Origin: Phycisphaerales bacterium
Lineage (GTDB): Bacteria; Planctomycetota; Phycisphaerae; Phycisphaerales; SM1A02
Direction of reading: 5' to 3'
DNA: 64,000 bases
Assembly (NCBI GenBank): GCA_029260575.1
Contig: JAJDDB010000016.1
Coordinates: forward strand, 1-64,000
Shown: positions 1 through 64,000 of the stretch, piece after piece
Layout of the letters: each line of letters opens with the position of its first letter
How positions within the stretch are numbered: the stretch's first letter is position 1
Position numbers and translations under genes: made by a program
Notes under the pieces: model-generated
The model's input: only the letters and a program-made list of their open reading frames with translations
Told to the model about the DNA's origin: nothing
Database searches by the model: none

Positions 1-137
1 TCAGCGTCGTAATGAGTGTTGCCGCGGTACGGCTCGGCCGGTTCACCGGCCGGTGTGGCGCTGGATGAAAGCCAACGCTGAGGATTGTTGTTGTGCGATG
101 GCAGCGATGCGCTATCGTCAAAGCGGGAGAACGCGCA

Positions 138-311
138 ATGCTGACCAACGCCGGCCTGACGATGGACGATTGGGACGACTTTCAGGACACGATGATGGAT
201 AGTCAGGTTTCGCAGAAGACCAAAGCCAACTGGAATTGCTGGATGACCAACTATCTTTCAGACTGCACGATCTGTCCGCCATGCCGCGGTGTTGATCCGT
301 TCCAGAACTGA
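138..311 (+). CDS. small hypothetical protein, acidic and Cys/Trp-containing
   Basis: This 57-residue ORF starts at ATG 138, with GGGAGA at 125-130 in Shine-Dalgarno position. A GTG at 93 in the same frame is an alternative start without a good binding site. The protein has an acidic N-terminal half and a C-terminal CTICPPC cluster. There is no signal peptide or membrane segment, and I recognise no family. A perfect hairpin begins 11 bases after the stop, which supports this being a transcribed gene end. Because it lies near the window edge, it could be the second gene of an upstream operon. Function unknown. Confidence 0.4.
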   Translation: MLTNAGLTMDDWDDFQDTMMDSQVSQKTKANWNCWMTNYLSDCTICPPCRGVDPFQN

Positions 312-322
312 TAAGGCAAAGA

Positions 323-352
323 GCTGATCTGCCGCCGGCGCGGCAGATCAGC
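323..352 (+). terminator. perfect 13-bp hairpin, terminator-like
   Basis: GCTGATCTGCCGC (323-335) and its exact reverse complement (340-352) are separated by a 4-base loop. The sequence after it is ATTTATGT, weakly T-rich, so this is a stem-loop terminator candidate without a classical U tract. It sits between the small ORF ending at 311 and the exported-protein gene starting at 405. Confidence 0.55.
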
Positions 353-404
353 ATTTATGTACAACGTCGATTCAACCCAAGGTCAAGTGAGAGAGATCGT
401 AGCC

Positions 405-1022
405 ATGTTGAAACACCTATTGCCTATTCTTTTTGTGCTCATTGCATCGTACCGGTCGGAAGCCGGGGTTACAGAGTTTGAAAACGAGCAGCGTCCGGAC
501 TTTTTTAGTGCGATAGGCGGCGAGCAGAACGTCTCGACTGTTGATTTCACGGGTTTCGATGATCTGACGCCTGTCACTGATCAATGGTCGCACCTTGGTG
601 TGGAGTTTTCTGGATTTGTTCTAACGAGCGGTTTCGACGACTTTATAAACCCCAATGACGGTTGGGGGGTATTCGCACAACCGGAAATCATCGTGGACTT
701 CGACCAGCCGATGCAATGGATTGCTGCGGATTTTCCGGGCACGCTGGGCATCGAACTCTTCAGCAATGATCAGTCGATTTATACATCGACCACACTTGCA
801 TCCGGCGGCACAGGCAACTTCGGCGGGCTGATCTCCGATCAACCGTTCGACCGGGCGCGGATCTTTGATCCGGCCGACAGCATCGTTGCGATCGACGACC
901 TGCACTTCGGCCCGCCGATTGCTGTCCCAACACCGGGAGCGTTGGGGGCGTTTGCACTGCTCATTCTGGTGCGGCACCGCCGACGGCGGTTTTCAACTGT
1001 GGTGCGTGATGGATGTTGCTGA
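405..1022 (+). CDS. exported protein with PEP-CTERM-like C-terminal sorting motif
   Basis: The 205-residue product begins with a hydrophobic signal peptide (MLKHLLPILFVLIASYRSEA). It ends with VPTPGALGAFALLILV followed by RHRRRR, the short motif, transmembrane segment and arginine cluster typical of exosortase-type sorting tails in planctomycetes. The middle region is beta-rich (VDFTGFDDL, VEFSGFVL, AIDDLHFG), resembling the generic extracellular domains that accompany such tails. ATG 405 is chosen over GTG 357 because it begins the signal peptide and has GAGAG about 9 bases upstream. The exported, membrane-anchored location is an inference; the substrate or role is unknown. No exosortase gene is in the window. 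Confidence 0.75.
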   Translation: MLKHLLPILFVLIASYRSEAGVTEFENEQRPDFFSAIGGEQNVSTVDFTGFDDLTPVTDQWSHLGVEFSGFVLTSGFDDFINPNDGWGVFAQPEIIVDFDQPMQWIAADFPGTLGIELFSNDQSIYTSTTLASGGTGNFGGLISDQPFDRARIFDPADSIVAIDDLHFGPPIAVPTPGALGAFALLILVRHRRRRFSTVVRDGCC

Positions 1023-1035
1023 ATGAGAGTTAGAT

Positions 1036-1074
1036 CCCGGCATCTGGAGATGCCGGGCTTTGGGAGATGCCGGG
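1036..1074. repeat. intergenic palindrome, family A
   Basis: CCCGGCATCT (1036-1045) and AGATGCCGGG (1048-1057) form a 10-bp stem with a GG loop, followed by CTTTGGGAGATGCCGGG. The same arrangement (CCC-arm, short GGA-type loop, complementary arm-GGG, then CTTTGGG) recurs near 2490 and 8324, and in weaker form near 40338, with different but still complementary arms. Confidence 0.7.
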
Positions 1075-1152
1075 AATTGAGTGGGGGGCGGCGGAATGGG
1101 GGAGTGGTACAATTTGCCTGATGTGATGCGGGAGCGAAGCAGGGGAATTGGT

Positions 1153-1659
1153 TTGAAACGATTGCGATACGGCGGAATGTGTGCGATGTGTTTGTGCGTT
1201 GCGTGGGTGGTGATACCTGGCTGCGCGCATGAATCGCATGATGATGCTGACACCGATGATGTTTCAGCAGATGAAACGTCCGAAGCGATTGCTGGCATCG
1301 GAAGTGAAACTGATTCGGCTCGGGCGAAGAAGAACGTAGCTGGGACTGATGCAGAGGTTGCGCTGGATGCGTATCTCGACGCTGCGGAGGATCTGAACCG
1401 CATGTACAGCCAGGTGTCCGATGCATTCAGCGCGAAGCAGATGACGCCGGGGATTCGCGATAACGTGCAGAAGCTCGTCGGACTGCGTGGCATTTTTGCG
1501 GGGCATGATGCAGATGACAAAACCGCAGCGATGCAGAAGTACGCAGCACGATGGGCAGCATTGCAAGAGAAGTTTGCGAGGGAGATTGCGCGAATTGAGC
1601 GCAATCCCGAGGTGGTGGGAATGATGGGGCAGTATCTTGCAACCCCGACACTTGAATGA
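1153..1659 (+). CDS. predicted lipoprotein, unknown function
   Basis: A 168-residue protein with a lipoprotein signal: basic start (KRLRYGG), hydrophobic stretch (MCLCVAWVVIPG) and lipobox IPGC with Cys24. I chose the TTG at 1153 because AGGGGAA lies 6-7 bases upstream and it places the signal peptide correctly. ATG 1126 and GTG 1081 in frame are alternatives. The mature part opens with an acidic, low-complexity linker (HESHDDADTDD) and continues as an alpha-helical region ending in a pattern such as AARWAALQEKFAREIARIE. No enzymatic motif is seen. Outer-membrane or periplasmic anchoring is inferred. Confidence 0.65.
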   Translation: MKRLRYGGMCAMCLCVAWVVIPGCAHESHDDADTDDVSADETSEAIAGIGSETDSARAKKNVAGTDAEVALDAYLDAAEDLNRMYSQVSDAFSAKQMTPGIRDNVQKLVGLRGIFAGHDADDKTAAMQKYAARWAALQEKFAREIARIERNPEVVGMMGQYLATPTLE

Positions 1660-1739
1660 ACAGCCGATAATCGGCTGCGGAGTCGTCAGAATCGGAATAT
1701 GTGCGCAGCTTCGCCTGCGTTTGGTGGTAGAATTCAGTC

Positions 1740-2096
1740 GTGCGCGACTTGGGACAAGATATCGAGAAACTTCGCAAGCATCGGTCGCCAGCCGAGCCTG
1801 ATCTGTCGATCGGTTCGCTGGTGGCGGAGCAGGCTCGATACGCGCAGCAGACCCGGGCGCAGTTGGGGCAGATGATTGATCTGTGGTTTCAGTTGGTGCC
1901 GACAGAGGTTCGCAATCACACTGCGATATTCGCGCTGCAGCGGGGCGTGCTGATGGTGGATGTGGATTCGGCATCGGTGCGGTATGAGCTGGATCGGTTG
2001 CTGCGGGGCGGGTTGAATGAAGCGCTGCGCAAGCATTTCCGAGGCACGCTTCGGCAGGTGAAGCTGCGGCTGGCGTCAAACAGCAACGAAAATTGA
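1740..2096 (+). CDS. dciA: DUF721 / DciA-family protein (putative replicative helicase loader or operator)
   Basis: The 118-residue protein matches the DUF721/DciA pattern: a helical start, a conserved Trp segment (MIDLWFQLVP), then RGVLMVDVDSASVRYELDRL and a terminal VKLRL strand. DciA proteins load or operate the replicative helicase DnaB in bacteria that lack DnaC or DnaI. The start is a GTG at 1740 with GGTGG upstream. The gene stands alone between a lipoprotein and a small membrane protein, so assignment rests on sequence pattern only. Confidence 0.75.
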   Translation: MRDLGQDIEKLRKHRSPAEPDLSIGSLVAEQARYAQQTRAQLGQMIDLWFQLVPTEVRNHTAIFALQRGVLMVDVDSASVRYELDRLLRGGLNEALRKHFRGTLRQVKLRLASNSNEN

Positions 2097-2213
2097 AACA
2101 ACGATCCTGCTTCGTGAAAAACAGGGGTGTCGCCTGATGGGCGAAGCGTGTACTGTTGTAGTATCACAGCACGCAGCAACGTTGCTGTGACGCGCAGCGG
2201 AGCCTTTGCACGC

Positions 2214-2432
2214 ATGGCTGAAGCACTTGAACAACGCAGGCAGGCACCTCGGCCGACGGTGTGGCGTCGACGGTTGCGGTGGGCGCTGATTGCGCTGTTT
2301 GCGTTTCTTGCATTCGAAGGTGTGCTCTTCGCGCTGGCGCTGCAGGGGCCGTGGCTGGTGCTGCTCGCGCCGGGTCTGGTGTGCGGGCTCAAGGCTGCGG
2401 AGACGTATCGCGACGCGCCTGCGAAACGGTGA
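2214..2432 (+). CDS. small two-helix membrane protein, hypothetical
   Basis: A 72-residue protein from ATG 2214; an in-frame GTG at 2127 is less likely because the extra 29 residues look non-coding. A basic N-terminus (RRQAPRPTVWRRRLR) precedes two hydrophobic segments, WALIALFAFLAFEGVLFALAL and GPWLVLLAPGLVCGL, suggesting a hairpin with both ends in the cytoplasm. I recognise no family. It follows dciA by 117 bases and may share its transcript. Confidence 0.5.
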   Translation: MAEALEQRRQAPRPTVWRRRLRWALIALFAFLAFEGVLFALALQGPWLVLLAPGLVCGLKAAETYRDAPAKR

Positions 2433-2457
2433 GGTGAGATGTAGTTGTGTGGGCAAT

Positions 2458-2520
2458 CCCAGCATTGGGAGATCCCAGCATTGGGAGATCCCAGCATCGG
2501 GAGATGCTGGGCTTTGGGAG
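2458..2520. repeat. three tandem 16-bp units plus palindrome, family A
   Basis: CCCAGCATTGGGAGAT occurs at 2458-2473 and 2474-2489, then as CCCAGCATCGGGAGAT at 2490-2505. The third unit forms a 9-bp stem: CCCAGCATC (2490-2498) with GATGCTGGG (2503-2511), loop GGGA, followed by CTTTGGGAG. It lies between the ends of two convergent genes and belongs to the same family as the palindrome at 1036. Confidence 0.8.
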
Positions 2521-2548
2521 GTGGTGCGAGTGCGCGCGGGCAATGCAG

Positions 2549-2926
2549 TCAGCGGGTGTGGAGCAGTTTTTCGGGGAGTGCCTGCGGCCTGCCGGTGCGA
2601 TCGAGACAGGCAAGCGTGGTGTGCGCGGTGGCAAGCAGTAATCCATCGCGCAGCAGGCGATAGCTGTGTTCGATCTTCACGTTGCCGATGGATTCGAGCG
2701 TTGTTTCAAGATGAAGCATGTCGTCGTAGCGCGCAGGTGCTTTGTACTGCACAGCAAGTTTGACGACAGCAAGCATATAGCCATCAGCTTCAAGATCGCG
2801 GTAGTTGAGACCGGCTTTGCGCAGCAGCTCGGTGCGCCCCATTTCGAACCAGACAGGGTAAGCGGTGTGATGAGCGACACCCATAGGGTCGCATTCGGCA
2901 TAGCGCACGCGGATTTCGAATTGCAT
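2549..2926 (-). CDS. acyl-CoA thioesterase, YbgC/4-hydroxybenzoyl-CoA thioesterase type
   Basis: The 125-residue product is a single hotdog domain. The N-terminal signature RYAECDPMGVAHHTAYPVWF carries the family's catalytic Asp (residue 13) and the following G-x-x-HH. Later segments (KLAVQYKAPARYDDML, NVKIEHSYRL) fit the hotdog strands. Such enzymes hydrolyse short-chain or aromatic acyl-CoA thioesters in the cytoplasm; YbgC members often sit near tol-pal genes, which are absent here. ATG 2926 begins exactly at the family N-terminus. Upstream in-frame codons to 3388 lie antisense over mnmE and are discarded. Confidence 0.9.
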   Translation of the reverse strand: MQFEIRVRYAECDPMGVAHHTAYPVWFEMGRTELLRKAGLNYRDLEADGYMLAVVKLAVQYKAPARYDDMLHLETTLESIGNVKIEHSYRLLRDGLLLATAHTTLACLDRTGRPQALPEKLLHTR

Positions 2927-3050
2927 GGATGCATGTAAACGCGGACAAGCCGAAACGTCAAAACGCCGGGATCGAAGTGCTTCACTACGGGGGGTTGCGG
3001 AGAGATGCCAGAAACCCGAAACAGACTGTTCTCTTTTCTCTGAATTGCGA

Positions 3051-4466
3051 CTATTTGCCGATGCAGAATTCTGAGAATATGTGGCCGAGGATGTCATCTG
3101 GGGTGACCCGGCCGGCGACGAGACCGAGTTGATCGAGGGCAGCACGCATGGCCGCAGCAACGAGTTCTGCGTCCGCGATGATTCGTTCATCGGAGTGTTC
3201 GAGAAGTTGAAGCGCATCTGCGAGGGCTTCATCTGCGGCGCGCAATGCCGCTTCATGGCGGGGCAGCAGCGCGACAGCATCAGCTGCGAGCGACACAGCG
3301 CGATCGGCAAGGCGGTCGATGATGATGCGGCGCAGATCATCGAGGCCGGCTTGCGTCGCGGCGCTGAGGCACACTGCGTTTTCATCATTGCAGTTGCCTG
3401 TATTGAGATCTGACTTGGTGCGCACGAGCACTTCGTTCGGCGCGAGCGGTTGTGTGAGAACTTCGTTCAGAGGAACGCATCGCAGCAGCAGATCGGCGCG
3501 AGCGCGGGCGTCAGCAGCGACGTTCTGCATGTGCTGATGCATCAATGATGATTCTGCATTTTCAATGCCGGCTATGTCGATGAGCAGCACTTCCAGATCG
3601 CCGCATGTGGTGGGAATGTGCAGCGGTTCTATGAGTACATCACGCGTCGTGCCGGCAACGTCCGAAACGACGGCGCGGGTTCTGCCCAGCAGGACATTGA
3701 AAAGCGTGGATTTCCCTGCATTTGGCGGGCCGGTGAGGACGATGCGAGGCGTTGCATCATACTGACCGAAGCCAATTGCGCGATCGAGTTGATTTGTGAT
3801 ACGTTCGCGCAAGCTGCGCAACTGGGCAAGCAGGTCGACAGTCGTGATTGCAACGACATCCTGCTCATCGGTGAAATCGATTCCCGCTTCGAGCAATGCA
3901 AGAGCGCGAGCAAGATCAGCGCAGAGCGTTGCTGCGAGTTGGCCAACGGAATCGTTCCGGAGGAATGCTGCAGCGCGGAGCTGCGCATCACTTTGAGCTG
4001 CGATGGTTGCTGCGACGCCTTCTGCCTGCGTGAGTGTAAGGCGATCGTTGAAGAACGCGCGGGCGGTAAATTCACCAGGCTCTGCGGTACGGATGTCGAG
4101 GTTATGCGCGCTGCCTTGTTCGATGATGTAATCGATGATGCGCTGCAGCAGTGCGGGATTGCCGGGCAGGAGAAATTCTGCGGAATGTTCGCTGGTGTAT
4201 GAATTCGGAGCGGGATAGTTGAGCAACAGCGCGGGGATTGTGTGTGTGTTGAGCTTGATTCGGGTTTTATAGATGCCGCGTGAACAGGGAATTGCCTCAC
4301 CCCCGGCGCCGCTTTCCGGCGCAGAGGCGAGCAGTACACGCAATAGTGCCAAGACATCGTTACCGCTGAGGCGAATGATGCCGCGCGGACTGCGGCCCGG
4401 CGGTGATGCGATGGCGATAATGGTTGCGGTTGTGTCCACAGCGTTGGAAGCCAAACAGCCAGACAT
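3051..4466 (-). CDS. mnmE: tRNA modification GTPase MnmE (TrmE)
   Basis: A 471-residue protein of normal family length. With MnmG it makes the 5-carboxymethylaminomethyl modification on U34 of certain tRNAs. Visible features: the formyl-folate domain start (TTATIIAIASPPGRSPRGIIRL), G1 GPPNAGKST, G2 TTRD, a G3 segment reading DIAG, a G4 segment reading TKSD, and the C-terminal catalytic FCIGK. G3 is usually DTAG and G4 usually NKxD. The start at ATG 4466 lies 16 bases after the yidC stop, so the two are probably co-transcribed, an arrangement common in bacteria. Confidence 0.95.
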   Translation of the reverse strand: MSGCLASNAVDTTATIIAIASPPGRSPRGIIRLSGNDVLALLRVLLASAPESGAGGEAIPCSRGIYKTRIKLNTHTIPALLLNYPAPNSYTSEHSAEFLLPGNPALLQRIIDYIIEQGSAHNLDIRTAEPGEFTARAFFNDRLTLTQAEGVAATIAAQSDAQLRAAAFLRNDSVGQLAATLCADLARALALLEAGIDFTDEQDVVAITTVDLLAQLRSLRERITNQLDRAIGFGQYDATPRIVLTGPPNAGKSTLFNVLLGRTRAVVSDVAGTTRDVLIEPLHIPTTCGDLEVLLIDIAGIENAESSLMHQHMQNVAADARARADLLLRCVPLNEVLTQPLAPNEVLVRTKSDLNTGNCNDENAVCLSAATQAGLDDLRRIIIDRLADRAVSLAADAVALLPRHEAALRAADEALADALQLLEHSDERIIADAELVAAAMRAALDQLGLVAGRVTPDDILGHIFSEFCIGK

Positions 4467-4482
4467 TTGACTGAAACGCGCG

Positions 4483-6855
4483 TTAGTTCTTCGGGCGTTT
4501 CTTGAATGACTTGGGTGGGCCCTGACGTTTCTTCTTGGCGCGCTGGATGGCTTCGGCAAACGCGCGGGCCTGCGGATCACGGGATTTCTTTTTCTTGCCC
4601 GCAGGCTTCTTCTTGGGGTCAATATCCATCTGATCGATGTGGGCGCGAATGTACTTGCTTTCGATGACGCCCAGCGTTGACGACGTCAGGATGTACAGGA
4701 TCAATCCGGACGGCGCGCTGTAGAGCACGACAGGCATGAAGACGACCATCATGACGCGCATGATCTTCTGCTGCTGAATCTGCTCTTTGGACATGTTCGG
4801 GCTCGGCGGGGGAGCCATGTATTTCTGCTGCACAAAGAATACAACGCCCATCAGCAGCGGAAGTACGTTGATCGAACTGATATCAAAGCGCAGGAAGATG
4901 AGCGTAAACGCTTTGGGGTCGGGCAGGATCGTGATGAAGCGATCAGGCGATGCAAGATCCGCCAGGAACTGCCAGTCGCCAAAGATCTGGAACAGGCCGT
5001 AGAAGGCTGGTTGTTGGCGCAGATCGAATGCGAAGTACAAACCGGCGTAGAGCGCGACCCAGATCGGGAACTGCAGGAACATCGGCAGGCAACCGAGAAT
5101 CTGTGCGGGACTGATATTGTTCTCGCGCCAGAGTTTGAGTTGTTCCTGCTGCAGTCGTTTGGGTTCGTTGGGGTATTTCTTCTGGAGTTTTTCCATTTCC
5201 GGCTTGAGCGCACCCATGCCCTTGGAAAAACGCTGCATGTTAATCTGCGATTTCTTGGTGATCGGGTGCAGCAGCGTGCGCACGAAGATCACGAGAATAA
5301 TGATGGCGATGCTCCAATCGGCAAGCACAAAATGCACCGCGCCGAGTATTGCAAGCAGCGCATGGGCGAGCCATTGGAACGTGCAGATCGCGCAAAACGT
5401 AGACATCTGGTACAGCACCAGCGCCTCGAGTTGCAACGCTTTGAAAGCATCGTTTGCTTCGAGCTGGTCCGGTTGCATCGGCCCGGCGTAGATGCCGAGG
5501 TCAAGATTCAACGACGAACCGACTGCTATGGTGCGCACCGGACTGTACAAGACAGTGAAGGTGATGCCATCTTCCTGATCACCTGCGTTTTCTGCCTGGT
5601 GGCGAATTTCCGCAATCGTGTCTTCGAGATTCAGAACGCCATTTTCGACCTGCTCAAACGTGGGATGCACCGCAACAGCGAAGTAGCGATTGGTTGATGC
5701 AAACCACGTAAGTTTGACGCCTTTCTTGATGGAGTCTTCGTTGGGCCAAATCGTTGAATATTCGCGGATGTCTTCGGGGCTTCGGCCGGGGTCGTCTGCT
5801 TTGTCTGCGCGCTTGAGCAGCGACCTGCGTTCAAAGATCTGATCGTTATCTTTGCCGAGGATAACCTTCGGGTTGTTAACGGGGTCGAGTTGATAAGCAG
5901 CGCGAAAACGTCGAATGTCGATGTACGGCGAGCGGTCGCGCGTGAGTTGGCCGGGGCCGTATTGAATCCAGCGAATGTCCAGCGATTGGCCGGACCGGTT
6001 GTCGAGTTTCTGTTCGAGTGAGATATCGCCATCCGGGCCGAGCACGTAATGCCGAGTGATCTTCAGAATCGTCTGGCCGGCCTCGTTGCGAATGACTGTT
6101 TCGAATCTCCCCGGCGCGGTTTGTGCCCATGCGCTGTTGCCATCAGGATCGTGCAGCAACATGACATTGATTGTGTTGCCATGAGCTGCAGTGATGCTGA
6201 TTGTGTGTGCTGCGAATGCCGGGACAACAAAGCCCTGCAGTGTGTCGGCTTTGGTGAGGACGAGTCGTTTTTCATCATCGGGAAGTGGCGGCGCCTGACC
6301 GGGCGGGGTGCCGGCTTCGACAGCGTCGTAATGTTTCTTAGCCTGCTTGGCTGCGAGCGCGGTAACCCAATGCTTTGCGGAAACGATCCGCTCGATGCCA
6401 GCACCGGTATTGGAGAATTCGACCTTGATCGTATGAGCATCCGGATCGAGCGAGCCAAGTGGGCCCGGCTGATCGGGGGCGGTTCCGCCATCGGGCATGG
6501 CTGCGTAGAGGCCAGCGAGATCGAGAAATTCATCTTCGTCGATGATGGCAGCAGTTTCGCCCGTGTTAGGCGCTGTTTCATCATCTTTCGACGCAGATAT
6601 ATCGCTATCACCGTCTGGATCGCCCGCAGCCACTGCACTATCCGGAGAATCTTCGGCGGTATTCTCGGACGTTGTTTCGGCTTCGTTGCGACTGTTGTCA
6701 GCGTCTGCTGCTGCGGTTTCTTCTTGCTGGGCAGCAGCCGGTTGGGGCGTTGTTGGCTGCGTCTTGCGTGGCGACAGAGCCACAGCGAGTACAACGCCCA
6801 GAGCAAGGACGAAGGTGACCAGCGGAATGATTATGCGCCTGGCGCGACGACTCAT
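4483..6855 (-). CDS. yidC: membrane protein insertase YidC
   Basis: A 790-residue YidC/Oxa1-type insertase, longer than the usual 550-600. It opens with basic residues and a transmembrane helix (RIIIPLVTFVLALGVVLAVAL). A long Ala/Glu/Asp-rich linker follows, then the periplasmic domain (residues about 110-480). The conserved insertase core comes next (WSIAIIILVIFVRTLLHPI, MGALKPEMEKLQKKYP, ILGCLPMFLQFPIWVALY). The tail is very basic (KKKPAGKKKK), suited to ribosome contact. I chose ATG 6855 because GGGA lies 9 bases upstream and it starts directly before TM1. In-frame starts at 6927 (ATG) and 7005 (GTG) are possible. It is followed by mnmE. Confidence 0.93.
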   Translation of the reverse strand: MSRRARRIIIPLVTFVLALGVVLAVALSPRKTQPTTPQPAAAQQEETAAADADNSRNEAETTSENTAEDSPDSAVAAGDPDGDSDISASKDDETAPNTGETAAIIDEDEFLDLAGLYAAMPDGGTAPDQPGPLGSLDPDAHTIKVEFSNTGAGIERIVSAKHWVTALAAKQAKKHYDAVEAGTPPGQAPPLPDDEKRLVLTKADTLQGFVVPAFAAHTISITAAHGNTINVMLLHDPDGNSAWAQTAPGRFETVIRNEAGQTILKITRHYVLGPDGDISLEQKLDNRSGQSLDIRWIQYGPGQLTRDRSPYIDIRRFRAAYQLDPVNNPKVILGKDNDQIFERRSLLKRADKADDPGRSPEDIREYSTIWPNEDSIKKGVKLTWFASTNRYFAVAVHPTFEQVENGVLNLEDTIAEIRHQAENAGDQEDGITFTVLYSPVRTIAVGSSLNLDLGIYAGPMQPDQLEANDAFKALQLEALVLYQMSTFCAICTFQWLAHALLAILGAVHFVLADWSIAIIILVIFVRTLLHPITKKSQINMQRFSKGMGALKPEMEKLQKKYPNEPKRLQQEQLKLWRENNISPAQILGCLPMFLQFPIWVALYAGLYFAFDLRQQPAFYGLFQIFGDWQFLADLASPDRFITILPDPKAFTLIFLRFDISSINVLPLLMGVVFFVQQKYMAPPPSPNMSKEQIQQQKIMRVMMVVFMPVVLYSAPSGLILYILTSSTLGVIESKYIRAHIDQMDIDPKKKPAGKKKKSRDPQARAFAEAIQRAKKKRQGPPKSFKKRPKN

Positions 6856-7164
6856 GGAGCGGATTCCCGGGGGTTTGGCAGGATCACCAGCGATAAAGCG
6901 ATGCACACGCGGTGTTGGACGAGGCATGGTATCGAAGAGTTGCTGGGTTGTCCGGTGCGGGGATTGCAGGGGGCGGTGAATCCCCCTGCAGATCCGGAGG
7001 CTCACGGGTTTGTTGTGATTCTGGAGTAAAGATCGCGGCGCGCGGCTTGATGTAGATGCGCCAGTTCGCTGCGTTCAGGGGCGGCTTCGGGGGTTTGTGG
7101 GCTGGAGTGGTGAACGTAAGAGATGCCCCTGGCGTATTGCTGGTTGACGGAAGGTGGTAAGCGT
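6856..7164. other. intergenic region upstream of yidC
   Basis: About 310 bases between the divergent yidC start and the frameshifted zinc-ribbon gene. It may contain the true N-terminus of YidC if the GTG at 7005 or ATG at 6927 is used. I see no RNA gene, repeat or convincing promoter in it. Confidence 0.4.
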
Positions 7165-7387
7165 ATGTGGTTCATACCCGGATGGGTTGGTCGACAAGCA
7201 CGAAGGCGCGGCGGATTGTGCCAACGGTGCAAATATGACCTGCGCGGTACTGCTTGAGCGTGATGGGATTCTGCGCTGCCCCGAGTGCGGGTTCGTGCAG
7301 CGGATTACCGGATTGTTAGGGGCGGTGCGTATCGCGCCGCGGGATCATGGGTGGATACAGCGGCGTGGCATGAATCGGGGTGCGTGA
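7165..7387 (+). pseudogene. zinc-ribbon protein interrupted by a one-base frameshift
   Basis: From ATG 7165, with AAGGTGG 7 bases upstream, the frame encodes MWFIPGWVGRQ...CQRCKYDLRGTA and then meets TGA. Removing one T from the GCTTGAG run at about 7252-7258 joins it to the second frame, giving ...RGTAERDGILRCPECGFVQRITG and continuing to the stop at 7387. The restored product carries both halves of the CxxCxYDLRG...RCPECG zinc ribbon seen in three intact genes of this window. The lesion is either a true mutation or a sequencing error. The role of this family is unknown. Confidence 0.7.
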
Positions 7388-7449
7388 TGCAGGCGCGTTG
7401 GTCCGCCCCTTCGCTGTGCTTTGGGGCGGCTTCGGAGGAGAAATCGCCG

Positions 7450-8211
7450 TTACCTGCCTTCGAGCAGGCGGTCGCCGAGCCAGTCGGTGAGCTCGGGGAT
7501 GGCGTGGATCTTGGAAACCACTGAGTCCACATCGTATTCCACGCGGTAGAACTCGACTTTACCTTCATCGTGATCAATCACCGCATAGCTGGCGCGTGGG
7601 TCGGAATCGCGCGGCTGGCCGACGGAACCCGGATTGATGATCGCCTTCTCGTGATCGTTGAAGGTGTAGTTGTCATCGAGATCATCGGGACGGTAGAAAT
7701 CCGGTTCATCGGTAAAAACGCCCGGCCAGTGTGTGTGGCCGACGAGCGCGTACCTTTCAACGCGGTCGAAAATCTGCTGCATCTTCACCGGGCTGTTGAT
7801 GGCATCTTCGGGGAAGAGATATTCGTTGATGGGTCGGCGTGGTGTGCCATGCACGCAGAGGAAGCTGTCGAACTGCACGCGAACACGCAGCCGGCCGAGG
7901 AACTCCCAACGAGCTCGGGCTTCCTCGGAATCGCCTTCAGCTTCGAACTGGGCGCGAGTCCAGTACGCAGCCTGTTCAGCGGCGACGTTGAAGTTGGTCG
8001 GTTCGTACAGTGCGCCGAAGTCATGGTTGCCCATGAGTGACCATTCGCATTTTTCTGCGATGAGGTCGACGCAGCGGACCGGGTCCGGGCCGTAGCCGAG
8101 GATATCACCGAGGCAGATGAAGCGATCGACGTTGCGCTGGCCGAGGTCTTCGAGGACGGCGGTGAGCGCTTCGAGGTTGGCGTGGACATCACTGAGTATG
8201 GCGGTACGCAC
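7450..8211 (-). CDS. metallophosphoesterase, YfcE/MJ0936-type phosphodiesterase
   Basis: The 253-residue protein has the full set of calcineurin-like phosphoesterase motifs in order: SDVHAN near the N-terminus, GDILGYGPDP, GNHD, VHGTPRRP, VGHTHWPG and NPGSVGQPR. These supply the ligands of a two-metal site that hydrolyses phosphodiesters. It is cytoplasmic, with no signal peptide. The true substrate cannot be read from sequence; homologues act on model phosphodiesters. ATG 8211 starts directly at the first beta strand. The gene is convergent with the frameshifted zinc-ribbon gene. Confidence 0.9.
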   Translation of the reverse strand: MRTAILSDVHANLEALTAVLEDLGQRNVDRFICLGDILGYGPDPVRCVDLIAEKCEWSLMGNHDFGALYEPTNFNVAAEQAAYWTRAQFEAEGDSEEARARWEFLGRLRVRVQFDSFLCVHGTPRRPINEYLFPEDAINSPVKMQQIFDRVERYALVGHTHWPGVFTDEPDFYRPDDLDDNYTFNDHEKAIINPGSVGQPRDSDPRASYAVIDHDEGKVEFYRVEYDVDSVVSKIHAIPELTDWLGDRLLEGR

Positions 8212-8323
8212 GGAAGTCTCCGATGCCGGGCAGTTTCCGGAAGTTCGGCGATGCTAGAGGGGCGGATGGGGGTCGTCAATGCACTTTGATCGCAGCTTGA
8301 AAGTCTGCGATGAACGGACGCAA

Positions 8324-8351
8324 TCCCGGGCACAGGAGTGCCCGGGCTTTG
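8324..8351. repeat. intergenic palindrome, family A
   Basis: CCCGGGCAC (8324-8332) pairs with GTGCCCGGG (8337-8345) around an AGGA loop and is followed by CTTTGGGCG. The arms differ from those at 1036 and 2490, but the loop and the trailing CTTTGGG are kept. It lies between the divergent phosphodiesterase and lpd genes. Confidence 0.7.
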
Positions 8352-8433
8352 GGCGCGACGTCGCTGACACCGGGGTTCGGCTACAATCCCCGTCCATTTT
8401 GTTTCATGACACCGACCGGAAGGACTTTTTTCC

Positions 8434-9912
8434 GTGGCAGAAAGCAAGCATTACGACCTGATCATCATCGGCGGCGGCCCGGCTGGATATGTCGGAGCCA
8501 TCCGTGCTGGGCAGCTCGGTCTGAAAGCTGCGTGTATTGAACGCAACAACCTCGGCGGCGTGTGCCTGAATTGGGGTTGCATCCCCAGCAAAGCCCTGCT
8601 GCACAACGCGGAGCTGTACAGCGAAGCGATCACGCATGGTGAGCAATGGGGCTTCGGGTTTGAAAAGACGACCGTCGATTGGACGAAAGTCATCGGCCGA
8701 AGCAGAGATATCAGCGGCAAGATCACGAAAGGCGTGGGTTTCCTGCTGAAAAAGAACAAGGTCGATCACATCGTCGGCCACGCAACGATCACCAGCGGCA
8801 AGACGGCGCACGGACCATGCACTGTTGAAGTGCGCAGCGCGACCGATGATTACTACCACGGCACGGGCGAAGGGAATGTTGAACAGACGGTGACGGCGGA
8901 TCGAGTGATCATTGCGACAGGCGCAGCGCCGCGGCCGCTGCCGAACATTGACTTTGACGGCAAGCTTGTGATCAGTTCCAAAGAAGCGATGAACACGAAG
9001 AAGCAGCCGAAGTCGATGGTGATTGTCGGTTCGGGCGCGATCGGGATGGAGTTTGCGTATTTCTACAACTCGTTCGGCACTGCTGTGACGGTCGTGGAGA
9101 TGCTCGATCGCATTCTGCCGATTGAAGATGATGACATTTCCAAAGCAGCGAAGCGCGCGTTTGAAAAGCAGGGAATCAAGTTCGAGCTTGGTTCGACAGT
9201 CAAGAAGCTGGACAAGAAGAAGGGCGGCGCAACGGTCACGATCGTTGATGCCAATGATGATTCCAAATCAAAGACTGTTGATGTGGATGTGATGCTTGTC
9301 GCCATCGGCGTGGGTGCGCGGTTTGAAGGTTTGTTCGATGACACACTCGGTCTGGAATTGGTGAAGGGTCATATCAAGACGGACTATCGCGATGTTGCTG
9401 AGCCGACGTACAAGACGTCAGTGCCGGGCATTTATGCGGTGGGTGATGTGATCGGCCCGCCGTGGCTTGCACACAAAGCGATGGAAGAAGCGGTGATCTG
9501 CGTGGAGCGCATTGCAGGGCATCATGCGATCAGCATGGACTACAATCAGGTTCCCGGCTGCACGTATTGCAACCCGCAGATTGCATCGATCGGCATGACC
9601 GAGCGGGCTGCGAAGGAGAAGGGTCTGGACTACAACGTCGGCAAGTACAACCTGCAGGCGCATGGCAAGGCAATTGCGATCGGCGCGACGCAGGGTTTGG
9701 TGAAGGTGCTGACGAGTAAGCCGTACGGCGAGATTTTGGGCGCGCACATCATCGGTGAAGATGCATCGGAGATGATCGCAGAATTCAGTGTGGCGACGCG
9801 CCTCGAAGCGACGGCAGAAGACATCATCTCGACGATTCATGCGCATCCGACGATGCACGAAGCGATTCACGAAGCAGTGCTGGATACGGAGAACCGCGCA
9901 TTGCATGCGTGA
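8434..9912 (+). CDS. lpdA: dihydrolipoyl dehydrogenase (E3)
   Basis: A 492-residue flavoprotein that reoxidises the dihydrolipoyl groups of 2-oxoacid dehydrogenase complexes or the glycine cleavage system, reducing NAD+. The FAD dinucleotide motif GGGPAGYVGAIRAG is at about residues 13-26. The redox disulfide GGVCLNWGCIPSK contains Cys44 and Cys49. The NAD motif is VIVGSGAIGMEFA. The C-terminal interface holds the catalytic pair HAHPTMHE. The start is GTG 8434, preceded by GGAAGGA. No E1 or E2 gene is adjacent, so which complex it serves is not shown. Confidence 0.96.
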   Translation: MAESKHYDLIIIGGGPAGYVGAIRAGQLGLKAACIERNNLGGVCLNWGCIPSKALLHNAELYSEAITHGEQWGFGFEKTTVDWTKVIGRSRDISGKITKGVGFLLKKNKVDHIVGHATITSGKTAHGPCTVEVRSATDDYYHGTGEGNVEQTVTADRVIIATGAAPRPLPNIDFDGKLVISSKEAMNTKKQPKSMVIVGSGAIGMEFAYFYNSFGTAVTVVEMLDRILPIEDDDISKAAKRAFEKQGIKFELGSTVKKLDKKKGGATVTIVDANDDSKSKTVDVDVMLVAIGVGARFEGLFDDTLGLELVKGHIKTDYRDVAEPTYKTSVPGIYAVGDVIGPPWLAHKAMEEAVICVERIAGHHAISMDYNQVPGCTYCNPQIASIGMTERAAKEKGLDYNVGKYNLQAHGKAIAIGATQGLVKVLTSKPYGEILGAHIIGEDASEMIAEFSVATRLEATAEDIISTIHAHPTMHEAIHEAVLDTENRALHA

Positions 9913-10170
9913 TGATTTGTGGTGGATTTTCGGAGTCAGCCGGCTTGCGAGACGGTGGCGATTTTGGATGCTGCGGCCACGCCGGGGCTGATTCTCAGAC
10001 ATTTAACGCACGACTTTTCCACCAGAAACATCTGGGCGTAAACACCTTGTGGGACTGGCGTTAGATATGTTTGCATATACCGAAAATACATATTCAGGTA
10101 TCGTGATTCGTCGACATTGGTTATGATGTTCGGTGAAGGTCGGGGAGGAAGGAGCCGATTGGAGGGCGTG

Positions 10171-10824
10171 ATGCCTGTGATAAGCCCGGTAACTTCATCT
10201 GTCACGACTGACGCTGGCTGGTTCTCGCAGATCTACCAGCAGGCCGGCGGTGATCCCGCACATCTTCCGTGGCGCACCGGCTCCCCAGCCACCGCATTGG
10301 TGAACTGGTTGAATGCAGTTGCGCCTTCGATGGTTCGCTGCGGATCGCGGGTATGCGTCATCGGCTGCGGCCTTGGCGATGATGCACGCGAACTCATGCA
10401 TCGCGGGTATGACGTTACCGCATTTGATTGTTGTGACTGTGTGATTGACGAAGCCAAACATGCAGATCCGAACAATGCGTCCAGTTATGTGCAGGCTGAT
10501 CTCTTAAAGCCGCCCGGCAGGTGGAGGCATCGATTCGATCTTGTTGTGGAAGTCAACAATCTCTGTTGGTGGTCGCCTGATCTTCGGCTGGCGATGATGA
10601 GCGCAACTGCGGATTTGTTGTCGATGCATGGACGGTTGTTGGTCGTCAGCCCGGCATGTGAATTCGGCGAAGCATCTGATGGCCCGCCCTGGCCGCTCAC
10701 CGAATCAGATTTGCTGGAAGCGACCGGCCTTGCAGGGCTGGTGCCCATAGAACCGGTCAGCGTGTTCTCCGATGAGCAATCATCATCACAACTGTTGATG
10801 CGCGGCACGTTCCGGCGGGCGTGA
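10171..10824 (+). CDS. SAM-dependent methyltransferase, class I
   Basis: The 217-residue product has the Rossmann glycine motif VCVIGCGLGDDARELMHRG, then a second acidic strand VTAFDCCDCVIDEAK, a YVQADLL segment at the adenine pocket and a FDLVVEVNN strand where motif IV is expected. The start pattern (WFSQIYQQAGGDPAHLPWR) resembles thiopurine-methyltransferase-like enzymes. The methyl acceptor is unknown. ATG 10171 has GGAGGG just 4 bases upstream, which is closer than ideal; in-frame ATGs at 10123 and 10126 are alternatives. The 258 bases before it are AT-rich around 10060-10100 and may hold the promoter. Confidence 0.8.
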   Translation: MPVISPVTSSVTTDAGWFSQIYQQAGGDPAHLPWRTGSPATALVNWLNAVAPSMVRCGSRVCVIGCGLGDDARELMHRGYDVTAFDCCDCVIDEAKHADPNNASSYVQADLLKPPGRWRHRFDLVVEVNNLCWWSPDLRLAMMSATADLLSMHGRLLVVSPACEFGEASDGPPWPLTESDLLEATGLAGLVPIEPVSVFSDEQSSSQLLMRGTFRRA

Positions 10825-10957
10825 GAAGAACTGGCCGCTAGATACGAACCCGGGAATTCGAAAACAGCAACAGTAGTTGTGACGTGCAGCGAGGACGCCA
10901 CCGGCTCAACGTGTGCGGATTCGGGTTTGCCACCAGCGGGAACGCTACACTGCGTGC

Positions 10958-12187
10958 ATGGCAGTTGAATTCAAACACGCGACACTGGACAACGGGCTGA
11001 CAATTCTCGGTGAATGTAATGTGGATGCGCACACCGCAGCGGTGGGTTTCTTCGTCAAGGCCGGGGCGCGCGATGAACGCACCGAACTGATGGGCGTCAG
11101 TCATTTCCTTGAACACATGATGTTCAAAGGAACGGAATCACGGTCGGCTGAAGAAGTCGATGCGCAGTTTGATGATCTGGGCGCTGATCACAATGCATTT
11201 ACGACCAGTGAGTTGACTGCGTTTTACGCGCACTGTCTTCCGGAGAAGCTGGAATCTGCGACGGAGATTCTTGCGGACATTCTTCGCCCGTCACTGCGCA
11301 CGCAGGATTTTGACAATGAAAAGAAGGTGATACTGGAAGAGATCGCAATGTATCGCGATCAGCCGTTCTGGGTGCTGTATGAACAGCTCATGGAAGCATA
11401 CTACCGGCAGCATCCATTGTCGCATCGTGTGCTGGGGACTGATGACACCATTACGACAATGACTGATGTGCAGATGCGCGAGTATTTTCAGCATCGGTAT
11501 TCCGCAGACAACACGGTGGTCGCGCTGGCCGGTGACGTCGCATTCGATTCCATGGTGCATCGCATCAGTGACTGGTGCGGCGATTGGGCGCGAACCGGTG
11601 CGCAGCGGGAATTCCCGATCGCGAACATTCAACCGGATGATCTTGACATTACGCTGGACAGTGTGCATGTGCACTACGGCATGATGCTGTGCAAAGCGCC
11701 TGGGCAACAGGATGACGAGCGCTATGCAGCGGGTGTACTCGCGCAGATACTTGGCGATGATGAAGGTTCACGTTTGTACTGGGCGCTGATTGAAACGGGC
11801 CTTGCGGAAATGGCTGGCGCTTCGTTTGATGGCCACGATGGCATCGGACATTACGTCGTACATTGGGTCTGCGGGCCGGACAATGCCCAAGAGGTTGAAC
11901 GCATCATCCGTAGCGAACTCAACAGTCTGGTTGATTCACTGACCGAAGATGATTTGCTGCGTATGCGCAACAAGATTGCCACGGCGGCGACGCTGCACAG
12001 TGAACAGCCGGCCGGTCGCATGCGCCGGCTGGGTACGATCTGGACATATCACGGTGCGTACCGCTCTCTGGAACAGGAACTGCAACGCATCGAATCGGTC
12101 ACGCTGGATGAGCTGCGCGATGTGAATGCGAAATACCCGATTCAGCCGCAGGTGGTGGGACGACTCTGGCCGGGCGAACGTTCGTAA
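10958..12187 (+). CDS. M16-family zinc peptidase (insulinase / processing-peptidase like)
   Basis: A 409-residue peptidase. The inverted zinc motif HFLEHMMFKG lies near residue 50, and the downstream region VILEEIAMYRD supplies the third ligand Glu expected about 75 residues later. The second half matches the inactive C-terminal M16 domain (QDDERYAAGVLAQILGDDEGSRLYWAL). These enzymes degrade or process peptides; this one has no signal peptide, so a cytoplasmic location is likely. ATG 10958 places the protein start at the family N-terminus (FKHATLDNGLTIL). It stands alone, downstream of the methyltransferase. Confidence 0.92.
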   Translation: MAVEFKHATLDNGLTILGECNVDAHTAAVGFFVKAGARDERTELMGVSHFLEHMMFKGTESRSAEEVDAQFDDLGADHNAFTTSELTAFYAHCLPEKLESATEILADILRPSLRTQDFDNEKKVILEEIAMYRDQPFWVLYEQLMEAYYRQHPLSHRVLGTDDTITTMTDVQMREYFQHRYSADNTVVALAGDVAFDSMVHRISDWCGDWARTGAQREFPIANIQPDDLDITLDSVHVHYGMMLCKAPGQQDDERYAAGVLAQILGDDEGSRLYWALIETGLAEMAGASFDGHDGIGHYVVHWVCGPDNAQEVERIIRSELNSLVDSLTEDDLLRMRNKIATAATLHSEQPAGRMRRLGTIWTYHGAYRSLEQELQRIESVTLDELRDVNAKYPIQPQVVGRLWPGERS

Positions 12188-12337
12188 AGAATCCGCACAC
12201 ATTCAACGTTTTCAGACACTCGTGAGCAAGGTCAGATGGGGCTGACGTTCGCATCGAGCTTTGATCGATGTTGTGCTGAAACACTTCGGGCCGCGTGACG
12301 GGATGTGCGTTCTGTCTTTATGCGCGTCAACGGTGAT

Positions 12338-13861
12338 TTACGCAGCGGATTGCGCGTGCGCACGGCGATTGGTATAGGTGCGCACACAATTGCGGCCTGA
12401 TTTTTTTGCAGCATAGACCGCCTGGTCAGCGACTTTGAGCAATTGCTCTGGCTTGGTCATGATTTTCGCCAGGGCGGGTTCGTACGCAGCAACGCCGAGG
12501 CTCATTGTGACGACGAGTTCTTCTGCCTCGCGGGATGTGCCGTTGAGCGACACCGGGCCGGCACAGATCGCTTTGCGAAGTTGTTCGGCAATCTCCGTTG
12601 CGGTCTTTCGATCCGCAGTGGGAAGGATGATCGCAAATTCCTCACCGCCGTACCGTGCGACAACGCCACGATCACCAATGCAGTCGCTCATTCGCTTTGC
12701 GATTTCGATGAGTACGCAATCGCCCGCCTGGTGGCCATGCGTGTCATTGACGGATTTGAAGTGATCGAGATCACAGAAAATCACTGCCATGCAGCCTTTG
12801 GAGGCTGCTGCGCTGTTGAATTGCTCATCAAGCGTGGTATCGAAGTGCATGCGATTGGCAACGCCGGTGAGTGCATCTGCGATGGTGCGCTGCGACAGCG
12901 ATTCGTTGTTTTCGCGGAGTTCCTTGTTCTCGCGTTCCATCCGCGTTTGCAGTTCGACGACGCGCACTTCAGCTTCAGCAAGGAGATCCTCAACATCACC
13001 TGCATCACCGATATCAAGTCGGAACAGCGACGAGAATTGTTCAACTGCTTTTATGACCGTACTGAGCAGGTCCTGAAGTTGCTTCGGCGTGATGTCAAAC
13101 CATTCCGAGGAATGTCGGATCAATGTGTTGCGCGGCCCCTCTGCATCCTTGAACATCAAGAGTATCGGAATTGAATTTGCAAGTTCGACTGTTCGTACGA
13201 GATGCATCTGGTCCGGAGCGACTCTCGACGAATTATGGTGGTTGCGAATGCACGCAATGAACTGTTGCGGGAACTTCCATCGTTCGGCAATGCGTGAGCC
13301 GACCGACGCGTGATCGATCTCAAACGTATCTCGCTCGATCTTTGCCAGTTTTCGATGATCGCCGTTGGTCTGCGCGATGGCTTGCACATACTTTGAACCG
13401 AGTACTCGATGCATCGCCACCATGCCGATGTCCTGCATCAAGCCGCCCAAAAACGCTTCATCGGGATCGCACTTCTGGTGAATTGCAGCAAGCTCTCGAG
13501 CTGCCACTGCGGTATACAGATCTCGACGCCAGTAATCCATGTAATCGAACTGATTGCTGTCGCTCGGGTCAGCCATCGTGTCAACAAGCGCAAAGCCGAG
13601 TACGAGCGTGCGCACGGTATTTGCGCCAAGATAGACGAGTGCCTGCTGAATTGTTGAACACGGCCGCGATAGGCCGTAATAACTCGAATTGACTGTGCGC
13701 AGAACTTTCGTTGCAAGGGCTTGATCATTCTGAATAACGCGGGCAGCCTCGCGCAGATCAACGTTGTCATCGCGCGTGAATTCAAGCACTTCAACCGCAA
13801 CGGACGGCAGCGACGGCAGTCGTGGGCTGGCGATAATTCGATCTAACGTTGACTGCTTCAT
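12338..13861 (-). CDS. HDOD domain protein fused to a GGDEF diguanylate cyclase
   Basis: A 507-residue regulator with two modules. The N-terminal HDOD domain (about residues 1-270) carries LPSLPSVAVEVLEF, QALATKVLRTVNSSYYG and FLGGLMQDIGMVAM. A short coiled segment (MERENKELRENNESL) leads to a C-terminal GGDEF domain with ARYGGEEF (GGEEF at 405-409). The active site is intact, so synthesis of cyclic di-GMP is expected. The usual RxxD inhibitory site upstream reads CIGD and appears lost, suggesting no product inhibition. ATG 13861 is preferred over 13951 because it begins the HDOD domain. No membrane segment is seen. Confidence 0.92.
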   Translation of the reverse strand: MKQSTLDRIIASPRLPSLPSVAVEVLEFTRDDNVDLREAARVIQNDQALATKVLRTVNSSYYGLSRPCSTIQQALVYLGANTVRTLVLGFALVDTMADPSDSNQFDYMDYWRRDLYTAVAARELAAIHQKCDPDEAFLGGLMQDIGMVAMHRVLGSKYVQAIAQTNGDHRKLAKIERDTFEIDHASVGSRIAERWKFPQQFIACIRNHHNSSRVAPDQMHLVRTVELANSIPILLMFKDAEGPRNTLIRHSSEWFDITPKQLQDLLSTVIKAVEQFSSLFRLDIGDAGDVEDLLAEAEVRVVELQTRMERENKELRENNESLSQRTIADALTGVANRMHFDTTLDEQFNSAAASKGCMAVIFCDLDHFKSVNDTHGHQAGDCVLIEIAKRMSDCIGDRGVVARYGGEEFAIILPTADRKTATEIAEQLRKAICAGPVSLNGTSREAEELVVTMSLGVAAYEPALAKIMTKPEQLLKVADQAVYAAKKSGRNCVRTYTNRRAHAQSAA

Positions 13862-14065
13862 AAAGAGCGATCTTCCCTTGCACTCAATCTCGATCACTGC
13901 TGCTGCACCGCACGTACTGGTCGTGAACACAGCAGACTGACCGGTCATCAATCGTGGAAGACCGACCCGCTCGAACTACTTAATCATCGGGTCTGTACAT
14001 GGCATGGCTGAGCGAACGCGCTGAACTCAGCAATATGGCGATATGAGACTGTGAAGCGATGTCGT

Positions 14066-14806
14066 TCAAACACGCAAGTCCGAGAATAGCGCCGTCATCG
14101 TCGCAGTTTGCTTACCCAACAACTCCCGATAATGCGCCGCCAACAACCGATTGGCCCGCAAGGCTGTTGCGATATTGGGTTCAGCGGGTAGTGCGTCACG
14201 CTGGGCAGCACGCAGCAATTCGACCGTAGCCCGGCGGACGCGCCAGCGATCGGGTTCGACCGTGTCAGCAACAACACCACCATGTCGTGAACTGAACGCA
14301 AGGGTTGTCGATGTATCGTCAATGATGCGCCCGGTCTGGGCGTCGTGAACCAGTTCCGGCCGATACCCGCATTCATCAAGTAGCGCGATCTGGAAGCGCA
14401 GCAGCACAGGCTGCGGCTGCTGAGCTGACTCAAACGCATCAAGTGAACTACTCAGCAGATCAAACGCAGCGGGATGCGGATCGTGATCGGTAAACATGTG
14501 CTGCACAAGATCGATCATGTACAGCGCGATGCGGTTGATGTTCAGGTCTGTGCGACCGGCACGGTACACCTGTTCGAGGTGCCACTCGGTGAGGGTCGCA
14601 AGATCTTTGCCCGGCTTGATAATTGCGACGACCTGTCCGCGCGTGAGAACATCGAACCCGCCGGAAAATCTGCTCTTTGGGCGTTTGGCTCCTTTGGCAA
14701 GCCCGCGGAAGAGTCCGATCTCACGACCGAACAGCAGAACTGTCTGCGATGTCTCAGAGAAATCCCAGCGCCGGATACAAATCGCGTTGTCGGAAGTCGT
14801 GGACAT
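14066..14806 (-). CDS. recO: DNA repair protein RecO
   Basis: The 246-residue protein matches RecO, which helps load RecA on SSB-coated DNA within the RecFOR pathway. The N-terminal OB fold reads SETSQTVLLFGREIGLFRGLAKGAKRPKSRF (visible here in parts from about residue 18). The helical part includes YRAGRTDLNINRIALYM and LLRFQIALLDECGYRPEL, a hallmark segment of the family. The C-terminus ends with a helix typical of RecO. ATG 14806 matches the family start. It is divergent from parA with a 107-base spacer that could hold both promoters. Confidence 0.9.
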   Translation of the reverse strand: MSTTSDNAICIRRWDFSETSQTVLLFGREIGLFRGLAKGAKRPKSRFSGGFDVLTRGQVVAIIKPGKDLATLTEWHLEQVYRAGRTDLNINRIALYMIDLVQHMFTDHDPHPAAFDLLSSSLDAFESAQQPQPVLLRFQIALLDECGYRPELVHDAQTGRIIDDTSTTLAFSSRHGGVVADTVEPDRWRVRRATVELLRAAQRDALPAEPNIATALRANRLLAAHYRELLGKQTATMTALFSDLRV

Positions 14807-14913
14807 GGGTCACAAACGATTGAGCGAGGCCGTCGCGGCAATATGCTGCGCACGACCTGCCGTCAAGATGGAAGTTTCCGGGTACGGATGGACGATACGC
14901 TATATTCCCGCCC

Positions 14914-15993
14914 ATGTCCGCAGCCGACCAGACACCAACGACGCCACGCATCATTGCGCTGATGAATCAGAAGGGCGGGGTGGGCAAAACGACCACGACC
15001 GTGAACCTCGGTTCGGTGCTTTCGCAGGCGGGCAAGCGTGTCTGCCTGATCGATCTGGACCCGCAAGCCCACCTGACGCTGCACCTGGGTGTGGATGATG
15101 AGCAGATTGACTGCACGGTATATGACCTGCTGGTTGATCCGCAATGCACAGCCGAGCAGGCAATTGTGCATGCGCGCGAGAATCTTGATGCGATTCTTGC
15201 GGAAGTTGATCTGGCCGGTGCTGAGCCGGAGCTTGCCGCGGTTGATGATCGGCAGCGCATTCTTCGGCGCAAGTTCGATGTGATTGCGGATCGGTATGAC
15301 TACGTTCTGATCGATTGCCCGCCGAGCCTTGGGTTGCTGACACTGAATGCTTTGGCTTTGGCGCACGAAGTTGTCGTGCCGATGCAGGCGCATTTCCTTG
15401 CGCTACAGGGTGTGGGCAAGCTGCTGGAAACCGTCGGTTTGGTGTGTCAGCGTGTGAATCCGAAACTGCGCGTCAGTGGCGTTGTGCTGTGCATGCACGA
15501 AAGTCAGACAACACTTGCAAAGGAAGTCCTAGCTGATCTTGATGCGTTCTTTGAAGCGTCGCGACAGCAGGACGTGCCCTGGCGTGATTGTCAGGTGTTG
15601 CGCCCGCCGGTTCGTCGGAATATCAAACTCGCAGAAGCGCCGAGTTTCGGGCAGACAATTCTTGAGTATGAACCGAGCTGTCCCGGTGCGAAGGATTATG
15701 TGGAGCTCGCAGCAAGTGTAGTTGCGCTAGGCGGAGCGGCACTTGGCGTGAAGACGCACGCTGGAGCGGATGCTGCGTTGCCCATTGAAGATGATGCGGC
15801 GCAGCGGAAACGCGCTACCCCACACGCGACGGGTAATGGTGTGCCCGCGGTGAAGAGCGCTGCGGGTCAGGTGGAGCCGAAGCCGATGGATGCGCCGGTG
15901 ACGCCGGAGCAGCAGCAGGCTGCCGATGCTGCGATTCGCGCGGCGCGTGTTGCTGCACCCGAACCTGATGCAGGCGCGCAAACTGAAAAATGA
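14914..15993 (+). CDS. parA: ParA/Soj-family partition ATPase
   Basis: A 359-residue deviant Walker A ATPase: NQKGGVGKTTTTVNLG with the signature lysine, VCLIDLDPQAH for A-prime, and VLIDCPPSLGLLTLNAL for Walker B. Later comes RRNIKLAEAPSFGQTI, characteristic of chromosomal ParA/Soj. The last 85 or so residues are a low-complexity tail rich in Ala, Pro and Gln that is not part of the fold. No parB follows. Instead the stop overlaps the next start (ATGA at 15990-15993), coupling it to a VanZ-like gene and murJ. A role in positioning a cell-envelope or DNA cargo is therefore uncertain. Confidence 0.88.
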   Translation: MSAADQTPTTPRIIALMNQKGGVGKTTTTVNLGSVLSQAGKRVCLIDLDPQAHLTLHLGVDDEQIDCTVYDLLVDPQCTAEQAIVHARENLDAILAEVDLAGAEPELAAVDDRQRILRRKFDVIADRYDYVLIDCPPSLGLLTLNALALAHEVVVPMQAHFLALQGVGKLLETVGLVCQRVNPKLRVSGVVLCMHESQTTLAKEVLADLDAFFEASRQQDVPWRDCQVLRPPVRRNIKLAEAPSFGQTILEYEPSCPGAKDYVELAASVVALGGAALGVKTHAGADAALPIEDDAAQRKRATPHATGNGVPAVKSAAGQVEPKPMDAPVTPEQQQAADAAIRAARVAAPEPDAGAQTEK

Positions 15994-17156
15994 AGAGCGC
16001 TGCGCACGTGCCGGCTGCTGATGCGCCGCCGAGGAATGTCATTCGGCAGCGGGCGGTTCGGTACTGGCGGCTGGTGACGCTGGTGTATGTGATTGCGCTG
16101 ACACTGGGCACGCACTGGCCGGAGTTGCAGGTGAGCGTGGGCGACGGACCGCCGCCGGACAAGGTGCTGCATCTGTTTGCGTTCGGCGGGCTGACGCTGC
16201 TCTTGTGGCAGTGTCGGTTTGTATCGCGGGTGTTGCTTGTCGGGTTGATTGCTGCAGTGTGGGTGTTGCTGGATGAATGGACGCAGTCGCTGCCAAGTCT
16301 GAATCGGCAAAGTTCGTGGACGGATGTTGTTGCGGGGTTGGCGGGTGTGGTGTGCGCGGTGTTGTGGTTGTGGGCAACGATGCCGATAGGCGGACAACTT
16401 TCGCGCTGGCGGCGTGCGCTGTTTGATCAGATCGTTGACACGAGATTGAGCCGACTCAATGGGTGGTTGCATTTGGGTTGTATAGCAACGCTGGACGCGA
16501 TCATGGCTGCGGTGCTGAGCATCATGCTCATAGCCCCCACGCAGAAAGAGCCACAGGTAACGATTCTCATCGCATTCTGCCTCGGGTTCATCTTTGGAGT
16601 GCACGATGCGTTCAGCAAGTGGTGGCGTCAGGACGCGATACGCATGCGAGAAGCAAAACGCTGCTTCGTTTGTTGCGCAAGTTGTGCAACCGTCACATAC
16701 GAGCAATCAGGGTACGGAATATGTTCGAACTGCAGTGCGACTGTTCATGAAGCGCAGTGGAGCGCCACAGCATCGTTGTCCCGACGCCGTGTCTGGTGGC
16801 TGCGATTCTCCAGCGTATGCTTTTTTCTAATGTTCGTGGTTTGTCTGAAGCTTCTTCTTGTCATCGCTGAGTTGCTCGCAGGCTCACGCCTGGGTGATCC
16901 TCTCATTACAGTCATCAGCGAACATCGATTGGAGACCATAGTGCAATTGACGCTTGTGTGTCTACCGTTTGCTGCAGCGGTTCGAGCACATCGCGAGTTA
17001 CTCCGCAGCGGCTTTGATCTGCAAGGCAATGTGTGCGTGCAATGCGGTTATGTGCTCAAGGGCCTACCTGTCACGGGCAGCGTTGGCCGATGTCCGGAAT
17101 GTGCGGCGGAGTTCGTTCGACTGGATACATCGCAACACGGTAATGACGACACATGA
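15990..17156 (+). CDS. VanZ-like membrane protein with C-terminal zinc ribbon
   Basis: The 388-residue protein begins with a VanZ-like four-helix region (RLVTLVYVIALTLGTHWPEL, DKVLHLFAFGGLTLLLW, VLLDEWTQSLPSLNRQSSWTD). The acidic VLLDEWTQ and the His in KVLHLF are characteristic of VanZ. Further hydrophobic segments follow, a Cys-rich middle (CFVCCASCATVTYEQSGYGICSNCSA), and a terminal CVQCGYVLKGLP...GRCPEC zinc ribbon. It is translationally coupled on both sides: ATGA with parA, and ATGA with murJ at 17153. An envelope role is inferred from murJ; biochemical function is unknown. Confidence 0.8.
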   Translation: MKSAAHVPAADAPPRNVIRQRAVRYWRLVTLVYVIALTLGTHWPELQVSVGDGPPPDKVLHLFAFGGLTLLLWQCRFVSRVLLVGLIAAVWVLLDEWTQSLPSLNRQSSWTDVVAGLAGVVCAVLWLWATMPIGGQLSRWRRALFDQIVDTRLSRLNGWLHLGCIATLDAIMAAVLSIMLIAPTQKEPQVTILIAFCLGFIFGVHDAFSKWWRQDAIRMREAKRCFVCCASCATVTYEQSGYGICSNCSATVHEAQWSATASLSRRRVWWLRFSSVCFFLMFVVCLKLLLVIAELLAGSRLGDPLITVISEHRLETIVQLTLVCLPFAAAVRAHRELLRSGFDLQGNVCVQCGYVLKGLPVTGSVGRCPECAAEFVRLDTSQHGNDDT

Positions 17157-18709
17157 CCGAACGCTTTGAACATCACGCGCGGACGGTGACGCTGCTGACG
17201 CTACTCAGCCGGGCGACGGGGCTCGCGCGCGACGCCACACTGAGTCGTGTGTTCGGCGCCGGCGTGCTGATGGACTCATTCTTTTTTGCGTTCATCATTC
17301 CGAATCTCTTTCGCAGATTATTCGGAGAGGGGGCGCTGGCGGCGGCGTATCTTCCGGTCTACAGCGAACTGACGCACGACGACCCGCAGGCAGCAAAGCA
17401 GCTTGCATCCATGGTTGTTGCGCGGTTGATGATCGTGCTGGGTGCGGTGACGATCGTCGGCGAAGTGTTGCTCTATGCGTTGTCTGCGGCGCGCGGGCAT
17501 GAAGCCCCGGCGGTGTGGTTGATGATGATCATGCTGCCGTACATGCCGTTGGTGTGCTTGGTGGCGATGTTCGGCGCGATGTTGCAGGTACACGGCAGGT
17601 TCGGGCCGACAGCAGCAGCGCCGATCGTGTTGAACCTGTTGATCGTGGGCGCTGCGGTTGGTTTGAACAGCATTGCGGGCATAACTGATCGCGCGCATAT
17701 CGCCATTGTTGCGTCTGCTGTGGTGCTTGCCGGGGTGATTCAAATCGTGTGGTCGCTTACAGCACTGCGGCGGAATCCCTGGTGGACGGGGCAGCGTGAC
17801 AAGGCGCAGCAGCCGTTTCGGAGAGTGTTGCAACAGGCAGCACCGATGATCATCGGGCTGGGTGTGTTGCAACTCAATACGTTCTTTGACGGCATCATCG
17901 CAAGCTACCCCGCAACTTTTGGCGACACAATTGCAGGTGTTGCGTATCCACTTGATCTGGGCGCGATGTCGGCTGTGAGTTACGCGCAGCGGCTGTATCA
18001 ATTCCCGCTGGGGGTGTTCGGCATTGCGGTCGCGACTGCGATCTTTCCGCTGCTGAGCCGGCAGGCGAATGATGCGGATTCGTTCAGTGCGACGGTGCAG
18101 CGTGGATTGCGGCTTGTGGTGTTTATTGGATTGCCTGCAAGTGTGGGTTTGATACTTGTGCGCGAGCAACTGGCGGCGGTGATTCTGCAAGGTGGTGAAT
18201 TTACAGCAGACGATACCGAGCGCGTCGGCCGGGTGCTCCTGGGATATGCCCCTGCGATCTGGGCGTATTCGATGACACATGTGTTGACGCGGGCGTTTTA
18301 TGCGCGCGGTGATTCCAGGACAGCGATGAAGGTCGCGGTGAGCGTGGTGGCGTTGAATCTGGTATTGAACTGCACGCTGATCTGGACGCCGCTGCGCGAA
18401 GCGGGGTTGGCGTGGTCCACCGCGATCTGCGCAATTGTGCAGGTGCTGGGGCTGAGTCTGTTGAGTCGCCGCGCCGGTGTGGATGTTGTTGATGGCAGTG
18501 TGCTGCGCAGTTGGGCAAAGACGTTTGCAGCGACAGTGGCAATGGGCGCAGCAGTGGTTGTGGTGATGGGAATGTCAGCGGGTAGTGCGTCGTGGTTGGA
18601 TCAGGTGTTGCTGCTGGCGTGCGCGGTGGGAGTGGGGATGATCGTGATGTTCGGAATCGCAACGGTGCTGCACATGCCGGAGCGCTGGTGGGCGATTGGG
18701 CGGGGATAG
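17153..18709 (+). CDS. murJ: lipid II flippase MurJ (MviN)
   Basis: A 518-residue polytopic membrane protein of the MOP superfamily that flips lipid II for peptidoglycan synthesis. The N-terminus shows the family pattern LLSRATGLARDATLSRVFGAG and DSFFFAFIIPNLFRRLFGEGALAAAYLPVYSE. Later signature segments include YAQRLYQFPLGVFGIAVATAIFPLLSR and LTRAFYARGDSRTAMKV. About fourteen hydrophobic segments can be counted. It is the last gene of the parA-VanZ-murJ set; the start overlaps the preceding stop. The downstream spacer to the convergent DUF4166 gene contains one copy of a 24-bp repeat. Confidence 0.95.
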   Translation: MTERFEHHARTVTLLTLLSRATGLARDATLSRVFGAGVLMDSFFFAFIIPNLFRRLFGEGALAAAYLPVYSELTHDDPQAAKQLASMVVARLMIVLGAVTIVGEVLLYALSAARGHEAPAVWLMMIMLPYMPLVCLVAMFGAMLQVHGRFGPTAAAPIVLNLLIVGAAVGLNSIAGITDRAHIAIVASAVVLAGVIQIVWSLTALRRNPWWTGQRDKAQQPFRRVLQQAAPMIIGLGVLQLNTFFDGIIASYPATFGDTIAGVAYPLDLGAMSAVSYAQRLYQFPLGVFGIAVATAIFPLLSRQANDADSFSATVQRGLRLVVFIGLPASVGLILVREQLAAVILQGGEFTADDTERVGRVLLGYAPAIWAYSMTHVLTRAFYARGDSRTAMKVAVSVVALNLVLNCTLIWTPLREAGLAWSTAICAIVQVLGLSLLSRRAGVDVVDGSVLRSWAKTFAATVAMGAAVVVVMGMSAGSASWLDQVLLLACAVGVGMIVMFGIATVLHMPERWWAIGRG

Positions 18710-18732
18710 GCCGAGCCGCGCGGACGAGTGAG

Positions 18733-18756
18733 CGCGACAAGTCGCAGCGCTTCATG
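18733..18756. repeat. 24-bp direct repeat, left copy
   Basis: The 24 bases at 18733-18756, beginning CGCGACAAGTCGCAGCGC, are identical to 20401-20424. The left part is a small palindrome (GCGAC-AA-GTCGC). The two copies bracket the DUF4166 and SRPBCC-DoxX-like genes. Confidence 0.85.
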
Positions 18757-18765
18757 TGTGTGTAG

Positions 18766-19443
18766 TTATTCGCGGCGTTCTTCGCGCAACGGTTTGAGGT
18801 GTTGCGGCACGTTGTCGGGTGGACAGTCGAGCCATGTAACGTCAAAGTGGCCGCGGTAGCCAAAGAGCGGCCCCCAGACTGGGTTAGTGACGTTGACTTC
18901 GATGCCGAACTGTTCACGGTCGTCGTCGTACCATTCGCGGACATCTGCGACGCCTGAGAACAACATGGGGAAACTGAAACCGACCCATCCCTCATAGAAT
19001 CGCTGCTTCGTCGATCGCAAACGCATTGCGCCGTCCTCGTCGACGGACAGGTCAATATCAACAGCCAGGTGCTGGTGCGAACCGAGGTAATCGACGATGC
19101 GTTTGCGCTGCTCGCTGTAGATCATCGTGGCATCGAAGCGTCTGTGGCGGGACATTTCGAATTCACGCACCCAGGTGACGGTTTCCCGGCCGAATGAATC
19201 GATGTAGGCGTAGTTGTTGATGGTAAACGGCACGTTCTCGCCGGTCTCGGGAAACATGATGCGCCGCCAAGTGCCGATATAGAGAAACGGCAGAGTATAG
19301 AACCGGCCGCGCCAGATCTTGTCCATGACGCCACGGCCGATGGAAGCGATGTTGTCCGCGCTGGAGAAACCGAACCGCCGCTGAATCTGCGGATGCAGTT
19401 TCCGAAATTCATCGCCAAGCACGCGCTGGTAGATGGAGGTCAT
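18766..19443 (-). CDS. DUF4166 domain protein
   Basis: A 225-residue protein starting IYQRVLGDEFRKLHPQIQRRFG, the pattern of DUF4166. The rest is beta-rich (RFYTLPFLYIGTWRRIMFPE, GWVGFSFPMLFSGVADVREW, FGIEVNVTNPVWGPLFGY). Proteins with this domain are often fused or adjacent to saccharopine-dehydrogenase-like or DoxX-like proteins; their biochemical role is not established. There is no signal peptide. The start ATG 19443 overlaps the stop of the upstream SRPBCC-DoxX-like gene (ATGA), so the two are translationally coupled and probably work together. Extra in-frame residues up to 19656 are antisense read-through and excluded. Confidence 0.85.
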   Translation of the reverse strand: MTSIYQRVLGDEFRKLHPQIQRRFGFSSADNIASIGRGVMDKIWRGRFYTLPFLYIGTWRRIMFPETGENVPFTINNYAYIDSFGRETVTWVREFEMSRHRRFDATMIYSEQRKRIVDYLGSHQHLAVDIDLSVDEDGAMRLRSTKQRFYEGWVGFSFPMLFSGVADVREWYDDDREQFGIEVNVTNPVWGPLFGYRGHFDVTWLDCPPDNVPQHLKPLREERRE

Positions 19444-20354
19444 GGTGCGCGCCCCGGTTGAGTGCGCAAACATCGACGTGCGCGAGGCACATCGCGGCAC
19501 ACGAACCAACCGATAATCGCAAGTGCGCACAACACTGTGGTGAATGAAAGAGGATTGAACGGCTGCAGCGCGAGTTCGGGGATGGTGAAGATCGCGCCGA
19601 TTCCAAGAGCTGCGAAGACGACAACGTCGAACGCGTACATCCAGCGAGCATTCCAAAAAATGAGGTGGGCAAGGCCAAGAAGCGATTCGCCCACGCCGAT
19701 TGCGATGACGACTTCGGTTTCGTAGCCGGGAAAGAGGCCGGCCTGTTCAAGCGGCGCGATTTCGCCCGGATGCCGGACGATGATTTTGGGAACCAGGCCG
19801 TGCCAGATCCAGATGAACGCGAGCGTGAGTCTGCAGATACTGTGAACGATTGCGCGCATGGCGGAGCCTGCAGGGTCGATGCCGCGTTCGAGCCAGAGGC
19901 GGAGGCGATCAAAGCTCCAAGCTGTGGCCCAGCCGAGTATTGGTCGGAAGATGAATCGATCGAACAGCAGGCCGAGTGTTCCGTAGCGGGCTTTGTAGTC
20001 ATACAGCGTAAGGAATCGGATGCCGTCGTCGGTGCGGATGTATTTCCAGTAACCGGAGCCCTCGCGGATGATTGCTTTGGGGTCGTCGGAGGCGAACTTG
20101 AGTGCGGATGTGCTTTCGGTTGGCGTGTCGTGGGTTCCCACGGATTCGCCGGTGCCTTGCACACGCATGCCAAAGCCGATGCGCGTTTCGTAGGTGAAGC
20201 GCTGAGGTTCGTCGGCAATGTCCTTCGGGAGGTATGTGATGCGTGAAAAGCGCAGGTCCCAGCGCTGATGGAGGTCGGGATTCTGTGTGTGTTCCCAAAG
20301 CGCATCGAACGGGGCGCGGATGCGCAGTTCGACGTAGATGGGCGCGGTCCGCAT
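19440..20354 (-). CDS. SRPBCC-like domain fused to a DoxX-like membrane domain
   Basis: The 304-residue product has two parts. Residues 1-140 resemble an SRPBCC ligand-binding domain (YVELRIRAPFDALWEHTQNPDLHQRWDLRF split across its start, and FLTLYDYKARYG). Residues about 165-290 are a four-helix DoxX-like membrane domain (RLTLAFIWIWHGLVPKII, ETEVVIAIGVGESLLGLAHL, ALGIGAIFTIPELALQPFNPLS). The function of such fusions is unknown. ATG 20354 is chosen; the in-frame ATG at 20423 lies inside the repeat. It is coupled to the downstream DUF4166 gene by an ATGA overlap. Confidence 0.82.
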   Translation of the reverse strand: MRTAPIYVELRIRAPFDALWEHTQNPDLHQRWDLRFSRITYLPKDIADEPQRFTYETRIGFGMRVQGTGESVGTHDTPTESTSALKFASDDPKAIIREGSGYWKYIRTDDGIRFLTLYDYKARYGTLGLLFDRFIFRPILGWATAWSFDRLRLWLERGIDPAGSAMRAIVHSICRLTLAFIWIWHGLVPKIIVRHPGEIAPLEQAGLFPGYETEVVIAIGVGESLLGLAHLIFWNARWMYAFDVVVFAALGIGAIFTIPELALQPFNPLSFTTVLCALAIIGWFVCRDVPRARRCLRTQPGRAP

Positions 20355-20400
20355 GGGTGGATGATAGCAACTGGATTTGTGTGCTCGGGCATCTGTCGAA

Positions 20401-20424
20401 CGCGACAAGTCGCAGCGCTTCATG
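20401..20424. repeat. 24-bp direct repeat, right copy
   Basis: Identical over 24 bases to 18733-18756. It lies between the SRPBCC-DoxX-like start (20354) and the mqnE stop (20445). In one frame it would add codons MKRCDLSR to the DoxX-like ORF, which explains the longer open frame. Confidence 0.85.
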
Positions 20425-20444
20425 GGGGATCCGGTTCGCGGGTG

Positions 20445-21812
20445 TTACGCGAGTTGCCAGTCGGCGCCGGTTCGTGTGATCGGGCGGTAAAGTGTGTCGC
20501 GTTCGACGGGTGTGAGGCCGCACTCACGGATGGCGCGCTGCAGGTCCCAGATGGTGGTTTCCTGATGCGTGGTGGTGCCGCCGACTTTGGTGATGTCGTA
20601 CCAGACGACGGTGCCATCGATGTCATCAGCGCCGCTGGTCAACATGTACTGCGCCATCTCCAGCGTCTGCATGATCCAGAATGCTTTGACGTGCGGAAAG
20701 TTATCGAGCATTAATCGGCTGATGGCGAGAGTGCGCAGGTTCTCCATGCCGGATGGGCCCGGGAGCTTTTGCAGCGCACTGTCATCGGGTATGAACGGCA
20801 ATGGGATGATTGTTTGGAAGTAGCCTTCTGCGGATGAAGGAATCCCCTCACACCCAGCCGCGCTCTCAAAGGGCGAGGGGAGTCTGGCAGTTGTGTAACT
20901 TTCATCGGGGCCGGTGAGGACGACTGCGTCATTTTCCTGCAGTGAGATGTTGTTGCGGTGTGCCCAGTCGTGCAGCGCGCGGTCTTGTTGCTCACGCAGA
21001 GTAATCATGTGTTGAATGCGGTCTGCACGGGATTCGATGTGGCCGTAGAGCATTGTTGCGTTGGAATTCATACCAAGCTCGTGCGCAGCACGATGCACTT
21101 CGAGCCACTTGCCAGCTTTGATCTTTCCTTTGAATGCTTCATCATGCACACGGTCATCGAATACTTCTGCGCCGCCGCCGGGCAATGAACCGAGGCCGGC
21201 ATCGCGAAGGTCGGCAAGAACGCTTTTGATGCCTTCGTAGCCGTCACGGGCCCGGCCGGCGATTCGCGCAAAATGCACAATCTCGACAGCGGTAAAGGCC
21301 TTGATATGCAGACGCGGCGCGGTTTGGCGAATCGCGCGGAGCATATCGAGGTAATAGTCGAACTTCAACCAGGGATGCAGGCCGCCGACGATGTGCAGTT
21401 CTGTTGCGCCTGCCCGTTCGGCTTCGCCTGCCTGTTTGATGATCTCTTCAAGTTCAAACTGGTACGCGCCATCGTCATCTTTCTTGCGATAGAACGAGCA
21501 GAACGTGCAGGAGAGCGCGCAGACGTTTGAGTAATTGATGTGGCGGTTGATGTTGAAGAACACGGTGTCGCCGTGAAGGCGCGTGCGCACCAAGTGTGCA
21601 AGCTCGCAGACGGTCCAGATGTCGGGTGTGTTGTAGAGCAGCAGGCCGTCGCCGGCTGTAAGTCGAATACCCGAGGTGACTTTCTCAATGATCGGCTGCA
21701 GGTTCGAATCGAACGGTTGCAGCGTGCGAGCGGTCGCAGCGCTGGGAGGCGAAACGGTCGTGCGCTGTTTGCGTGCAGCGTTGAACTGGTCTGGGGAAAC
21801 AGTAGGAATCAT
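20445..21812 (-). CDS. mqnE: aminofutalosine synthase MqnE (radical SAM)
   Basis: A 455-residue radical SAM enzyme that joins the chorismate-derived enolpyruvyl-benzoate to the adenosyl radical in futalosine-dependent menaquinone synthesis. The [4Fe-4S] cysteines are Cys98, Cys102 and Cys105 (NVCALSCTFCSF). Other family segments are ELHIVGGLHPWLKFDYYL, GMNSNATMLYGHIE and GTVVWYDITKVGG. About 25 residues near position 305-330 (including LPSPFESAAGCEGIPSSAE) look inserted and are encoded by a palindromic element. ATG 21812 is the first plausible start. Other mqn genes are not in the window. Confidence 0.92.
   Translation of the reverse strand: MIPTVSPDQFNAARKQRTTVSPPSAATARTLQPFDSNLQPIIEKVTSGIRLTAGDGLLLYNTPDIWTVCELAHLVRTRLHGDTVFFNINRHINYSNVCALSCTFCSFYRKKDDDGAYQFELEEIIKQAGEAERAGATELHIVGGLHPWLKFDYYLDMLRAIRQTAPRLHIKAFTAVEIVHFARIAGRARDGYEGIKSVLADLRDAGLGSLPGGGAEVFDDRVHDEAFKGKIKAGKWLEVHRAAHELGMNSNATMLYGHIESRADRIQHMITLREQQDRALHDWAHRNNISLQENDAVVLTGPDESYTTARLPSPFESAAGCEGIPSSAEGYFQTIIPLPFIPDDSALQKLPGPSGMENLRTLAISRLMLDNFPHVKAFWIMQTLEMAQYMLTSGADDIDGTVVWYDITKVGGTTTHQETTIWDLQRAIRECGLTPVERDTLYRPITRTGADWQLA
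20844..20880. repeat. palindromic element inserted in frame within mqnE
   Basis: CCCCTC (20844-20849) and GAGGGG (20875-20880) bracket CACCCAGCCGCGCTCTCAAAGGGC. The layout is like dispersed intergenic palindromes of the type CCCCTCACCCC...CTCTCCC...AAAGGG...GAGGGG found in many genomes. Here it lies inside coding sequence and keeps the mqnE reading frame. Confidence 0.6.
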
Positions 21813-22068
21813 TGGGCACTCGACGGGTTTGGGTACAGATCGTACAGGCTGCAGGACCGGCACATCGTACGCCACGGCAGGTCCGAAGTCCGCAACGGAT
21901 TTGCAGTCGAGGCGAGGCATGACGGTTACGCGAGCAGCGTATTCGGGGGGTGTGGTGCGGGCGGTGAAGGGTGCAACCAGCTTCGACGATATGGGCTGTG
22001 ACACGGGCCGGTGTTGTTCGACAACCGGCCTGCCTTCCTCCCAACTGCATCTGGATGGACACGACGCA

Positions 22069-24828
22069 ATGCACGAGCACCAGCCCCCCCAGCCGTCCTC
22101 GCCCGAACCCGACCAGCAGGCAAACGAGCAGCAGTCGCACACCCAGGCAGAATCGAACGAATGTTCGACCGGCGAGGATGTGATGAACATCCTTGCAGAT
22201 GTTGAACAGAAGTTCGACAAGCTGCGCAAGGTGCAGGAGTCGCATGAGCGGGAGTTGACCTCGCTGCATGATCGGCGCCAAGCGCTTGATGAAGCGGAGC
22301 GCGAGCTGGATGAAGAGCTCAGCAAACTTGTCGCTCAGCAAAATGAAGTGCAACAGCAGCAGCAGGCAATGCGCGCCCAGGGGCAAGGGCTGGCAGACGC
22401 GCGTGCTGAGCTTGAAACGCAGCAGCACGAATTGCTCGAACAGCGCCAGCATCTGGAACAGCTCGATCAATCCCTGAGCACACAGCGCGAGCAATTGCAG
22501 CAGCAGAATGAAGCGGCTACGCAGGATCGAGTGGAACTTGAACAACACCAGCAGCAGTGGAGCGAGCGGCAGGCTGCAACGGACAGGGATTTTCAGGAGA
22601 AGCAGCAAGCCTTCGAGCACCGTCTGCAACAGTTGCAGCAGCAGGAACAGGATCACCAGCACACAACGGAAACGCTGCAGCAACTCGAACAGGAACTCAA
22701 CACTCAGCAGTCACAATTCGCAGACCAAAAGCAACAGTGGCAGCAGCAGCGCGATGCGGAAGAACAGGAATTCGCGGCGCGGGGCGAGGCGCTGGATGAA
22801 CGTGCAGCGCAGCTCGATGCATTCAACGGAGATCTGCAGCAGCAGCAGGATCAATTGACCAAACTGCAGGAAGAAGCTGCGCAGAAACAGCAGGCGCTGG
22901 ACGAACGCAGCAGCACTTTGGAAGCGGAACACCGGGAATTGCAGAACCAGTTCGAAGCTGCGCAGCAGAGTCAGCAGCAGGCAATGGAGGAACTGGAGAC
23001 CCAGAGCCGGCGGATGGCAGAGGCTGAGCAGCGGGCCGAGCAGTTTGAGCATGATCTTCGAGAAGCGATGCAGCAGCGTGACACTGCCCAGCAGCAGGCA
23101 GATGAACTGGCTCTGAAGGTTGATGATCTTTCGCAGCACAGCGAACAACAGCAGGCATCGCTGCATGAGAGCGAGCAACGTCTGTCAACTGCGGGTGAAA
23201 AGCTGCGGCATTTTGCTGAAATTCTGAATGAACAGTCAACGCAACTCGAACGCGGAGCTTCGGCGCTGGCAATGGTGGAGGAGCAGCGGCAGCGCATTGA
23301 GAAACTCAACAAGCAGCTCGCAGAAGCCACGCGGGCGGGCAATCCGGAAGAATTGCAACGGCGCGATCGGCGGATCGGCGAGCTGACCGAAGCATTGCAG
23401 CAGGCTCGTGGGCAGATCGGTGTGGACAGCAACTCTTCAGAACTGCAGATCCAGATTGCTGAGCTCTCAAAGCGTAACGACCAATTGACATCAGAGTTGG
23501 AAGAAGCACGCCTGGCTGAGCAGCAGACAACTGAAGAGCTGCATCAGCTTGAAGCGCGGCGTGCGGAAGCGTCGACAGCAGATCATTCGCATGTGGTGGA
23601 AGCGATCAAGGCGGAGCATGCGCACTCAGTTGAGTCAATGCAAGGCGAACACAAGCAGAGCCTGCAGGAGTATCGAACAAAGCGCGATGCGCAGGTGCGT
23701 TCGATGCAGGAGCAGCTTTCCAAATTGCAGCAGTCGCTGATCGAGGCAAAGCAGCAGGTTGCTGGCAGCGGCGAATCAGCAGTTTCTGTCAAAGCGTTTC
23801 AAACGCGAATTGCGGAATTGGAAGCATCGCTGGAGAAGGCAAAAGCCAATGATCCAAAGCAGTTGGATGAAAAGCTTCGTCGCAAGGTGAAGAAGATCAA
23901 TGCAGTCTCGCAGCACCTGTTACGCAGGCGGCATCGGCTTAAGGCAGCTCGGCGGTTGATGGAAGCCCGACAACAACAAGCGGTACAGCACATTGCAGCG
24001 ACGCACACAAACGGCACGAACGCCAGCCGGGAGGAACTGCAGCGGCAGGTGCGCGCACTCGAACTGCAGCGTAGCGAACTTTCGGAAGTGCGCGATTTCT
24101 TAGCGAATTCTGAGAAAGAATTGATGCAGCGATGGGCGCGGCCGCGCGCGATCGCCAGCGTCGGATGGTTAGTGTTCCTGACGATCTTTGCAGCTGCGTC
24201 GAGTTGGTTCGCAACTGACTACATCTCGCCGACGCCTGTGACTGCATCGGTGGCATTTGCGCCACAGGCGGACAATCCGATGGAATTCACCGCAGAAGAC
24301 GCTGCCGCGTGGCAACGCTGGCATGCGGAATACATGTTGAGCAGCGACTTCCAGAAGGCGCTTGCCAAGCGGTGTGCGGATCGAAACTTCGAACCGTATG
24401 GCAATGTGAATGAACTGACCGCACGGCTGAGCAACGATCTCAATCTGGATATGAGTGAACCAAAGAAGATCACTGTTTCGCTTGAAGGTTTGAACAGCGA
24501 TCAGACAAAACTGCTGCTTGACATGTTTGCAACAACGCTTGCATTGGAATCGAGCAGGCACCTTGATCGCGGCAACGACACCGCACGTGCTGTTCCGCTG
24601 GGCGAGCGCAAGGAAAACGGCAGAGTGGCGTACGCGACAATGCTGCCGGAACCGGGTTTTGTGGAGCAGATCAAGACGGTCGCACCACTGTTCGGCGGCA
24701 TCATGGCCGGCCTGCTGTTGCTGATGATCGTTTTGTACTTCCTGCTCGCGCGTTCAAAGCGCGTCTTCGAGAGTGAAGCTGCAGTCTTTGGCAACACCAC
24801 GAGTGAAGGCGAATTCTTGTCTGTGTAA
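22069..24828 (+). CDS. giant coiled-coil protein with C-terminal two-helix, Wzz-like membrane module
   Basis: A 919-residue protein. After a Gln/Pro/Ser-rich N-terminus (about residues 1-35), residues 40-680 form an almost uninterrupted, Gln/Glu-rich coiled coil, e.g. RAELETQQHELLEQRQHLEQ. TM1 lies at about 694-716 (AIASVGWLVFLTIFAAASSW) and TM2 at about 876-897 (GGIMAGLLLLMIVLYFLLA). Between them are some 155 residues resembling a polysaccharide chain-length (Wzz) periplasmic part: ELTARLSNDLNLDMSEPKKI and VSLEGLNSDQTKLLLDMF. This topology puts the coil in the cytoplasm. Function unknown. It is divergent from mqnE. ATG 22069 is the most likely start. Confidence 0.75.
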   Translation: MHEHQPPQPSSPEPDQQANEQQSHTQAESNECSTGEDVMNILADVEQKFDKLRKVQESHERELTSLHDRRQALDEAERELDEELSKLVAQQNEVQQQQQAMRAQGQGLADARAELETQQHELLEQRQHLEQLDQSLSTQREQLQQQNEAATQDRVELEQHQQQWSERQAATDRDFQEKQQAFEHRLQQLQQQEQDHQHTTETLQQLEQELNTQQSQFADQKQQWQQQRDAEEQEFAARGEALDERAAQLDAFNGDLQQQQDQLTKLQEEAAQKQQALDERSSTLEAEHRELQNQFEAAQQSQQQAMEELETQSRRMAEAEQRAEQFEHDLREAMQQRDTAQQQADELALKVDDLSQHSEQQQASLHESEQRLSTAGEKLRHFAEILNEQSTQLERGASALAMVEEQRQRIEKLNKQLAEATRAGNPEELQRRDRRIGELTEALQQARGQIGVDSNSSELQIQIAELSKRNDQLTSELEEARLAEQQTTEELHQLEARRAEASTADHSHVVEAIKAEHAHSVESMQGEHKQSLQEYRTKRDAQVRSMQEQLSKLQQSLIEAKQQVAGSGESAVSVKAFQTRIAELEASLEKAKANDPKQLDEKLRRKVKKINAVSQHLLRRRHRLKAARRLMEARQQQAVQHIAATHTNGTNASREELQRQVRALELQRSELSEVRDFLANSEKELMQRWARPRAIASVGWLVFLTIFAAASSWFATDYISPTPVTASVAFAPQADNPMEFTAEDAAAWQRWHAEYMLSSDFQKALAKRCADRNFEPYGNVNELTARLSNDLNLDMSEPKKITVSLEGLNSDQTKLLLDMFATTLALESSRHLDRGNDTARAVPLGERKENGRVAYATMLPEPGFVEQIKTVAPLFGGIMAGLLLLMIVLYFLLARSKRVFESEAAVFGNTTSEGEFLSV

Positions 24829-25009
24829 GCAAGCGGTGTACGAGTGCAGCCGATAAGTCAGCGGTGTGTGAGTCTGGAGCAATTGCACCACAGCTTGTGA
24901 GTACGGGATCGAACGGATTGCGGCGCAAGCGGTATTTGTGATTCGCGCGAGCCGATGGTGTGAGCAGTGCTGAGCACACCTGGGCTGTACAACGCAGCGG
25001 AGAAGGACC

Positions 25010-25300
25010 ATGACAACGCCTGTTCGACATTGGTGGACCGCATGCTGCGGTGATAATGAGGTTGTCACGATCGAGCCGATTCCGTTTCCGAGTCGTCGGG
25101 CGCGGATGATGCTCAAGCCTCCGCATGCGCAGAGTATTGGCACTGAGAACCAGCTCGCTGCTGCAAATGCAAGCGCGACATTTGCTGCGCTTGATCAGAC
25201 GTGCCGGCGCATGGATGTACTGGCGCGTGAACTGGACTGTCTTTGGTTCTACGAGGATGAGTCTGAGGGAAGCGAAACTGACCCGCCGAGCGCTGCGTAG
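25010..25300 (+). CDS. small hypothetical protein
   Basis: A 96-residue protein with a good ribosome-binding site (GGAGAAGGA just before ATG 25010). It has an N-terminal MTTPVRHWWTACCGDN, a central helical part (ATFAALDQTCRRMDVLARELD) and an acidic tail (YEDESEGSETD). No transmembrane segment or known domain is apparent. It ends 3 bases before the stop of the convergent secreted-protein gene. Function unknown. Confidence 0.55.
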   Translation: MTTPVRHWWTACCGDNEVVTIEPIPFPSRRARMMLKPPHAQSIGTENQLAAANASATFAALDQTCRRMDVLARELDCLWFYEDESEGSETDPPSAA

Positions 25301-25302
25301 GT

Positions 25303-25995
25303 TTACTCAGCGGCTTGGGCTGCTTCTGCGGCGCGTTGCATTAATTCAGCCAGTCGGCGCTGACGGTAGTCATCGATTTCGATGATGTCGGGCGCAATTT
25401 CGTCGGTTGGTAACGTGCGCTGCGTGCTGGGTATCGGCTGCATGCGATGTGCGTCTTCGCCGGTCTGTTCGAACTGTTGTCTGCGCTGATCGGTCGGGGA
25501 CGATTCGGTCGACGCCACATTGTCGTTGTTACTCAACCTGACGCGCGTGTTCCAGCGCAATGGTTCGCCTGAGATGACGGCGGGCTGTTGCTGTGTTGCG
25601 TTGGGGTCGCCGGGGAATTGTTCGAACGGCGAGGGATCGCCGATGTAGAACACCGTTCCCGGTGGAACCGCAGCAGAGCCGTTGGATGCGTATACCGATC
25701 GCGGATAGACAGCGTACAGCGCGCCCTGAGCCCGCATGAAATTCGTGCTGCCGGGCACCTGATAGACCCTGCTGAAGTCGTTGGATTGATGCAATCCGGG
25801 ACTGAACGAGCGCAGACTTCCATTCAATGCGCCGACGTCTTCCACACCTTCATCGACAACACGCAGATCGACGAATTGCGGGTCGTACTGTGTTGCCGGT
25901 GTCAGTTCCAACGGCTCTGCAGCGGATTGTCCGTGTGCGAAACCGGCGCACCACACGGTGGCGAGTGTGACCATAATGTTGCGCAGTGCTGTCAT
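25303..25995 (-). CDS. secreted protein, member 2 of a tandem paralogous pair
   Basis: The 230-residue product has a signal peptide (MTALRNIMVTLATVWCAGFAHGQ). Its core is shared with the upstream neighbour: DVGALNGSLRSFSPGL, FSRVYQVPGSTNFMRAQGAL, AVYPRS and VPPGTVFYIGDPS. A Gln/Pro-rich C-terminal part with a terminal helix (QRRLAELMQRAAEAAQ) follows. I recognise no family. An extracellular or periplasmic location is inferred. It lies 88 bases downstream of its paralogue and is probably co-transcribed. Confidence 0.65.
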   Translation of the reverse strand: MTALRNIMVTLATVWCAGFAHGQSAAEPLELTPATQYDPQFVDLRVVDEGVEDVGALNGSLRSFSPGLHQSNDFSRVYQVPGSTNFMRAQGALYAVYPRSVYASNGSAAVPPGTVFYIGDPSPFEQFPGDPNATQQQPAVISGEPLRWNTRVRLSNNDNVASTESSPTDQRRQQFEQTGEDAHRMQPIPSTQRTLPTDEIAPDIIEIDDYRQRRLAELMQRAAEAAQAAE

Positions 25996-26083
25996 ACGAA
26001 GTCATGGTATCGGCAAGCGGGGTGGGTGAACAGAAGAAATCGCCGGCCGACGCTGTCGGAAACGGCATGAACTGCGCGACTAT

Positions 26084-26695
26084 TCACTGATCTCGCTCAG
26101 CAGACGCGTCTTTGTGGTGTTGGAATAACGCGCGAAGCTGCTGCACGCGAATCTCAAGGGCTTGTCTTTGAGTTGGTGACACGTGCCCAGCGGCGTCTTC
26201 GGCGCTGCTGTGATCTGCGCGGCGGGCGTTCGGTTCAGGCGATGGTCCACCAGGTCCGGTGCGCGTGTTGATTCGCGTGTTCGAGATGCGTGTGTCCCAG
26301 CGCAGTGCGGCGCCGGGGAGGTGATCGGTTGACTGTGCGGACTCGTCGAGTGATGTCTGGCCGATGTAAAACACCGTACCCGCAGGGATGACAGGCGTTA
26401 CGCCCCAAGGCGACTGTGTGTACGACGCCTGAGATTGTGGGTAGACCGCGCGGAGCGCACCCTGCACGCGCATGAGTTGGTTGTCGCTGCCGGGAACACG
26501 GTAGACCTGATCAAAGCTGGTCGGCACTTCAAGTCCGGGCTGAATGATTCTCAAACTGTTGGAGAGCAGGCCGACATCGCTGACGCGTTGATCGAGCGGC
26601 TGAAGATTAATCTGCAATGGCGCAACGGATTGCGCGAATACAAGCGATCCGCACGCGAATGCTGCAAGCGTCACGATGGTTCGAATCTTTCGCAT
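26084..26695 (-). CDS. secreted protein, member 1 of a tandem paralogous pair
   Basis: A 203-residue protein with a signal peptide (MRKIRTIVTLAAFACGSLVFAQ). The core aligns with the downstream gene: DVGLLSNSLRIIQPGL, FDQVYRVPGSDNQLMRVQGAL, AVYPQS and VIPAGTVFYIGQ. The C-terminal region is Ser/Pro-rich and ends with a helical segment (ALEIRVQQLRALFQHHKD). The two genes look like an old tandem duplication. No catalytic motif is seen; the conserved PxGTVFYIG suggests a small beta domain. Confidence 0.65.
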   Translation of the reverse strand: MRKIRTIVTLAAFACGSLVFAQSVAPLQINLQPLDQRVSDVGLLSNSLRIIQPGLEVPTSFDQVYRVPGSDNQLMRVQGALRAVYPQSQASYTQSPWGVTPVIPAGTVFYIGQTSLDESAQSTDHLPGAALRWDTRISNTRINTRTGPGGPSPEPNARRADHSSAEDAAGHVSPTQRQALEIRVQQLRALFQHHKDASAERDQ

Positions 26696-26763
26696 GACAA
26701 GTCAATGATATGTTGCTCGAAGGGGACGCGTACTGTCGGATTGTGACCACAGAAAAGTCGTGC

Positions 26764-26801
26764 CTGTCCCTACTTTTCAGTGGTGGCTGTCCCTACTTTT
26801 C
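26764..26801. repeat. CTGTCCCTACTTTTC repeat, two copies
   Basis: CTGTCCCTACTTTTC occurs at 26764-26778 and again at 26787-26801, separated by AGTGGTGG. The same motif occurs at 44344-44358, followed by a diverged copy at 44370. It lies between the secreted-protein pair and the SDR gene. Confidence 0.7.
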
Positions 26802-26860
26802 GGGTTCTGTCGGGTGTGCAAACGAAAGCCTGACAAACCGCTGCAAGACATGCATTTGCG

Positions 26861-27649
26861 TTACTGCACTGCTGTTCTGCCGCCGTCGACGGGCAGATTG
26901 ACGCCGTTGACGTAGCTGCCGCCGGGCGAGGCAAGGAACGCGACGACTGCTGCAATCTCACCGGCATCAGCCATGCGCCGCAGCGGAATGGAATCTGCGA
27001 TCTGCTTTTCGATGTTCGCAAGTTCCGTTCCGGCACGTTCGGCTCTGCCGCGCAGCAGTGCCGACAGACGTGCCGTGCTCGTATAGCCGGGCAGTACATT
27101 GTTGACGGTAATACCGAGCGGACCGAGTTCACCTGCGAGCGTGCGCCCCCAGTTTGCAACTGCACCGCGAATCGTGTTGGACACACCGAGGCCCTTGATC
27201 GGCGCGATGACGGAAGTGGAAATGACATTGATGATGCGGCCGTACTTTTCCGCTGCCATGCCGGGCGCAAACGCCTGCACAAGCGACTGGTTGCACAGCA
27301 CATGCTGATTGAACGCGCTGGTGAGTTCATCGTGAGATGCTTCTGCGACAGGTCCGGCCGGCGGACCCCCGGTGTTGTTTATGAGAATGTGTACTGGCGG
27401 ATTGGCCTCGGAATATGTCAGCGCCGCATCACGAACATTCTGCCAGTTACTGAAATCTGCGAGAAGCGTTTCATGCGACTGGCCGTGCTCGGCCGGCAAT
27501 GCCTCGCGGGTTTTTTCGAGTGCTTCTGCGTGGCGGGCGATGAGCAGAACCGATGCGCCGTCGCTGGCGAGGGCCTGAGCGCAGGCCCGGCCGATGCCCT
27601 GGGTCGATCCGCAGACGACAGCCCGCTTTCCGAGGAGTGAAGCAGTCAT
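26861..27649 (-). CDS. short-chain dehydrogenase/reductase family protein with altered catalytic motif
   Basis: The 262-residue protein has the SDR Rossmann fold: GKRAVVCGSTQGIGRACAQA for the cofactor glycine motif, LINNTGGPP in place of NNAG, and a C-terminal ASPGGSYVNGVNLPVDGG. The catalytic YxxxK is not present. The aligned region reads GLGVSNTIRGAVANWGRTLA, where Ser and Arg occupy the Tyr and Lys positions. It may use a different chemistry or be a binding protein. ATG 27649 begins at the fold. It is divergent from the MOSC gene with a 58-base spacer. Confidence 0.85.
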   Translation of the reverse strand: MTASLLGKRAVVCGSTQGIGRACAQALASDGASVLLIARHAEALEKTREALPAEHGQSHETLLADFSNWQNVRDAALTYSEANPPVHILINNTGGPPAGPVAEASHDELTSAFNQHVLCNQSLVQAFAPGMAAEKYGRIINVISTSVIAPIKGLGVSNTIRGAVANWGRTLAGELGPLGITVNNVLPGYTSTARLSALLRGRAERAGTELANIEKQIADSIPLRRMADAGEIAAVVAFLASPGGSYVNGVNLPVDGGRTAVQ

Positions 27650-27707
27650 ATTTGTACCGTTCCTTTCGAGGTTTTCTGCGGCCCGGCTCGGCAGGGAGCA
27701 GCCTATC

Positions 27708-28184
27708 ATGCCTTCTATGACCACGCGAAAAGGCACAATCGTTTCGGTGAATACCAGCGGCGGAGGGATTCCCAAGCTGCCGGTCGAACAATGTGAAGTG
27801 ACGCTCTCCGGCCTCGCCGGCGATGAACACAACCACGAGAAACACCGCTCGCCGATGGTTGCGGTAAGCCTGCTTGATGAAGAAGACCTGCGTGACCTGA
27901 AGGACGAGGGGTTTGATGTGTACCCGGGCGCGACCGGCGAGAATGTCACCGTGCGCGGCATGAATGTTGACGAACTTTCCATCGGCGATGTGCTGCAATT
28001 CTCCGGCGGTCTGCGCGTGGAAGTCACCAAGATGCGCAAACCCTGTTACGTGCTTGATGCGATCGACCCGGAGTTGAAGAAGGTTATTGTCGGGCGGTGC
28101 GGCGTTATGGCAAAAGTATTGGAGCCTGCGGTTGTGTCGGCTGGTGAAGTCATCGAAGTCGTCGAGTCAGCGACGCCGGTGTGA
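27708..28184 (+). CDS. MOSC-domain protein
   Basis: A 158-residue single-domain MOSC protein. These bind or handle sulfurated molybdenum cofactor through a conserved cysteine, here in MRKPCYVLDAID. Other family segments are GDEHNHEKHRSPMVAVSLLD and YPGATGENVTVRGMNVDEL, and RCGVMAKVLEPAVVSAGE near the end. ATG 27708 has AGGGAG 9 bases upstream; ATG 27717 is also possible. The next gene on the same strand is mobA, and a molybdopterin oxidoreductase lies 2 kb away, so a Moco role is likely. Confidence 0.9.
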   Translation: MPSMTTRKGTIVSVNTSGGGIPKLPVEQCEVTLSGLAGDEHNHEKHRSPMVAVSLLDEEDLRDLKDEGFDVYPGATGENVTVRGMNVDELSIGDVLQFSGGLRVEVTKMRKPCYVLDAIDPELKKVIVGRCGVMAKVLEPAVVSAGEVIEVVESATPV

Positions 28185-28227
28185 GTATTGAGCACCACGA
28201 TTGCGCAGTGAGCGCAGAGTTTGTGAA

Positions 28228-28848
28228 TTGAACGAGCAACGAGTGCATGTCTGCGGCGCGGTGCTGGCCGGGGGTGGCAGTGTGCGCATGGGGCGGCCCA
28301 AACATGCGCTGGTGCTGGGCGATGGACGAACGATGCTCGAACATGTGGTTGATGCGCTACGCGAGATGTGCGGTGATGTCGTTGCGCTTGGTCGGGTCGA
28401 TGCTGCGGGGGGATTGCGATGTCTTGAGGATCATCGGCCGGGCGCGGGTCCGCTTGCAGGGATTGAGTCGCTGCTCGAAGCCGCCTCTGAGTCTTCGAAG
28501 GAGCGGGTGAAGCATCAGCAGTTCATCATCTGTCCCTGCGATGTACCGCTGGTAACAGGGGCGCTGCTCTCACAATTGCTGGTGGAAATGGACTCGCTGG
28601 CGACGGTGTTTCGAGTGGACGGCCGCAAGCGGTTTGAATCGCTGCCGATGCGCGTGTCCGCGGATGCGCTGGATATTTTGCGGCACTATCTCGACGCCGG
28701 CAAGCGCAGCGTGCAGGGACTTGTTAAAGCAGTGGGATACGCCGAGATTGTGATTGACGAAAACACCGCACAACAGTTACAGAACATCAACACACCGGAA
28801 GAGTTCGCTTCGCTGCGTTTAGGTGACGCTTTCAATTCCGATGTATGA
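28228..28848 (+). CDS. mobA: molybdenum cofactor guanylyltransferase MobA-like
   Basis: A 206-residue nucleotidyltransferase. The GTP-binding signature LAGGGSVRMGRPKHAL is at the N-terminus, RPGAGPLAGIESLL follows, and ICPCDVPLV marks the metal-binding Asp. MobA attaches GMP to molybdopterin to make the dinucleotide cofactor used by enzymes of the DMSO-reductase family, such as the oxidoreductase at 30148. No ATG precedes the fold. I chose TTG 28228; TTG 28201 and GTG 28243 are alternatives. Its 3' end overlaps the convergent gene by 17 bases. Confidence 0.88.
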   Translation: MNEQRVHVCGAVLAGGGSVRMGRPKHALVLGDGRTMLEHVVDALREMCGDVVALGRVDAAGGLRCLEDHRPGAGPLAGIESLLEAASESSKERVKHQQFIICPCDVPLVTGALLSQLLVEMDSLATVFRVDGRKRFESLPMRVSADALDILRHYLDAGKRSVQGLVKAVGYAEIVIDENTAQQLQNINTPEEFASLRLGDAFNSDV

Positions 28849-30151
28849 CATCATTGATAGGATAGTCAAAGCCGGGGTAATCCTCGTCAAGCGCGCGATA
28901 GATTGAACCGGGCTCCTGCAAGCCGTCGTTGTCGATCCCATCGGCGCCGAAACTGTAGATGATGAACGGCCGGCCGAATGGATCATCAAGCAACGTTCGG
29001 TATCCGAATGGTTTGCCATTGATCGGGTCCGTCGGGAGCGATTCCAGAATTCCCGGCGTTACATCTGTAAGTTTGTCGGGAAGCTCACCGCTGTTCAATT
29101 CATACAGACGCACTGCGATTATCAATTTGCAGCCGTGCGCCCCCATCGCCGATCGCTTGCGGGATCTGTGATCGGCGGACAACGTTCTGTCAATCATCGA
29201 GCCAAAGATGGTCCGAGCGTCTGCAACGCACTGGTCCCATGTATCCGGCAGATTCGGCAACAGCTCTTCGTCTCTTGCGATGTCATCGACTGGAAAGAGG
29301 TCTTTGGCTCGCTCCAACTGCTCTCGGGATCGATTCACGTATTCCTGATCGAGATTGCCATCGGCGTCATAGGCCTTTGAGAAAGCGGCCAACACTTCCA
29401 GAACTGCTGCCCGTTCAATGCGCTGCTCTTCGATCTGGAATTCATCAACAACAGAATCCAGCATGGAGTTGAGAATCTGCAAATCGACGTTCGGCAACTG
29501 GGCAATGTGAACACACAATTCGACGAAGAGCGCATCGATGGCATGTGATACCAGCATCGCAAGCGGCACCGACTGCATTTCAGCGATACGTGACAATTGC
29601 TGTATCTGCTTAAGTCGTTCTTGAACAATCTTGAAATCATCATTCTTCGCTGCGATCGCTGCGTCCGCGGCAGCGGCCTTCACGACCTGTCGAACCTCGG
29701 CAAAACCATCAAACGTTCCATCACCGTCAAAGACAGCCACGAACCGTGGATGGCTGAGCGCAACCCGCAGTTGATCGAAGATACCCTCATCTCGAAGTCT
29801 TGGAAGAATGATCGATTCGGTGTAGCTCCGATCCCGGACGTCCATGTCAAAGTCGGGGGCAACGTGGCCAGGCGTTGCATACAACGAGCCGTAATAGGCA
29901 ACCGGCCACTCGCCATGTTGATCAAAATACTTCTGTTCTTCTTTCTTTTCGATTTCATGAATTCGCTTGGCTATTGCAATAATTCGTGAAAAGCCGTTTT
30001 CGCCTTCCGGCTGGCCGGTGGCTGCGAGTTCAGCCAATTGCTGCATCAGCGCATCCCGATCCGGCCCGTTCGCCAACACGTCGACCGGCGAAACGAACAG
30101 AATTAGCGTCGCGATCAACATCACGTATCGGATCATTGGTAAACCTTTCAT
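28832..30151 (-). CDS. secreted protein with C-terminal pseudopilin-like segment
   Basis: The 439-residue protein has a signal peptide (IRYVMLIATLILFVSPVDVLA). The middle is alpha-helical. The C-terminal part (LIIAVRLYELNSGELPDKL, SLPTDPINGKPFGYR and FIIYSFGADGIDNDG) resembles the end of type II secretion pseudopilin-like proteins common in planctomycetes. The molecular role is unknown. The start ATG 30151 overlaps the stop of the molybdopterin oxidoreductase gene (ATGA). An alternative ATG at 30136 has AAAGG 7 bases upstream. Confidence 0.7.
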   Translation of the reverse strand: MKGLPMIRYVMLIATLILFVSPVDVLANGPDRDALMQQLAELAATGQPEGENGFSRIIAIAKRIHEIEKKEEQKYFDQHGEWPVAYYGSLYATPGHVAPDFDMDVRDRSYTESIILPRLRDEGIFDQLRVALSHPRFVAVFDGDGTFDGFAEVRQVVKAAAADAAIAAKNDDFKIVQERLKQIQQLSRIAEMQSVPLAMLVSHAIDALFVELCVHIAQLPNVDLQILNSMLDSVVDEFQIEEQRIERAAVLEVLAAFSKAYDADGNLDQEYVNRSREQLERAKDLFPVDDIARDEELLPNLPDTWDQCVADARTIFGSMIDRTLSADHRSRKRSAMGAHGCKLIIAVRLYELNSGELPDKLTDVTPGILESLPTDPINGKPFGYRTLLDDPFGRPFIIYSFGADGIDNDGLQEPGSIYRALDEDYPGFDYPINDVIHRN

Positions 30152-32370
30152 ACGCCGATCGTAATGCGCGTGTTCTTGAACGCTGGCGTTCTGGATTTCG
30201 CATCGGCGGTCTTCGGCACAATCACATTTGCCTCGGGGTAATACATCACCGCGTTGCCGGGGGGGATGTTGGCGTAGCGGACGAGGACGTTGGACAGTGC
30301 GCCGCATGCGCTGCGCACGGTGATGCGCTGATCGATCGAAAGCCCGAGGCGTTCGATATCGGCCTCGTTCATCATGATGACATCACGGCGTTCCTGCCCG
30401 CGATAAATATCCTCTTCCTCGTACACAACAGTGTTGAACTGGCCCTCGCTGCGCACGGTCATCAGGCGAAGTTCGTAGTCTGCAAGCGGACCGCCATCTT
30501 CAGGCAAGGGCACAACGTGGAATTGTGCATTGCCGGTGTCGGTTGGAAACGTGGGCGCGTGAAAGGTTCTGCCTGCGATGTGAAATTCTTTTTTTGTGTC
30601 ATCAATTGCGCCGATGGCTTCGTAGCCGGGGATGATGTCTGCAATAGCACTGCGAATATTGCGATGCACGTGCATTGCGGACCAGTCGATCGGCAACGTG
30701 CCGTTGTTGAGCACGCGCTCACCGACGGAAGCAATGACTTCGACCTCCGCGCGGGGGCCATCATGTCGCGCGGGGCCGCCATCACTGAGGCGGACATAGT
30801 TGAACATGGATTCCTGCGTGGTGGATTGCGGTTCCTCATCACGCGCGAGCACGGGCAGAATGAGAGTTTCGCGACCCCTGCCGTGGATATGGCCGGTGTT
30901 GAGCGTGGTATTGAGATACACGAGCTGATCAATATTGTTCAGCGCCCTGCCGGCAAACGCAGCATCGGGGTTGGAGCCGAACAGATTCCCGCCGAGACAC
31001 ATTGCAAAGCGAATGGTGTTGGCAGCGGCGCGTTCCATGCAATCAAGCGTGTCCATGCCGGGAGTTGTTGGAAGCTGCACATTGAAGTTGTTTTGCAGTG
31101 CATCGAAGACGTGTTGTTTGAGCGCTGGCGTGACGCCGACGGAGCCGATGCCCTGCACATTGGAGTGGCCGCGCAGTGGCAGCAGGCCTGCACCAGGCCG
31201 GCCGAGCATCCCGCGAGACATTGCAAGGTTGGCAATTGCCCGGACATTTTCGACGCCGTGTGCGTGGTGGGTGATACCCATAGCCCAGCAGAAAATGGCG
31301 TTTTGTGACTGGCGATACATTTCAGCAGCGCGATCGATGATGTCGCGCGGTACGCCGGCAGCATTGGTGATGTCATCCCACGCCAACGACTGCAGATGAT
31401 CGCGCGCCGCCAGCCAGTTGTCTGCGTGTTCGTTGACGAATGACTCATCAATCGCGTCACGTTCGAGAATGGCCTTGGTAATGCCGGTCAGCAGCGCGAT
31501 GTCGCCGCCGATGTTTGGTTGGATGTAGATATCTGCGATCTGTGTGCCAAATAGAAGACTGCGCGGATCGCTGGGCACACGGAAGCGTTGCAGCCCGAGT
31601 TCGTGCAGCGGGTTGATGACGATGACTTTGCCGCCGCGCCGTTTGTGATGCATCAATGATGTCATCAGGCGCGGATGGTTGGACGATGGATTGCACCCTA
31701 TGAGCCAGATGAGATCGCAGTGTTGCAGATCATCGAGGACGACGGTTGCGGTGCCGGACCCGGTGACTGACGCAAGGCCGACGCCGGATGCCTGGTGGCA
31801 GTAGTACGAACAATTGTTGATGTTGTTGGTGCCCCAGACGCGTGCGAGCAGTTGCAGCAGGAAGCCGGCTTCATTCGAGGAGCGCCCGGAAAAATAGAAG
31901 AACGAATCGTCGGGCTTTGTGTCGCGCATCTTGGTGGAGATGCGCTGCAGCGCATCATCCCACGTGATAATGCGATAGTTGGAATCAAGCGGGCCGGCGT
32001 AGAGCGGCTGAGTGATGCGGCCGGCTGCTTCGAGTTCGCGCGGGCTGAAGCTGTGCAGCTTTTCGAATGAGAAATCGTCGAAGAACTGCGGCTGAATAGC
32101 GCCTTGCAGGTCGGCAGCCATCGCCTGGATGGACTTTTTGCAGACTTCGGGGAAGCGGCCGCGTTCGTTGACCATGCCGCCAAGCTGCCCGCCCATGCCG
32201 AGCGCGCAGGTCTTACAGGCATTGCGGGAGCGGAGCGCGCGATACATGCGGAACAGACCGCCGGCCTTTCGGCCCTTGGAAATGGTGTACCAGATGGCGC
32301 GCCAGCCGCCGGCTGCGGAAGGTGTTCGCATGAAGGGAATTGTACGCGGGAAACCCGCAAACGCCGACAT
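30148..32370 (-). CDS. FdhF/YdeP-family molybdopterin oxidoreductase
   Basis: A 740-residue enzyme of the formate-dehydrogenase-like YdeP family. The N-terminal signature NACKTCALGMGGQLGGMVNE, and PEVCKKSIQAMAADLQG after it, are diagnostic. Molybdopterin-binding segments include YYCHQASGVGLASVTGSGTA, WLIGCNPSSNHPRLM and a C-terminal dinucleotide-binding domain (LMTVRSEGQFNTVVYEEEDI). No in-frame selenocysteine codon is seen. Substrate is uncertain; members are annotated as formate dehydrogenase alpha-like or acid-resistance proteins. mobA and a MOSC gene lie nearby. ATG 32370 is used; ATG 32331 is possible. Confidence 0.88.
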   Translation of the reverse strand: MSAFAGFPRTIPFMRTPSAAGGWRAIWYTISKGRKAGGLFRMYRALRSRNACKTCALGMGGQLGGMVNERGRFPEVCKKSIQAMAADLQGAIQPQFFDDFSFEKLHSFSPRELEAAGRITQPLYAGPLDSNYRIITWDDALQRISTKMRDTKPDDSFFYFSGRSSNEAGFLLQLLARVWGTNNINNCSYYCHQASGVGLASVTGSGTATVVLDDLQHCDLIWLIGCNPSSNHPRLMTSLMHHKRRGGKVIVINPLHELGLQRFRVPSDPRSLLFGTQIADIYIQPNIGGDIALLTGITKAILERDAIDESFVNEHADNWLAARDHLQSLAWDDITNAAGVPRDIIDRAAEMYRQSQNAIFCWAMGITHHAHGVENVRAIANLAMSRGMLGRPGAGLLPLRGHSNVQGIGSVGVTPALKQHVFDALQNNFNVQLPTTPGMDTLDCMERAAANTIRFAMCLGGNLFGSNPDAAFAGRALNNIDQLVYLNTTLNTGHIHGRGRETLILPVLARDEEPQSTTQESMFNYVRLSDGGPARHDGPRAEVEVIASVGERVLNNGTLPIDWSAMHVHRNIRSAIADIIPGYEAIGAIDDTKKEFHIAGRTFHAPTFPTDTGNAQFHVVPLPEDGGPLADYELRLMTVRSEGQFNTVVYEEEDIYRGQERRDVIMMNEADIERLGLSIDQRITVRSACGALSNVLVRYANIPPGNAVMYYPEANVIVPKTADAKSRTPAFKNTRITIGV

Positions 32371-32572
32371 GCCGGCTTTGAATGCCAGACTTGGGGAAGG
32401 TTCTGCGTGCGATATACAGAGCGTTGAGAGCTGTCGCGAACTCCTCGATGCGAAACCGCAGTGACAGTGCGGAAATTCAGGAACAGATTCCTGACAGGCG
32501 ATGTGGTTTCATGTCGTCTGAGTAATGCGTCGCGCCCAGCAGACTAGAGTAAAGAATCAAAGGAGAGTTGTG

Positions 32573-34012
32573 ATGAACTGGGGATTCACAAGTGGTGTAG
32601 TGCGCGCTGTATGTGCTGCGCTGGTTCTTGGAATGGTGTGTCACATTGCCGGTGCGCGGGAGGCCAGCACGGAGACTGCATCGGCTGGCACTATTGATGA
32701 TCAGTTGATGGTCAAGCTCAAGGAAACAGTTGGTGATTTCGATTACGACCGCGAGGATTTTGATCGTATTATCGATGATCTGCGCGAGCGTTTTGGATTG
32801 AATATCCATGTATCGTGGAAGGCGCTGAAGGATGCCGGCATACAGCCCGATGAGCGCGTGTCGATCACGTTGATGCAGGTGCCGCTGACGACGTTTCTTG
32901 ATCTGCTGCTGCTGGAAACGGTGGACGACCGGCTCATGGAAGTGAGTTACTTCGTGAGCAGCGGCGTGCTGATGCTTTCGACGGAATTGGCGACCCGGCC
33001 GCCGACGGTGCTTCGGACGTATGACGTGACGGACCTGATCGAAAGCGGGTATTCGATTCGGCGGTTTGCGAATACGCCGGTGTTGTCGCTGGAAGTGACC
33101 GGTCGCGAATTCATTGGCGGGGAAGAGCGGGCCAAACGCCGACCAGCAGGCGGGGGCGGCGCTGGTGGCGGAGGCGGCGGGTCAATCTTCGCCGATCCGG
33201 ATCATCACCCCGTCCGAGTCTCGCAGATGGCACGTATCCAGCAATACGTCGAACTAATCATCGAGCACGTAGATCCAAGTGGCTGGCGGCAACTTGGCGG
33301 CGATGTGGGGCAGATTCAGGCGGTCAACAGCACGCTTTTTGTTGAACAGACCGTCGAAGCGCACATGGAGATCAGCCGGCTGCTGGAGATGGTGCGAGCG
33401 ACGAAGCCGGTGCCGTTGGATGTGGATGCAGTGGTGCTGCAGATTCGCCCCGAAGATGTGGATCGGTTGCGCGCAGAGGCCGGCGAATGCTTTCCGAGAT
33501 TGTCGGAAGAAACCGCAGCGCCGTTGTTCAATGATTCCGATGCGCATCCTGCTTTGTTCCGGGGCACGACGAGCGGGTTCAACGGCGAGCGGCTGTGGTT
33601 CAGCGCGGTCGCGCAGCAGGATGTGCTCAGCGGGTTGATTCCCATTGTGGGCGCGGATGTCAACGCGTTCGGCACGGCACAGGGAATCGTCACCGACGGC
33701 ATCGAACTGGTCATGCTGCCGTTGCTGCTCAGCGATGGTGAGCATGCCGAAGTTGATGTGCAGTTTGCGTGGATTCCGCCGACGATTGTGTCGCAGCGTT
33801 CGTATACACCGGCCAGCAACGCGGAGCAGACAAGTGTGGATGTGACGCGTCGGCGGATGCGCACGGTATCGAGCACTGCACAGGTGCAGATCGGCCAGGC
33901 AATCGCGCTGGCGATTCCGGAAGAGCCGGGCGCAGGCGATGAATATGAGGAGTGGCTGGTGGTTCGTGTACGGGACGTCGCAGATTCAATGCACCTCGCA
34001 AATACGAATTAA
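32573..34012 (+). CDS. exported protein with STN-like (secretin N-terminal type) domain
   Basis: A 479-residue protein with a strong ribosome-binding site (AAAGGAGA) before ATG 32573 and a signal peptide ending near HIAGARE. Residues 50-130 resemble an STN domain (LRERFGLNIHVSWKAL, ITLMQVPLTTFLDLLLLE). A glycine-rich linker (PAGGGGAGGGGGGSIF) follows, then a region resembling the repeated N domains of secretins (NSTLFVEQTVEAHMEISRLLEMV). No secretin pore signature is present, so it may be a partner rather than a channel. It stands alone. Confidence 0.6.
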   Translation: MNWGFTSGVVRAVCAALVLGMVCHIAGAREASTETASAGTIDDQLMVKLKETVGDFDYDREDFDRIIDDLRERFGLNIHVSWKALKDAGIQPDERVSITLMQVPLTTFLDLLLLETVDDRLMEVSYFVSSGVLMLSTELATRPPTVLRTYDVTDLIESGYSIRRFANTPVLSLEVTGREFIGGEERAKRRPAGGGGAGGGGGGSIFADPDHHPVRVSQMARIQQYVELIIEHVDPSGWRQLGGDVGQIQAVNSTLFVEQTVEAHMEISRLLEMVRATKPVPLDVDAVVLQIRPEDVDRLRAEAGECFPRLSEETAAPLFNDSDAHPALFRGTTSGFNGERLWFSAVAQQDVLSGLIPIVGADVNAFGTAQGIVTDGIELVMLPLLLSDGEHAEVDVQFAWIPPTIVSQRSYTPASNAEQTSVDVTRRRMRTVSSTAQVQIGQAIALAIPEEPGAGDEYEEWLVVRVRDVADSMHLANTN

Positions 34013-34055
34013 GCCTTCGGTCGGCGAGACGCGCGCGGATTTTGTTTCATGGTTG

Positions 34056-34078
34056 CCTCTCCCCGATTCGGGGAGGGG
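34056..34078. terminator. hairpin between convergent genes
   Basis: CCTCTCCCCG and CGGGGAGGGG form a 10-bp stem (one wobble pair) around an ATT loop. It lies between the 3' ends of the STN-like gene and the decarboxylase gene, so it could stop transcription from both sides. There is no T tract, and it also resembles dispersed CTCCCC/GGGGAG palindromes. Confidence 0.5.
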
Positions 34079-34103
34079 CGATCCAATGTGCATATGACGA
34101 TAC

Positions 34104-35555
34104 CTATGCAGTTGCGTCGGCTGTGTCGCAGATCAGTTTCCACGCGGCTTGAACGTGGCGGAGTTTGGTATGCGTCGCCCCAATGGACATGCGCAGTGTG
34201 TATTGATCGCGCAGTTTCGTATGGGTGAGATACAGCTTGCCTGTGGCGTTCAGCGCGTGCAGGAGTTGTTCGTTGAAGGTGTCCCCTGCCTTGTGGCGGA
34301 AACACACGAGTGTGAACAGCGGGTCGACGAGAAGTTCAAAATCGTCATGGTCGCGCACCCATTGTGAGAATTGCTGCGCGAGTGCGACATGATAGCGGAC
34401 ATGTTGTTGCAGGCCGGTGATGCCATAGTGACGTATGACGAACCAGAGTTTGAGCGCACGAAATCGCCGGCCGAGCGGAATGTGCCAGTCACGATAATCG
34501 AAGACCGCGCCGGATTCGGTGGCTGCGTTGCGCAGGTATTCCGGCAAGACCGACAGCGTGCGGATCAGCGCTGCGCGGTCTGCGACATAGAAACAGTCGC
34601 AGTCAAAATTCGTCAGCATCCACTTGTGCGGGTTGAAGCAATAGCTGTCCGCGAATTCGAGGCCGTCGTGCATGGCCCGGAATTCGGGACAGAGCGCTGC
34701 GGTGCCGAACATTGCAGCATCGACGTGGAGCCAGATGTTGTGAGCTTTGCAGATATCACCGATGGCGTGCAGCGGATCGATGCCCGCCGATGATGTAGTG
34801 CCGAGCGTTGCGCTGACGAAGCACGGCGTATGCCCGGCTGCGATGTCATCTTCAACCGCCCGATGCAGCGCCTCAGAGTTCATCGCAAAGCTGGTATCGG
34901 TTTCAATGAGGCGCAGGTTGTTACGGCCAATGCCCGCAATGGCGACCGCCTTTTCGATTGACGAGTGCGCCTGATTCGAGGTGTAACAGGTGAAGGTGCC
35001 ATCGATGCCGGTGTCGTTGGATGTGAGGCCGGTTGCGCGCTCGCGTGCAGCGAGCAGTGCACACAATGCGGAACTTGAAGCGGTGTCCTGTATGACGCCG
35101 CCGCCGGTGGATGTTGATTTGAACTGCTGCGGCAGCGCGAGCATATCCGCAAGCCAATCGAGAACGTGTGTTTCGAGTTCGGTGCAAGCAGGGCTGGTGG
35201 CCCAGAGCATTCCCTGGATACCGAAGCCGGTGGAAAGCAGATCGCCGAGGATTGCCGGGCCGGAACTGTTTGCTGGGAAGAAGCCGAAGAAGTTCGGCGA
35301 CTGCCAGTGGGTGATGCCGGGCATGATGAGTGTGTCGATGTCTGCGAAAATCTGTTCGAACGGCTCGCCGGTGGTTGGCGGGTGCGGAGGCAGAGCAGCG
35401 CGAATGTCGCCTGGCTGTGCGCGTGAGAGGACGGGCAGTTGTTCGACGCGCTGCATGTAGTCAGCGAGGTAGTCGATGACTGCGTGGCCGTGGCGGCGGA
35501 AATCGTCGGGGGACATGTGTGCGGGGGGTGCGGGGTTGTTGTTGGAAGTGGGCAT
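34104..35555 (-). CDS. PLP-dependent amino-acid decarboxylase (aromatic-L-amino-acid type)
   Basis: A 483-residue group II decarboxylase. The PLP lysine is in SYCFNPHKWMLTNFDC. The cofactor pocket includes LHVDAAMFGTAALCPEF, and substrate-side segments include GITHWQSPNFFGFFPANSS and TSPACTELETHVLDWLADML. Such enzymes convert Tyr, Trp, DOPA or related amino acids to amines plus CO2; the specificity here cannot be read. ATG 35555 is chosen; MSPDDFRR at 35516 is an alternative. It is downstream of the ribBA-like gene on the same strand, separated by a hairpin. Confidence 0.92.
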   Translation of the reverse strand: MPTSNNNPAPPAHMSPDDFRRHGHAVIDYLADYMQRVEQLPVLSRAQPGDIRAALPPHPPTTGEPFEQIFADIDTLIMPGITHWQSPNFFGFFPANSSGPAILGDLLSTGFGIQGMLWATSPACTELETHVLDWLADMLALPQQFKSTSTGGGVIQDTASSSALCALLAARERATGLTSNDTGIDGTFTCYTSNQAHSSIEKAVAIAGIGRNNLRLIETDTSFAMNSEALHRAVEDDIAAGHTPCFVSATLGTTSSAGIDPLHAIGDICKAHNIWLHVDAAMFGTAALCPEFRAMHDGLEFADSYCFNPHKWMLTNFDCDCFYVADRAALIRTLSVLPEYLRNAATESGAVFDYRDWHIPLGRRFRALKLWFVIRHYGITGLQQHVRYHVALAQQFSQWVRDHDDFELLVDPLFTLVCFRHKAGDTFNEQLLHALNATGKLYLTHTKLRDQYTLRMSIGATHTKLRHVQAAWKLICDTADATA

Positions 35556-35607
35556 CGCGCGGTGATGGTAAACGATGTACACGAAATGAGATTTCAGCGT
35601 TTCGTTG

Positions 35608-35634
35608 GGTGGCGGCTAAAGCCGCAGGGCCACC
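35608..35634 (-). terminator. stem-loop between ribBA-like and decarboxylase genes
   Basis: An outer GGTGG/CCACC stem (35608-35612 with 35630-35634) encloses an inner CGGCT/AGCCG stem (35613-35617 with 35620-35624). It lies just past the ribBA-like stop and 50 bases before the decarboxylase start, so it may reduce read-through. It also resembles a generic dispersed GGCTAAAGCC palindrome. Confidence 0.4.
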
Positions 35635-35642
35635 GTGAGGGA

Positions 35643-36896
35643 TCACACAACGGCGTTGATTGGGAGTTGTTCGACGACTTCGAGGCCGTAGGCGTGGAGG
35701 CCGCGGAGGGTCTTGGGGTGATTCGTAAGAATGCGCAGGCGCGTCAGGCCGAGATCTCGAAGAATCTGGCCGCCGATGCCGATGTCGCGCTGCTCAACAG
35801 GTTGGGCTCTGCCTGCGATGCCATCGGTCGCAGTGAGATCAGGCACGTTGACGTCTGTGGATTGCGGGCGGTTGATGCGCAGCAATCTTTGTCGCAAGCC
35901 GTCGCCGAAACCCTCGGGGCGAAGATACACAAGCGCGCCGCGGCCTGCATCCTGAATCATCTGCATCGCGCTATGCAATTCCCGGCCGGTGGGGTTGCTT
36001 TGCTCGAGAAAGATATCACCGAGCAGATCGCGGCGGTGCATGCGGACAAGCACGGGTTCATCGATTGTGATTGGTTGGCCAGTGTCATCGAGCCGGCCGA
36101 CATCGCCGACGGTCAAGACGAGATGCGGCAGCGGGTCGATCGCGCTTTGATAGGCAAGCAGGTTGAATTCACCTTGCGGGGTGTGAATTGTTGTACCGCG
36201 TACAGGATCGATTCTGCGGGTGAGTGTTTCGCGGCCGAGGCGATGGGCAATGATCTGTTCAACGCTGCACATCTTGAGGTCGTGCTGTCTGCAGAATTGT
36301 TCGAGCTGCGGCAGGCGGGCCATCTCGCCGTCCTCGCCGACGATTTCGATGATGACAGCAGCGGGTTCGAGGCCGGCGAGGCGCATGAGATCGACAGACC
36401 CCTCGGTCTGTCCGGTGCGCACAAGCACGCCGCCATCACGAGCGCGCAGCGGATTGATGTGGCCGGGGCGGACAAAATCATCGGGGCGTGAATCAGGATT
36501 GAGCAGCAGGCGAATGGTTCGGGCGCGGTCGGGCGCGCTGACACCTGTGCCGACGCCGTGGCGTGGATGACCGTCGACGGAAACTGTGAAGGGTGTGGCG
36601 AACACGCTGCTGTTTGTGGAAGATTGTTCGACGAGGTTGATTCGATCACAGGTTTCGCCGGTGAGGGCAACGCAAAGATAGCCGCCACCGACGCGCACCA
36701 TGAAATTGACGAGGTCGGGCGTGATGCACTCGGCGGCGCAGATGAGATCGCCTTCGTTCTCACGACGTTCATCATCGACGAGCACGACAAGTTTGCCCGC
36801 CCGCAGATCGTCGAGCACTTCGGGAATGCTGGCGAACGGCGACGGGTGGTCGTTGGCAACGTATCGCAGATCTGGACGGGCGGGACTCGTTGACAT
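35643..36896 (-). CDS. ribBA: 3,4-dihydroxy-2-butanone 4-phosphate synthase with degenerate GTP cyclohydrolase II domain
   Basis: A 417-residue protein. The N-terminal RibB domain (residues about 18-220) is intact, with DDERRENEGDLICAAE, RPGHINPLRARDGG and the EGSVDLMRLAG segment; it makes the four-carbon riboflavin precursor from ribulose 5-phosphate. The C-terminal part aligns with GTP cyclohydrolase II but lacks the three zinc cysteines: the region reads RMHRRDLLGDIFLEQSN and continues without them. It is probably only a RibB enzyme. ATG 36896 is 37 bases from the divergent M42-type peptidase start. Confidence 0.9.
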   Translation of the reverse strand: MSTSPARPDLRYVANDHPSPFASIPEVLDDLRAGKLVVLVDDERRENEGDLICAAECITPDLVNFMVRVGGGYLCVALTGETCDRINLVEQSSTNSSVFATPFTVSVDGHPRHGVGTGVSAPDRARTIRLLLNPDSRPDDFVRPGHINPLRARDGGVLVRTGQTEGSVDLMRLAGLEPAAVIIEIVGEDGEMARLPQLEQFCRQHDLKMCSVEQIIAHRLGRETLTRRIDPVRGTTIHTPQGEFNLLAYQSAIDPLPHLVLTVGDVGRLDDTGQPITIDEPVLVRMHRRDLLGDIFLEQSNPTGRELHSAMQMIQDAGRGALVYLRPEGFGDGLRQRLLRINRPQSTDVNVPDLTATDGIAGRAQPVEQRDIGIGGQILRDLGLTRLRILTNHPKTLRGLHAYGLEVVEQLPINAVV

Positions 36897-36933
36897 AGCG
36901 GACAAGTGTAGCGGCTGGAGTACACTTGCTCCC

Positions 36934-38109
36934 ATGACAACAACCACAACAAGCACGAAGCAGCGAACGCAGCACGAGCAGTGGCTGCTGGAAATCACCG
37001 GCATTCCGACCGCAGCGGGGCGGGAACAGCGGGTGATTGCGTGGGTCGAGCAGTGGGTCCGGCGGCGGAAGAATGTGTCGCTGGATCGTGACAAGGCGGG
37101 AAATCTGCTGCTCACGCAGAGCAGCAAAGGCGGGCGATCGAAGGCGCAGCCGAAGCCGGTATATATCACCGCACATCTGGATCACCCCGCGTTTGTGGTG
37201 CGCGACGTTGTAGATGACCGCACGCTGGTGATGGAATTCCGCGGGGGGGTGAACGATCCGTATTTCAAAGATGCTGCGGTAGAAGTGTTCGACAGTGAAG
37301 ACGTGACGTATGCAGGAAAAGTTGTTGCACTTGATTCGAAGGCGACACCGTTCAAGATCGCGCGAGTGCAGTTGATTGCAGCGACGCACACGATCTGGCC
37401 GGGGGATATCGGGCGGTGGCGGTTTACGGGGATTGGCAGGCAGCCGCAGGTGCGAAAAGGGATTTTGCATGCGCCTGCGTGCGATGATGTTGCCGCGGTG
37501 GCAGCGGCGCTGAGCACGCTGGATGTGCTTCGCCGGCGCAAGGGTTTCGAACATGTGGGTGTGTTGCTGACGCGAGCAGAGGAGGTCGGTTTCATCGGAG
37601 CGATTGCAGCGTGCAAACACAAGTCAGTGCCGAAGCGATCGCGACTCATCTGCCTGGAAAATTCACGGAGTTTTACGGAGAGCCCGATCGGCAGCGGGCC
37701 GATCCTGCGCGTCGGTGACAAAGCAAGTGTGTTCGGGCCGGAGTTGACCAACCGCATCGGCGCGATCATGAACGAACATGCGAAAAAGAAACCCGACTTC
37801 AAATGGCAGCGGCGGTTGATGCCCGGCGGGACATGCGAAGCGACGACGTTCAGTTCGTACGGCTACACATCAACATGTCTGTGCCTTGCGCTGGGCAATT
37901 ATCACAACATGGCGGAGATTGACGAAGTCGCGCGAGGCAAACGGCCTGCGAAAGTCGCGCCGGAATGTATCAGCGTGGACGACTACCACGGGCTGATCGA
38001 GATGCTGGTGGTAGTTGCGGGGAAGCTGGACAGCGAAAATGTGCCCGACATGAAGGCGCGGATGGAAGAGTTGTGGCGTGAGCGCGGGTTTGTTTTGGGC
38101 CAGGAGTGA
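36934..38109 (+). CDS. M42-type metallopeptidase (glutamyl aminopeptidase / cellulase-M like)
   Basis: The 391-residue protein has the M42/M28 co-catalytic metal pattern: ITAHLDHPAF for the first His-Asp pair, HAPACDDVAAVAAAL for the bridging Asp, LTRAEEVGFIGA for the catalytic Glu-Glu, and a later CLALGNYHNM with the final His. It probably acts as a cytoplasmic aminopeptidase. A central PDZ-like insert (IWPGDIGRWRF) fits the family. ATG 36934 starts after a 37-base gap from the divergent ribBA-like gene. The gene is convergent with the CorC-type gene. Confidence 0.85.
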   Translation: MTTTTTSTKQRTQHEQWLLEITGIPTAAGREQRVIAWVEQWVRRRKNVSLDRDKAGNLLLTQSSKGGRSKAQPKPVYITAHLDHPAFVVRDVVDDRTLVMEFRGGVNDPYFKDAAVEVFDSEDVTYAGKVVALDSKATPFKIARVQLIAATHTIWPGDIGRWRFTGIGRQPQVRKGILHAPACDDVAAVAAALSTLDVLRRRKGFEHVGVLLTRAEEVGFIGAIAACKHKSVPKRSRLICLENSRSFTESPIGSGPILRVGDKASVFGPELTNRIGAIMNEHAKKKPDFKWQRRLMPGGTCEATTFSSYGYTSTCLCLALGNYHNMAEIDEVARGKRPAKVAPECISVDDYHGLIEMLVVVAGKLDSENVPDMKARMEELWRERGFVLGQE

Positions 38110-38161
38110 AGGTCTTGCGATGGAGGTGTTTGGCCGTCCATGCGGGCCACCCGACGTTGGA

Positions 38162-39487
38162 TTATTTGGCGTTTTGTGACTCGGAGGCAGGTTCCGACTG
38201 TTCGGTGAGCGTGCCGTTGGTGTGCGCTTCGCTGAGCAATTCAATGCCGATGCGCTGAACCTGGGTTGTTGTCGCCTCGAGTGCGGTGAAGCGTGCTTGG
38301 GGCAACTCCAGCGATTCGCCGACCTGCGGGACGTGGCCGAGCTTTGCCATCAGGAAACCCGCAACGGTGTCGAAGTCTTCATCTTCGGGCAGGTCGAGTG
38401 ACAACTGTTCATTCAGATCATCGATGTGATATCGCCCGTCGACTTCTGCGCGGGTATCGTCAATGGACGTGAGCGCGGGATGTTCTTCATCTTCGGGTTC
38501 GTGTTCATCATGAATCTCGCCAACGATTTCTTCGAGAATATCTTCGATGGTGACAAGGCCTGCGGTGCCGCCGTATTCATCGATCACGACCGCCATGTGC
38601 ACTTCGCTCCGTTGAAAATCCGCAAGTAGTTCACTGACGGGTTTGAATTCGGGCACGCGCAGCGGCTGGCGCAGTAACGGCTCAAGCGAAAAATCTTCCG
38701 TGTGTCTGCCGAGATACGGGATGAGATCTTTGACGTAGAGCACGCCCTTGAGGTGATCAAGATTTTCGGTGTAGACGGGGATTCGGCTATGACCGACCTC
38801 GTTAATGAATTCACGGATGGCTTCGAGATCGTTTGTCAATTCAATGCCGTCTATGTCGGTACGCGGGGTCATGACTTCGCCGACATCGGTTGTACGGAAT
38901 TCGACAATATTTTCGAGCATCGCAGCGGCGTCTTCATCGATGCGGCCTTCGCGCTGCGTGTCTTCAATGCGCTGCAGCAGTTCAGCTTCGATGACATCCT
39001 GATCATCAACAAGATTTGCGCCTGACAGTCTGCGAATGGATTCATCAATAAAATTCAGACTGCGGGCAAGCGGGCTGCAGATCACGGTAATGATGCGCAG
39101 CACCGGAAGTGAAACAGCGATGAGACCAACCGGCGCGTAGCGTGCCAAAGCACGGGCGATGACTGTTGCGCTGAGCCAGAGGCCGAGCACTGCAATCCCG
39201 CCGGCGATGAACAAGTGCGTCCAATTGAGCAGCGTGTCGCCACCGGGAGGAACGATGATCGCGACGAGCAGAATGAACAACGCCACGCGGGCAATGACGC
39301 GCACAAGGGAAACAGACACAACCGTGGTGTCGCTTGTGTGCATCAGCCACAGGCCGCGCGGCGGCTTGCTCTTGCGTTCGTAATACTTCTCGAGCGCGGT
39401 TGGACTGTAGCTGTGCAGCGCAAGGCCGAGCGCTGCGAGATACGTCGCTGCGAGGAGTGCGAATATGAGTATGAGGACTTCAATCAC
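38162..39487 (-). CDS. CNNM/CorC-type transporter-associated protein with CBS pair
   Basis: A 441-residue protein with an N-terminal membrane domain (four hydrophobic segments, from IEVLILIFALLAATYLAALG), a CBS pair (DVGEVMTPRTDIDGIE; HMAVVIDEYGGTAGLVTIED) and a C-terminal CorC_HlyC domain (DFDTVAGFLMAKLGHVPQVG). Such proteins are linked to magnesium or other cation homeostasis. The start is GTG 39487, overlapping the ybeY stop. The ybeY-corC order is common in bacteria and suggests one operon. Confidence 0.9.
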   Translation of the reverse strand: MIEVLILIFALLAATYLAALGLALHSYSPTALEKYYERKSKPPRGLWLMHTSDTTVVSVSLVRVIARVALFILLVAIIVPPGGDTLLNWTHLFIAGGIAVLGLWLSATVIARALARYAPVGLIAVSLPVLRIITVICSPLARSLNFIDESIRRLSGANLVDDQDVIEAELLQRIEDTQREGRIDEDAAAMLENIVEFRTTDVGEVMTPRTDIDGIELTNDLEAIREFINEVGHSRIPVYTENLDHLKGVLYVKDLIPYLGRHTEDFSLEPLLRQPLRVPEFKPVSELLADFQRSEVHMAVVIDEYGGTAGLVTIEDILEEIVGEIHDEHEPEDEEHPALTSIDDTRAEVDGRYHIDDLNEQLSLDLPEDEDFDTVAGFLMAKLGHVPQVGESLELPQARFTALEATTTQVQRIGIELLSEAHTNGTLTEQSEPASESQNAK

Positions 39488-40112
39488 CGTCGATGCGATC
39501 TCCGTGTCGGGCAAAGGTCGGGCCGACGCCGATGGCTGCGAGGATGCGATCTTCCTCATCATGCATGATCTGGTAGTCAGTATCGTTGTGGTCGTCATAG
39601 CCGCAGCAGTGCAGCAAACCATGCAATGCATACAGCAGCAGTTCGTGTTCGATGTCGTGGCCGCGCAGTGCGGATTGTGCCGCAGCGATGTCCACACAGA
39701 TTGCAATGTCTGCTTCGACAGGTTGATCAGAGCCTGGTTCTGTGGCGTCGAAACTGAGGACATCGGTGACGACCGGGTCGCCGATTGTCTGGTTGTGCAG
39801 CGACTTCATCTGAAGTTCATCAATGAGGCGGACGCTGACGCGGTGGATTGGTTGGTTGATACAGGCGGCAGCAGCGCGCAGCAATTCAGCAATGCGGCCG
39901 GTATTGACATGCGGCGCGCCGGTCAGCGCGCGATCGTCAGCGACGTCGATCTGGAGATTGTCGGCGGCTGTAGGTTCAGGGGGTATGTCGGAGTCAGCGC
40001 TGTCAGCCGACGATGGAGGTTGGTCGGCAGAGTCGCCGGGTTCGCCGGCGTCGGTGGTGGCAGTCGCCGTGCTTGCGGCGGAGTCGACAGTCTGCATTGT
40101 GCTTGCGTTCAT
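39480..40112 (-). CDS. ybeY: endoribonuclease YbeY
   Basis: A 210-residue rRNA-maturation RNase. The zinc motif HGLLHCCGYDDHN with the later MHDEE is the family signature. The fold start (RVSVRLIDELQMKSLH) and DVLSFDATE fit too. Residues 1-50 are a low-complexity Ala/Ser/Asp-rich extension unlike typical YbeY (about 150 residues), so the true start could be further inside. It overlaps the downstream CorC-type gene. Confidence 0.92.
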   Translation of the reverse strand: MNASTMQTVDSAASTATATTDAGEPGDSADQPPSSADSADSDIPPEPTAADNLQIDVADDRALTGAPHVNTGRIAELLRAAAACINQPIHRVSVRLIDELQMKSLHNQTIGDPVVTDVLSFDATEPGSDQPVEADIAICVDIAAAQSALRGHDIEHELLLYALHGLLHCCGYDDHNDTDYQIMHDEEDRILAAIGVGPTFARHGDRIDGD

Positions 40113-40426
40113 GATTGAAAGACTCGTGTCGCGTGTTGCCCGAGAATTGCGGGCGCGACCGGTTCATAGCCGGCCGGAAGTATTGGTAAGGATAGAACCA
40201 ATATCGGCCAGACGGCAAGCGAATTGTGGCAGGTGTCTGTTCGAGCGGGTCCGGTAAGGGGTGGAGGGCGGTTGATGGAGTCGTGCGCGGGGTGATGATT
40301 TTACGGATATTCCTGGAGGAGCGGGCCCAGCGGTGATCCCAGCATCAGGAGAAGCTGGGCTTAGGGCGGGCGGTGACAGCGGCGGCGTTGTGGGCGGTCT
40401 TCCTGCCAGGCATCTGGTTTCGGGAT
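40113..40426. other. intergenic region between ybeY and nuoF
   Basis: About 314 bases upstream of ybeY and downstream of nuoF, both on the minus strand. A family A palindrome lies at 40338-40359. I see no gene or RNA. Part of it must hold the ybeY promoter if ybeY is not read from the nuo transcript. Confidence 0.4.
40338..40366. repeat. intergenic palindrome, family A (diverged)
   Basis: CCCAGC (40338-40343) pairs with GCTGGG (40354-40359) around ATCAGGAGAA and is followed by CTTAGGG. It is closest to the unit at 2490 but has a shorter stem. Confidence 0.6.
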
Positions 40427-41770
40427 TTACGCTGACGCAACGGCCAGCGAGATTGTGTTGCGCTGCAGGCGGGCTTCAAATTCTTCGCGATATTTGTTCA
40501 CGATGGTGCGCACCGCCCAGTTGTTGCCATCCGCGAGGCCGCAGATTGTTGTGCCGGGCATGATGCCCATTGAGCCGGCAATTTCCAGCAACAGGTCGAG
40601 ATCTTTACTCGTGGCATCACCGCTTTCGATTCTGCACAGCAGTTTGTAAATCCACTGCGCGCCTTCACGACATGGCGTGCACTGACCGCAGCTTTCGTTC
40701 TTGAAGAATCTTGCGATATTGCGCGCGACCGCAACCATATCGGTGTCTTCATCAAAGACTGTCGGACAGGCAGTGCCGAGGCCCATCACGTCATAGCGCT
40801 TGCCGATGTCGAAGTCCATCGCTGCGTCGAACTGGTCCCGGCCGAGGATGCCCATTGAGACGCCGCCGGCGATTGCGCCTTTGAATTTCTTGCCGCCGCG
40901 CATGCCGCCGCAATGTTCGTTGACGAGTGTGCTCAGCGGAATGCCGAGATCGACTTCATACACGCCGGGTTTATTGACGTGGCCGGAGACACCCATGAGT
41001 TTGGGGCCGTAACTCGGCGGGCCGCCGATTGCGGATTCACAGCCCATGTTGGTCCACCAGTCAACGCCTTTGTCAACGATGGGCCCGACGGCTGCGAGTG
41101 TCTCGACGTTGTTGACGATCGTCGGCCGGCCAAACAAACCCTTGACCGCAGGGAACGGCGGCTTGATGCGCGGCCAGCCGCGCTTGCCCTCGATGCATTC
41201 AAGCAGGCCGGTCTCTTCGCCGCAGATGTATGCGCCAGCCGAACGATGCAGGTAACACTCGACTTTGAAATCGCTTCGGCCGTTGAGCAGACCTTTGTCG
41301 CCGAAGATGCCGTTGGCGTACGCCTCGTCGATCGCTTTCTGCATGACGACAGCCTGATGGCGATATTCACCGCGGATAAAGAAGTACGCGGTGTCGAGCC
41401 GGCAGGCGTAACAGGTGATGGCAATGCCTTCGAGCACGATGTGCGGATCAAAGTCGATGAGCAGACGATCCTTGAAGGTTCCGGGTTCTGCTTCATCGCA
41501 GTTGACGGCGAGATAGCGCCGCCCGCCATCGGGTTCCGGCAGGAACGTCCATTTCAATCCACAGGGGAAGCCGGCCCCGCCACGGCCACGAAGTTGCGAT
41601 TCCTTGACCATGTCCACAACCGCGCCCGGCTCCATGTCGAGGGCTTTTTCGAGAGCTTTGTAGCCGCCGGTGTTGGTGTACTCGTCATAGGTGACGACGT
41701 GGCGATCTTTGGGATCGCCCCAGGGTGCGGTGGGGATGCGCTGAACGAGGATGGGGTCGGTGACGGGCAT
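40427..41770 (-). CDS. nuoF: NADH-quinone oxidoreductase subunit F (NuoF)
   Basis: The 447-residue subunit that binds NADH and FMN and one [4Fe-4S] cluster in complex I. Visible features: GRGGAGFPCGLKW in the FMN/NADH site, AVNCDEAEPGTFKDR, AGAYICGEETGLLECIEG, and the cluster motif ESCGQCTPCREG near residue 350, with the fourth Cys in TTICGLADG. ATG 41770 begins the family N-terminus. It lies in the order nuoD-nuoE-small ORF-nuoF; subunits A, B, C and G to N are not in the window. Confidence 0.96.
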   Translation of the reverse strand: MPVTDPILVQRIPTAPWGDPKDRHVVTYDEYTNTGGYKALEKALDMEPGAVVDMVKESQLRGRGGAGFPCGLKWTFLPEPDGGRRYLAVNCDEAEPGTFKDRLLIDFDPHIVLEGIAITCYACRLDTAYFFIRGEYRHQAVVMQKAIDEAYANGIFGDKGLLNGRSDFKVECYLHRSAGAYICGEETGLLECIEGKRGWPRIKPPFPAVKGLFGRPTIVNNVETLAAVGPIVDKGVDWWTNMGCESAIGGPPSYGPKLMGVSGHVNKPGVYEVDLGIPLSTLVNEHCGGMRGGKKFKGAIAGGVSMGILGRDQFDAAMDFDIGKRYDVMGLGTACPTVFDEDTDMVAVARNIARFFKNESCGQCTPCREGAQWIYKLLCRIESGDATSKDLDLLLEIAGSMGIMPGTTICGLADGNNWAVRTIVNKYREEFEARLQRNTISLAVASA

Positions 41771-42047
41771 GGGCAACAGTGTAGTGTGGGGAGCCGGGAG
41801 GTTCACGCAATGAATTGCTCGCGACCTACGCTGAGAGCGATGCTGTGGCTCTCAAATTTCGCGATTGCAATCGGGACAAGTGAATGGACCTTCGTGCTTT
41901 GTTGCATCGCATGCAAGCAGTTTTCGGTCATCAATGCTGCGAGTCTCAGTGAGCATCCGCTGATCGTATCTTTAACTTGACGTCCAAGGCTTGACGGGAT
42001 TTGAAATGTTTCAAACCGGACCTGCGCTACGCTTCGGCCCGGCTGGT

Positions 42048-42248
42048 TCAGTCGCCACCGTTCTTAAATTCGATTTCTTCGATAGTGGTTCGGCGAAGGG
42101 TGATACCGTCGTCGCGTTGTTGTTCTTCGACATCCTTGCGGACGACGCGCTTGCGATTGGCGGGGTTGGTCTTTGCACCTTTGACGACGTGGCCGACGAA
42201 CTCGCCGAGGTTTCGCATGAGGGATTTCTTTGGAGTGCGATCCGTCAT
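42048..42248 (-). CDS. small conserved-looking basic protein within nuo cluster
   Basis: A 66-residue protein between nuoE and nuoF on the same strand. It is basic (TPKKSLMRNLGEFVGHVVKG, NPANRKRVVRKDVEEQQR) and ends with TLRRTTIEEIEFKNGGD. It has no membrane segment. Its position and codon pattern suggest a real gene, perhaps an accessory or assembly factor, but I recognise no family. ATG 42248 is chosen; ATG 42266 adds six residues. Confidence 0.6.
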   Translation of the reverse strand: MTDRTPKKSLMRNLGEFVGHVVKGAKTNPANRKRVVRKDVEEQQRDDGITLRRTTIEEIEFKNGGD

Positions 42249-42267
42249 TGGTGAATCATAGCGCAAA

Positions 42268-42290
42268 CCCGGGACAAACCCCGGGCTATA
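42268..42290. repeat. CCCGGG inverted repeat between nuoE and small ORF
   Basis: CCCGGG (42268-42273) recurs at 42280-42285 after ACAAAC, followed by CTATA. It may be a diverged family A palindrome or an attenuator inside the nuo operon. Confidence 0.4.
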
Positions 42291-42298
42291 TGAATTTA

Positions 42299-42823
42299 TT
42301 ACGGCAGTTTGGCGATGATCTCGTCGAGGGTTTCGATCGTCAGGTTCTCGTGCAACGTATCGTCAACAAGCGCGACCGGCGCGGTATCACAGGAACCAAG
42401 ACATTCGAGCGCGAGCAAAGTGAACTTGCCATCGTCGGTGGTTTCGTGCGGTTCGATGTCGAGCTTTTCGCGCAGGTGATCGAGAATCGCGCGGTGGCCG
42501 CATACTTCACAGGCAATGGACTGGCAGACTGCGATGACGTGCTTGCCGACGGGTTCGAGATGAAATTCTTCGTAGAAACTGGCCGTGTCGAGAACATCAG
42601 CCGGCGTGATTTCGAGGAACTGCGCGATCTCAATCATTGCCTGATACGGGATGTAGTTGTACTCGTGCTGCATGTCGTGCAGGATCGGCACGAGCGCACC
42701 GAGTTTGGTTTCATAGCGCGGCAGAATGTCGCTTGTGTAGCGCTGCTTCATCGCGTCGGTGAGATACGGCTCAGCGCGACGATCGATCTTCTGCGTTGCG
42801 GAATCTTTGACGATCCAACCCAT
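42299..42823 (-). CDS. nuoE: NADH-quinone oxidoreductase subunit E (NuoE)
   Basis: A 174-residue thioredoxin-fold subunit carrying the [2Fe-2S] cluster N1a. The four ligands are in VCQSIACEVCG (the first and second Cys of the CxxxxC) and LECLGSCDTAPV. Other family segments are LVPILHDMQHEYNYIPYQAM and ADVLDTASFYEEFHLEPVG. ATG 42823 is chosen. It lies 106 bases after nuoD; that gap holds an imperfect inverted repeat. Confidence 0.95.
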   Translation of the reverse strand: MGWIVKDSATQKIDRRAEPYLTDAMKQRYTSDILPRYETKLGALVPILHDMQHEYNYIPYQAMIEIAQFLEITPADVLDTASFYEEFHLEPVGKHVIAVCQSIACEVCGHRAILDHLREKLDIEPHETTDDGKFTLLALECLGSCDTAPVALVDDTLHENLTIETLDEIIAKLP

Positions 42824-42843
42824 CTGAAAACACCTTTTACGAT

Positions 42844-42920
42844 TCACCGCAGAAACGCGGATGGATTTTGAAAGTTAATCCCGGCTTTGCCTTTGTTTGT
42901 CCTCTGCGCCTCTGCAGTGA
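42844..42920. repeat. imperfect inverted repeat between nuoD and nuoE
   Basis: TCACCGCAGAAACGCGGA (42844-42861) matches the reverse complement of 42903-42920 at 14 of 18 positions. It resembles the CTCTGCGTCTCTGCGG-type intergenic sequences seen in many environmental genomes. It could form a long stem in the nuo transcript. Confidence 0.5.
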
Positions 42921-42929
42921 GTATATTTC

Positions 42930-44219
42930 TTACCGATCGAGTTCGGCTGCGATGATGTTGAGCGAGCCGAGCACTGCGACGACATCTGCGAGTTGATGGC
43001 CTTCGAGCATCTTGGGCAGGGCCTGAAAATGGATGAATGACGGCGGGCGGGTGCTGGCACGCCACGGACATTTGCCGCCGTCTGCGACGATGTAATAGCC
43101 GAGCTCGCCGTTTGGCCCCTCGATGCAGCTGTACGCTTCGCCGATCGGTGTATCCCAACCGCGGTTCGTCATGAAGATTTCGAAGTGTTGAATGGTCGCT
43201 TCGATCGAACCGTACACATCACCTTTCGGGGGGATATGCACTTTGCCATCTGCGAAGGTGTTGATCGGCCCGCCGGGGATATTGTCGATGAGTTGATCGA
43301 TGATGCGCCGTGACTGGCGAAGTTCTTCGAGACGCACGAGGTATCTGCTGTAGCAATCGCCATCGGTTGAGATCGGCACGGAGAACTGCACCGCCTCAGC
43401 GCCCTGGTTGTCCCAGTTCTCTGCATAACACAGATACGGTTCGTCCTTGCGGAGATCGCGTCTGACGCCGCTGGCTCGGGCGAGCGGGCCGGTCAACCCC
43501 CATGCGACTGCTTCTTCCTTGTTGACCACGCCGACGTTGTGCAGCCGATCGATGAAAATGCGGTTTCGATTGAGCAGAACTTCAATGTCCTTCATTGCGT
43601 TTGGCAGGCGGACATCGATGAAATTGCGGACCATCTTCTTGAACGTCTCTTCATCGGGCAGGTCGCGCATCACGCCGCCGACGCGTGTGTAGTCGGGGTG
43701 GAAGCGCTGGCCGGAGACATAGTCCATGATGTCGTAGATGAACTCGCGCTCATTGAAGCCGTACAGAAAGCCGGTAATCGCGCCAAGATCGAGTGCAGCA
43801 GCGCCGACGCACAGCAGGTGGTTCTGGATACGTCCGAGTTCGCAGAGAATGGTGCGCACGACCTTGCAGCGTGGTGTGAGATCGATATCGAGCAGATTCT
43901 CAACTGCGTGATGCCAGGCAATGTCATTGACGATCGGACTGACGTAGTCCATTCGGCTGACTGTGCAGACATACTGGTTGTAGTCGTGATGCTCGCCGAG
44001 CTTCTCGAAGCCGGAGTGGAGATAGCCGATGTGCGGGGTGCAGCGGACGACCCGCTCGCCATCGAGTTCCAGGACAAGCCGAAGCGTGGTATGCGTGGCT
44101 GGGTGCTGGGGGCCGAAGTTCAGAATCCAGCGATCGGGGCTGTCCACGCGGTCCTTGAGATAGTCGAGCGTCTCGATATCCAAGCCGTATTGGGTGTCCG
44201 GTTGAAGGGTGTAAGGCAT
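42930..44219 (-). CDS. nuoD: NADH-quinone oxidoreductase subunit D (NuoD)
   Basis: A 429-residue subunit of the peripheral arm of complex I at the quinone site. Conserved segments: LNFGPQHPATHTTLRLVLEL, HIGYLHSGFEKLGEHHDYNQ, GLTGPLARASGVRRDLRKDE, SCIEGPNGELGYYIVADGG and the C-terminal VLGSLNIIAAELDR. The His-Gly/Tyr quinone residues are as expected. ATG 44219 has no upstream nuo gene on this strand: nuoA, B and C are not next to it, so the complex I genes are split in this genome. Confidence 0.96.
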   Translation of the reverse strand: MPYTLQPDTQYGLDIETLDYLKDRVDSPDRWILNFGPQHPATHTTLRLVLELDGERVVRCTPHIGYLHSGFEKLGEHHDYNQYVCTVSRMDYVSPIVNDIAWHHAVENLLDIDLTPRCKVVRTILCELGRIQNHLLCVGAAALDLGAITGFLYGFNEREFIYDIMDYVSGQRFHPDYTRVGGVMRDLPDEETFKKMVRNFIDVRLPNAMKDIEVLLNRNRIFIDRLHNVGVVNKEEAVAWGLTGPLARASGVRRDLRKDEPYLCYAENWDNQGAEAVQFSVPISTDGDCYSRYLVRLEELRQSRRIIDQLIDNIPGGPINTFADGKVHIPPKGDVYGSIEATIQHFEIFMTNRGWDTPIGEAYSCIEGPNGELGYYIVADGGKCPWRASTRPPSFIHFQALPKMLEGHQLADVVAVLGSLNIIAAELDR

Positions 44220-44343
44220 GGGTCAAATGGCTCCGGGGCGTATGGTAGCCGGGAGTGCGGGTTTGTGAGAAGTTTCACGAGGCGGTTCCTGGGTATGTGA
44301 TGCAGCCGGTTGGGAACGGGTTCTTGCACTCGAAAAAGGGGGG

Positions 44344-44417
44344 CTGTCCCTACTTTTCTTAAGTGGTGGCTGTCCCTCTTTTTTCGTGCTTGTTTTTGCT
44401 TGTTTTTGCTTGTTTTT
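44344..44417. repeat. CTGTCCCTACTTTTC repeat plus GCTTGTTTTT tandem tract
   Basis: CTGTCCCTACTTTTC at 44344-44358 matches the copies near 26764. A diverged copy, CTGTCCCTCTTTTTTC, starts at 44370. Three exact GCTTGTTTTT units follow at 44388-44417. The tract lies between nuoD and the RIO kinase gene; the T-rich stretch might act as a terminator for plus-strand transcription. Confidence 0.65.
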
Positions 44418-44472
44418 GCGTATTTTTTTGTGTGGCGCTGTGGATGTAGGCGCGGCATCGGCACCACAGACG

Positions 44473-45222
44473 CTAGCCGATCTCTCCGAGGGTGAACCGA
44501 GTCCAGAGGTCGTGTGCGATTGCCCCGGCATCGCGATGTACGCCATTGCGAGCCGCCCAGTCGCAAACATTTGCCACATCGCGCACGAGCAGCATGTGCC
44601 CCGCAGGGTTCAGTCGGGGATCGACAGCCTGCGGCAGATCGATAAGTATCGGCTGCTGCTGCCACCAGATCAGGTTGTATGGCGAAAGGTCGCCATGCAC
44701 ACAGTGTTCATCGAGCAGGATCTCGATCATCTCGAGAATCGCATCAACAGCCGGCTCAACCTGGACTTTTTCAAGCGTGACCTGACTGAGCGTGGGCGCG
44801 GGTGTTTCTTCATCGCCGAAGTAACTCATGAGGATTGCCTGTTCGCCACAAGCGATCGGCTCGGGCACGGGCAGATGTGCTGCAGCGAGTCTGGTGAGTT
44901 GCGTCCATTCGTGGTAAATCCACAGCCGCGAGGCAATGTTCTGACCAAACGATGAGTTCTTCTTCAACGCTCGGTGGATGCGACTATTGCCACTGCGCTC
45001 GACCCGGCCGGCGAGATACACATCATCGCGCTTGAATGAGCGCTCGTCTGCGGGCTTATAGACTTTTGCAGCGACGAGCGGGGGAAGCTTTGCACCCGCA
45101 GCGCTTCGGCAGCAGAAGACAGTTGCTTCCTTGCCGCTACGGACTTCATACAGGACATTTTCAACAAGACCGTCGTGGATGAACGACTGCAATGCCGTCA
45201 TCACATCGTGATTGGAATTCAT
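44473..45222 (-). CDS. RIO-type serine/threonine kinase
   Basis: A 249-residue RIO1-like kinase. The ATP loop is VRSGKEATVFCC, the lysine is in AAKVYKPADERSF, the catalytic loop is VHGDLSPYNLIW and the metal loop is ILIDLPQAVD. RIO kinases act as ATPases or protein kinases in ribosome biogenesis in eukaryotes and archaea; bacterial roles are unclear. ATG 45222 is chosen; open frame beyond it is not supported. Convergent neighbours are absent; upstream is the divergent TPR-like gene. Confidence 0.88.
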   Translation of the reverse strand: MNSNHDVMTALQSFIHDGLVENVLYEVRSGKEATVFCCRSAAGAKLPPLVAAKVYKPADERSFKRDDVYLAGRVERSGNSRIHRALKKNSSFGQNIASRLWIYHEWTQLTRLAAAHLPVPEPIACGEQAILMSYFGDEETPAPTLSQVTLEKVQVEPAVDAILEMIEILLDEHCVHGDLSPYNLIWWQQQPILIDLPQAVDPRLNPAGHMLLVRDVANVCDWAARNGVHRDAGAIAHDLWTRFTLGEIG

Positions 45223-45615
45223 TTCGGAAAAGCTCCGCGAGTTTGATCGCCGGGCGCTATGAACACCAGGCGCGTGAAAAACACACATCGTGATCAGCGA
45301 CGCAGCGGAGCGTTGGTTGTGCGGTTTGGAATCAGCCGCCGGGGCGCAGCGCTGCCATCGCTGTAGAGAGTTCGAGATGGCAACGTTGAGCAATCATCAG
45401 CGGTTCCTTGAACTGAAAGCGAGGGTGGCCTCAGCAATACGGCCGGCCGTCGGGGTAACTCCAGTGGCGTGTGGCTGAAGCGTATCACACCTATCGCTGC
45501 TGGCAACTGAAAACCGAGATATTCTGTCGGTGCCGTAGGCGACGGCGGGATACGTAGCATCTTGCGAGCGGTACGTTTCGCGGGCATGATGCGTGAACCA
45601 AACCGGAGGAATGCG
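45223..45615. other. long intergenic region between divergent genes
   Basis: About 393 bases between the RIO kinase and the TPR-like gene. A 33-codon frame from ATG 45377 to the TGA at 45476 exists but has no ribosome-binding site and no recognisable product. I see no RNA gene or repeat. It should hold both divergent promoters. Confidence 0.35.
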
Positions 45616-47433
45616 ATGATGCAGCAATCGTCAGAACCTCAGGATCTCTGGCAGGGCCAGGGGCAGGCCACGTATCAAAACGGAGCATCGCCGGGTCGGC
45701 GGCGCATTGTGGTTTTCGCAGTGTTTGCCCTTGTGTTGGTCGTAGTTATTCTCGGGGCAGTTCGTTTCTGGCTGTCGCAGGTTCCCGTCTTCGTCGTCAA
45801 CGGAACCGACCAGGCGTACGACGTCGAAATCGGTGGTGAGAGGAAGACGCTTGCGAGCAACTCGCACACAGCGATGACGCTCAGCAGCGGCAGTATCGAT
45901 GTCAAGATCGTCAGCGGACCGCTGTCGGGCACGACCGACACTGTGCAGATCGATATGAACCTGTTGGATCGAGTGCTTTCAAATCCGGTGCTTGTCGTAA
46001 ATCCGGATCAGATTGCAATCATCGAGTGGGAACAGCAGGGGTTCTATGATTCGTCGAGCAATAGCGGCGAATCAGATTACGATTTCGAGTACGTCTTCGG
46101 CAAGACAGTACACAAGTTCGACGACATCGACTTTGTATTCGAACCGTTTCCGCAGCAAGTGTGGGTAAATTCATCGACACAAGTAGAGATGCGCACGCGC
46201 GTGTCGCTGCCGAACTACCTGACGGTTGAAGACATCGCTTCGATTGTGCAGGAATCGGGCGATGCGATCGTTGCTGAACGATACCTGCGGACCGCACTGC
46301 GAATTGCGCCGGACACAACCGAATACCTCGACGGGCTGCACAACGTTCTTGGTGATGCGCAATTCATGGCTGCGATTGAAGATCGTCTGGACGATCGGCC
46401 GGTGCTGATTGAAACGCACCGCAGTTGGCAGGAAGCCGCACGTGCCGGGACTCCGGATGCGGAGTTGATCGTCCGGTATCGGCAACTGCTGGCTGACGAT
46501 CCTGAAAACCCGGCGCTGATGTACCTGCTTGCGCGATTGCTTGAAGACTCGCCGCACGCGGAAGCGCTGTTTGCCGTTGCTGCAGATCATCCGCAGATGA
46601 CCGGTGATCGTCCTCGGCATGCACTGCTGTACGAAGCGCTCAGCGATGCGCGTTTTTCCGATACGCTTATGCACGCCCAACTGCTCGATGAAATGTCCGG
46701 CGGTGATGACCCGCATTTCACCAGGCATCTGATGGATGCGCAGATTGCTCTCGGGCAGTTTGAAGATGCGCTGAAAACGTGCAGGCGCATGCGTGCAATT
46801 GATTCGCCGACGATCTACCTTGAACTCATCAATCTTTCGCTGCTGCAGAAGCTGGGGCAGGAAGATCGGTTTGATACCGAGATCGCGCAATACCGACGGT
46901 CGCTGAAGCAACTTGGCTTCCCTGCACATGTTGAACAGGAGTGGGTCGCAAGCGTTGTCGCGCATCGATTCTGCCTCGAAGGAGATTTCACAAGCGCTGC
47001 TGCGCAGTTGACTGACAGCCCGGATCCATACGATCGATTTCGGGCTGCGATTTGGATGGATGACTTGGGCGGCGCGGAGCGCGAGATGGAGCAACTTGAT
47101 GATTTCGAATCACCGCTGGTGCTTGCGATGGTTGCCCAGCGAAACGGTAATGCAGAGTTGCAGCAGCGCTGCCTCGATAAGGCCGCAGACCAGCTTGCAG
47201 GATTCGAAGACAGTCGCAGTGCTGCTTTGTTGGCAACGCTCACCAACATGGACGAAGTGCCCTTTGATGCATTGGCAGAGCTGGACTGGTATCCGCTGGA
47301 GAAAGCGTTGCTATTGACGCTTGCGGGGATGCAGCGATCAGAGATTCGCGAGCGTTGCTACGATCTGGCTCGCAAACTGAATTTTCACGATCACTTTCCA
47401 GCCTGGACGATTCGCACGATCACAGATTCCTGA
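45616..47433 (+). CDS. single-pass membrane protein with TPR-like periplasmic region
   Basis: The 605-residue protein has a cytoplasmic start (about 30 residues), one transmembrane helix (IVVFAVFALVLVVVILGAVRF) and a large outside part. A beta-rich stretch (VVNGTDQAYDVEIGGERKTL) follows, then helical repeats of TPR type (residues about 210-560: AERYLRTALRIAPDTTEYLD, DALKTCRRMRAIDSPTIYLE). Such repeats mediate protein contacts. GGAGGA lies 5 bases before ATG 45616 and 8 bases before ATG 45619. No partner gene is clear. Confidence 0.7.
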   Translation: MMQQSSEPQDLWQGQGQATYQNGASPGRRRIVVFAVFALVLVVVILGAVRFWLSQVPVFVVNGTDQAYDVEIGGERKTLASNSHTAMTLSSGSIDVKIVSGPLSGTTDTVQIDMNLLDRVLSNPVLVVNPDQIAIIEWEQQGFYDSSSNSGESDYDFEYVFGKTVHKFDDIDFVFEPFPQQVWVNSSTQVEMRTRVSLPNYLTVEDIASIVQESGDAIVAERYLRTALRIAPDTTEYLDGLHNVLGDAQFMAAIEDRLDDRPVLIETHRSWQEAARAGTPDAELIVRYRQLLADDPENPALMYLLARLLEDSPHAEALFAVAADHPQMTGDRPRHALLYEALSDARFSDTLMHAQLLDEMSGGDDPHFTRHLMDAQIALGQFEDALKTCRRMRAIDSPTIYLELINLSLLQKLGQEDRFDTEIAQYRRSLKQLGFPAHVEQEWVASVVAHRFCLEGDFTSAAAQLTDSPDPYDRFRAAIWMDDLGGAEREMEQLDDFESPLVLAMVAQRNGNAELQQRCLDKAADQLAGFEDSRSAALLATLTNMDEVPFDALAELDWYPLEKALLLTLAGMQRSEIRERCYDLARKLNFHDHFPAWTIRTITDS

Positions 47434-47480
47434 TCACGCCGAGTGCCGACCGGGTGAACACCAAGTTGCAGAACCGGACC

Positions 47481-48464
47481 ATGCCGACACCCGACAATGA
47501 AAACGCTGCACCGCAACACGCAGAATCAAAGGCTGCGCCAGCACGGGCAGATCGAATTGAGGTTTCGTTGCTGTGCCGACGGTGCGGGTATGAATTGCGT
47601 GGGCTTCTGGCCGACGGTCAATGCCCGGAATGCAGTTTTGCTGTCGAAAAATCGACAGGAGATGAAACGCTGCTGGCAGCGGAACCAACGTGGCTGAAAA
47701 AGCTTGCCATCGGTTGCCGGCTGTTTGTGATTGGCGTTCTTGGAATTCTCATTTTGGTTACCGCCACGTTCGTGGTGTCAATGATCGGTGGGTTTCTGAC
47801 AGGAACCGGCAAGGCCAATGCTTCGATCGTGAGTTCGCCGGAGTTCCTGATTCTCAATACAACTCTGACGACGGCGATGTCATTGCTGGTCTTGATCGGT
47901 GCGTGGTTGTTGACGGAGCGCGATCCCGGCGCGCGAGCTGAACCGGCTGGTTTCAATGCGCGGATCATTGCCCGGTTCGGACTCATCCTGTCGTTGGTAA
48001 CCTCGCCGTGGGGCATGTTCCTGAGTCAGTCGATGGGTTCGATGACGCAATCCAAGGAGGGATTCCAAGGCAGTTTGATGCTGACTGTGCTCACGCTGGT
48101 CGGAATTGTGTTGTCGCTGCTGGCTGCAATCGGCTGGGGCGGGTATTGCCTGCACCTTTCACGAATCATGGGCAGACTTCCAAGCAGAGCTCTTACCCGG
48201 CAGTGCAGATTCCTGATGTGGGCGTATCCGATCGGGCTTTCGATCTTTGCCGGTTCTGGGATGGCGTTTGTGCTCATCATGCCGTTCATCGGTCCGGGGC
48301 AGATGTCTGGCAATATGTCGCCGGGCACAATGGCTGCGGTGCTTACTGCGTCGGCAGGAAGCTGTATCGGCACGATTTCGTATTTTGTATTCAGCACCTG
48401 GCTGGTCATCATGCACTGGATACTTGCGAGGCGATTGAAGACAGCCCTGGTGGCGGGATCGTGA
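47481..48464 (+). CDS. membrane protein with N-terminal zinc ribbon
   Basis: A 327-residue protein. Residues about 30-55 form the zinc ribbon CRRCGYELRGLLADGQCPEC. Six or so hydrophobic helices follow (RLFVIGVLGILILVTATFVV, TTAMSLLVLIGAWLL, LMLTVLTLVGIVLSLLAAIG). The lineage-specific zinc ribbon is the same as in the VanZ-like gene, the gene at 62676 and the frameshifted gene at 7165. Function unknown. The stop overlaps the crcB start (GTGA), so translation is coupled. Confidence 0.75.
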   Translation: MPTPDNENAAPQHAESKAAPARADRIEVSLLCRRCGYELRGLLADGQCPECSFAVEKSTGDETLLAAEPTWLKKLAIGCRLFVIGVLGILILVTATFVVSMIGGFLTGTGKANASIVSSPEFLILNTTLTTAMSLLVLIGAWLLTERDPGARAEPAGFNARIIARFGLILSLVTSPWGMFLSQSMGSMTQSKEGFQGSLMLTVLTLVGIVLSLLAAIGWGGYCLHLSRIMGRLPSRALTRQCRFLMWAYPIGLSIFAGSGMAFVLIMPFIGPGQMSGNMSPGTMAAVLTASAGSCIGTISYFVFSTWLVIMHWILARRLKTALVAGS

Positions 48465-48856
48465 TTGCCAAACTTGCGATGATTGCGCTTGGAGGTGCGG
48501 TTGGCGCGCTGCTGCGATACGGACTCGCGGGCCTGGTGCAACGAATGGTCGTCGGGACATTTCCAGTTGGCACACTTGCTGTCAATGTTCTTGGTTGCAT
48601 GGCGATCGGCATCATCGGTGCCTGGGCTGCGGGACCGTACCTCGTCAGAGAAGAATACCGTGCGCTGATATTCATTGGTCTGCTCGGCTCGTTTACGACA
48701 TTTTCAACATTCGGCTGGGAGACGTTTGAGCTGATAAACAGCCGACAGTTTCTGCGTGCTGGCGCAAATGTCTTGCTCAGCAACGGTCTGGGGCTGGCAG
48801 GAGTGTGGATCGGGTACCGAATTACAACCCGATGGTTGGCGATGGGAGCGACATGA
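48461..48856 (+). CDS. crcB: fluoride ion channel CrcB/Fluc
   Basis: A 131-residue four-helix protein that exports fluoride as a dimer. Family segments: GGAVGALLRYGL, FPVGTLAVNVLGCMAIGIIG and FIGLLGSFTTFSTFGWETFEL, which contains the pore Phe and the Na+ site region. The GTG start at 48461 overlaps the preceding stop. The next gene, DUF190, overlaps its stop by ATGA. I see no fluoride riboswitch directly upstream because the gene is inside an operon. Confidence 0.94.
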   Translation: MIAKLAMIALGGAVGALLRYGLAGLVQRMVVGTFPVGTLAVNVLGCMAIGIIGAWAAGPYLVREEYRALIFIGLLGSFTTFSTFGWETFELINSRQFLRAGANVLLSNGLGLAGVWIGYRITTRWLAMGAT

Positions 48857-49203
48857 ACACATCACAACGAGGTTGTCTGCTGCGCATCTACATTGGTGAA
48901 TCGGATCGCTGGCATGGCAAGCCGTTGCATGAAGCGATTGTGCTCAAAGCTCGTGAATTGCAGTTCGCCGGAGCAACGGTACTGCGGGGCGCGATGGGGT
49001 TCGGCGCGAACAGCCGTCTACACACAACGAAAATCCTTCGTCTGAGCGAAGATCTTCCGATCGTGATTGAACTTGTTGATCGTCGCGAGAAAATTGATGC
49101 GCTTCTACCGTTTCTCGATGAAGCAGTAACGGAAGGCATGGTGACGCTGGAGAAGGTGGAAGTGATCAAGTACCGCGCAAGCGACGATCAGCCGACTGAA
49201 TAA
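48853..49203 (+). CDS. DUF190 domain protein
   Basis: A 116-residue PII-like ferredoxin-fold protein of DUF190: LLRIYIGESDRWHGKPLHEA, FAGATVLRGAMGFGANSRLH and LSEDLPIVIELVDRREKIDA. This family is frequently next to crcB, where a role in regulating or aiding fluoride export is inferred rather than proven. It is translationally coupled to crcB by ATGA. It is the last gene of the operon. Confidence 0.93.
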   Translation: MNTSQRGCLLRIYIGESDRWHGKPLHEAIVLKARELQFAGATVLRGAMGFGANSRLHTTKILRLSEDLPIVIELVDRREKIDALLPFLDEAVTEGMVTLEKVEVIKYRASDDQPTE

Positions 49204-49265
49204 ATCCGGTTATATGTCGCATTCATTGCTGAGAGCTCACAGCGCTGGCATACACCACAAGCGAA

Positions 49266-51020
49266 TTACACCCGGAAAATTGCGCCGAGGCGCTTGCCCA
49301 TCATCACGGATGCACTGATGAGTGTCAGTGCCAGCAGCGCCATACCCCAGACGCCCATGGCACTGGCAATGTACTGGCCATCGCCCAACCGCAGGAACAG
49401 CGCGAAGATTGCTTTGGTGATCGGGTAGTGCTCTTCGCGCTGTGCAAGGATGAGTGAATCGGAGACTTCGAGCATGGCGAAGCTGAATGCAAGCAGGCCG
49501 CCGGCGATGAGGTTTGCCATAATCAGCGGGATGATGACTTTACGCACCGCAAGCGTGCGCGATGCGCCGAGGTTCATCGCAGCTTCTTCGAGTTCGCCGG
49601 AGGTCTGTTCAAGTCCTGCGACTGTCGCGCGCACAACATACGGCAGACGGCGCACCGCATAGGCAATGATCAAGAGCGGCACGGGATTCGGCTCTGCACC
49701 CAGCACATCAATCCAGCCCAGCACCGCAGGCAAGACGACTTCGCCATCGGCATTGACCCAGTCTGTGAACGGCCACTTGAGCGTCATTGCGACATAGCCG
49801 AACGCCATCACCAGGCCCGGCACAGCAAGCGGGAGCATTGCCAATGAATCGAGCAGGCCCCTGCCGATGATCTTAGTGCGCACAATGAGATAGCCGATCA
49901 GAATGCCCAGCGCAATATCCAGCAGCATGGCGCAGATGGAATAGAACAGGCTGTTACGGATGCTGCCCATTGCCAGCGGATGGCTGAGCGCGTTGACGTA
50001 ATGTTCGCCGGTGAATGCTGTGGGGATGATGGATTCGTACCAGCCGGATTCGGTGGACAAGCTCGTAAGAATCACGCCGATATGTGGCAGCACCGCAAGG
50101 AATATGACGAGGCCGAAGCTGGCAGTTGCCAGTGCTCCGCGAAGGTTGCGCAATCGAACTGTTCCCGACTGAATCGATGCTTTGGCGTACATGGCATACG
50201 CCCTGCCGCCGAAGACGAGCTTGCCAAGGACATAAAACATGATCGCAGCGACGAGCATTACCGCAGTCAATGCGTAAGGCTGCTGGGATTCCTGCATTTC
50301 CTGCAGGCCGTTGAAGATCTGCACGGATGTGACCTGTTGATAATCAAACATCAACGGTGTGCCGAGTTCGGTAAATGACCAGATGAACACAATCGTCGCA
50401 CCGGCAAACAGACCGGGGCGAATGAGAGGCAGGACAATCTTGAAAAAGCGCTTCCACCGCGAAGCGCCGAGATTTTCGCCGGCTTCTTCGAGCGCGGGGT
50501 CGAGGTTCGCCAGTGCTGCGGTCGCGTTGAGATACAGGATTGGATACAGGTGCAGAGCTTCGATGATGACGACAGCCCAGAAGCCGCCACGGCCGATGAA
50601 ATCGATGCCGTGTTCGACAAGACCGAGGTTGATGAGAATTGTGTTGATGCTGCCGGTGCGGCCGAGCAGATGCGTCAGACCGATCGCGCCGACGAACGGC
50701 GGCAGAATCAACGGGATCAGAATAAGCGCAGACATCGCAGTCTTACCCGGAAAATCAAACTTGGCAGCAAGCACTGCAAGCGGCAGCGACAACACGAGAC
50801 ACAAACCGGTTGTACAAACTGCAATCATGGTTGCGTTGATGAGGCCGCCACGCAGGACTGGATCGGTGAAGACGACAGTGACCGGATAGAGCGTGAACGC
50901 GCCTTCGGTTGTGCGGAAGCCGCCTGCCAGTGTGAGCAGGATCGGATAGAGCAGAAAAACCGCAAAGCCGACGAGCAGCGCCGCCATGAGCAGCAGTTGT
51001 GGGAGCTGTCGCATCCGCAT
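49266..51020 (-). CDS. ABC transporter permease, Fe3+-type, two permease units fused
   Basis: A 584-residue protein with about twelve helices. It contains two copies of the binding-protein-dependent permease loop (EEAGENLGASRWKRFFKIVLP and EEAAMNLGASRTLAVRKVIIP), so both halves of the channel are in one chain, as in FbpB/ThiP proteins. Those proteins import iron(III) or thiamine. No ATPase or solute-binding gene is adjacent in the window. ATG 51020 or 51014 begins the basic start (MRMRQLPQLLL). Confidence 0.9.
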   Translation of the reverse strand: MRMRQLPQLLLMAALLVGFAVFLLYPILLTLAGGFRTTEGAFTLYPVTVVFTDPVLRGGLINATMIAVCTTGLCLVLSLPLAVLAAKFDFPGKTAMSALILIPLILPPFVGAIGLTHLLGRTGSINTILINLGLVEHGIDFIGRGGFWAVVIIEALHLYPILYLNATAALANLDPALEEAGENLGASRWKRFFKIVLPLIRPGLFAGATIVFIWSFTELGTPLMFDYQQVTSVQIFNGLQEMQESQQPYALTAVMLVAAIMFYVLGKLVFGGRAYAMYAKASIQSGTVRLRNLRGALATASFGLVIFLAVLPHIGVILTSLSTESGWYESIIPTAFTGEHYVNALSHPLAMGSIRNSLFYSICAMLLDIALGILIGYLIVRTKIIGRGLLDSLAMLPLAVPGLVMAFGYVAMTLKWPFTDWVNADGEVVLPAVLGWIDVLGAEPNPVPLLIIAYAVRRLPYVVRATVAGLEQTSGELEEAAMNLGASRTLAVRKVIIPLIMANLIAGGLLAFSFAMLEVSDSLILAQREEHYPITKAIFALFLRLGDGQYIASAMGVWGMALLALTLISASVMMGKRLGAIFRV

Positions 51021-51066
51021 GGGCGTGGCAGTGTACCTGCAGCGGGCCGGGGAAGTGGGCGAGTGG

Positions 51067-51621
51067 TCAGTTGGGCATGGTGGCAAAGAACCACGAGTAG
51101 AACACGGCCCACCCACCAAGAATCAGAAGTGTCTGAACCCGTGGCCTGAGCCATCGGCGTGAATAATGTACTGCGAGTATCGTCGCTGCGGTCAAGATGA
51201 CAAATCGCAGCAGCCGGGCGGGAACGCTGACAAGCAGGTATGCGAGAAGGCCAAACTGCTGTGCCCCGGCGGTTACCGCGAACAGCTTGTATGGCCTGCC
51301 GCGAAAGACCCCAGCGAAGAGTGCAACAGCACCGTCATCGCGCAACGACGAATCCGTCTCCGCGACCATCTGCGCACTGATCGCCGGAACGCGCTGCACA
51401 GTGGCTGTGGCTGCGTCGTGATCGGCTGCGCCCCATCCGTACATGATCGCGCCGCCGACTAAAGCCCCCAGCAATGCAAAGACGCACGCAATGAACGCCC
51501 TGCGTGGTGCGTGCGCTGCCCATGTGGTAAGCCAGATGTCGGGCACGAGAAAGAACAGCGTCGCCTCAGCGAATCCCCAGCCGGCTGCGCCCCACTCGAT
51601 GATGCCCGGCTTCATTGCCAT
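51067..51621 (-). CDS. DedA/VTT-like small integral membrane protein
   Basis: A 184-residue protein with about four hydrophobic segments (GFAEATLFFLVPDIWLTTWA, AFIACVFALLGALVGGAIMY, LLAYLLVSVPARLLRFVILT). The start, FAEATLFFLVP, and the later GAQQFGLL resemble YqaA/DedA-like (VTT domain) proteins, possible lipid scramblases. Its ATG 51615 overlaps the plsC stop by ATGA (ATG 51621 is an alternative), tying it to phospholipid genes. Confidence 0.6.
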   Translation of the reverse strand: MAMKPGIIEWGAAGWGFAEATLFFLVPDIWLTTWAAHAPRRAFIACVFALLGALVGGAIMYGWGAADHDAATATVQRVPAISAQMVAETDSSLRDDGAVALFAGVFRGRPYKLFAVTAGAQQFGLLAYLLVSVPARLLRFVILTAATILAVHYSRRWLRPRVQTLLILGGWAVFYSWFFATMPN

Positions 51622-52262
51622 GGATCAAAGCGCCCTTCAGCAACGAGTTCGTTCATGGAGTCTTCGAGGTGTTTCATGAAACTGGCGCGCTCGCCCGTCC
51701 ACGTGAATTCGTTTGCGATGAACACATCTATAATGAACGGCACGAGTAAACCCTCGCCGCGCGGCAAGGCTTTGCCAAGCCCATGCAGATACACCGTAAT
51801 GATTGGTGTTTCGGGGTGCCGTTCAGCAATGTGCGCAACGCCGGTGCGCAGTTTTTCCAGCCGCTCGGGTTCGCCGCGAGTGCCTTCAGGAAACAGAATC
51901 ACAATTTCTTCGCGTTGTAACGCTGCATCTATTTCAGCCAGGGGATCGGTGCGCACACCGCGCAGATCACGGTCAAATGCGATTATGCCGACGATCGCTT
52001 GGGAGAACCATGCAATGAATCTGTTTCGGAAAAAGTAGTCTCGGGCGCCGACGGGCCGAAGGCGCGGCAACACTCGCATCGGAAACAGCGACATCAGCAC
52101 AAACGCATCCAAGTGGCTGTTGTGATTGGCGACTATGACTGCTGCTCCGTCAATGCGCAAGCGTTCCCGATGCCGAATATTCAGGCCGAGAAGAACAAGC
52201 ACCACCGGCCGCACGAGCAGCAGGAAGAAGAGCCACCGCAGGATGCGATTGACGTTCGTCAT
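51612..52262 (-). CDS. plsC: 1-acyl-glycerol-3-phosphate acyltransferase PlsC-like
   Basis: A 216-residue acyltransferase. The catalytic motif NHNSHLDA (NHxxxxD) is at about residues 45-52 and FPEGTRG lies about 70 residues further on. An N-terminal membrane anchor (LRWLFFLLLVRPVVLVLLGL) is present. It acylates a lysophospholipid such as lysophosphatidic acid. ATG 52262 follows the cdsA stop by 7 bases. It is part of the CDP-alcohol transferase-cdsA-plsC set. Confidence 0.9.
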   Translation of the reverse strand: MTNVNRILRWLFFLLLVRPVVLVLLGLNIRHRERLRIDGAAVIVANHNSHLDAFVLMSLFPMRVLPRLRPVGARDYFFRNRFIAWFSQAIVGIIAFDRDLRGVRTDPLAEIDAALQREEIVILFPEGTRGEPERLEKLRTGVAHIAERHPETPIITVYLHGLGKALPRGEGLLVPFIIDVFIANEFTWTGERASFMKHLEDSMNELVAEGRFDPWQ

Positions 52263-52269
52263 AGGCGGG

Positions 52270-53232
52270 TCATGCTCCGTGGGTGTGCCAGCCGAACAGC
52301 CAATAGACATAGTGAAAGTACAGCGGCGCGGTGTAGGTAAGGCTGTCGATGCGATCGAGAATGCCGCCGTGGCCCGGCAGAAGGCCGCTGGAGTCTTTGA
52401 CGTGTAGATCGCGTTTGATTGCGGAGATAGTGATATCGCCGATGAAGCCGCCGAGGCCGATGATGACGCCAGCCCCTACTGCGTGCATTCGATTCATGGG
52501 TGTAAGCCACGGCGCGAGTACCACAGCAAGCGCGATTGTTGTTGCGACGCCGCCGATGAACCCGACCCAGGTCTTGCCCGGACTGACTTTGGGAACGATG
52601 CGGCGCTTGCCCAGCGTTTTCCCCCAGAGATACTGCGCGATGTCGTTGAACTGCGTGAGAAAGACAAGTGTGAGCATGAGGCCCGGGCCGACGAATATCT
52701 CCGGATCGTCCTTCAGCCGCAGCACAAGTAGAAACGCAGCGTGACTGATGCTGTAGACGGTTGCCATCAGTCCCCAGTGCATTACGCCCGCCGCGCGCAG
52801 GAAGCCATCGGTGTTGCCGATCACAACCATGCGCAGGGGCAGCAGCAGAAACATGTACACCGGAATGAAGACTATGAACATGCCGTACCATTCCTGCTCG
52901 ATCCAGAAGTACTGCACAGGAATAGACAAGTACGCCCAGAACATGACCTGGCGATCTGCGCGTCGAGCGGGAATGAGCGAAAAGTATTCCTTGAGCGCGA
53001 GGAAGCTGACGAATGCAAGGAAGATGATCGAGACGGTTCGACTGAGCGTAAGCGCAATGAGAAAGACTGCTGCGACAGTCCACCAGGTCTTCATGCGCTG
53101 TTGCAGTTCAGTGTAATTGCGTTGCGGAAAAGCCTTGCCGATGATCCAAACGATCAGCGTGGACAGAACAAGTAGCCCGACGATCCCCGCCATGGCCCAG
53201 CGCATTTGGATAGAAAGACTTTCCCACTGCAT
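52270..53232 (-). CDS. cdsA: phosphatidate cytidylyltransferase CdsA-like
   Basis: A 320-residue polytopic membrane enzyme making CDP-diacylglycerol. The C-terminal signature is KDSSGLLPGHGGILDRIDS, and FNDIAQYLWGKTLGKRRIVP and VSPGKTWVGFIGG precede it. About eight hydrophobic helices are visible. The start at 53232 shares one base with the stop of the upstream CDP-alcohol transferase (TGATG). Its product would feed that enzyme and plsC supplies its substrate. Confidence 0.94.
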   Translation of the reverse strand: MQWESLSIQMRWAMAGIVGLLVLSTLIVWIIGKAFPQRNYTELQQRMKTWWTVAAVFLIALTLSRTVSIIFLAFVSFLALKEYFSLIPARRADRQVMFWAYLSIPVQYFWIEQEWYGMFIVFIPVYMFLLLPLRMVVIGNTDGFLRAAGVMHWGLMATVYSISHAAFLLVLRLKDDPEIFVGPGLMLTLVFLTQFNDIAQYLWGKTLGKRRIVPKVSPGKTWVGFIGGVATTIALAVVLAPWLTPMNRMHAVGAGVIIGLGGFIGDITISAIKRDLHVKDSSGLLPGHGGILDRIDSLTYTAPLYFHYVYWLFGWHTHGA

Positions 53233-53870
53233 CAGATTTGATCCGCCTGGGGTGCGGGAATCGATCTCTTCACCGTACGCAAGCCGCAGCGAATACGATT
53301 GACAATCGTCAACACCAGCAGCACACACACGACTGCGAGAACGACTGTCAGCCAATACGTCGGGGCAAGGCCGAGCCCGAGCAACATGCCGATTGCGCCG
53401 AAGACAAACGCGCGATCGCTCTTGCCCATGGGGCCGTCGTATCTCCGTGATGCGCCAAGTGTCGCCATGACAACGCCGGTCATCTCCGTGAGAATCGCGC
53501 CGATGACAATTGCAACAACGAGCCAGTGTTCAAATCCGGGCACTATCGCCAACGGCAGATACAGTGCTGTATCGCTGATGACATCGCCGAGTTCGTTGAG
53601 CACAGCGCCGATTGCGGTTTTCTGATTGTGTTCACGAGCGATCATGCCGTCGATGGCATTCAGCGCCATACGCAAGAACAGTACCGCAGGAAGCAGTAGC
53701 AGCAGTTGGTATTCATTGGGCCAGATACAAATCAGAGCTCCGGTCGCAAGCGACAGCAGAATTGCTGCGATCGTAACCTGATTTGCGGTGAGACCGGCGC
53801 GCACCAGCAAATTGCACAGCGGTCGCAGCAGCGCCTGGAATCGAAGTTTGAGATCGTAGATGCTGGGCAT
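53232..53870 (-). CDS. CDP-alcohol phosphatidyltransferase family protein
   Basis: A 212-residue membrane enzyme with the diagnostic motif DGMIAREHNQKTAIGAVLNE and the following LGDVISD (DGxxARxxxxxxxxGxxxDxxxD). Such enzymes make phosphatidylglycerophosphate, phosphatidylserine, phosphatidylinositol or related lipids; specificity cannot be read. About six helices. ATG 53870 is chosen; a GTG at 53882 adds four residues. It heads the cdsA-plsC set. Confidence 0.9.
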   Translation of the reverse strand: MPSIYDLKLRFQALLRPLCNLLVRAGLTANQVTIAAILLSLATGALICIWPNEYQLLLLLPAVLFLRMALNAIDGMIAREHNQKTAIGAVLNELGDVISDTALYLPLAIVPGFEHWLVVAIVIGAILTEMTGVVMATLGASRRYDGPMGKSDRAFVFGAIGMLLGLGLAPTYWLTVVLAVVCVLLVLTIVNRIRCGLRTVKRSIPAPQADQI

Positions 53871-53933
53871 GTTCGCGCTCACTCTTGAGCGCAGCGCACT
53901 GTACCGACGACGCAGCTGCGGTGCGACTGTGTG

Positions 53934-54194
53934 TCAGCACGGGCCCCATTGGCTCAGCAGATCAAGCACGTCAAAGACATCGACGTTGTGCGTTGGCGCA
54001 GCGATGCCTGCTCTCGCGTTGGCAGTGCCCAAATTTGCCAAGAGAAGCACCAGAATAAAGACACTGACCGCGCCATCGGGCCGGTTGGTCACGCCGCTGT
54101 CGGGCCGGAAAATCCGGCGGCAAGAGTTTGACGAGATGGCATTGCGCAGAGGCTGCAGCCGTACACACGACAGGTGCGCACAACGCTGCCGCAT
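53934..54194 (-). pseudogene. remnant of a dockerin-tagged exported protein
   Basis: An 86-codon open frame ends with HNVDVFDVLDLLSQWGPC, one dockerin-like half repeat. Before it is a hydrophobic, signal-like stretch (AVSVFILVLLLANLGTANARA), but the middle of a normal exported protein is missing. The start of the frame is not convincing. It looks like an internally deleted relative of the neighbouring subtilase gene; a genuine mini-protein is less likely. Confidence 0.4.
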
Positions 54195-54302
54195 GAATCA
54201 GAATCGTCGCAATTGATCGCAGCAAAACGCACGTCCGATGCGCAGTGATGCACAGTGATGCACTCATGACGCGCTTTGAGTTCGATGTCAGCAACAGGAT
54301 TC

Positions 54303-55898
54303 TTACCCGCCTGCAGGACATGCGCCCCAAGCTGCGAGCAGATCGAGCAAGTCGAAGACGTTGACAACATTGTCGCCGGTGATGTCGGCCGGGCAGCTCG
54401 ACGGGCATGGCTCGGGACACGATCCCCATGCGGAGAGCAGGTCGAGCAAGTCGAACACGTCCACAGCATTATTCATGCGATCAACATCAGCGAGGCAGGT
54501 CAGCGGCTCGGGCATAATCCAGGCAACAGCAATGTCCCATGCGTCAGCTGAAACGGAATCATTGCGGCGCACTTCAATGACATATTCACAGGCAGCGAGA
54601 CCTTCGATGTGCAGGTGTTCGACATTGTTGATCGTACTGACACTGTTGATGTTCCCGGAGGCAAAGACGCCGAGACCGTCATCGCCAAGCAACGGCAGCA
54701 ATTGGTCCTGATCATCAACGCGCCACAGGTGCAGGTCGAAATCAGCGACGGTGAATGAATTGAAGTTGGACGGTACACGTCGATGCCAGGTGGCGACGAC
54801 GTCGACACTGTCTGCTTCGTCGCGAAGGCGGAAGCGGTAATACGAGCTGCTTGCTGTGCTGACCGAGGCTAGGTCCCAACCGGCGTGTTGAATGTTCGCA
54901 ACCGTCGGTACTGCTGAATCGCCGTTCTGTTCATTACCAGTCAGGATCAGATGTGCGCGATTGACATCAAGTGTGCCGACGCCGGTGACGGTATCAATGG
55001 GCTGAAGAGTCTGTCCGCGATTGGGACCGCTGATTACGGGGTTGTTGGTCCAGCCCGCAAACTTCTGCGCGCCAGCCATGAGGACAGCTTTGAGCACTTC
55101 GCCGCGCTCGGCTGTGATCGATGCGCCACGGGCGGCCATGTCGCGCGCGGTTTCAGTCAGTATGGCAACGCCGCCTGAAACAAATGGCGTCGCATAACTC
55201 GTTTTGAGTTCCATCGTCACAATTTCGGGCTTGAGCCGTCCGGGGCCGTCCATTCCACTGAGCGTATTGCCGGGTTGATGTTCCTCCGGCGGCGCGAGCC
55301 CGACTGACAGGCCGTTGTAGATATGACTCAGAAGCGGCGAATTCGGATCGTCGAAGTTGCCGACGCCGACGACCATCAAAATGTCATCGCGAGCCATAAC
55401 GAAATCCGCGCGACGAAGTACATTATTGTTCAATTCATTCGTCGATGCGTTGCCGATCCAACTGTGATTCAACACTTTGAGCCCGGCAGGCAGAGCGAGC
55501 GGTGTCCCAGACAAGCCGGCCCGCAAGAAACCGGCGAGCAGCCAGTTGTTCACTTCGTAAAGGTGAACAAGGTCGAGCGCGATGGAGAATGCTTTGTTTC
55601 CAAAGAAACGTCGGCCCACTTGAGTCGCGTGGCTGTTGGGACCAGTTGGACCACTTTCATCCACAAACGTAACTGTAGTGAACTGAACGTGGTTCTTATC
55701 CGGAGAGTAGTCGCCCCCACCATCAGGCACTTCAACCATACCCACCAGAACATCGGTGCCGAGAGGCGCGTTGCCGACCCCGAGACGCGCTTCGAGATCG
55801 TCATACCCATGATTGACGGGAATATCGCCACTCGCACTGTATGTCAGCAACGACAATAGCCCTGCGACAACGCTTCCTCGCTGAAACATACGAATCAT
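54303..55898 (-). CDS. secreted subtilase-like (S8) protein with two C-terminal dockerin-like repeats
   Basis: A 531-residue protein with a signal peptide (VVAGLLSLLTYSASG). The fold resembles subtilisin: SHATQVGRRF for the His, VLNHSWIG, VVGVGNFDDP for the oxyanion Asn, GRLKPEIV, and KTSYATPFVSGGVAIL for the Ser. The usual Asp motif reads VEVPDGGGD, with Glu at the expected Asp position. Two half repeats, VDVFDLLDLLSAWGSC and VNVFDLLDLLAAWGAC, end the protein. GAGGAG lies 8 bases before ATG 55898. Protease activity is uncertain. Confidence 0.8.
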   Translation of the reverse strand: MIRMFQRGSVVAGLLSLLTYSASGDIPVNHGYDDLEARLGVGNAPLGTDVLVGMVEVPDGGGDYSPDKNHVQFTTVTFVDESGPTGPNSHATQVGRRFFGNKAFSIALDLVHLYEVNNWLLAGFLRAGLSGTPLALPAGLKVLNHSWIGNASTNELNNNVLRRADFVMARDDILMVVGVGNFDDPNSPLLSHIYNGLSVGLAPPEEHQPGNTLSGMDGPGRLKPEIVTMELKTSYATPFVSGGVAILTETARDMAARGASITAERGEVLKAVLMAGAQKFAGWTNNPVISGPNRGQTLQPIDTVTGVGTLDVNRAHLILTGNEQNGDSAVPTVANIQHAGWDLASVSTASSSYYRFRLRDEADSVDVVATWHRRVPSNFNSFTVADFDLHLWRVDDQDQLLPLLGDDGLGVFASGNINSVSTINNVEHLHIEGLAACEYVIEVRRNDSVSADAWDIAVAWIMPEPLTCLADVDRMNNAVDVFDLLDLLSAWGSCPEPCPSSCPADITGDNVVNVFDLLDLLAAWGACPAGG

Positions 55899-56047
55899 GT
55901 TCTGACTCCTCAGCGGCGGTCAACAGTTGCCCGCGCAGCCGAATCCCCCGGAACCCCCGAATCCCTGCCCACCAGAAAGCCTAGCACGAGAGCGTGCAGA
56001 GGCAAAGAGTAAGCTGCGAATAGTGCCATGCAGCAACTGTTTGCTGT

Positions 56048-56758
56048 TTATTCGGCCGTGACGTCTGATTGCGCAACAACCGGGTGCGTCGTAGCTGAAT
56101 TCTCTATTTCCACTTCCTCAGCAAGTGCCGCCTGCACAGCAGCTAGGAGTTGCGCTTCGTAGTTTTGGTCCCGGGCGACAGGCGTCCAATAACTGGATTC
56201 GACCGCAGTTCCCGTCTGCGGGTCAATGACTATCGCTCGGGTGGTATCGCTGGTGGTCCACACGCTCGGGCGAGTACCTGGGCTGTACGCACGTTCGACA
56301 ACCACAGTGACGCGCAACTCAATCGGGCCGGTCGTAGCCGTCAGATCGATCATCGGCGATTGCAGATCAAGCAGGTCTTCTGCTTCGGCGTGCTGGCCAG
56401 CTTCGGTGGGCAGCGGACGACTGTTGAACTCCCAGCGAACTCGACGACGCTGCAGGGAATGGGTGTTTTCCATGACCTGTTCAAAAGTAAAGGACCCGGT
56501 GCGCCACGGCTCAAAGGCAGATGGCGATATCAACGGCTGCGTTTCGATGATGCCCTGGCGGCGGTCTCGAAGGGTGGGTTCGAACCCGTGATCGTCGGAT
56601 GTTGAGAGGGCTGTATCGAAAGCGAACGTGTATTGATCGGATGCAATGTGCAGGACTGTTGGCCCGGTCACAGCTTTGGCGCAGCCGCCTCCAAAGCAGA
56701 GCAGCGCGGCCCCAAGAAGTGTCATCACGATTCGGCAATGCTGTGATGTCTGCGTCAT
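56048..56758 (-). CDS. predicted lipoprotein, unknown function
   Basis: A 236-residue protein with a lipoprotein signal (IVMTLLGAALLCFGGGC, Cys26). The mature part is beta-rich (HIASDQYTFAFDTAL, SFTFEQVMENTHSLQRRRVR) and includes a segment GPIELRVTVVVERAYSPGTR. GGAG lies 7 bases before ATG 56758. I recognise no family. It is divergent from the cytochrome gene. Confidence 0.65.
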   Translation of the reverse strand: MTQTSQHCRIVMTLLGAALLCFGGGCAKAVTGPTVLHIASDQYTFAFDTALSTSDDHGFEPTLRDRRQGIIETQPLISPSAFEPWRTGSFTFEQVMENTHSLQRRRVRWEFNSRPLPTEAGQHAEAEDLLDLQSPMIDLTATTGPIELRVTVVVERAYSPGTRPSVWTTSDTTRAIVIDPQTGTAVESSYWTPVARDQNYEAQLLAAVQAALAEEVEIENSATTHPVVAQSDVTAE

Positions 56759-57162
56759 AATTCGCTCCGGGCGGCAGTGTACCTGCCGATCGCAACTGTG
56801 CGGTAATGCGCGTTGCAGGTACGGCCGGGATGGCGACTGGTCCGAAAACCTGTGGTTGTTGGTTGCGGTGTTCAAGCTGGGCAATCTTGCACAGCAAGAC
56901 GCTGCTGTTCCGCGTATCGGGCTTGGTATTTACCCGCAGCGACCTGATATTCATCGTTGACCGGACGATCTCCTGACGTAGATTAGAGTTAGAAAAAGGT
57001 GTACAGCACGGCTGGGCCGGCTGTGGCGGTGCAGTTGGTTTTCGATCTTCGATCGAACCACACCTGTGCATTGTGCGAAGAATCAGAGGGTTCGCTGATG
57101 GGGTAATCGCCGCTGTGGGGATCAGCAAGGCGATTCTCAGCGACAGGGAGGAGCTCAAAGGA
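56759..57162. other. intergenic region upstream of the cytochrome gene
   Basis: About 404 bases between the divergent lipoprotein and cytochrome genes. It holds a possible promoter (56957-56984), a small palindrome around 57043 (TCGATC-TTC-GATCGA) and a leader of about 180 bases before the cytochrome ATG. No gene is seen in it. Confidence 0.4.
56957..56984 (+). promoter_or_regulatory. possible sigma-70-type promoter for the cytochrome gene
   Basis: TTGACC (56957-56962, 5 of 6 to TTGACA) and TAGATT (56979-56984, 4 of 6 to TATAAT) are 16 bases apart. The match is by eye only, about 180 bases upstream of ATG 57163. Confidence 0.3.
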
Positions 57163-59112
57163 ATGTCTAACGGCAGGAACGGTCGCCGTAGCAACATTGT
57201 CGACCGGTCAAAATCCCGCTCCCGATCGGCTCTATGGATCACAGCCGGTATCACCTGCGTTGCGCTTATCCCTGCGGTTGCGATGTCAGGCAACAGGCGC
57301 GGCGGGCAGACGCAGTTGCCGACCACTGTTGAAGACTTCTTTCAACCGGGCACCCAGCCGGAACCGGACCCGCAGCAATTCCATCCGATCATTGACTCGC
57401 AGGAATGCCGGTTGTGTCACGGCACGTATCTCGGCCCGCAGGATCACAGTGAACCGTGGGATGCGTGGGTCAACAGCATGATGGGCCAAGCGACGCGCGA
57501 CCCGGTATGGCAGGCTGCCGTGACGATTGCGAATCAGGATGCACGATTCTCCGGTGAGCTCTGCATTCGTTGCCACGCGCCTGGCGCATGGTTGGCCGGC
57601 CGATCCGCAAGCGGCTCGCTCGATGACCTTCAGGAAGGCACAGATTTTGATGGCGTGACGTGTCACTTCTGCCATCGCGGAGTCGATCCGATAGCCAGTC
57701 CGGAGAACCCGGCTGAAGACACGCAGATACTTGCAGACCTGTTGTACCCACCGCAGTATCTGGGAAACGCAAAGTATGTTGTCGATCCTGATGATGTGCG
57801 CCGCGGGCCGTTTGATGACATCACCGAAGACATGAACATGCACGGCGTGCCGATCATCGTTTCGGCGTTTCACCGCGAGAGCGCAATCTGCGCGACGTGT
57901 CATGATGTATCCAATCCTGCATATACCTATGACGAGCCGAACAACAAATATGTCCTCAATGCGCTCAACGCAGGGCATCCGACGCACGACCCGCAGGACA
58001 TGATGCCTGAGCAGCGCACTTACAGCGAATGGGCCAACAGTCTGTTTGCAGCGGGCGGTGTGCAGTTCAACGACGGTCGTTTCGGCGGCAACCACCCGAC
58101 GGGGCTGATGCAGTCATGCCAGGATTGCCACATGCCTGATCGTTTCACGGGCGGGTGTTTTGCGTTTGAATTTCCACCGTTTTTCCCGCGTGAGGACATG
58201 CCGTTCCACGGTTTCAACGGCGCCAACACGTGGGTGCTCGGGGCGGTGCTTGAACAGTATGGCCCGAACACGGGCATGTCGCAGGACTCTGTGGATGCAG
58301 CGCGAGCGCGCAACGTTGACATGTTGCGGGCCGCGTCGGACGTCGAGATTGCGCAACTTGCAAATCAACTGCAGGTGCGCGTGATCAACTGGTCCGGCCA
58401 TAAGCTGCCCACCGGTTATCCCGAAGGCAGGCGACTGTGGGTCAATGTCAAGTTCTATGACGCAGATGAGAATCTGATTGACGAACGCGGGCTGTATGAC
58501 TTCGCAGCGGCGCAGCTCACGGAAAATGACACCAAGGTGTATCAGGTGAAGTTCGGTATGGACAAGAACATCGCCAAGTCGGTCGGTCTACCGTCGGGCG
58601 AGAGTTTCCACCTTGTGCTGAACAACTACATCGCAATGGACAATCGCATACCACCTCTCGGATTCACCAATACTGCGTTCGAGGCTGTGCAGGCTGAACC
58701 TGTTGCGTATGCGTACGACGACGGGCAGCACTGGGACGACACGCTGTTTGCGATTCCAGAGGGTGCGGCCCGCACTGTGGTGACGCTGTATCACCAGACC
58801 ACGAGCAGGCAGTACATCGAATTTCTGCGCGATACCAACGTGACCGATTCGCGCGGCCAGATCGCATATGACCTGTGGGTCAGTCAGGGCAAGAGCGCTC
58901 CGGTTGATATGGACATGGTCCAGCATGACCTTGCTGGCGATCTGCTTGCTGATACGGATGACGACGGCCGGGTTAACATCTTTGATCTTCTCGATGTCTT
59001 GCGCGCGTGGGGTCCGTGTAGCGGACCGAGCATCTGCCGCGAAGATGTGACGCTTGACGGCGAGGTGAACGCGTTCGATCTGCTTGCGGTGTTGATGAGC
59101 TGGTCGATCTGA
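57163..59112 (+). CDS. pentahaem c-type cytochrome with C-terminal dockerin-like repeats
   Basis: A 649-residue exported protein. A hydrophobic N-terminal segment (ALWITAGITCVALIPAVAMS) serves as signal or anchor. Five CxxCH haem sites are at about residues 82, 134, 167, 243 and 319 (CRLCH, CIRCH, CHFCH, CATCH, CQDCH). The region after about 400 is beta-rich. The end carries dockerin-like half repeats (DTDDDGRVNIFDLLDVLRAW and DVTLDGEVNAFDLLAVLMSW). GGAGGAG lies 10 bases before ATG 57163. It probably moves electrons outside the cytoplasm; its redox partner is unknown. Confidence 0.88.
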   Translation: MSNGRNGRRSNIVDRSKSRSRSALWITAGITCVALIPAVAMSGNRRGGQTQLPTTVEDFFQPGTQPEPDPQQFHPIIDSQECRLCHGTYLGPQDHSEPWDAWVNSMMGQATRDPVWQAAVTIANQDARFSGELCIRCHAPGAWLAGRSASGSLDDLQEGTDFDGVTCHFCHRGVDPIASPENPAEDTQILADLLYPPQYLGNAKYVVDPDDVRRGPFDDITEDMNMHGVPIIVSAFHRESAICATCHDVSNPAYTYDEPNNKYVLNALNAGHPTHDPQDMMPEQRTYSEWANSLFAAGGVQFNDGRFGGNHPTGLMQSCQDCHMPDRFTGGCFAFEFPPFFPREDMPFHGFNGANTWVLGAVLEQYGPNTGMSQDSVDAARARNVDMLRAASDVEIAQLANQLQVRVINWSGHKLPTGYPEGRRLWVNVKFYDADENLIDERGLYDFAAAQLTENDTKVYQVKFGMDKNIAKSVGLPSGESFHLVLNNYIAMDNRIPPLGFTNTAFEAVQAEPVAYAYDDGQHWDDTLFAIPEGAARTVVTLYHQTTSRQYIEFLRDTNVTDSRGQIAYDLWVSQGKSAPVDMDMVQHDLAGDLLADTDDDGRVNIFDLLDVLRAWGPCSGPSICREDVTLDGEVNAFDLLAVLMSWSI

Positions 59113-59170
59113 ATGTCAGAGCCGATCTTCGAATCGTCCGAGCGGCAGCGTTTGGATACCATGATCGGCA

Positions 59171-60100
59171 ATGGCTGTAGTGGAATCGAATCTGCGACAT
59201 CTCCTTGCTCTGGATGGCATGTCAGGCGGTCAGATTACGTCGCTGCTCGATCGTGCTGAGCGCTACCTGCCGATCGTTGGCCGCGAACAACCGCCGATTG
59301 ATGTACTTGGCCGGCGAATCATTGCCAACATGTTTCTTGAAGATTCCACGCGGACGCGCGGCAGTTTCACCGTCGCGGCGCAGCGCCTGGGCGCGCAAAC
59401 AGTTGAACTGACCGGCAAAGGTTCCAGCATCAGCAAAGGCGAGTCGCTGCTGGACACTGCGTGGACGATCGAATCCTTCGGCGTCGATGCAATCGTGATG
59501 CGCACCAGCGCGGCCGGCGGCGCCGCACTCGTCGCTGCGAATGTCAACGTGCCGGTTATCAATGCGGGCGATGGCAGGCACGAACACCCAACGCAGGGTT
59601 TGCTTGATCTGCTGACAATGCGGCAGCGGCTTGGCGATCTGCGAGGCAGACGCGTCGCAATTGTCGGCGACATCGCCAACAGCCGGGTGGCGCGTTCGAA
59701 CGTGCATGGGTTGACTGCGCTGGGCGCTGAGGTTGTATTGATCGGCCCGCCGACTCTTGCGCCGCAGTCACTTGCAGGACTGTCGCCGGCCGACAACATC
59801 ACCGTCAGTCACGATCTTGATGAACAACTCGCAGCGCTGGATGTGATCATGATGCTGCGGGTGCAGTTTGAACGTGGCGCGGGAATCTCCAGCGACTATC
59901 ACGAGCTATACGGTCTGACAGCAACCCGTACACAACGCTTGCCCGAACACGCCATTGTGATGCACCCGGGGCCGATGAACCGCGGGCTGGAAATTGACGC
60001 AGCAGTGGCGGACGATCCGCAGCGCAGCGCGATCCGTCAACAGGTCGCCAACGGCGTGGCCGTGCGCATGGCGGTGTTGGCTTGGGCTCTTGGTGAATGA
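59171..60100 (+). CDS. pyrB: aspartate carbamoyltransferase catalytic subunit PyrB
   Basis: A 309-residue transcarbamylase for the first committed step of pyrimidine synthesis. The carbamoyl-phosphate motif FLEDSTRTRGSF, the later HEHPTQGLLDLLTM, the aspartate-side VMMLRVQFERG (here IMMLRVQFERG) and HPGPMNRGLEID are all present. It is cytoplasmic. ATG 59171 is chosen. No pyrC or pyrI is next to it in the window. Confidence 0.96.
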   Translation: MAVVESNLRHLLALDGMSGGQITSLLDRAERYLPIVGREQPPIDVLGRRIIANMFLEDSTRTRGSFTVAAQRLGAQTVELTGKGSSISKGESLLDTAWTIESFGVDAIVMRTSAAGGAALVAANVNVPVINAGDGRHEHPTQGLLDLLTMRQRLGDLRGRRVAIVGDIANSRVARSNVHGLTALGAEVVLIGPPTLAPQSLAGLSPADNITVSHDLDEQLAALDVIMMLRVQFERGAGISSDYHELYGLTATRTQRLPEHAIVMHPGPMNRGLEIDAAVADDPQRSAIRQQVANGVAVRMAVLAWALGE

Positions 60101-60193
60101 AACAGCATAATGCTGTCGCCAGCGAAGCAGAATTGGACTCGCGGTCGCCAAACGGACTTCAATCGCCGGGTGTTTCTTGCCGATAACCGTTGT

Positions 60194-60526
60194 ATGCCAG
60201 CAGACATTGATGCCATTCTCAAGATCGAGGTTCCGCTGATCGTCCAGGTCGGCGGGCAGCGGATGACCGTGCGCGAGGTTATGAACCTGGCGCCGGGAGC
60301 AATCATCGAGCTGCCCAAGAACGCGGATGATGAACTGGACGTGCTTGTCAAGAACCGGCCGATCGGCCTTGGCCAGGCAGTCAAGGTGGGTGAGAATTTC
60401 GGCGTGCGCATCACGTCCATCGGTGGTGTCGAGCAGCGTATTGCAGCTCTTGGGCCAGATGTCGATGCAAGCGACGACAATCCTGAATTGACGTCGGCGG
60501 GCGCAGCTGTCGGTGGCGAAACCTGA
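60194..60526 (+). CDS. FliN/SpoA-domain protein (flagellar motor switch like)
   Basis: A 110-residue single SpoA domain: ILKIEVPLIVQVGGQRMTVR, EVMNLAPGAIIELPKNADDE and LVKNRPIGLGQAVKVGENFG followed by VRITSIG, the FliN pattern. FliN forms the switch complex of the flagellar motor, but no flagellar gene is nearby, so it may be a distant copy or serve a secretion system. ATG 60194 starts the domain; open frame before it is not supported. Confidence 0.85.
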   Translation: MPADIDAILKIEVPLIVQVGGQRMTVREVMNLAPGAIIELPKNADDELDVLVKNRPIGLGQAVKVGENFGVRITSIGGVEQRIAALGPDVDASDDNPELTSAGAAVGGET

Positions 60527-60629
60527 TTCGCCGCAGCTTGATCGCAGCCGATAGCATGATGCAACAACCGGCTGTCTGAATCGCAGACGGCTCGGCAAGA
60601 CGAAACGACTCGAACCGCAGGACCCATAC

Positions 60630-62651
60630 ATGCCCCGCGATATACCTGTTGCCAACGGTGAAATGCTGGTCACGTTTGACGATCTCTACCGCGTGCGGGA
60701 CATCTACTATCCGCGCGTCGGCATGCCGAACCACACGTCCGGCTACGTGCAGCGCTTCGGTGTGTGGGTGGACGGTTCGTTTGCATGGATCGAAGACGCC
60801 GGGTGGAAACGCTCGCTGCGCTACAAACCCGACACGATGGTGACCGACGTCACACTGGTACACGAGAAGTTCGGCATCGAACTGCAGTGTCAGGACGCAG
60901 TGGACTACGCAAGCTCAGTCTATTTCCGCAAGATCATCGTGCGCGATCTGAAAGGCGAACCGCGTGATGTGCGCATCTTCTTTCATCATGACCTTTCTGT
61001 GAACGGCTCACCCGTCGGGGACACGGTGAACTACGACCCGGCGCTTGCGGGACTTGTACATTACAAGGACGACACGTATTTCTTGATCAACGGTTGCGAC
61101 GACCGCAAGTGCGGCATCGACCATTGGGCGACCGGCACCAAGCGACTGAACTCTGCAGAAGGAACGTGGCGCGATGCAGAAGACGGACATCTGAGTATGG
61201 GGCCGATCGCGCAAGGTTCGGTTGACTCGACAGTTGGATTCAACCTGCACCTGACAGCTGGCGGTACAAGCTACGTGGTGTACTGGCTTGCAGCGGGGAA
61301 GTCGTACGATGAAATTCGCGCGCTGAATAAGAAAATTCTGTCCAAGACCGCCCAGCGGATGATGGATCGCACTGAAGCGTATTGGCGGCTGTGGGCATGC
61401 AAAGAGCCGGTTGATTTTTCACCACTTCCCGAACCGCTGCGCGATATGTTCATGCGCAGCCAGTTGATTCTGAGAACGCAGATTGACAGCGGCGGCGCGA
61501 TTCTCGCAGCGACGGACTCGGACATCGTGCATTTTGCGGGCGACACCTACAACTACATGTGGCCGCGCGACGGCGCGCTGTGTACATATGCGCTGACGCT
61601 GGCCGGGCACGGCGAACTGAGCCGATCGTTCTTTCGATTCTGCGCGGAAGTGATCGAGAAGAAGGGGTATTTCCTGCACAAATACAACCCGTCAGGCACG
61701 CTGGCGTCGAGTTGGCATCCGTGGATGCTGGATTCACGTCGTGTTCTGCCGATTCAGCAGGATGAAACAGCTCTTGTGCTGTGGGCGCTGCGGCAGCACT
61801 TCCGCGTGTTCCGTGATGTGGAGTTTATTAAGCAGTTGTATACGCCATTGGTGATCAATCCGGCGCGGTGGATGCTGGAACATATGGATCACAACGGCCT
61901 GCCGCTGCCGAGTTGGGATTTGTGGGAAGAGCGCCGCGGTATTCATACATTCACCGTTGCAGCGACAATCGGCGCGCTGGATGCTGCAGCGGAATTCGCG
62001 CGCGACATGGGAGCGCTGGATCACGCAGGGCAATTCAGTGAAGGCGCAGAGCGCATGCGCGGCGCGATGATGCGGCATTTGTGGGTGGAGGAGCGCAAGC
62101 GCTTTGCGCGCATGGCCACGCCGATGGACGACGGCACGTATCGACTGGATATGACAGTTGACTCAGCAAACTTCGGGCTGTTTGCGTTTGGGGCGCTGCC
62201 GCCGAGGCATCCGGCTGTGATGGCGGAAATGAAAGCGATTGCGGACACACTATGGATCAAGACGCCGATCGGTGGCGTGGCGCGATATGAAAACGACTAC
62301 TACCACCGCATCGAGCATGAAGATATTGAGAACGTGCCAGGCAATCCGTGGGTAATCTGCACGTTGTGGCTTGCGCTGCATGAGATTGAAGCGGCGCAAA
62401 CGCTCGAAGAGTTGCAGCAGGCGCCGCGGTACCTCGAGTGGGTACACGAAAGATCACTGGAGTCAGGCGTGCTTGCAGAGCAGTTCCATCCGCATACGGG
62501 TGAACCGGTGTCGGTGTCGCCGTTGACGTGGTCGCATGCCACAGTGATGACTGTGGTGCTGCGCTACCTGCTGCGGTATGCGGAATTGACCGGTACGCGA
62601 TCGGGTTCGGTCGCTGAGCTGATCATGTCGAAGAACGATCCTGCGATTTGA
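60630..62651 (+). CDS. GH15 glucoamylase / glucodextranase-like glycoside hydrolase
   Basis: A 673-residue protein of GH15: an N-terminal beta-sandwich (residues about 1-280), then an (alpha/alpha)6 barrel. The barrel shows NYMWPRDGALCTYALTLAG, SSWHPWMLDSRRVLPIQQDE, LWEERRGIHTFTVAATIGAL with the general acid Glu, and LAEQFHPHTGEPVSVSPLTW with the base Glu. No signal peptide, so it probably acts on internal alpha-glucans or trehalose. ATG 60630 begins the domain. Confidence 0.93.
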   Translation: MPRDIPVANGEMLVTFDDLYRVRDIYYPRVGMPNHTSGYVQRFGVWVDGSFAWIEDAGWKRSLRYKPDTMVTDVTLVHEKFGIELQCQDAVDYASSVYFRKIIVRDLKGEPRDVRIFFHHDLSVNGSPVGDTVNYDPALAGLVHYKDDTYFLINGCDDRKCGIDHWATGTKRLNSAEGTWRDAEDGHLSMGPIAQGSVDSTVGFNLHLTAGGTSYVVYWLAAGKSYDEIRALNKKILSKTAQRMMDRTEAYWRLWACKEPVDFSPLPEPLRDMFMRSQLILRTQIDSGGAILAATDSDIVHFAGDTYNYMWPRDGALCTYALTLAGHGELSRSFFRFCAEVIEKKGYFLHKYNPSGTLASSWHPWMLDSRRVLPIQQDETALVLWALRQHFRVFRDVEFIKQLYTPLVINPARWMLEHMDHNGLPLPSWDLWEERRGIHTFTVAATIGALDAAAEFARDMGALDHAGQFSEGAERMRGAMMRHLWVEERKRFARMATPMDDGTYRLDMTVDSANFGLFAFGALPPRHPAVMAEMKAIADTLWIKTPIGGVARYENDYYHRIEHEDIENVPGNPWVICTLWLALHEIEAAQTLEELQQAPRYLEWVHERSLESGVLAEQFHPHTGEPVSVSPLTWSHATVMTVVLRYLLRYAELTGTRSGSVAELIMSKNDPAI

Positions 62652-62675
62652 TGTGTCTGCAAACGGTTGCAAGGG

Positions 62676-63584
62676 CTACGGCCGATACTTCGGCGGTTCG
62701 AGACCGCGGACGGTCCACAGCCAGTGCAGGCTCGGCCAGAGTTTCGGCGGAACGAGCAGGCGCACCAGCCCGCGCACAAGTGGTCTGCCGAGGAATACCG
62801 TGACATACAGTGACCCTGCCTGCAGCATGAGCGTTAACACGAGCAGTGTCGGTCGAAAGAAATATCGCTGTGGCGCACCGCTCTGCATACGATCGATCCA
62901 ATCAAGCAATGCGAATGAGGAGAAGAACGTCGCGGTGCCGAGTATGACCAGGGTCCAGATGCCGATCGCAAACCAGCCGCGACGAATCAGTACGATCGAC
63001 CAGACCAATCCCCAGGGAAATGCGAGCACAATGCTGAGCCCAAGGAACGCAATCAGTTCCGGTGCGTAGTCAACGAGCCCGCTGAATCCTGCGCGCCCGA
63101 GGATTGCAGGAGCCGATTGCTCATCAAGCCAGTTTGCAAAGTCCGGATTCGGGATCCCGGCCGGCGGTACAACTGCATCGCTTGATGTGGGATACAGGCC
63201 GGAGTTGATTTCATCCATATGCATGTCGTTCAGCATGTCTGCCAGCCGAGCGGAGTTTCCCTCAGCGGCGGCGATACCCATTCCGCAAAACAACCCGGCA
63301 TTGCCCATCCACAGGGCAAACACAAACAGCAGCAGTGCGCCCGCAGCAGCGGCGGTAAGGCGGCGCGACCATCGGCTGAGCGCCGGGTATTCGTGCATGG
63401 GCGTGACCGCGCCGCATTCCGGACAGCGCACGATCAACAAGTCGTACTTCGGTTCACGGATGATTGTCTGACCGGTGAGGATGAACGTGCATTTGTGGCA
63501 GATGCGCTCGCCGGTGACCTGGCCAAGCCGCTGTTCAACGTTTTGAGATTCGTCGGCGGGATTGTGAGGTGTTTTGTTGGTCAA
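62676..63584 (-). CDS. membrane protein with N-terminal zinc ribbon
   Basis: A 302-residue protein with the zinc ribbon CHKCTFILTG...VRCPECGAVTP near residues 30-65, then about five hydrophobic segments (LTAAAAGALLLFVFALWMG, FLGLSIVLAFPWGLVWSIVL, FAIGIWTLVILGTATFFSSF). It belongs with the other zinc-ribbon genes of the window. The TTG start at 63584 overlaps the upstream stop (TTGA); a TTG at 63629 is an alternative. Function unknown. Confidence 0.7.
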   Translation of the reverse strand: MTNKTPHNPADESQNVEQRLGQVTGERICHKCTFILTGQTIIREPKYDLLIVRCPECGAVTPMHEYPALSRWSRRLTAAAAGALLLFVFALWMGNAGLFCGMGIAAAEGNSARLADMLNDMHMDEINSGLYPTSSDAVVPPAGIPNPDFANWLDEQSAPAILGRAGFSGLVDYAPELIAFLGLSIVLAFPWGLVWSIVLIRRGWFAIGIWTLVILGTATFFSSFALLDWIDRMQSGAPQRYFFRPTLLVLTLMLQAGSLYVTVFLGRPLVRGLVRLLVPPKLWPSLHWLWTVRGLEPPKYRP

Positions 63585-64000
63585 ATCGCGCCTCGCATTC
63601 GTCGTTCCCGGCGTCGGCGGTAGCGCCAACGGGCGCTTCGGAACCGGCCGTGCAGCCAGAGCAGTCCATGCCCCAATGGGATGCCAAGTATTGCCACAAT
63701 CATGAATGGAAGCATCGTCGCTGCGAGAAAGGGAGCCGCGATGATGTACATGACAGGATCACCGTATTGCGAGACATTTGGTGGATACACGAGGAAAGTT
63801 ACCAGTACAAATCCAAACCAGCCAAGCCACATGTACAGACGTCTATGGTGAGAGAAACCAGCGGTGAGCCAGGTGCCGGAAACTACGGCTACAGTGAAGT
63901 AGGCGAAAACAATTGCTGCGTAATCGACACTATCCAACGGCCGCCAGATTTCCAGAACGACATTCCGCGTCAGCAACAACAGCGCAAACGCTATTGCCAG
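63581..64000 (-). CDS. partial integral membrane protein, cut by window edge
   Basis: Only the C-terminal 139 or so residues are in the window; the frame stays open to base 64000. Three to four helices are visible (DYAAIVFAYFTVAVVSGTWL, MWLGWFGFVLVTFLVYPP, IIAAPFLAATMLPFMIVAIL), and the end is very basic (RSARWRYRRRRERRMR). It is coupled to the zinc-ribbon gene by TTGA. No family recognised. Confidence 0.6.
   Translation of the reverse strand: MAIAFALLLLTRNVVLEIWRPLDSVDYAAIVFAYFTVAVVSGTWLTAGFSHHRRLYMWLGWFGFVLVTFLVYPPNVSQYGDPVMYIIAAPFLAATMLPFMIVAILGIPLGHGLLWLHGRFRSARWRYRRRRERRMRGAI

Follow-up and report, generated by a model that had tools for sequence, protein, structure and literature searches.

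A long coiled coil joined to a co-polymerase-like membrane module in a protein family of the Phycisphaerales

The window, that is, the whole stretch of 64,000 nucleotides analysed here, carries a gene for a protein of 919 amino acids, referred to as the window protein. The features of the locus are the following.

22069 to 24828, + strand: the whole gene, 919 amino acids plus stop, a single open reading frame.
22177 to 22233, + strand: N-terminal tip motif, residues 37–55, DVMNILADVEQKFDKLRKV, located by family motif scoring.
22234 to 24126, + strand: Gln/Glu-rich heptad coiled coil, approximately residues 56–686, predicted to be cytoplasmic, recognized by its 3.5-residue periodicity.
23914 to 23940, + strand: juxtamembrane block HLLRRRHRL, residues 616–624, from conservation in family alignment A1.
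24127 to 24141, + strand: QRWAR, residues 687–691, a positively charged stop preceding TM1, from alignments A1 and A4 and the positive-inside count.
24148 to 24204, + strand: transmembrane helix TM1, residues 694–712, from Kyte–Doolittle and AlphaFold.
24205 to 24687, + strand: loop 713–873, a predicted periplasmic co-polymerase dome without crown hairpin, from AF2, Foldseek, VIA and hhalign.
24688 to 24744, + strand: transmembrane helix TM2, residues 874–892, from Kyte–Doolittle and AlphaFold.
24745 to 24825, + strand: predicted short cytoplasmic tail of 27 residues, from the Lys/Arg count around TM2.
20448 to 21827, − strand: divergent neighbour, a radical-SAM/CofH_C (MqnE-like) gene (Pfam PF04055, PF19288), not part of the system.

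The reading frame stays open upstream of the ATG at 22069, as far as a GTG at 21676; the ATG fits as the start because the N-terminal motif of the family begins at residue 37 from there. Exactly two segments are hydrophobic (Kyte–Doolittle, 19-residue windows with a mean of at least 1.5), at residues 694–712 and 874–892, with 161 residues between them; the top-scoring segment N-terminal of TM1 reaches 0.45. Related loci were fetched from 40 of the 46 other genomes matched by BLAST, giving 41 loci with the window. All 40 contain one open reading frame each, with the order coil–TM1–loop–TM2 and a loop of 129–161 residues, and because they share this order the architecture is more than chance. 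The preliminary description had announced a coil of some 640 residues plus a two-helix membrane module with about 155 residues between the helices. The reading frame, the two transmembrane segments, the heptad periodicity and the 40 similar relatives bear this out, and both lengths are accurate to a few residues.

Residues 37–660 contain 18.6 per cent Gln and 13.9 per cent Glu. Their periodicity at 3.5 residues lies 11.0 s.d. above composition shuffles, and no excess over such shuffles is found at 3.0, 3.2 or 3.75–4.0, which identifies a genuine heptad coil. SMC/Rad50 ATPase head domains are absent: the NCBIfam model SMC_prok_B, with a cut-off of 567 bits, scores 33.4, its best stretch being coil residues 256–502. 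The coil varies in length, with 298–795 residues from tip motif to TM1 in 40 members (median 528; 657 in the window protein). The tip motif, with the 19-residue family consensus DVLDLIADVExQLxRLRxA, outscores every control site from the second half of the coil in 40 of the 41 members. Its median score is 24.4, compared with 8.0–9.0 after identical training on shuffled first halves and 11.2 (highest single site 19.2) when the control training used that second half. In the HLLRRRHRL block, R5 is invariant and R8 and L9 almost invariant (alignment A1), and the pattern RxxR[LIMV] occurs in 38/41 members. A QRWAR-type motif stands ahead of TM1 in 18/41.

In the AlphaFold model the last part of the coil and TM1 form one continuous helix. 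Positive charges around TM1 place the coil inside the cell in 39 of the 41 members, in agreement with the cytoplasmic location first suggested for it. Lys/Arg counts are higher on the C-terminal than on the N-terminal side of TM2 in 35 members, equal in four and lower in two. At least one Pro lies within 22 residues ahead of TM2 in 37/41 members (at least two in 26/41), and TM2 contains GxxxG in 26/41. No kinase or P-loop family is found in the window protein (Pfam, NCBIfam), in which only the 27-residue tail follows TM2. The model PF05145 (AbrB) stays below its cut-off (12.5–16.8 bits versus 29.2), with its best stretch at TM2.

When the window protein is scanned alone, there is no Wzz match and no curated model reaches its cut-off. 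Among 40 members, four touch PF02706 (best E 0.029) and one touches GNVR (PF13807; E 0.013); judged from these E-values, neither cut-off is reached. The 40-member family profile from TM1 to TM2 was compared by hhalign with 31 Wzc/GumC-type proteins (20 above the PF02706 cut-off, 10 below it at E ≤0.001, and one Wzc from the window's own genome). This gave a probability of 97.5% and a score of 77.7 over 147 columns, and the loop alone gave a probability of 95.8 and a score of 53.1; the match is collinear across TM1 and the loop. Twenty column shuffles yielded scores of at most 12.9 (TM1–TM2) and 12.3 (loop), with probabilities of at most 0.4%. Taken singly, the own-genome Wzc aligns with profile A5 over 46 columns (probability 9.7). 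With hmmsearch, 5 of the 31 proteins are found at E ≤0.01, the best of 961 decoys being at 0.41, and at E ≤10 the figures are 20/31 for real proteins versus 52/961 for decoys. Outside the order there are 12 profile matches (with the six best candidates of each genome scored, some absences may be misses). Five were read: those in G350, G461, G485 and G585 have PF02706 above cut-off, three of them with a P-loop domain as well, and the one in G008 has no Pfam match. Five of the six distant matches scanned carry PF02706 above cut-off.

The AF2 model of the C-terminal part of the window protein has a pLDDT of 81.2, with block means of 77–94 at model residues 61–190 and 62–79 at 191–220. Foldseek returns 27 matches at E ≤1e-3, all of them KpsMT–KpsE entries, and rows 1–17 of the VIA comparison are all Wzc or KpsE (Z 12.5–10.5). 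The model of a second member, L142, has 58 Foldseek matches, the best 50 of which are all KpsE or Wzc. Co-polymerases thus rank first in each of the three structure comparisons, which cover two members. The TM-scores against KpsE are low, 0.26–0.39 by query length (Foldseek); FepE aligns with the dome at Z 8.5 across 120 residues (VIA), and WzzE is also among the structural matches. The crown hairpin is absent from the window model (helix 153–176, strand at 182, TM2 from 207) and from the L142 model (helix 154–174, strand at 184, TM2 from 202). As modelled, the alpha/beta dome fold of co-polymerases is kept and the periplasmic helical crown is lost. The likeness to Wzz proposed for the C-terminal module therefore emerges from the family profile and the structure models, not from a single-sequence scan. 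It covers the dome with both flanking helices; the periplasmic helical hairpin is missing. Neither of the outcomes that would have overturned the preliminary description, a lack of Wzz similarity in profile searches or a coil predicted outside the membrane, was obtained.

By BLAST, 47 of 298 genomes of the class are positive, all within the 65 genomes of the same order. The profile matches 89/121 order genomes, or 88/121 if G078, matched only through its Wzc, is set aside (scoring covered the top 20 candidates of each genome; some absences may be misses). Two full-length matches each are present in four of the 121 (G060, G653, G655 and G675); a second match in G201 is a multi-TM transporter-like protein and was discarded as spurious. 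A contig scan for named relatives gave no match with the window protein alone and 15 loci with alignment A4. Seven paralogues in two genomes are dome-less, with loops of 18–23 residues versus 129–161, and retain the coil, the TM hairpin and an RRWA-type block. Their tip motif scores are low, −6.1 to 15.8, as are those of the main copies in these genomes (7.1 and 0.4). Main copies retain a dome in which positions W133 and L202 of alignment A1 are almost invariant, and the dome must therefore still matter. Internal TGA codons in several relatives were considered as a sign of a changed code and rejected: TGA is a normal terminal stop in the seven genomes read. No paper on such a protein is listed among the top matches of searches in the open PubMed Central literature, and a description may exist elsewhere.

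The neighbourhoods of the 41 loci were compared by all-against-all ORF comparison, with families in at least five loci considered and one member per named family scanned. No same-strand neighbour is conserved across the order, and the conserved families, so far as named, include neither a polymerase nor an exporter of polysaccharides. Scans of ten genes flanking it in the window reveal no such gene, no KpsMT and no flagellar gene, consistent with the earlier remark that no polysaccharide gene adjoins. The MqnE-like family is divergent from the gene in 17/41 loci, window included. Other neighbours are an aldose-epimerase (8/41), an oligopeptide ABC protein (12/41, either side) and a convergent ECF sigma factor (16/41). 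MurJ (family 15), the lipid II flippase, a flippase of an envelope polymer, is encoded upstream in the same orientation in 11/41 loci, at about 1.5–5.6 kb, all in the window's taxonomic family; in three (L043, L055 and L064) it is directly upstream, about 1.5–1.8 kb between midpoints. These recurrent neighbours are read as clade synteny. Same-strand families 2, 4, 8 and 9 were rejected as partners, being antisense to families 3/22 and 5/6 in 26/27, 27/27, 16/17 and 16/16 of their members.

We infer, with somewhat more confidence than doubt, that the membrane module of a polysaccharide co-polymerase (PCP) was remodelled to anchor a coiled-coil scaffold that lies in the cytoplasm. The predicted dome would gather several chains at one site of the membrane from the periplasmic side, as in Wzz, Wzc and KpsE, homologues from which oligomerisation of the window protein is inferred. 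Parallel coils would reach about 44–118 nm into the cytoplasm (about 98 nm for the window protein, if straight), and the tip motif would bind a putative cytoplasmic partner. The protein might in this way keep some structure of the cytoplasm a fixed distance away from a particular site on the membrane. Control of chain length has probably been lost or become secondary, given that the crown is missing, that no conserved polymerase or exporter gene adjoins and that some paralogues have no dome. Points against this reading are the dome kept in the main copies, MurJ upstream in 11 loci, the low TM-scores to KpsE, the match of the dome alone to HMG-CoA reductase, the short alignment of the own-genome Wzc taken singly, and the low tip motif scores in the two genomes with paralogues. 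Attachment to an envelope machine, as proposed in the preliminary description, stays conjectural, because no conserved partner gene lies alongside and dome-less paralogues exist. The cell organisation of Phycisphaerales is little known, and the gene, mostly single-copy, widespread and clearly bounded, offers a handle on their envelope–cytoplasm arrangement as well as an apparent case of the membrane ring of one machine reused as an anchor.

In the window's taxonomic family (101 genomes; scoring covered the top 24 candidates of each, and some absences may be misses), gene and flagellin occur together in 50 genomes, the gene alone in 6, flagellin alone in 8 and neither in 37; by genus (n = 45) the numbers are 29, 1, 2 and 13. 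Genome reduction confounds this association, and flagellated genomes without the gene exist. It is conceivable, if rather unlikely, that the joint loss reflects streamlining only and that the protein is a general envelope–cytoplasm linker with no tie to motility, which is compatible with the scaffold reading. Eleven of the 13 genera with neither gene have mean genome sizes of 1.8–2.7 Mb, and in a logistic fit genome size contributes independently; small genomes, with a mean of 2.6 Mb, are reported for freshwater Phycisphaerae (PMC6461901). However, the flagellin coefficient stays large (3.1) after genome size, and two larger genomes, g486 (3.7 Mb) and g498 (4.2 Mb), lack both genes.

It is unlikely that the protein is still a working co-polymerase, controlling chain length or aiding export, with a coil that acts from the cytoplasm to regulate or position it. 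In favour of this, the main gene keeps the dome and both transmembrane helices in 41/41 loci, MurJ lies upstream in 11 of them, and Wza-type exporters are found in 64/66 order genomes versus PF02706 in 27/66. Against it, this last count is too low, because the Wzc-type protein near Wza in the window genome escapes the model; the crown hairpin is absent from both models, no conserved polymerase or exporter family adjoins the gene in the 41 loci, and no member is detected among the best 20 candidates of Wza-bearing genomes such as G155 and G197. The gene was also considered as the missing co-polymerase of its own export locus, because its genome has Wza and no PF02706 or GNVR match at E 0.001. 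This idea was rejected: a separate Wzc-type protein (L153:332-2533; AAA_31 P-loop above cut-off, GNVR below at E 0.0022, PF02706 unlisted) lies downstream of Wza/exosortase.

A specific form of the scaffold reading, a motility or cell-pole landmark that places or supports flagella or meets a need of the swarmer stage, is quite unlikely. The co-occurrence with flagellin argues for it, also among genomes of 2.5–3.0 Mb (both 14, gene alone 1, flagellin alone 0, neither 15). Pagel tests gave LR 15.2 and p 0.0042 for the 80 genomes of an rpoB tree, p 0.0028 for 66 genomes and p 0.0003 for 47 (one per genus and state), with some fitted rates at their bounds. The tree, built from the ORF of each genome most like the rpoB of G000, comprises 80 of the 101 genomes, 14 without an rpoB match and seven with partial or duplicate coverage being excluded; the 66-genome sample leaves out a further 14 whose assemblies were fragmented or of low completeness. 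By visual count, the tree has about six parts in which both genes are gone. Against this reading, the association is not significant below 2.5 Mb (p 0.15) or above 3.0 Mb (p 0.14), g7 retains the gene without flagellin, and the ten window neighbours include no flagellar gene. Outside the window's family, 15/85 genomes have no detected member (G078 counted as none) though flagellin is present in 84/85. The genes compared were flagellin and MreB, the latter, in 99/101 genomes, being uninformative.

An order-wide cytoskeletal tether is an improbable extension of the scaffold reading: a ring of domes would mark a site, probably the pole of a motile cell, and the coils, bundled and of a length specific to each lineage, would present the tip motif tens of nanometres into the cell for docking of a motility or pole component. 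If this were true, a component of a polysaccharide machine would have become a scaffold that organises the cell, and dome-less forms would have expanded secondarily in two genera. Its joint loss with flagellin opens one function to direct testing.

Convergence, in which two helices would flank an alpha/beta sensor-like domain of separate origin, is very improbable: HMG-CoA reductase (Z 9.2, rmsd 2.5) and aIF2/eIF2 alpha also match the dome alone (VIA), and curated models gave nothing at cut-off for the window protein and a best Wzz E of 0.029 among 40 members, but the profile match is collinear including TM1 with shuffled controls near zero, PCP proteins rank first in all three structure comparisons, and searches with the family profile retrieve PF02706 proteins from other families of the phylum.

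In co-polymerases of classes 1 to 3 the long helices lie in the periplasm, whereas here a known membrane module bears a far longer coil on the opposite side of the membrane. PodJ and TipN of Caulobacter are membrane-anchored polar scaffolds with a long cytoplasmic coiled coil on a membrane segment; they resemble the window protein in layout, a cytoplasmic coil tied to the membrane. The periplasmic parts of these scaffolds are not known to be PCP domes. The class-2 proteins Wzc and GumC (PDB 7nhr, 9r62) are collinear with the window protein over TM1 and dome, in profile and structure. However, Wzc has long periplasmic helices and a BY-kinase after TM2, whereas the window protein has its helices before TM1 and a 27-residue tail. 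The class-3 protein KpsE, of the KpsMT capsule exporter (PDB 8tsi, 8tsw; PMC11041684), is the top Foldseek match of both models. KpsE and the modelled window protein have in common two transmembrane helices flanking an alpha/beta dome, with the last strand immediately before TM2. KpsE has a crown hairpin and encircles an ABC transporter. The window protein differs in having no crown, a coil of several hundred residues ahead of TM1 and no KpsMT among its ten neighbours. WzzB, WzzE and FepE (class 1; PDB 6rbg, 8p3p, 3b8n) share the dome fold and the transmembrane arrangement. The cytoplasmic N-terminus of WzzB comprises about 15 disordered residues and an alpha0 helix (PMC7809406), whereas about 690 residues precede TM1 in the window protein.

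The coiled-coil gene and the neighbours discussed here are placed in the window as follows.

14914–18709, + strand: genes for ParA-like, VanZ-like (below cut-off) and MurJ proteins, lying 5′ of the coiled-coil gene
22069–24828, + strand: the gene for the coiled-coil/Wzz-like membrane protein, a 919-residue ORF
25303–25995 and 26084–26695, − strand: two neighbouring proteins of 230 and 203 aa, just downstream and convergent with the gene

Hydropathy gives exactly two membrane segments in the product, TM1 (residues 694–712) and TM2 (874–892); a segment N-terminal of residue 694 was looked for in the same profile and is not present. Residues 37–660 contain 18.6 per cent Gln, 13.9 per cent Glu and two prolines, and hydrophobic residues recur there every 3.5 residues at 11.0 s.d. 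over composition shuffles. The preliminary description, which placed two transmembrane helices at the C-terminal end after a Gln/Glu-rich coil, is thus borne out. In six tested relatives this periodicity stands at 1.2 to 12.4 s.d., the weakest (L061) being a sequence that included a wrongly extended N-terminus.

Forty of the 46 other neighbourhoods with hits were fetched for architecture reading, and in all 40 relatives coil, TM1, loop and TM2 form a single ORF. Five features recur in the family: a tip motif near the N-terminus, a variable coil, a basic juxtamembrane block, the loop and a short tail. The tip motif (consensus DVLDLIADVExQLxRLRxA, 19 residues) exceeds every control site in 40 of the 41 proteins; its median score is 24.4, as against 8.0–9.0 for the identical procedure trained on shuffled sequence and 11.2 (highest site 19.2) when trained on the second half of the coil. 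Pairwise identity averages 35 per cent inside the motif and 10–18 per cent in its flanks. From motif to TM1 the coil spans 298–795 residues in 40 members (median 528; window 657). The basic block RxxR[LIMV] occurs in 38/41 members, an RRWA-type motif directly precedes TM1 in 18/41, and the loop between TM1 and TM2 measures 129–161 residues across the family. Lys/Arg counts predict an inside N-terminus in 39/41 members (one tie, one against), in agreement with the cytoplasmic coil proposed earlier, and an inside C-terminus in 35/41 (four ties, two against).

BLAST with the last 263 residues, run on 298 genomes of the class, gave matches in 47, every one of them within the 65 of the same order. 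In the order, the 40-member family profile picked out 89 of 121 genomes, or 88 after removal of G078, a genome dropped as a carrier because its sole match is an ordinary Wzc. Outside the order, 12 genomes were matched among 392 of the phylum; four of the five matches read are over the cut-off for PF02706 (Wzz), and a Pfam scan of the fifth gave no match. A record titled Vicinamibacteraceae (L141, WYBR01000067.1) carries a copy 79 per cent identical to that of the planctomycete locus L142; this contig is probably misbinned.

Extra profile matches were found in genomes G690 and G699, most of them stopping after TM1. Seven paralogues in these two genomes, which belong to two genera (L110–L117), lack the dome, the alpha/beta domain between TM1 and TM2. 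They still have the coil, the RRWA-type block and a pair of hydrophobic helices, although in L112 TM1 falls marginally below the hydropathy threshold; the ORFs of L111 and L112 are interrupted by a contig edge. Their loop has 18–23 residues, as against 144 and 147 in the main, dome-bearing copies of the two genomes. Tip motif scores are −6.1 to 15.8 in the paralogues and 0.4 and 7.1 in those main copies. Since the seven keep coil and hairpin with a short loop, coil and anchor can exist without the dome, and this suggests that the function common to both kinds of copy lies in the cytoplasmic part.

Comparison of gene neighbourhoods revealed no same-strand partner conserved across the order in 41 loci, nor the gene context of a polysaccharide co-polymerase (PCP: Wzz, Wzc, KpsE), consistent with the preliminary description, in which no polysaccharide gene adjoined the gene. 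Directly beside the gene, a divergent MqnE-like gene is met most often (17/41 loci). MurJ is encoded upstream in the same orientation in 11/41 loci, all in the window's own family; the ParA-like, VanZ-like and MurJ families stand together upstream in 11/41, again all in that family. The 230- and 203-aa downstream proteins are alike by eye and were clustered as one family (30); Pfam gave nothing for them at E 0.001. Elsewhere in the window's genome, on contig C9 (L143, L153), a Wza-type exporter (Poly_export), an exosortase, a 1594-residue protein and a Wzc-type protein occur together. Because this Wzc-type protein sits with the exporter and the exosortase, the export locus already has a co-polymerase; because it escapes PF02706, that model undercounts co-polymerases here.

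Across the window's family (101 genomes) the protein covaries with flagellin (PF00669): both are present in 50, the protein only in 6, flagellin only in 8 and neither in 37 (29/1/2/13 for 45 genera). Both are absent in about six separate parts of the rpoB tree, counted by eye. Pagel's test on that tree gave LR 15.2 (p 0.0042) for 80 genomes, 16.1 (p 0.0028) for 66 and 21.1 (p 0.0003) for 47; some of the fitted rates reached their bounds, and flagellin was the only accessory gene compared. In G686 (L241), also of this family, the rpoB match is split over two open frames of 1014 and 414 aa. Joint loss through genome streamlining is a serious rival explanation, since small genomes are reported for freshwater Phycisphaerae (PMC6461901). 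In the same order of counts, genomes of 2.5–3.0 Mb give 14/1/0/15, and the excess is not significant in the smaller (2/1/5/20) and larger (34/4/3/2) classes. Against a tight link with flagellin, genome g7 has the protein without flagellin, and outside the window's family flagellin is found in 84/85 genomes, 15/85 being without a detected member.

The preliminary description also likened the part between the helices to Wzz. Single-sequence scans of the window protein gave no Wzz match, and among 40 members only weak matches to PF02706 (four) and GNVR (one); at the level of family profiles the resemblance holds. Against 31 Wzc/GumC-type proteins of the order, profile–profile alignment gave probability 97.5 for TM1–TM2 (score 77.7, 147 columns) and 95.8 for the loop alone (53.1, 122 columns), with no more than 12.9 and 12.3 from 20 column-shuffled controls each, and 21.9 and 10.5 from reversed controls, respectively. 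Five of the 31 were found by hmmsearch at E 0.01 or better (best of 961 decoys, 0.41). Counting against the link, the window genome's own Wzc, taken singly against a 16-sequence profile, gave probability 9.7 over 46 columns.

An AlphaFold model of the last 262 residues (pLDDT 81.2, pTM 0.58) gave 27 Foldseek matches at E 1e-3 or better, all to chains E–L of KpsMT–KpsE entries, which we take to be KpsE; rows 1–41 were KpsE, WzzE or Wzc throughout. VIA-align placed Wzc and KpsE in rows 1–17 (Z 12.5–10.5, rmsd 6.6–8.6 over 168–196 residues), with HMG-CoA reductase (Z 9.2, rmsd 2.5 over 97 residues) and FepE (Z 8.5 over 120 residues) ranking lower. The model of L142, a member from another family of the order and 25 per cent identical to the window protein, had 58 matches at E 1e-3 or better, the best 50 of the 58 all KpsE or Wzc.

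Judged by sequence and prediction, the architecture is conserved, the anchor PCP-derived and the coil cytoplasmic. We lean slightly towards a membrane-tied cytoplasmic coiled-coil scaffold on a PCP-derived anchor. In such a scaffold, chains would be gathered through the dome, the coils, if straight, would extend about 44–118 nm (about 98 nm in the window, at 0.1485 nm per residue), and the tip motif would meet a partner. The protein is a derivative of the co-polymerase family; we do not class it as a co-polymerase, because crown, curated models and gene context were each tested and did not place it there. In KpsE, as described in PMC11041684, the dome follows TM1, the crown, a periplasmic helical hairpin, is inserted, and the last strand precedes TM2. 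In the window and L142 models, by contrast, the stretch between the last dome helix and the strand after it is only 5 and 9 residues long, respectively; the crown is therefore missing from both.
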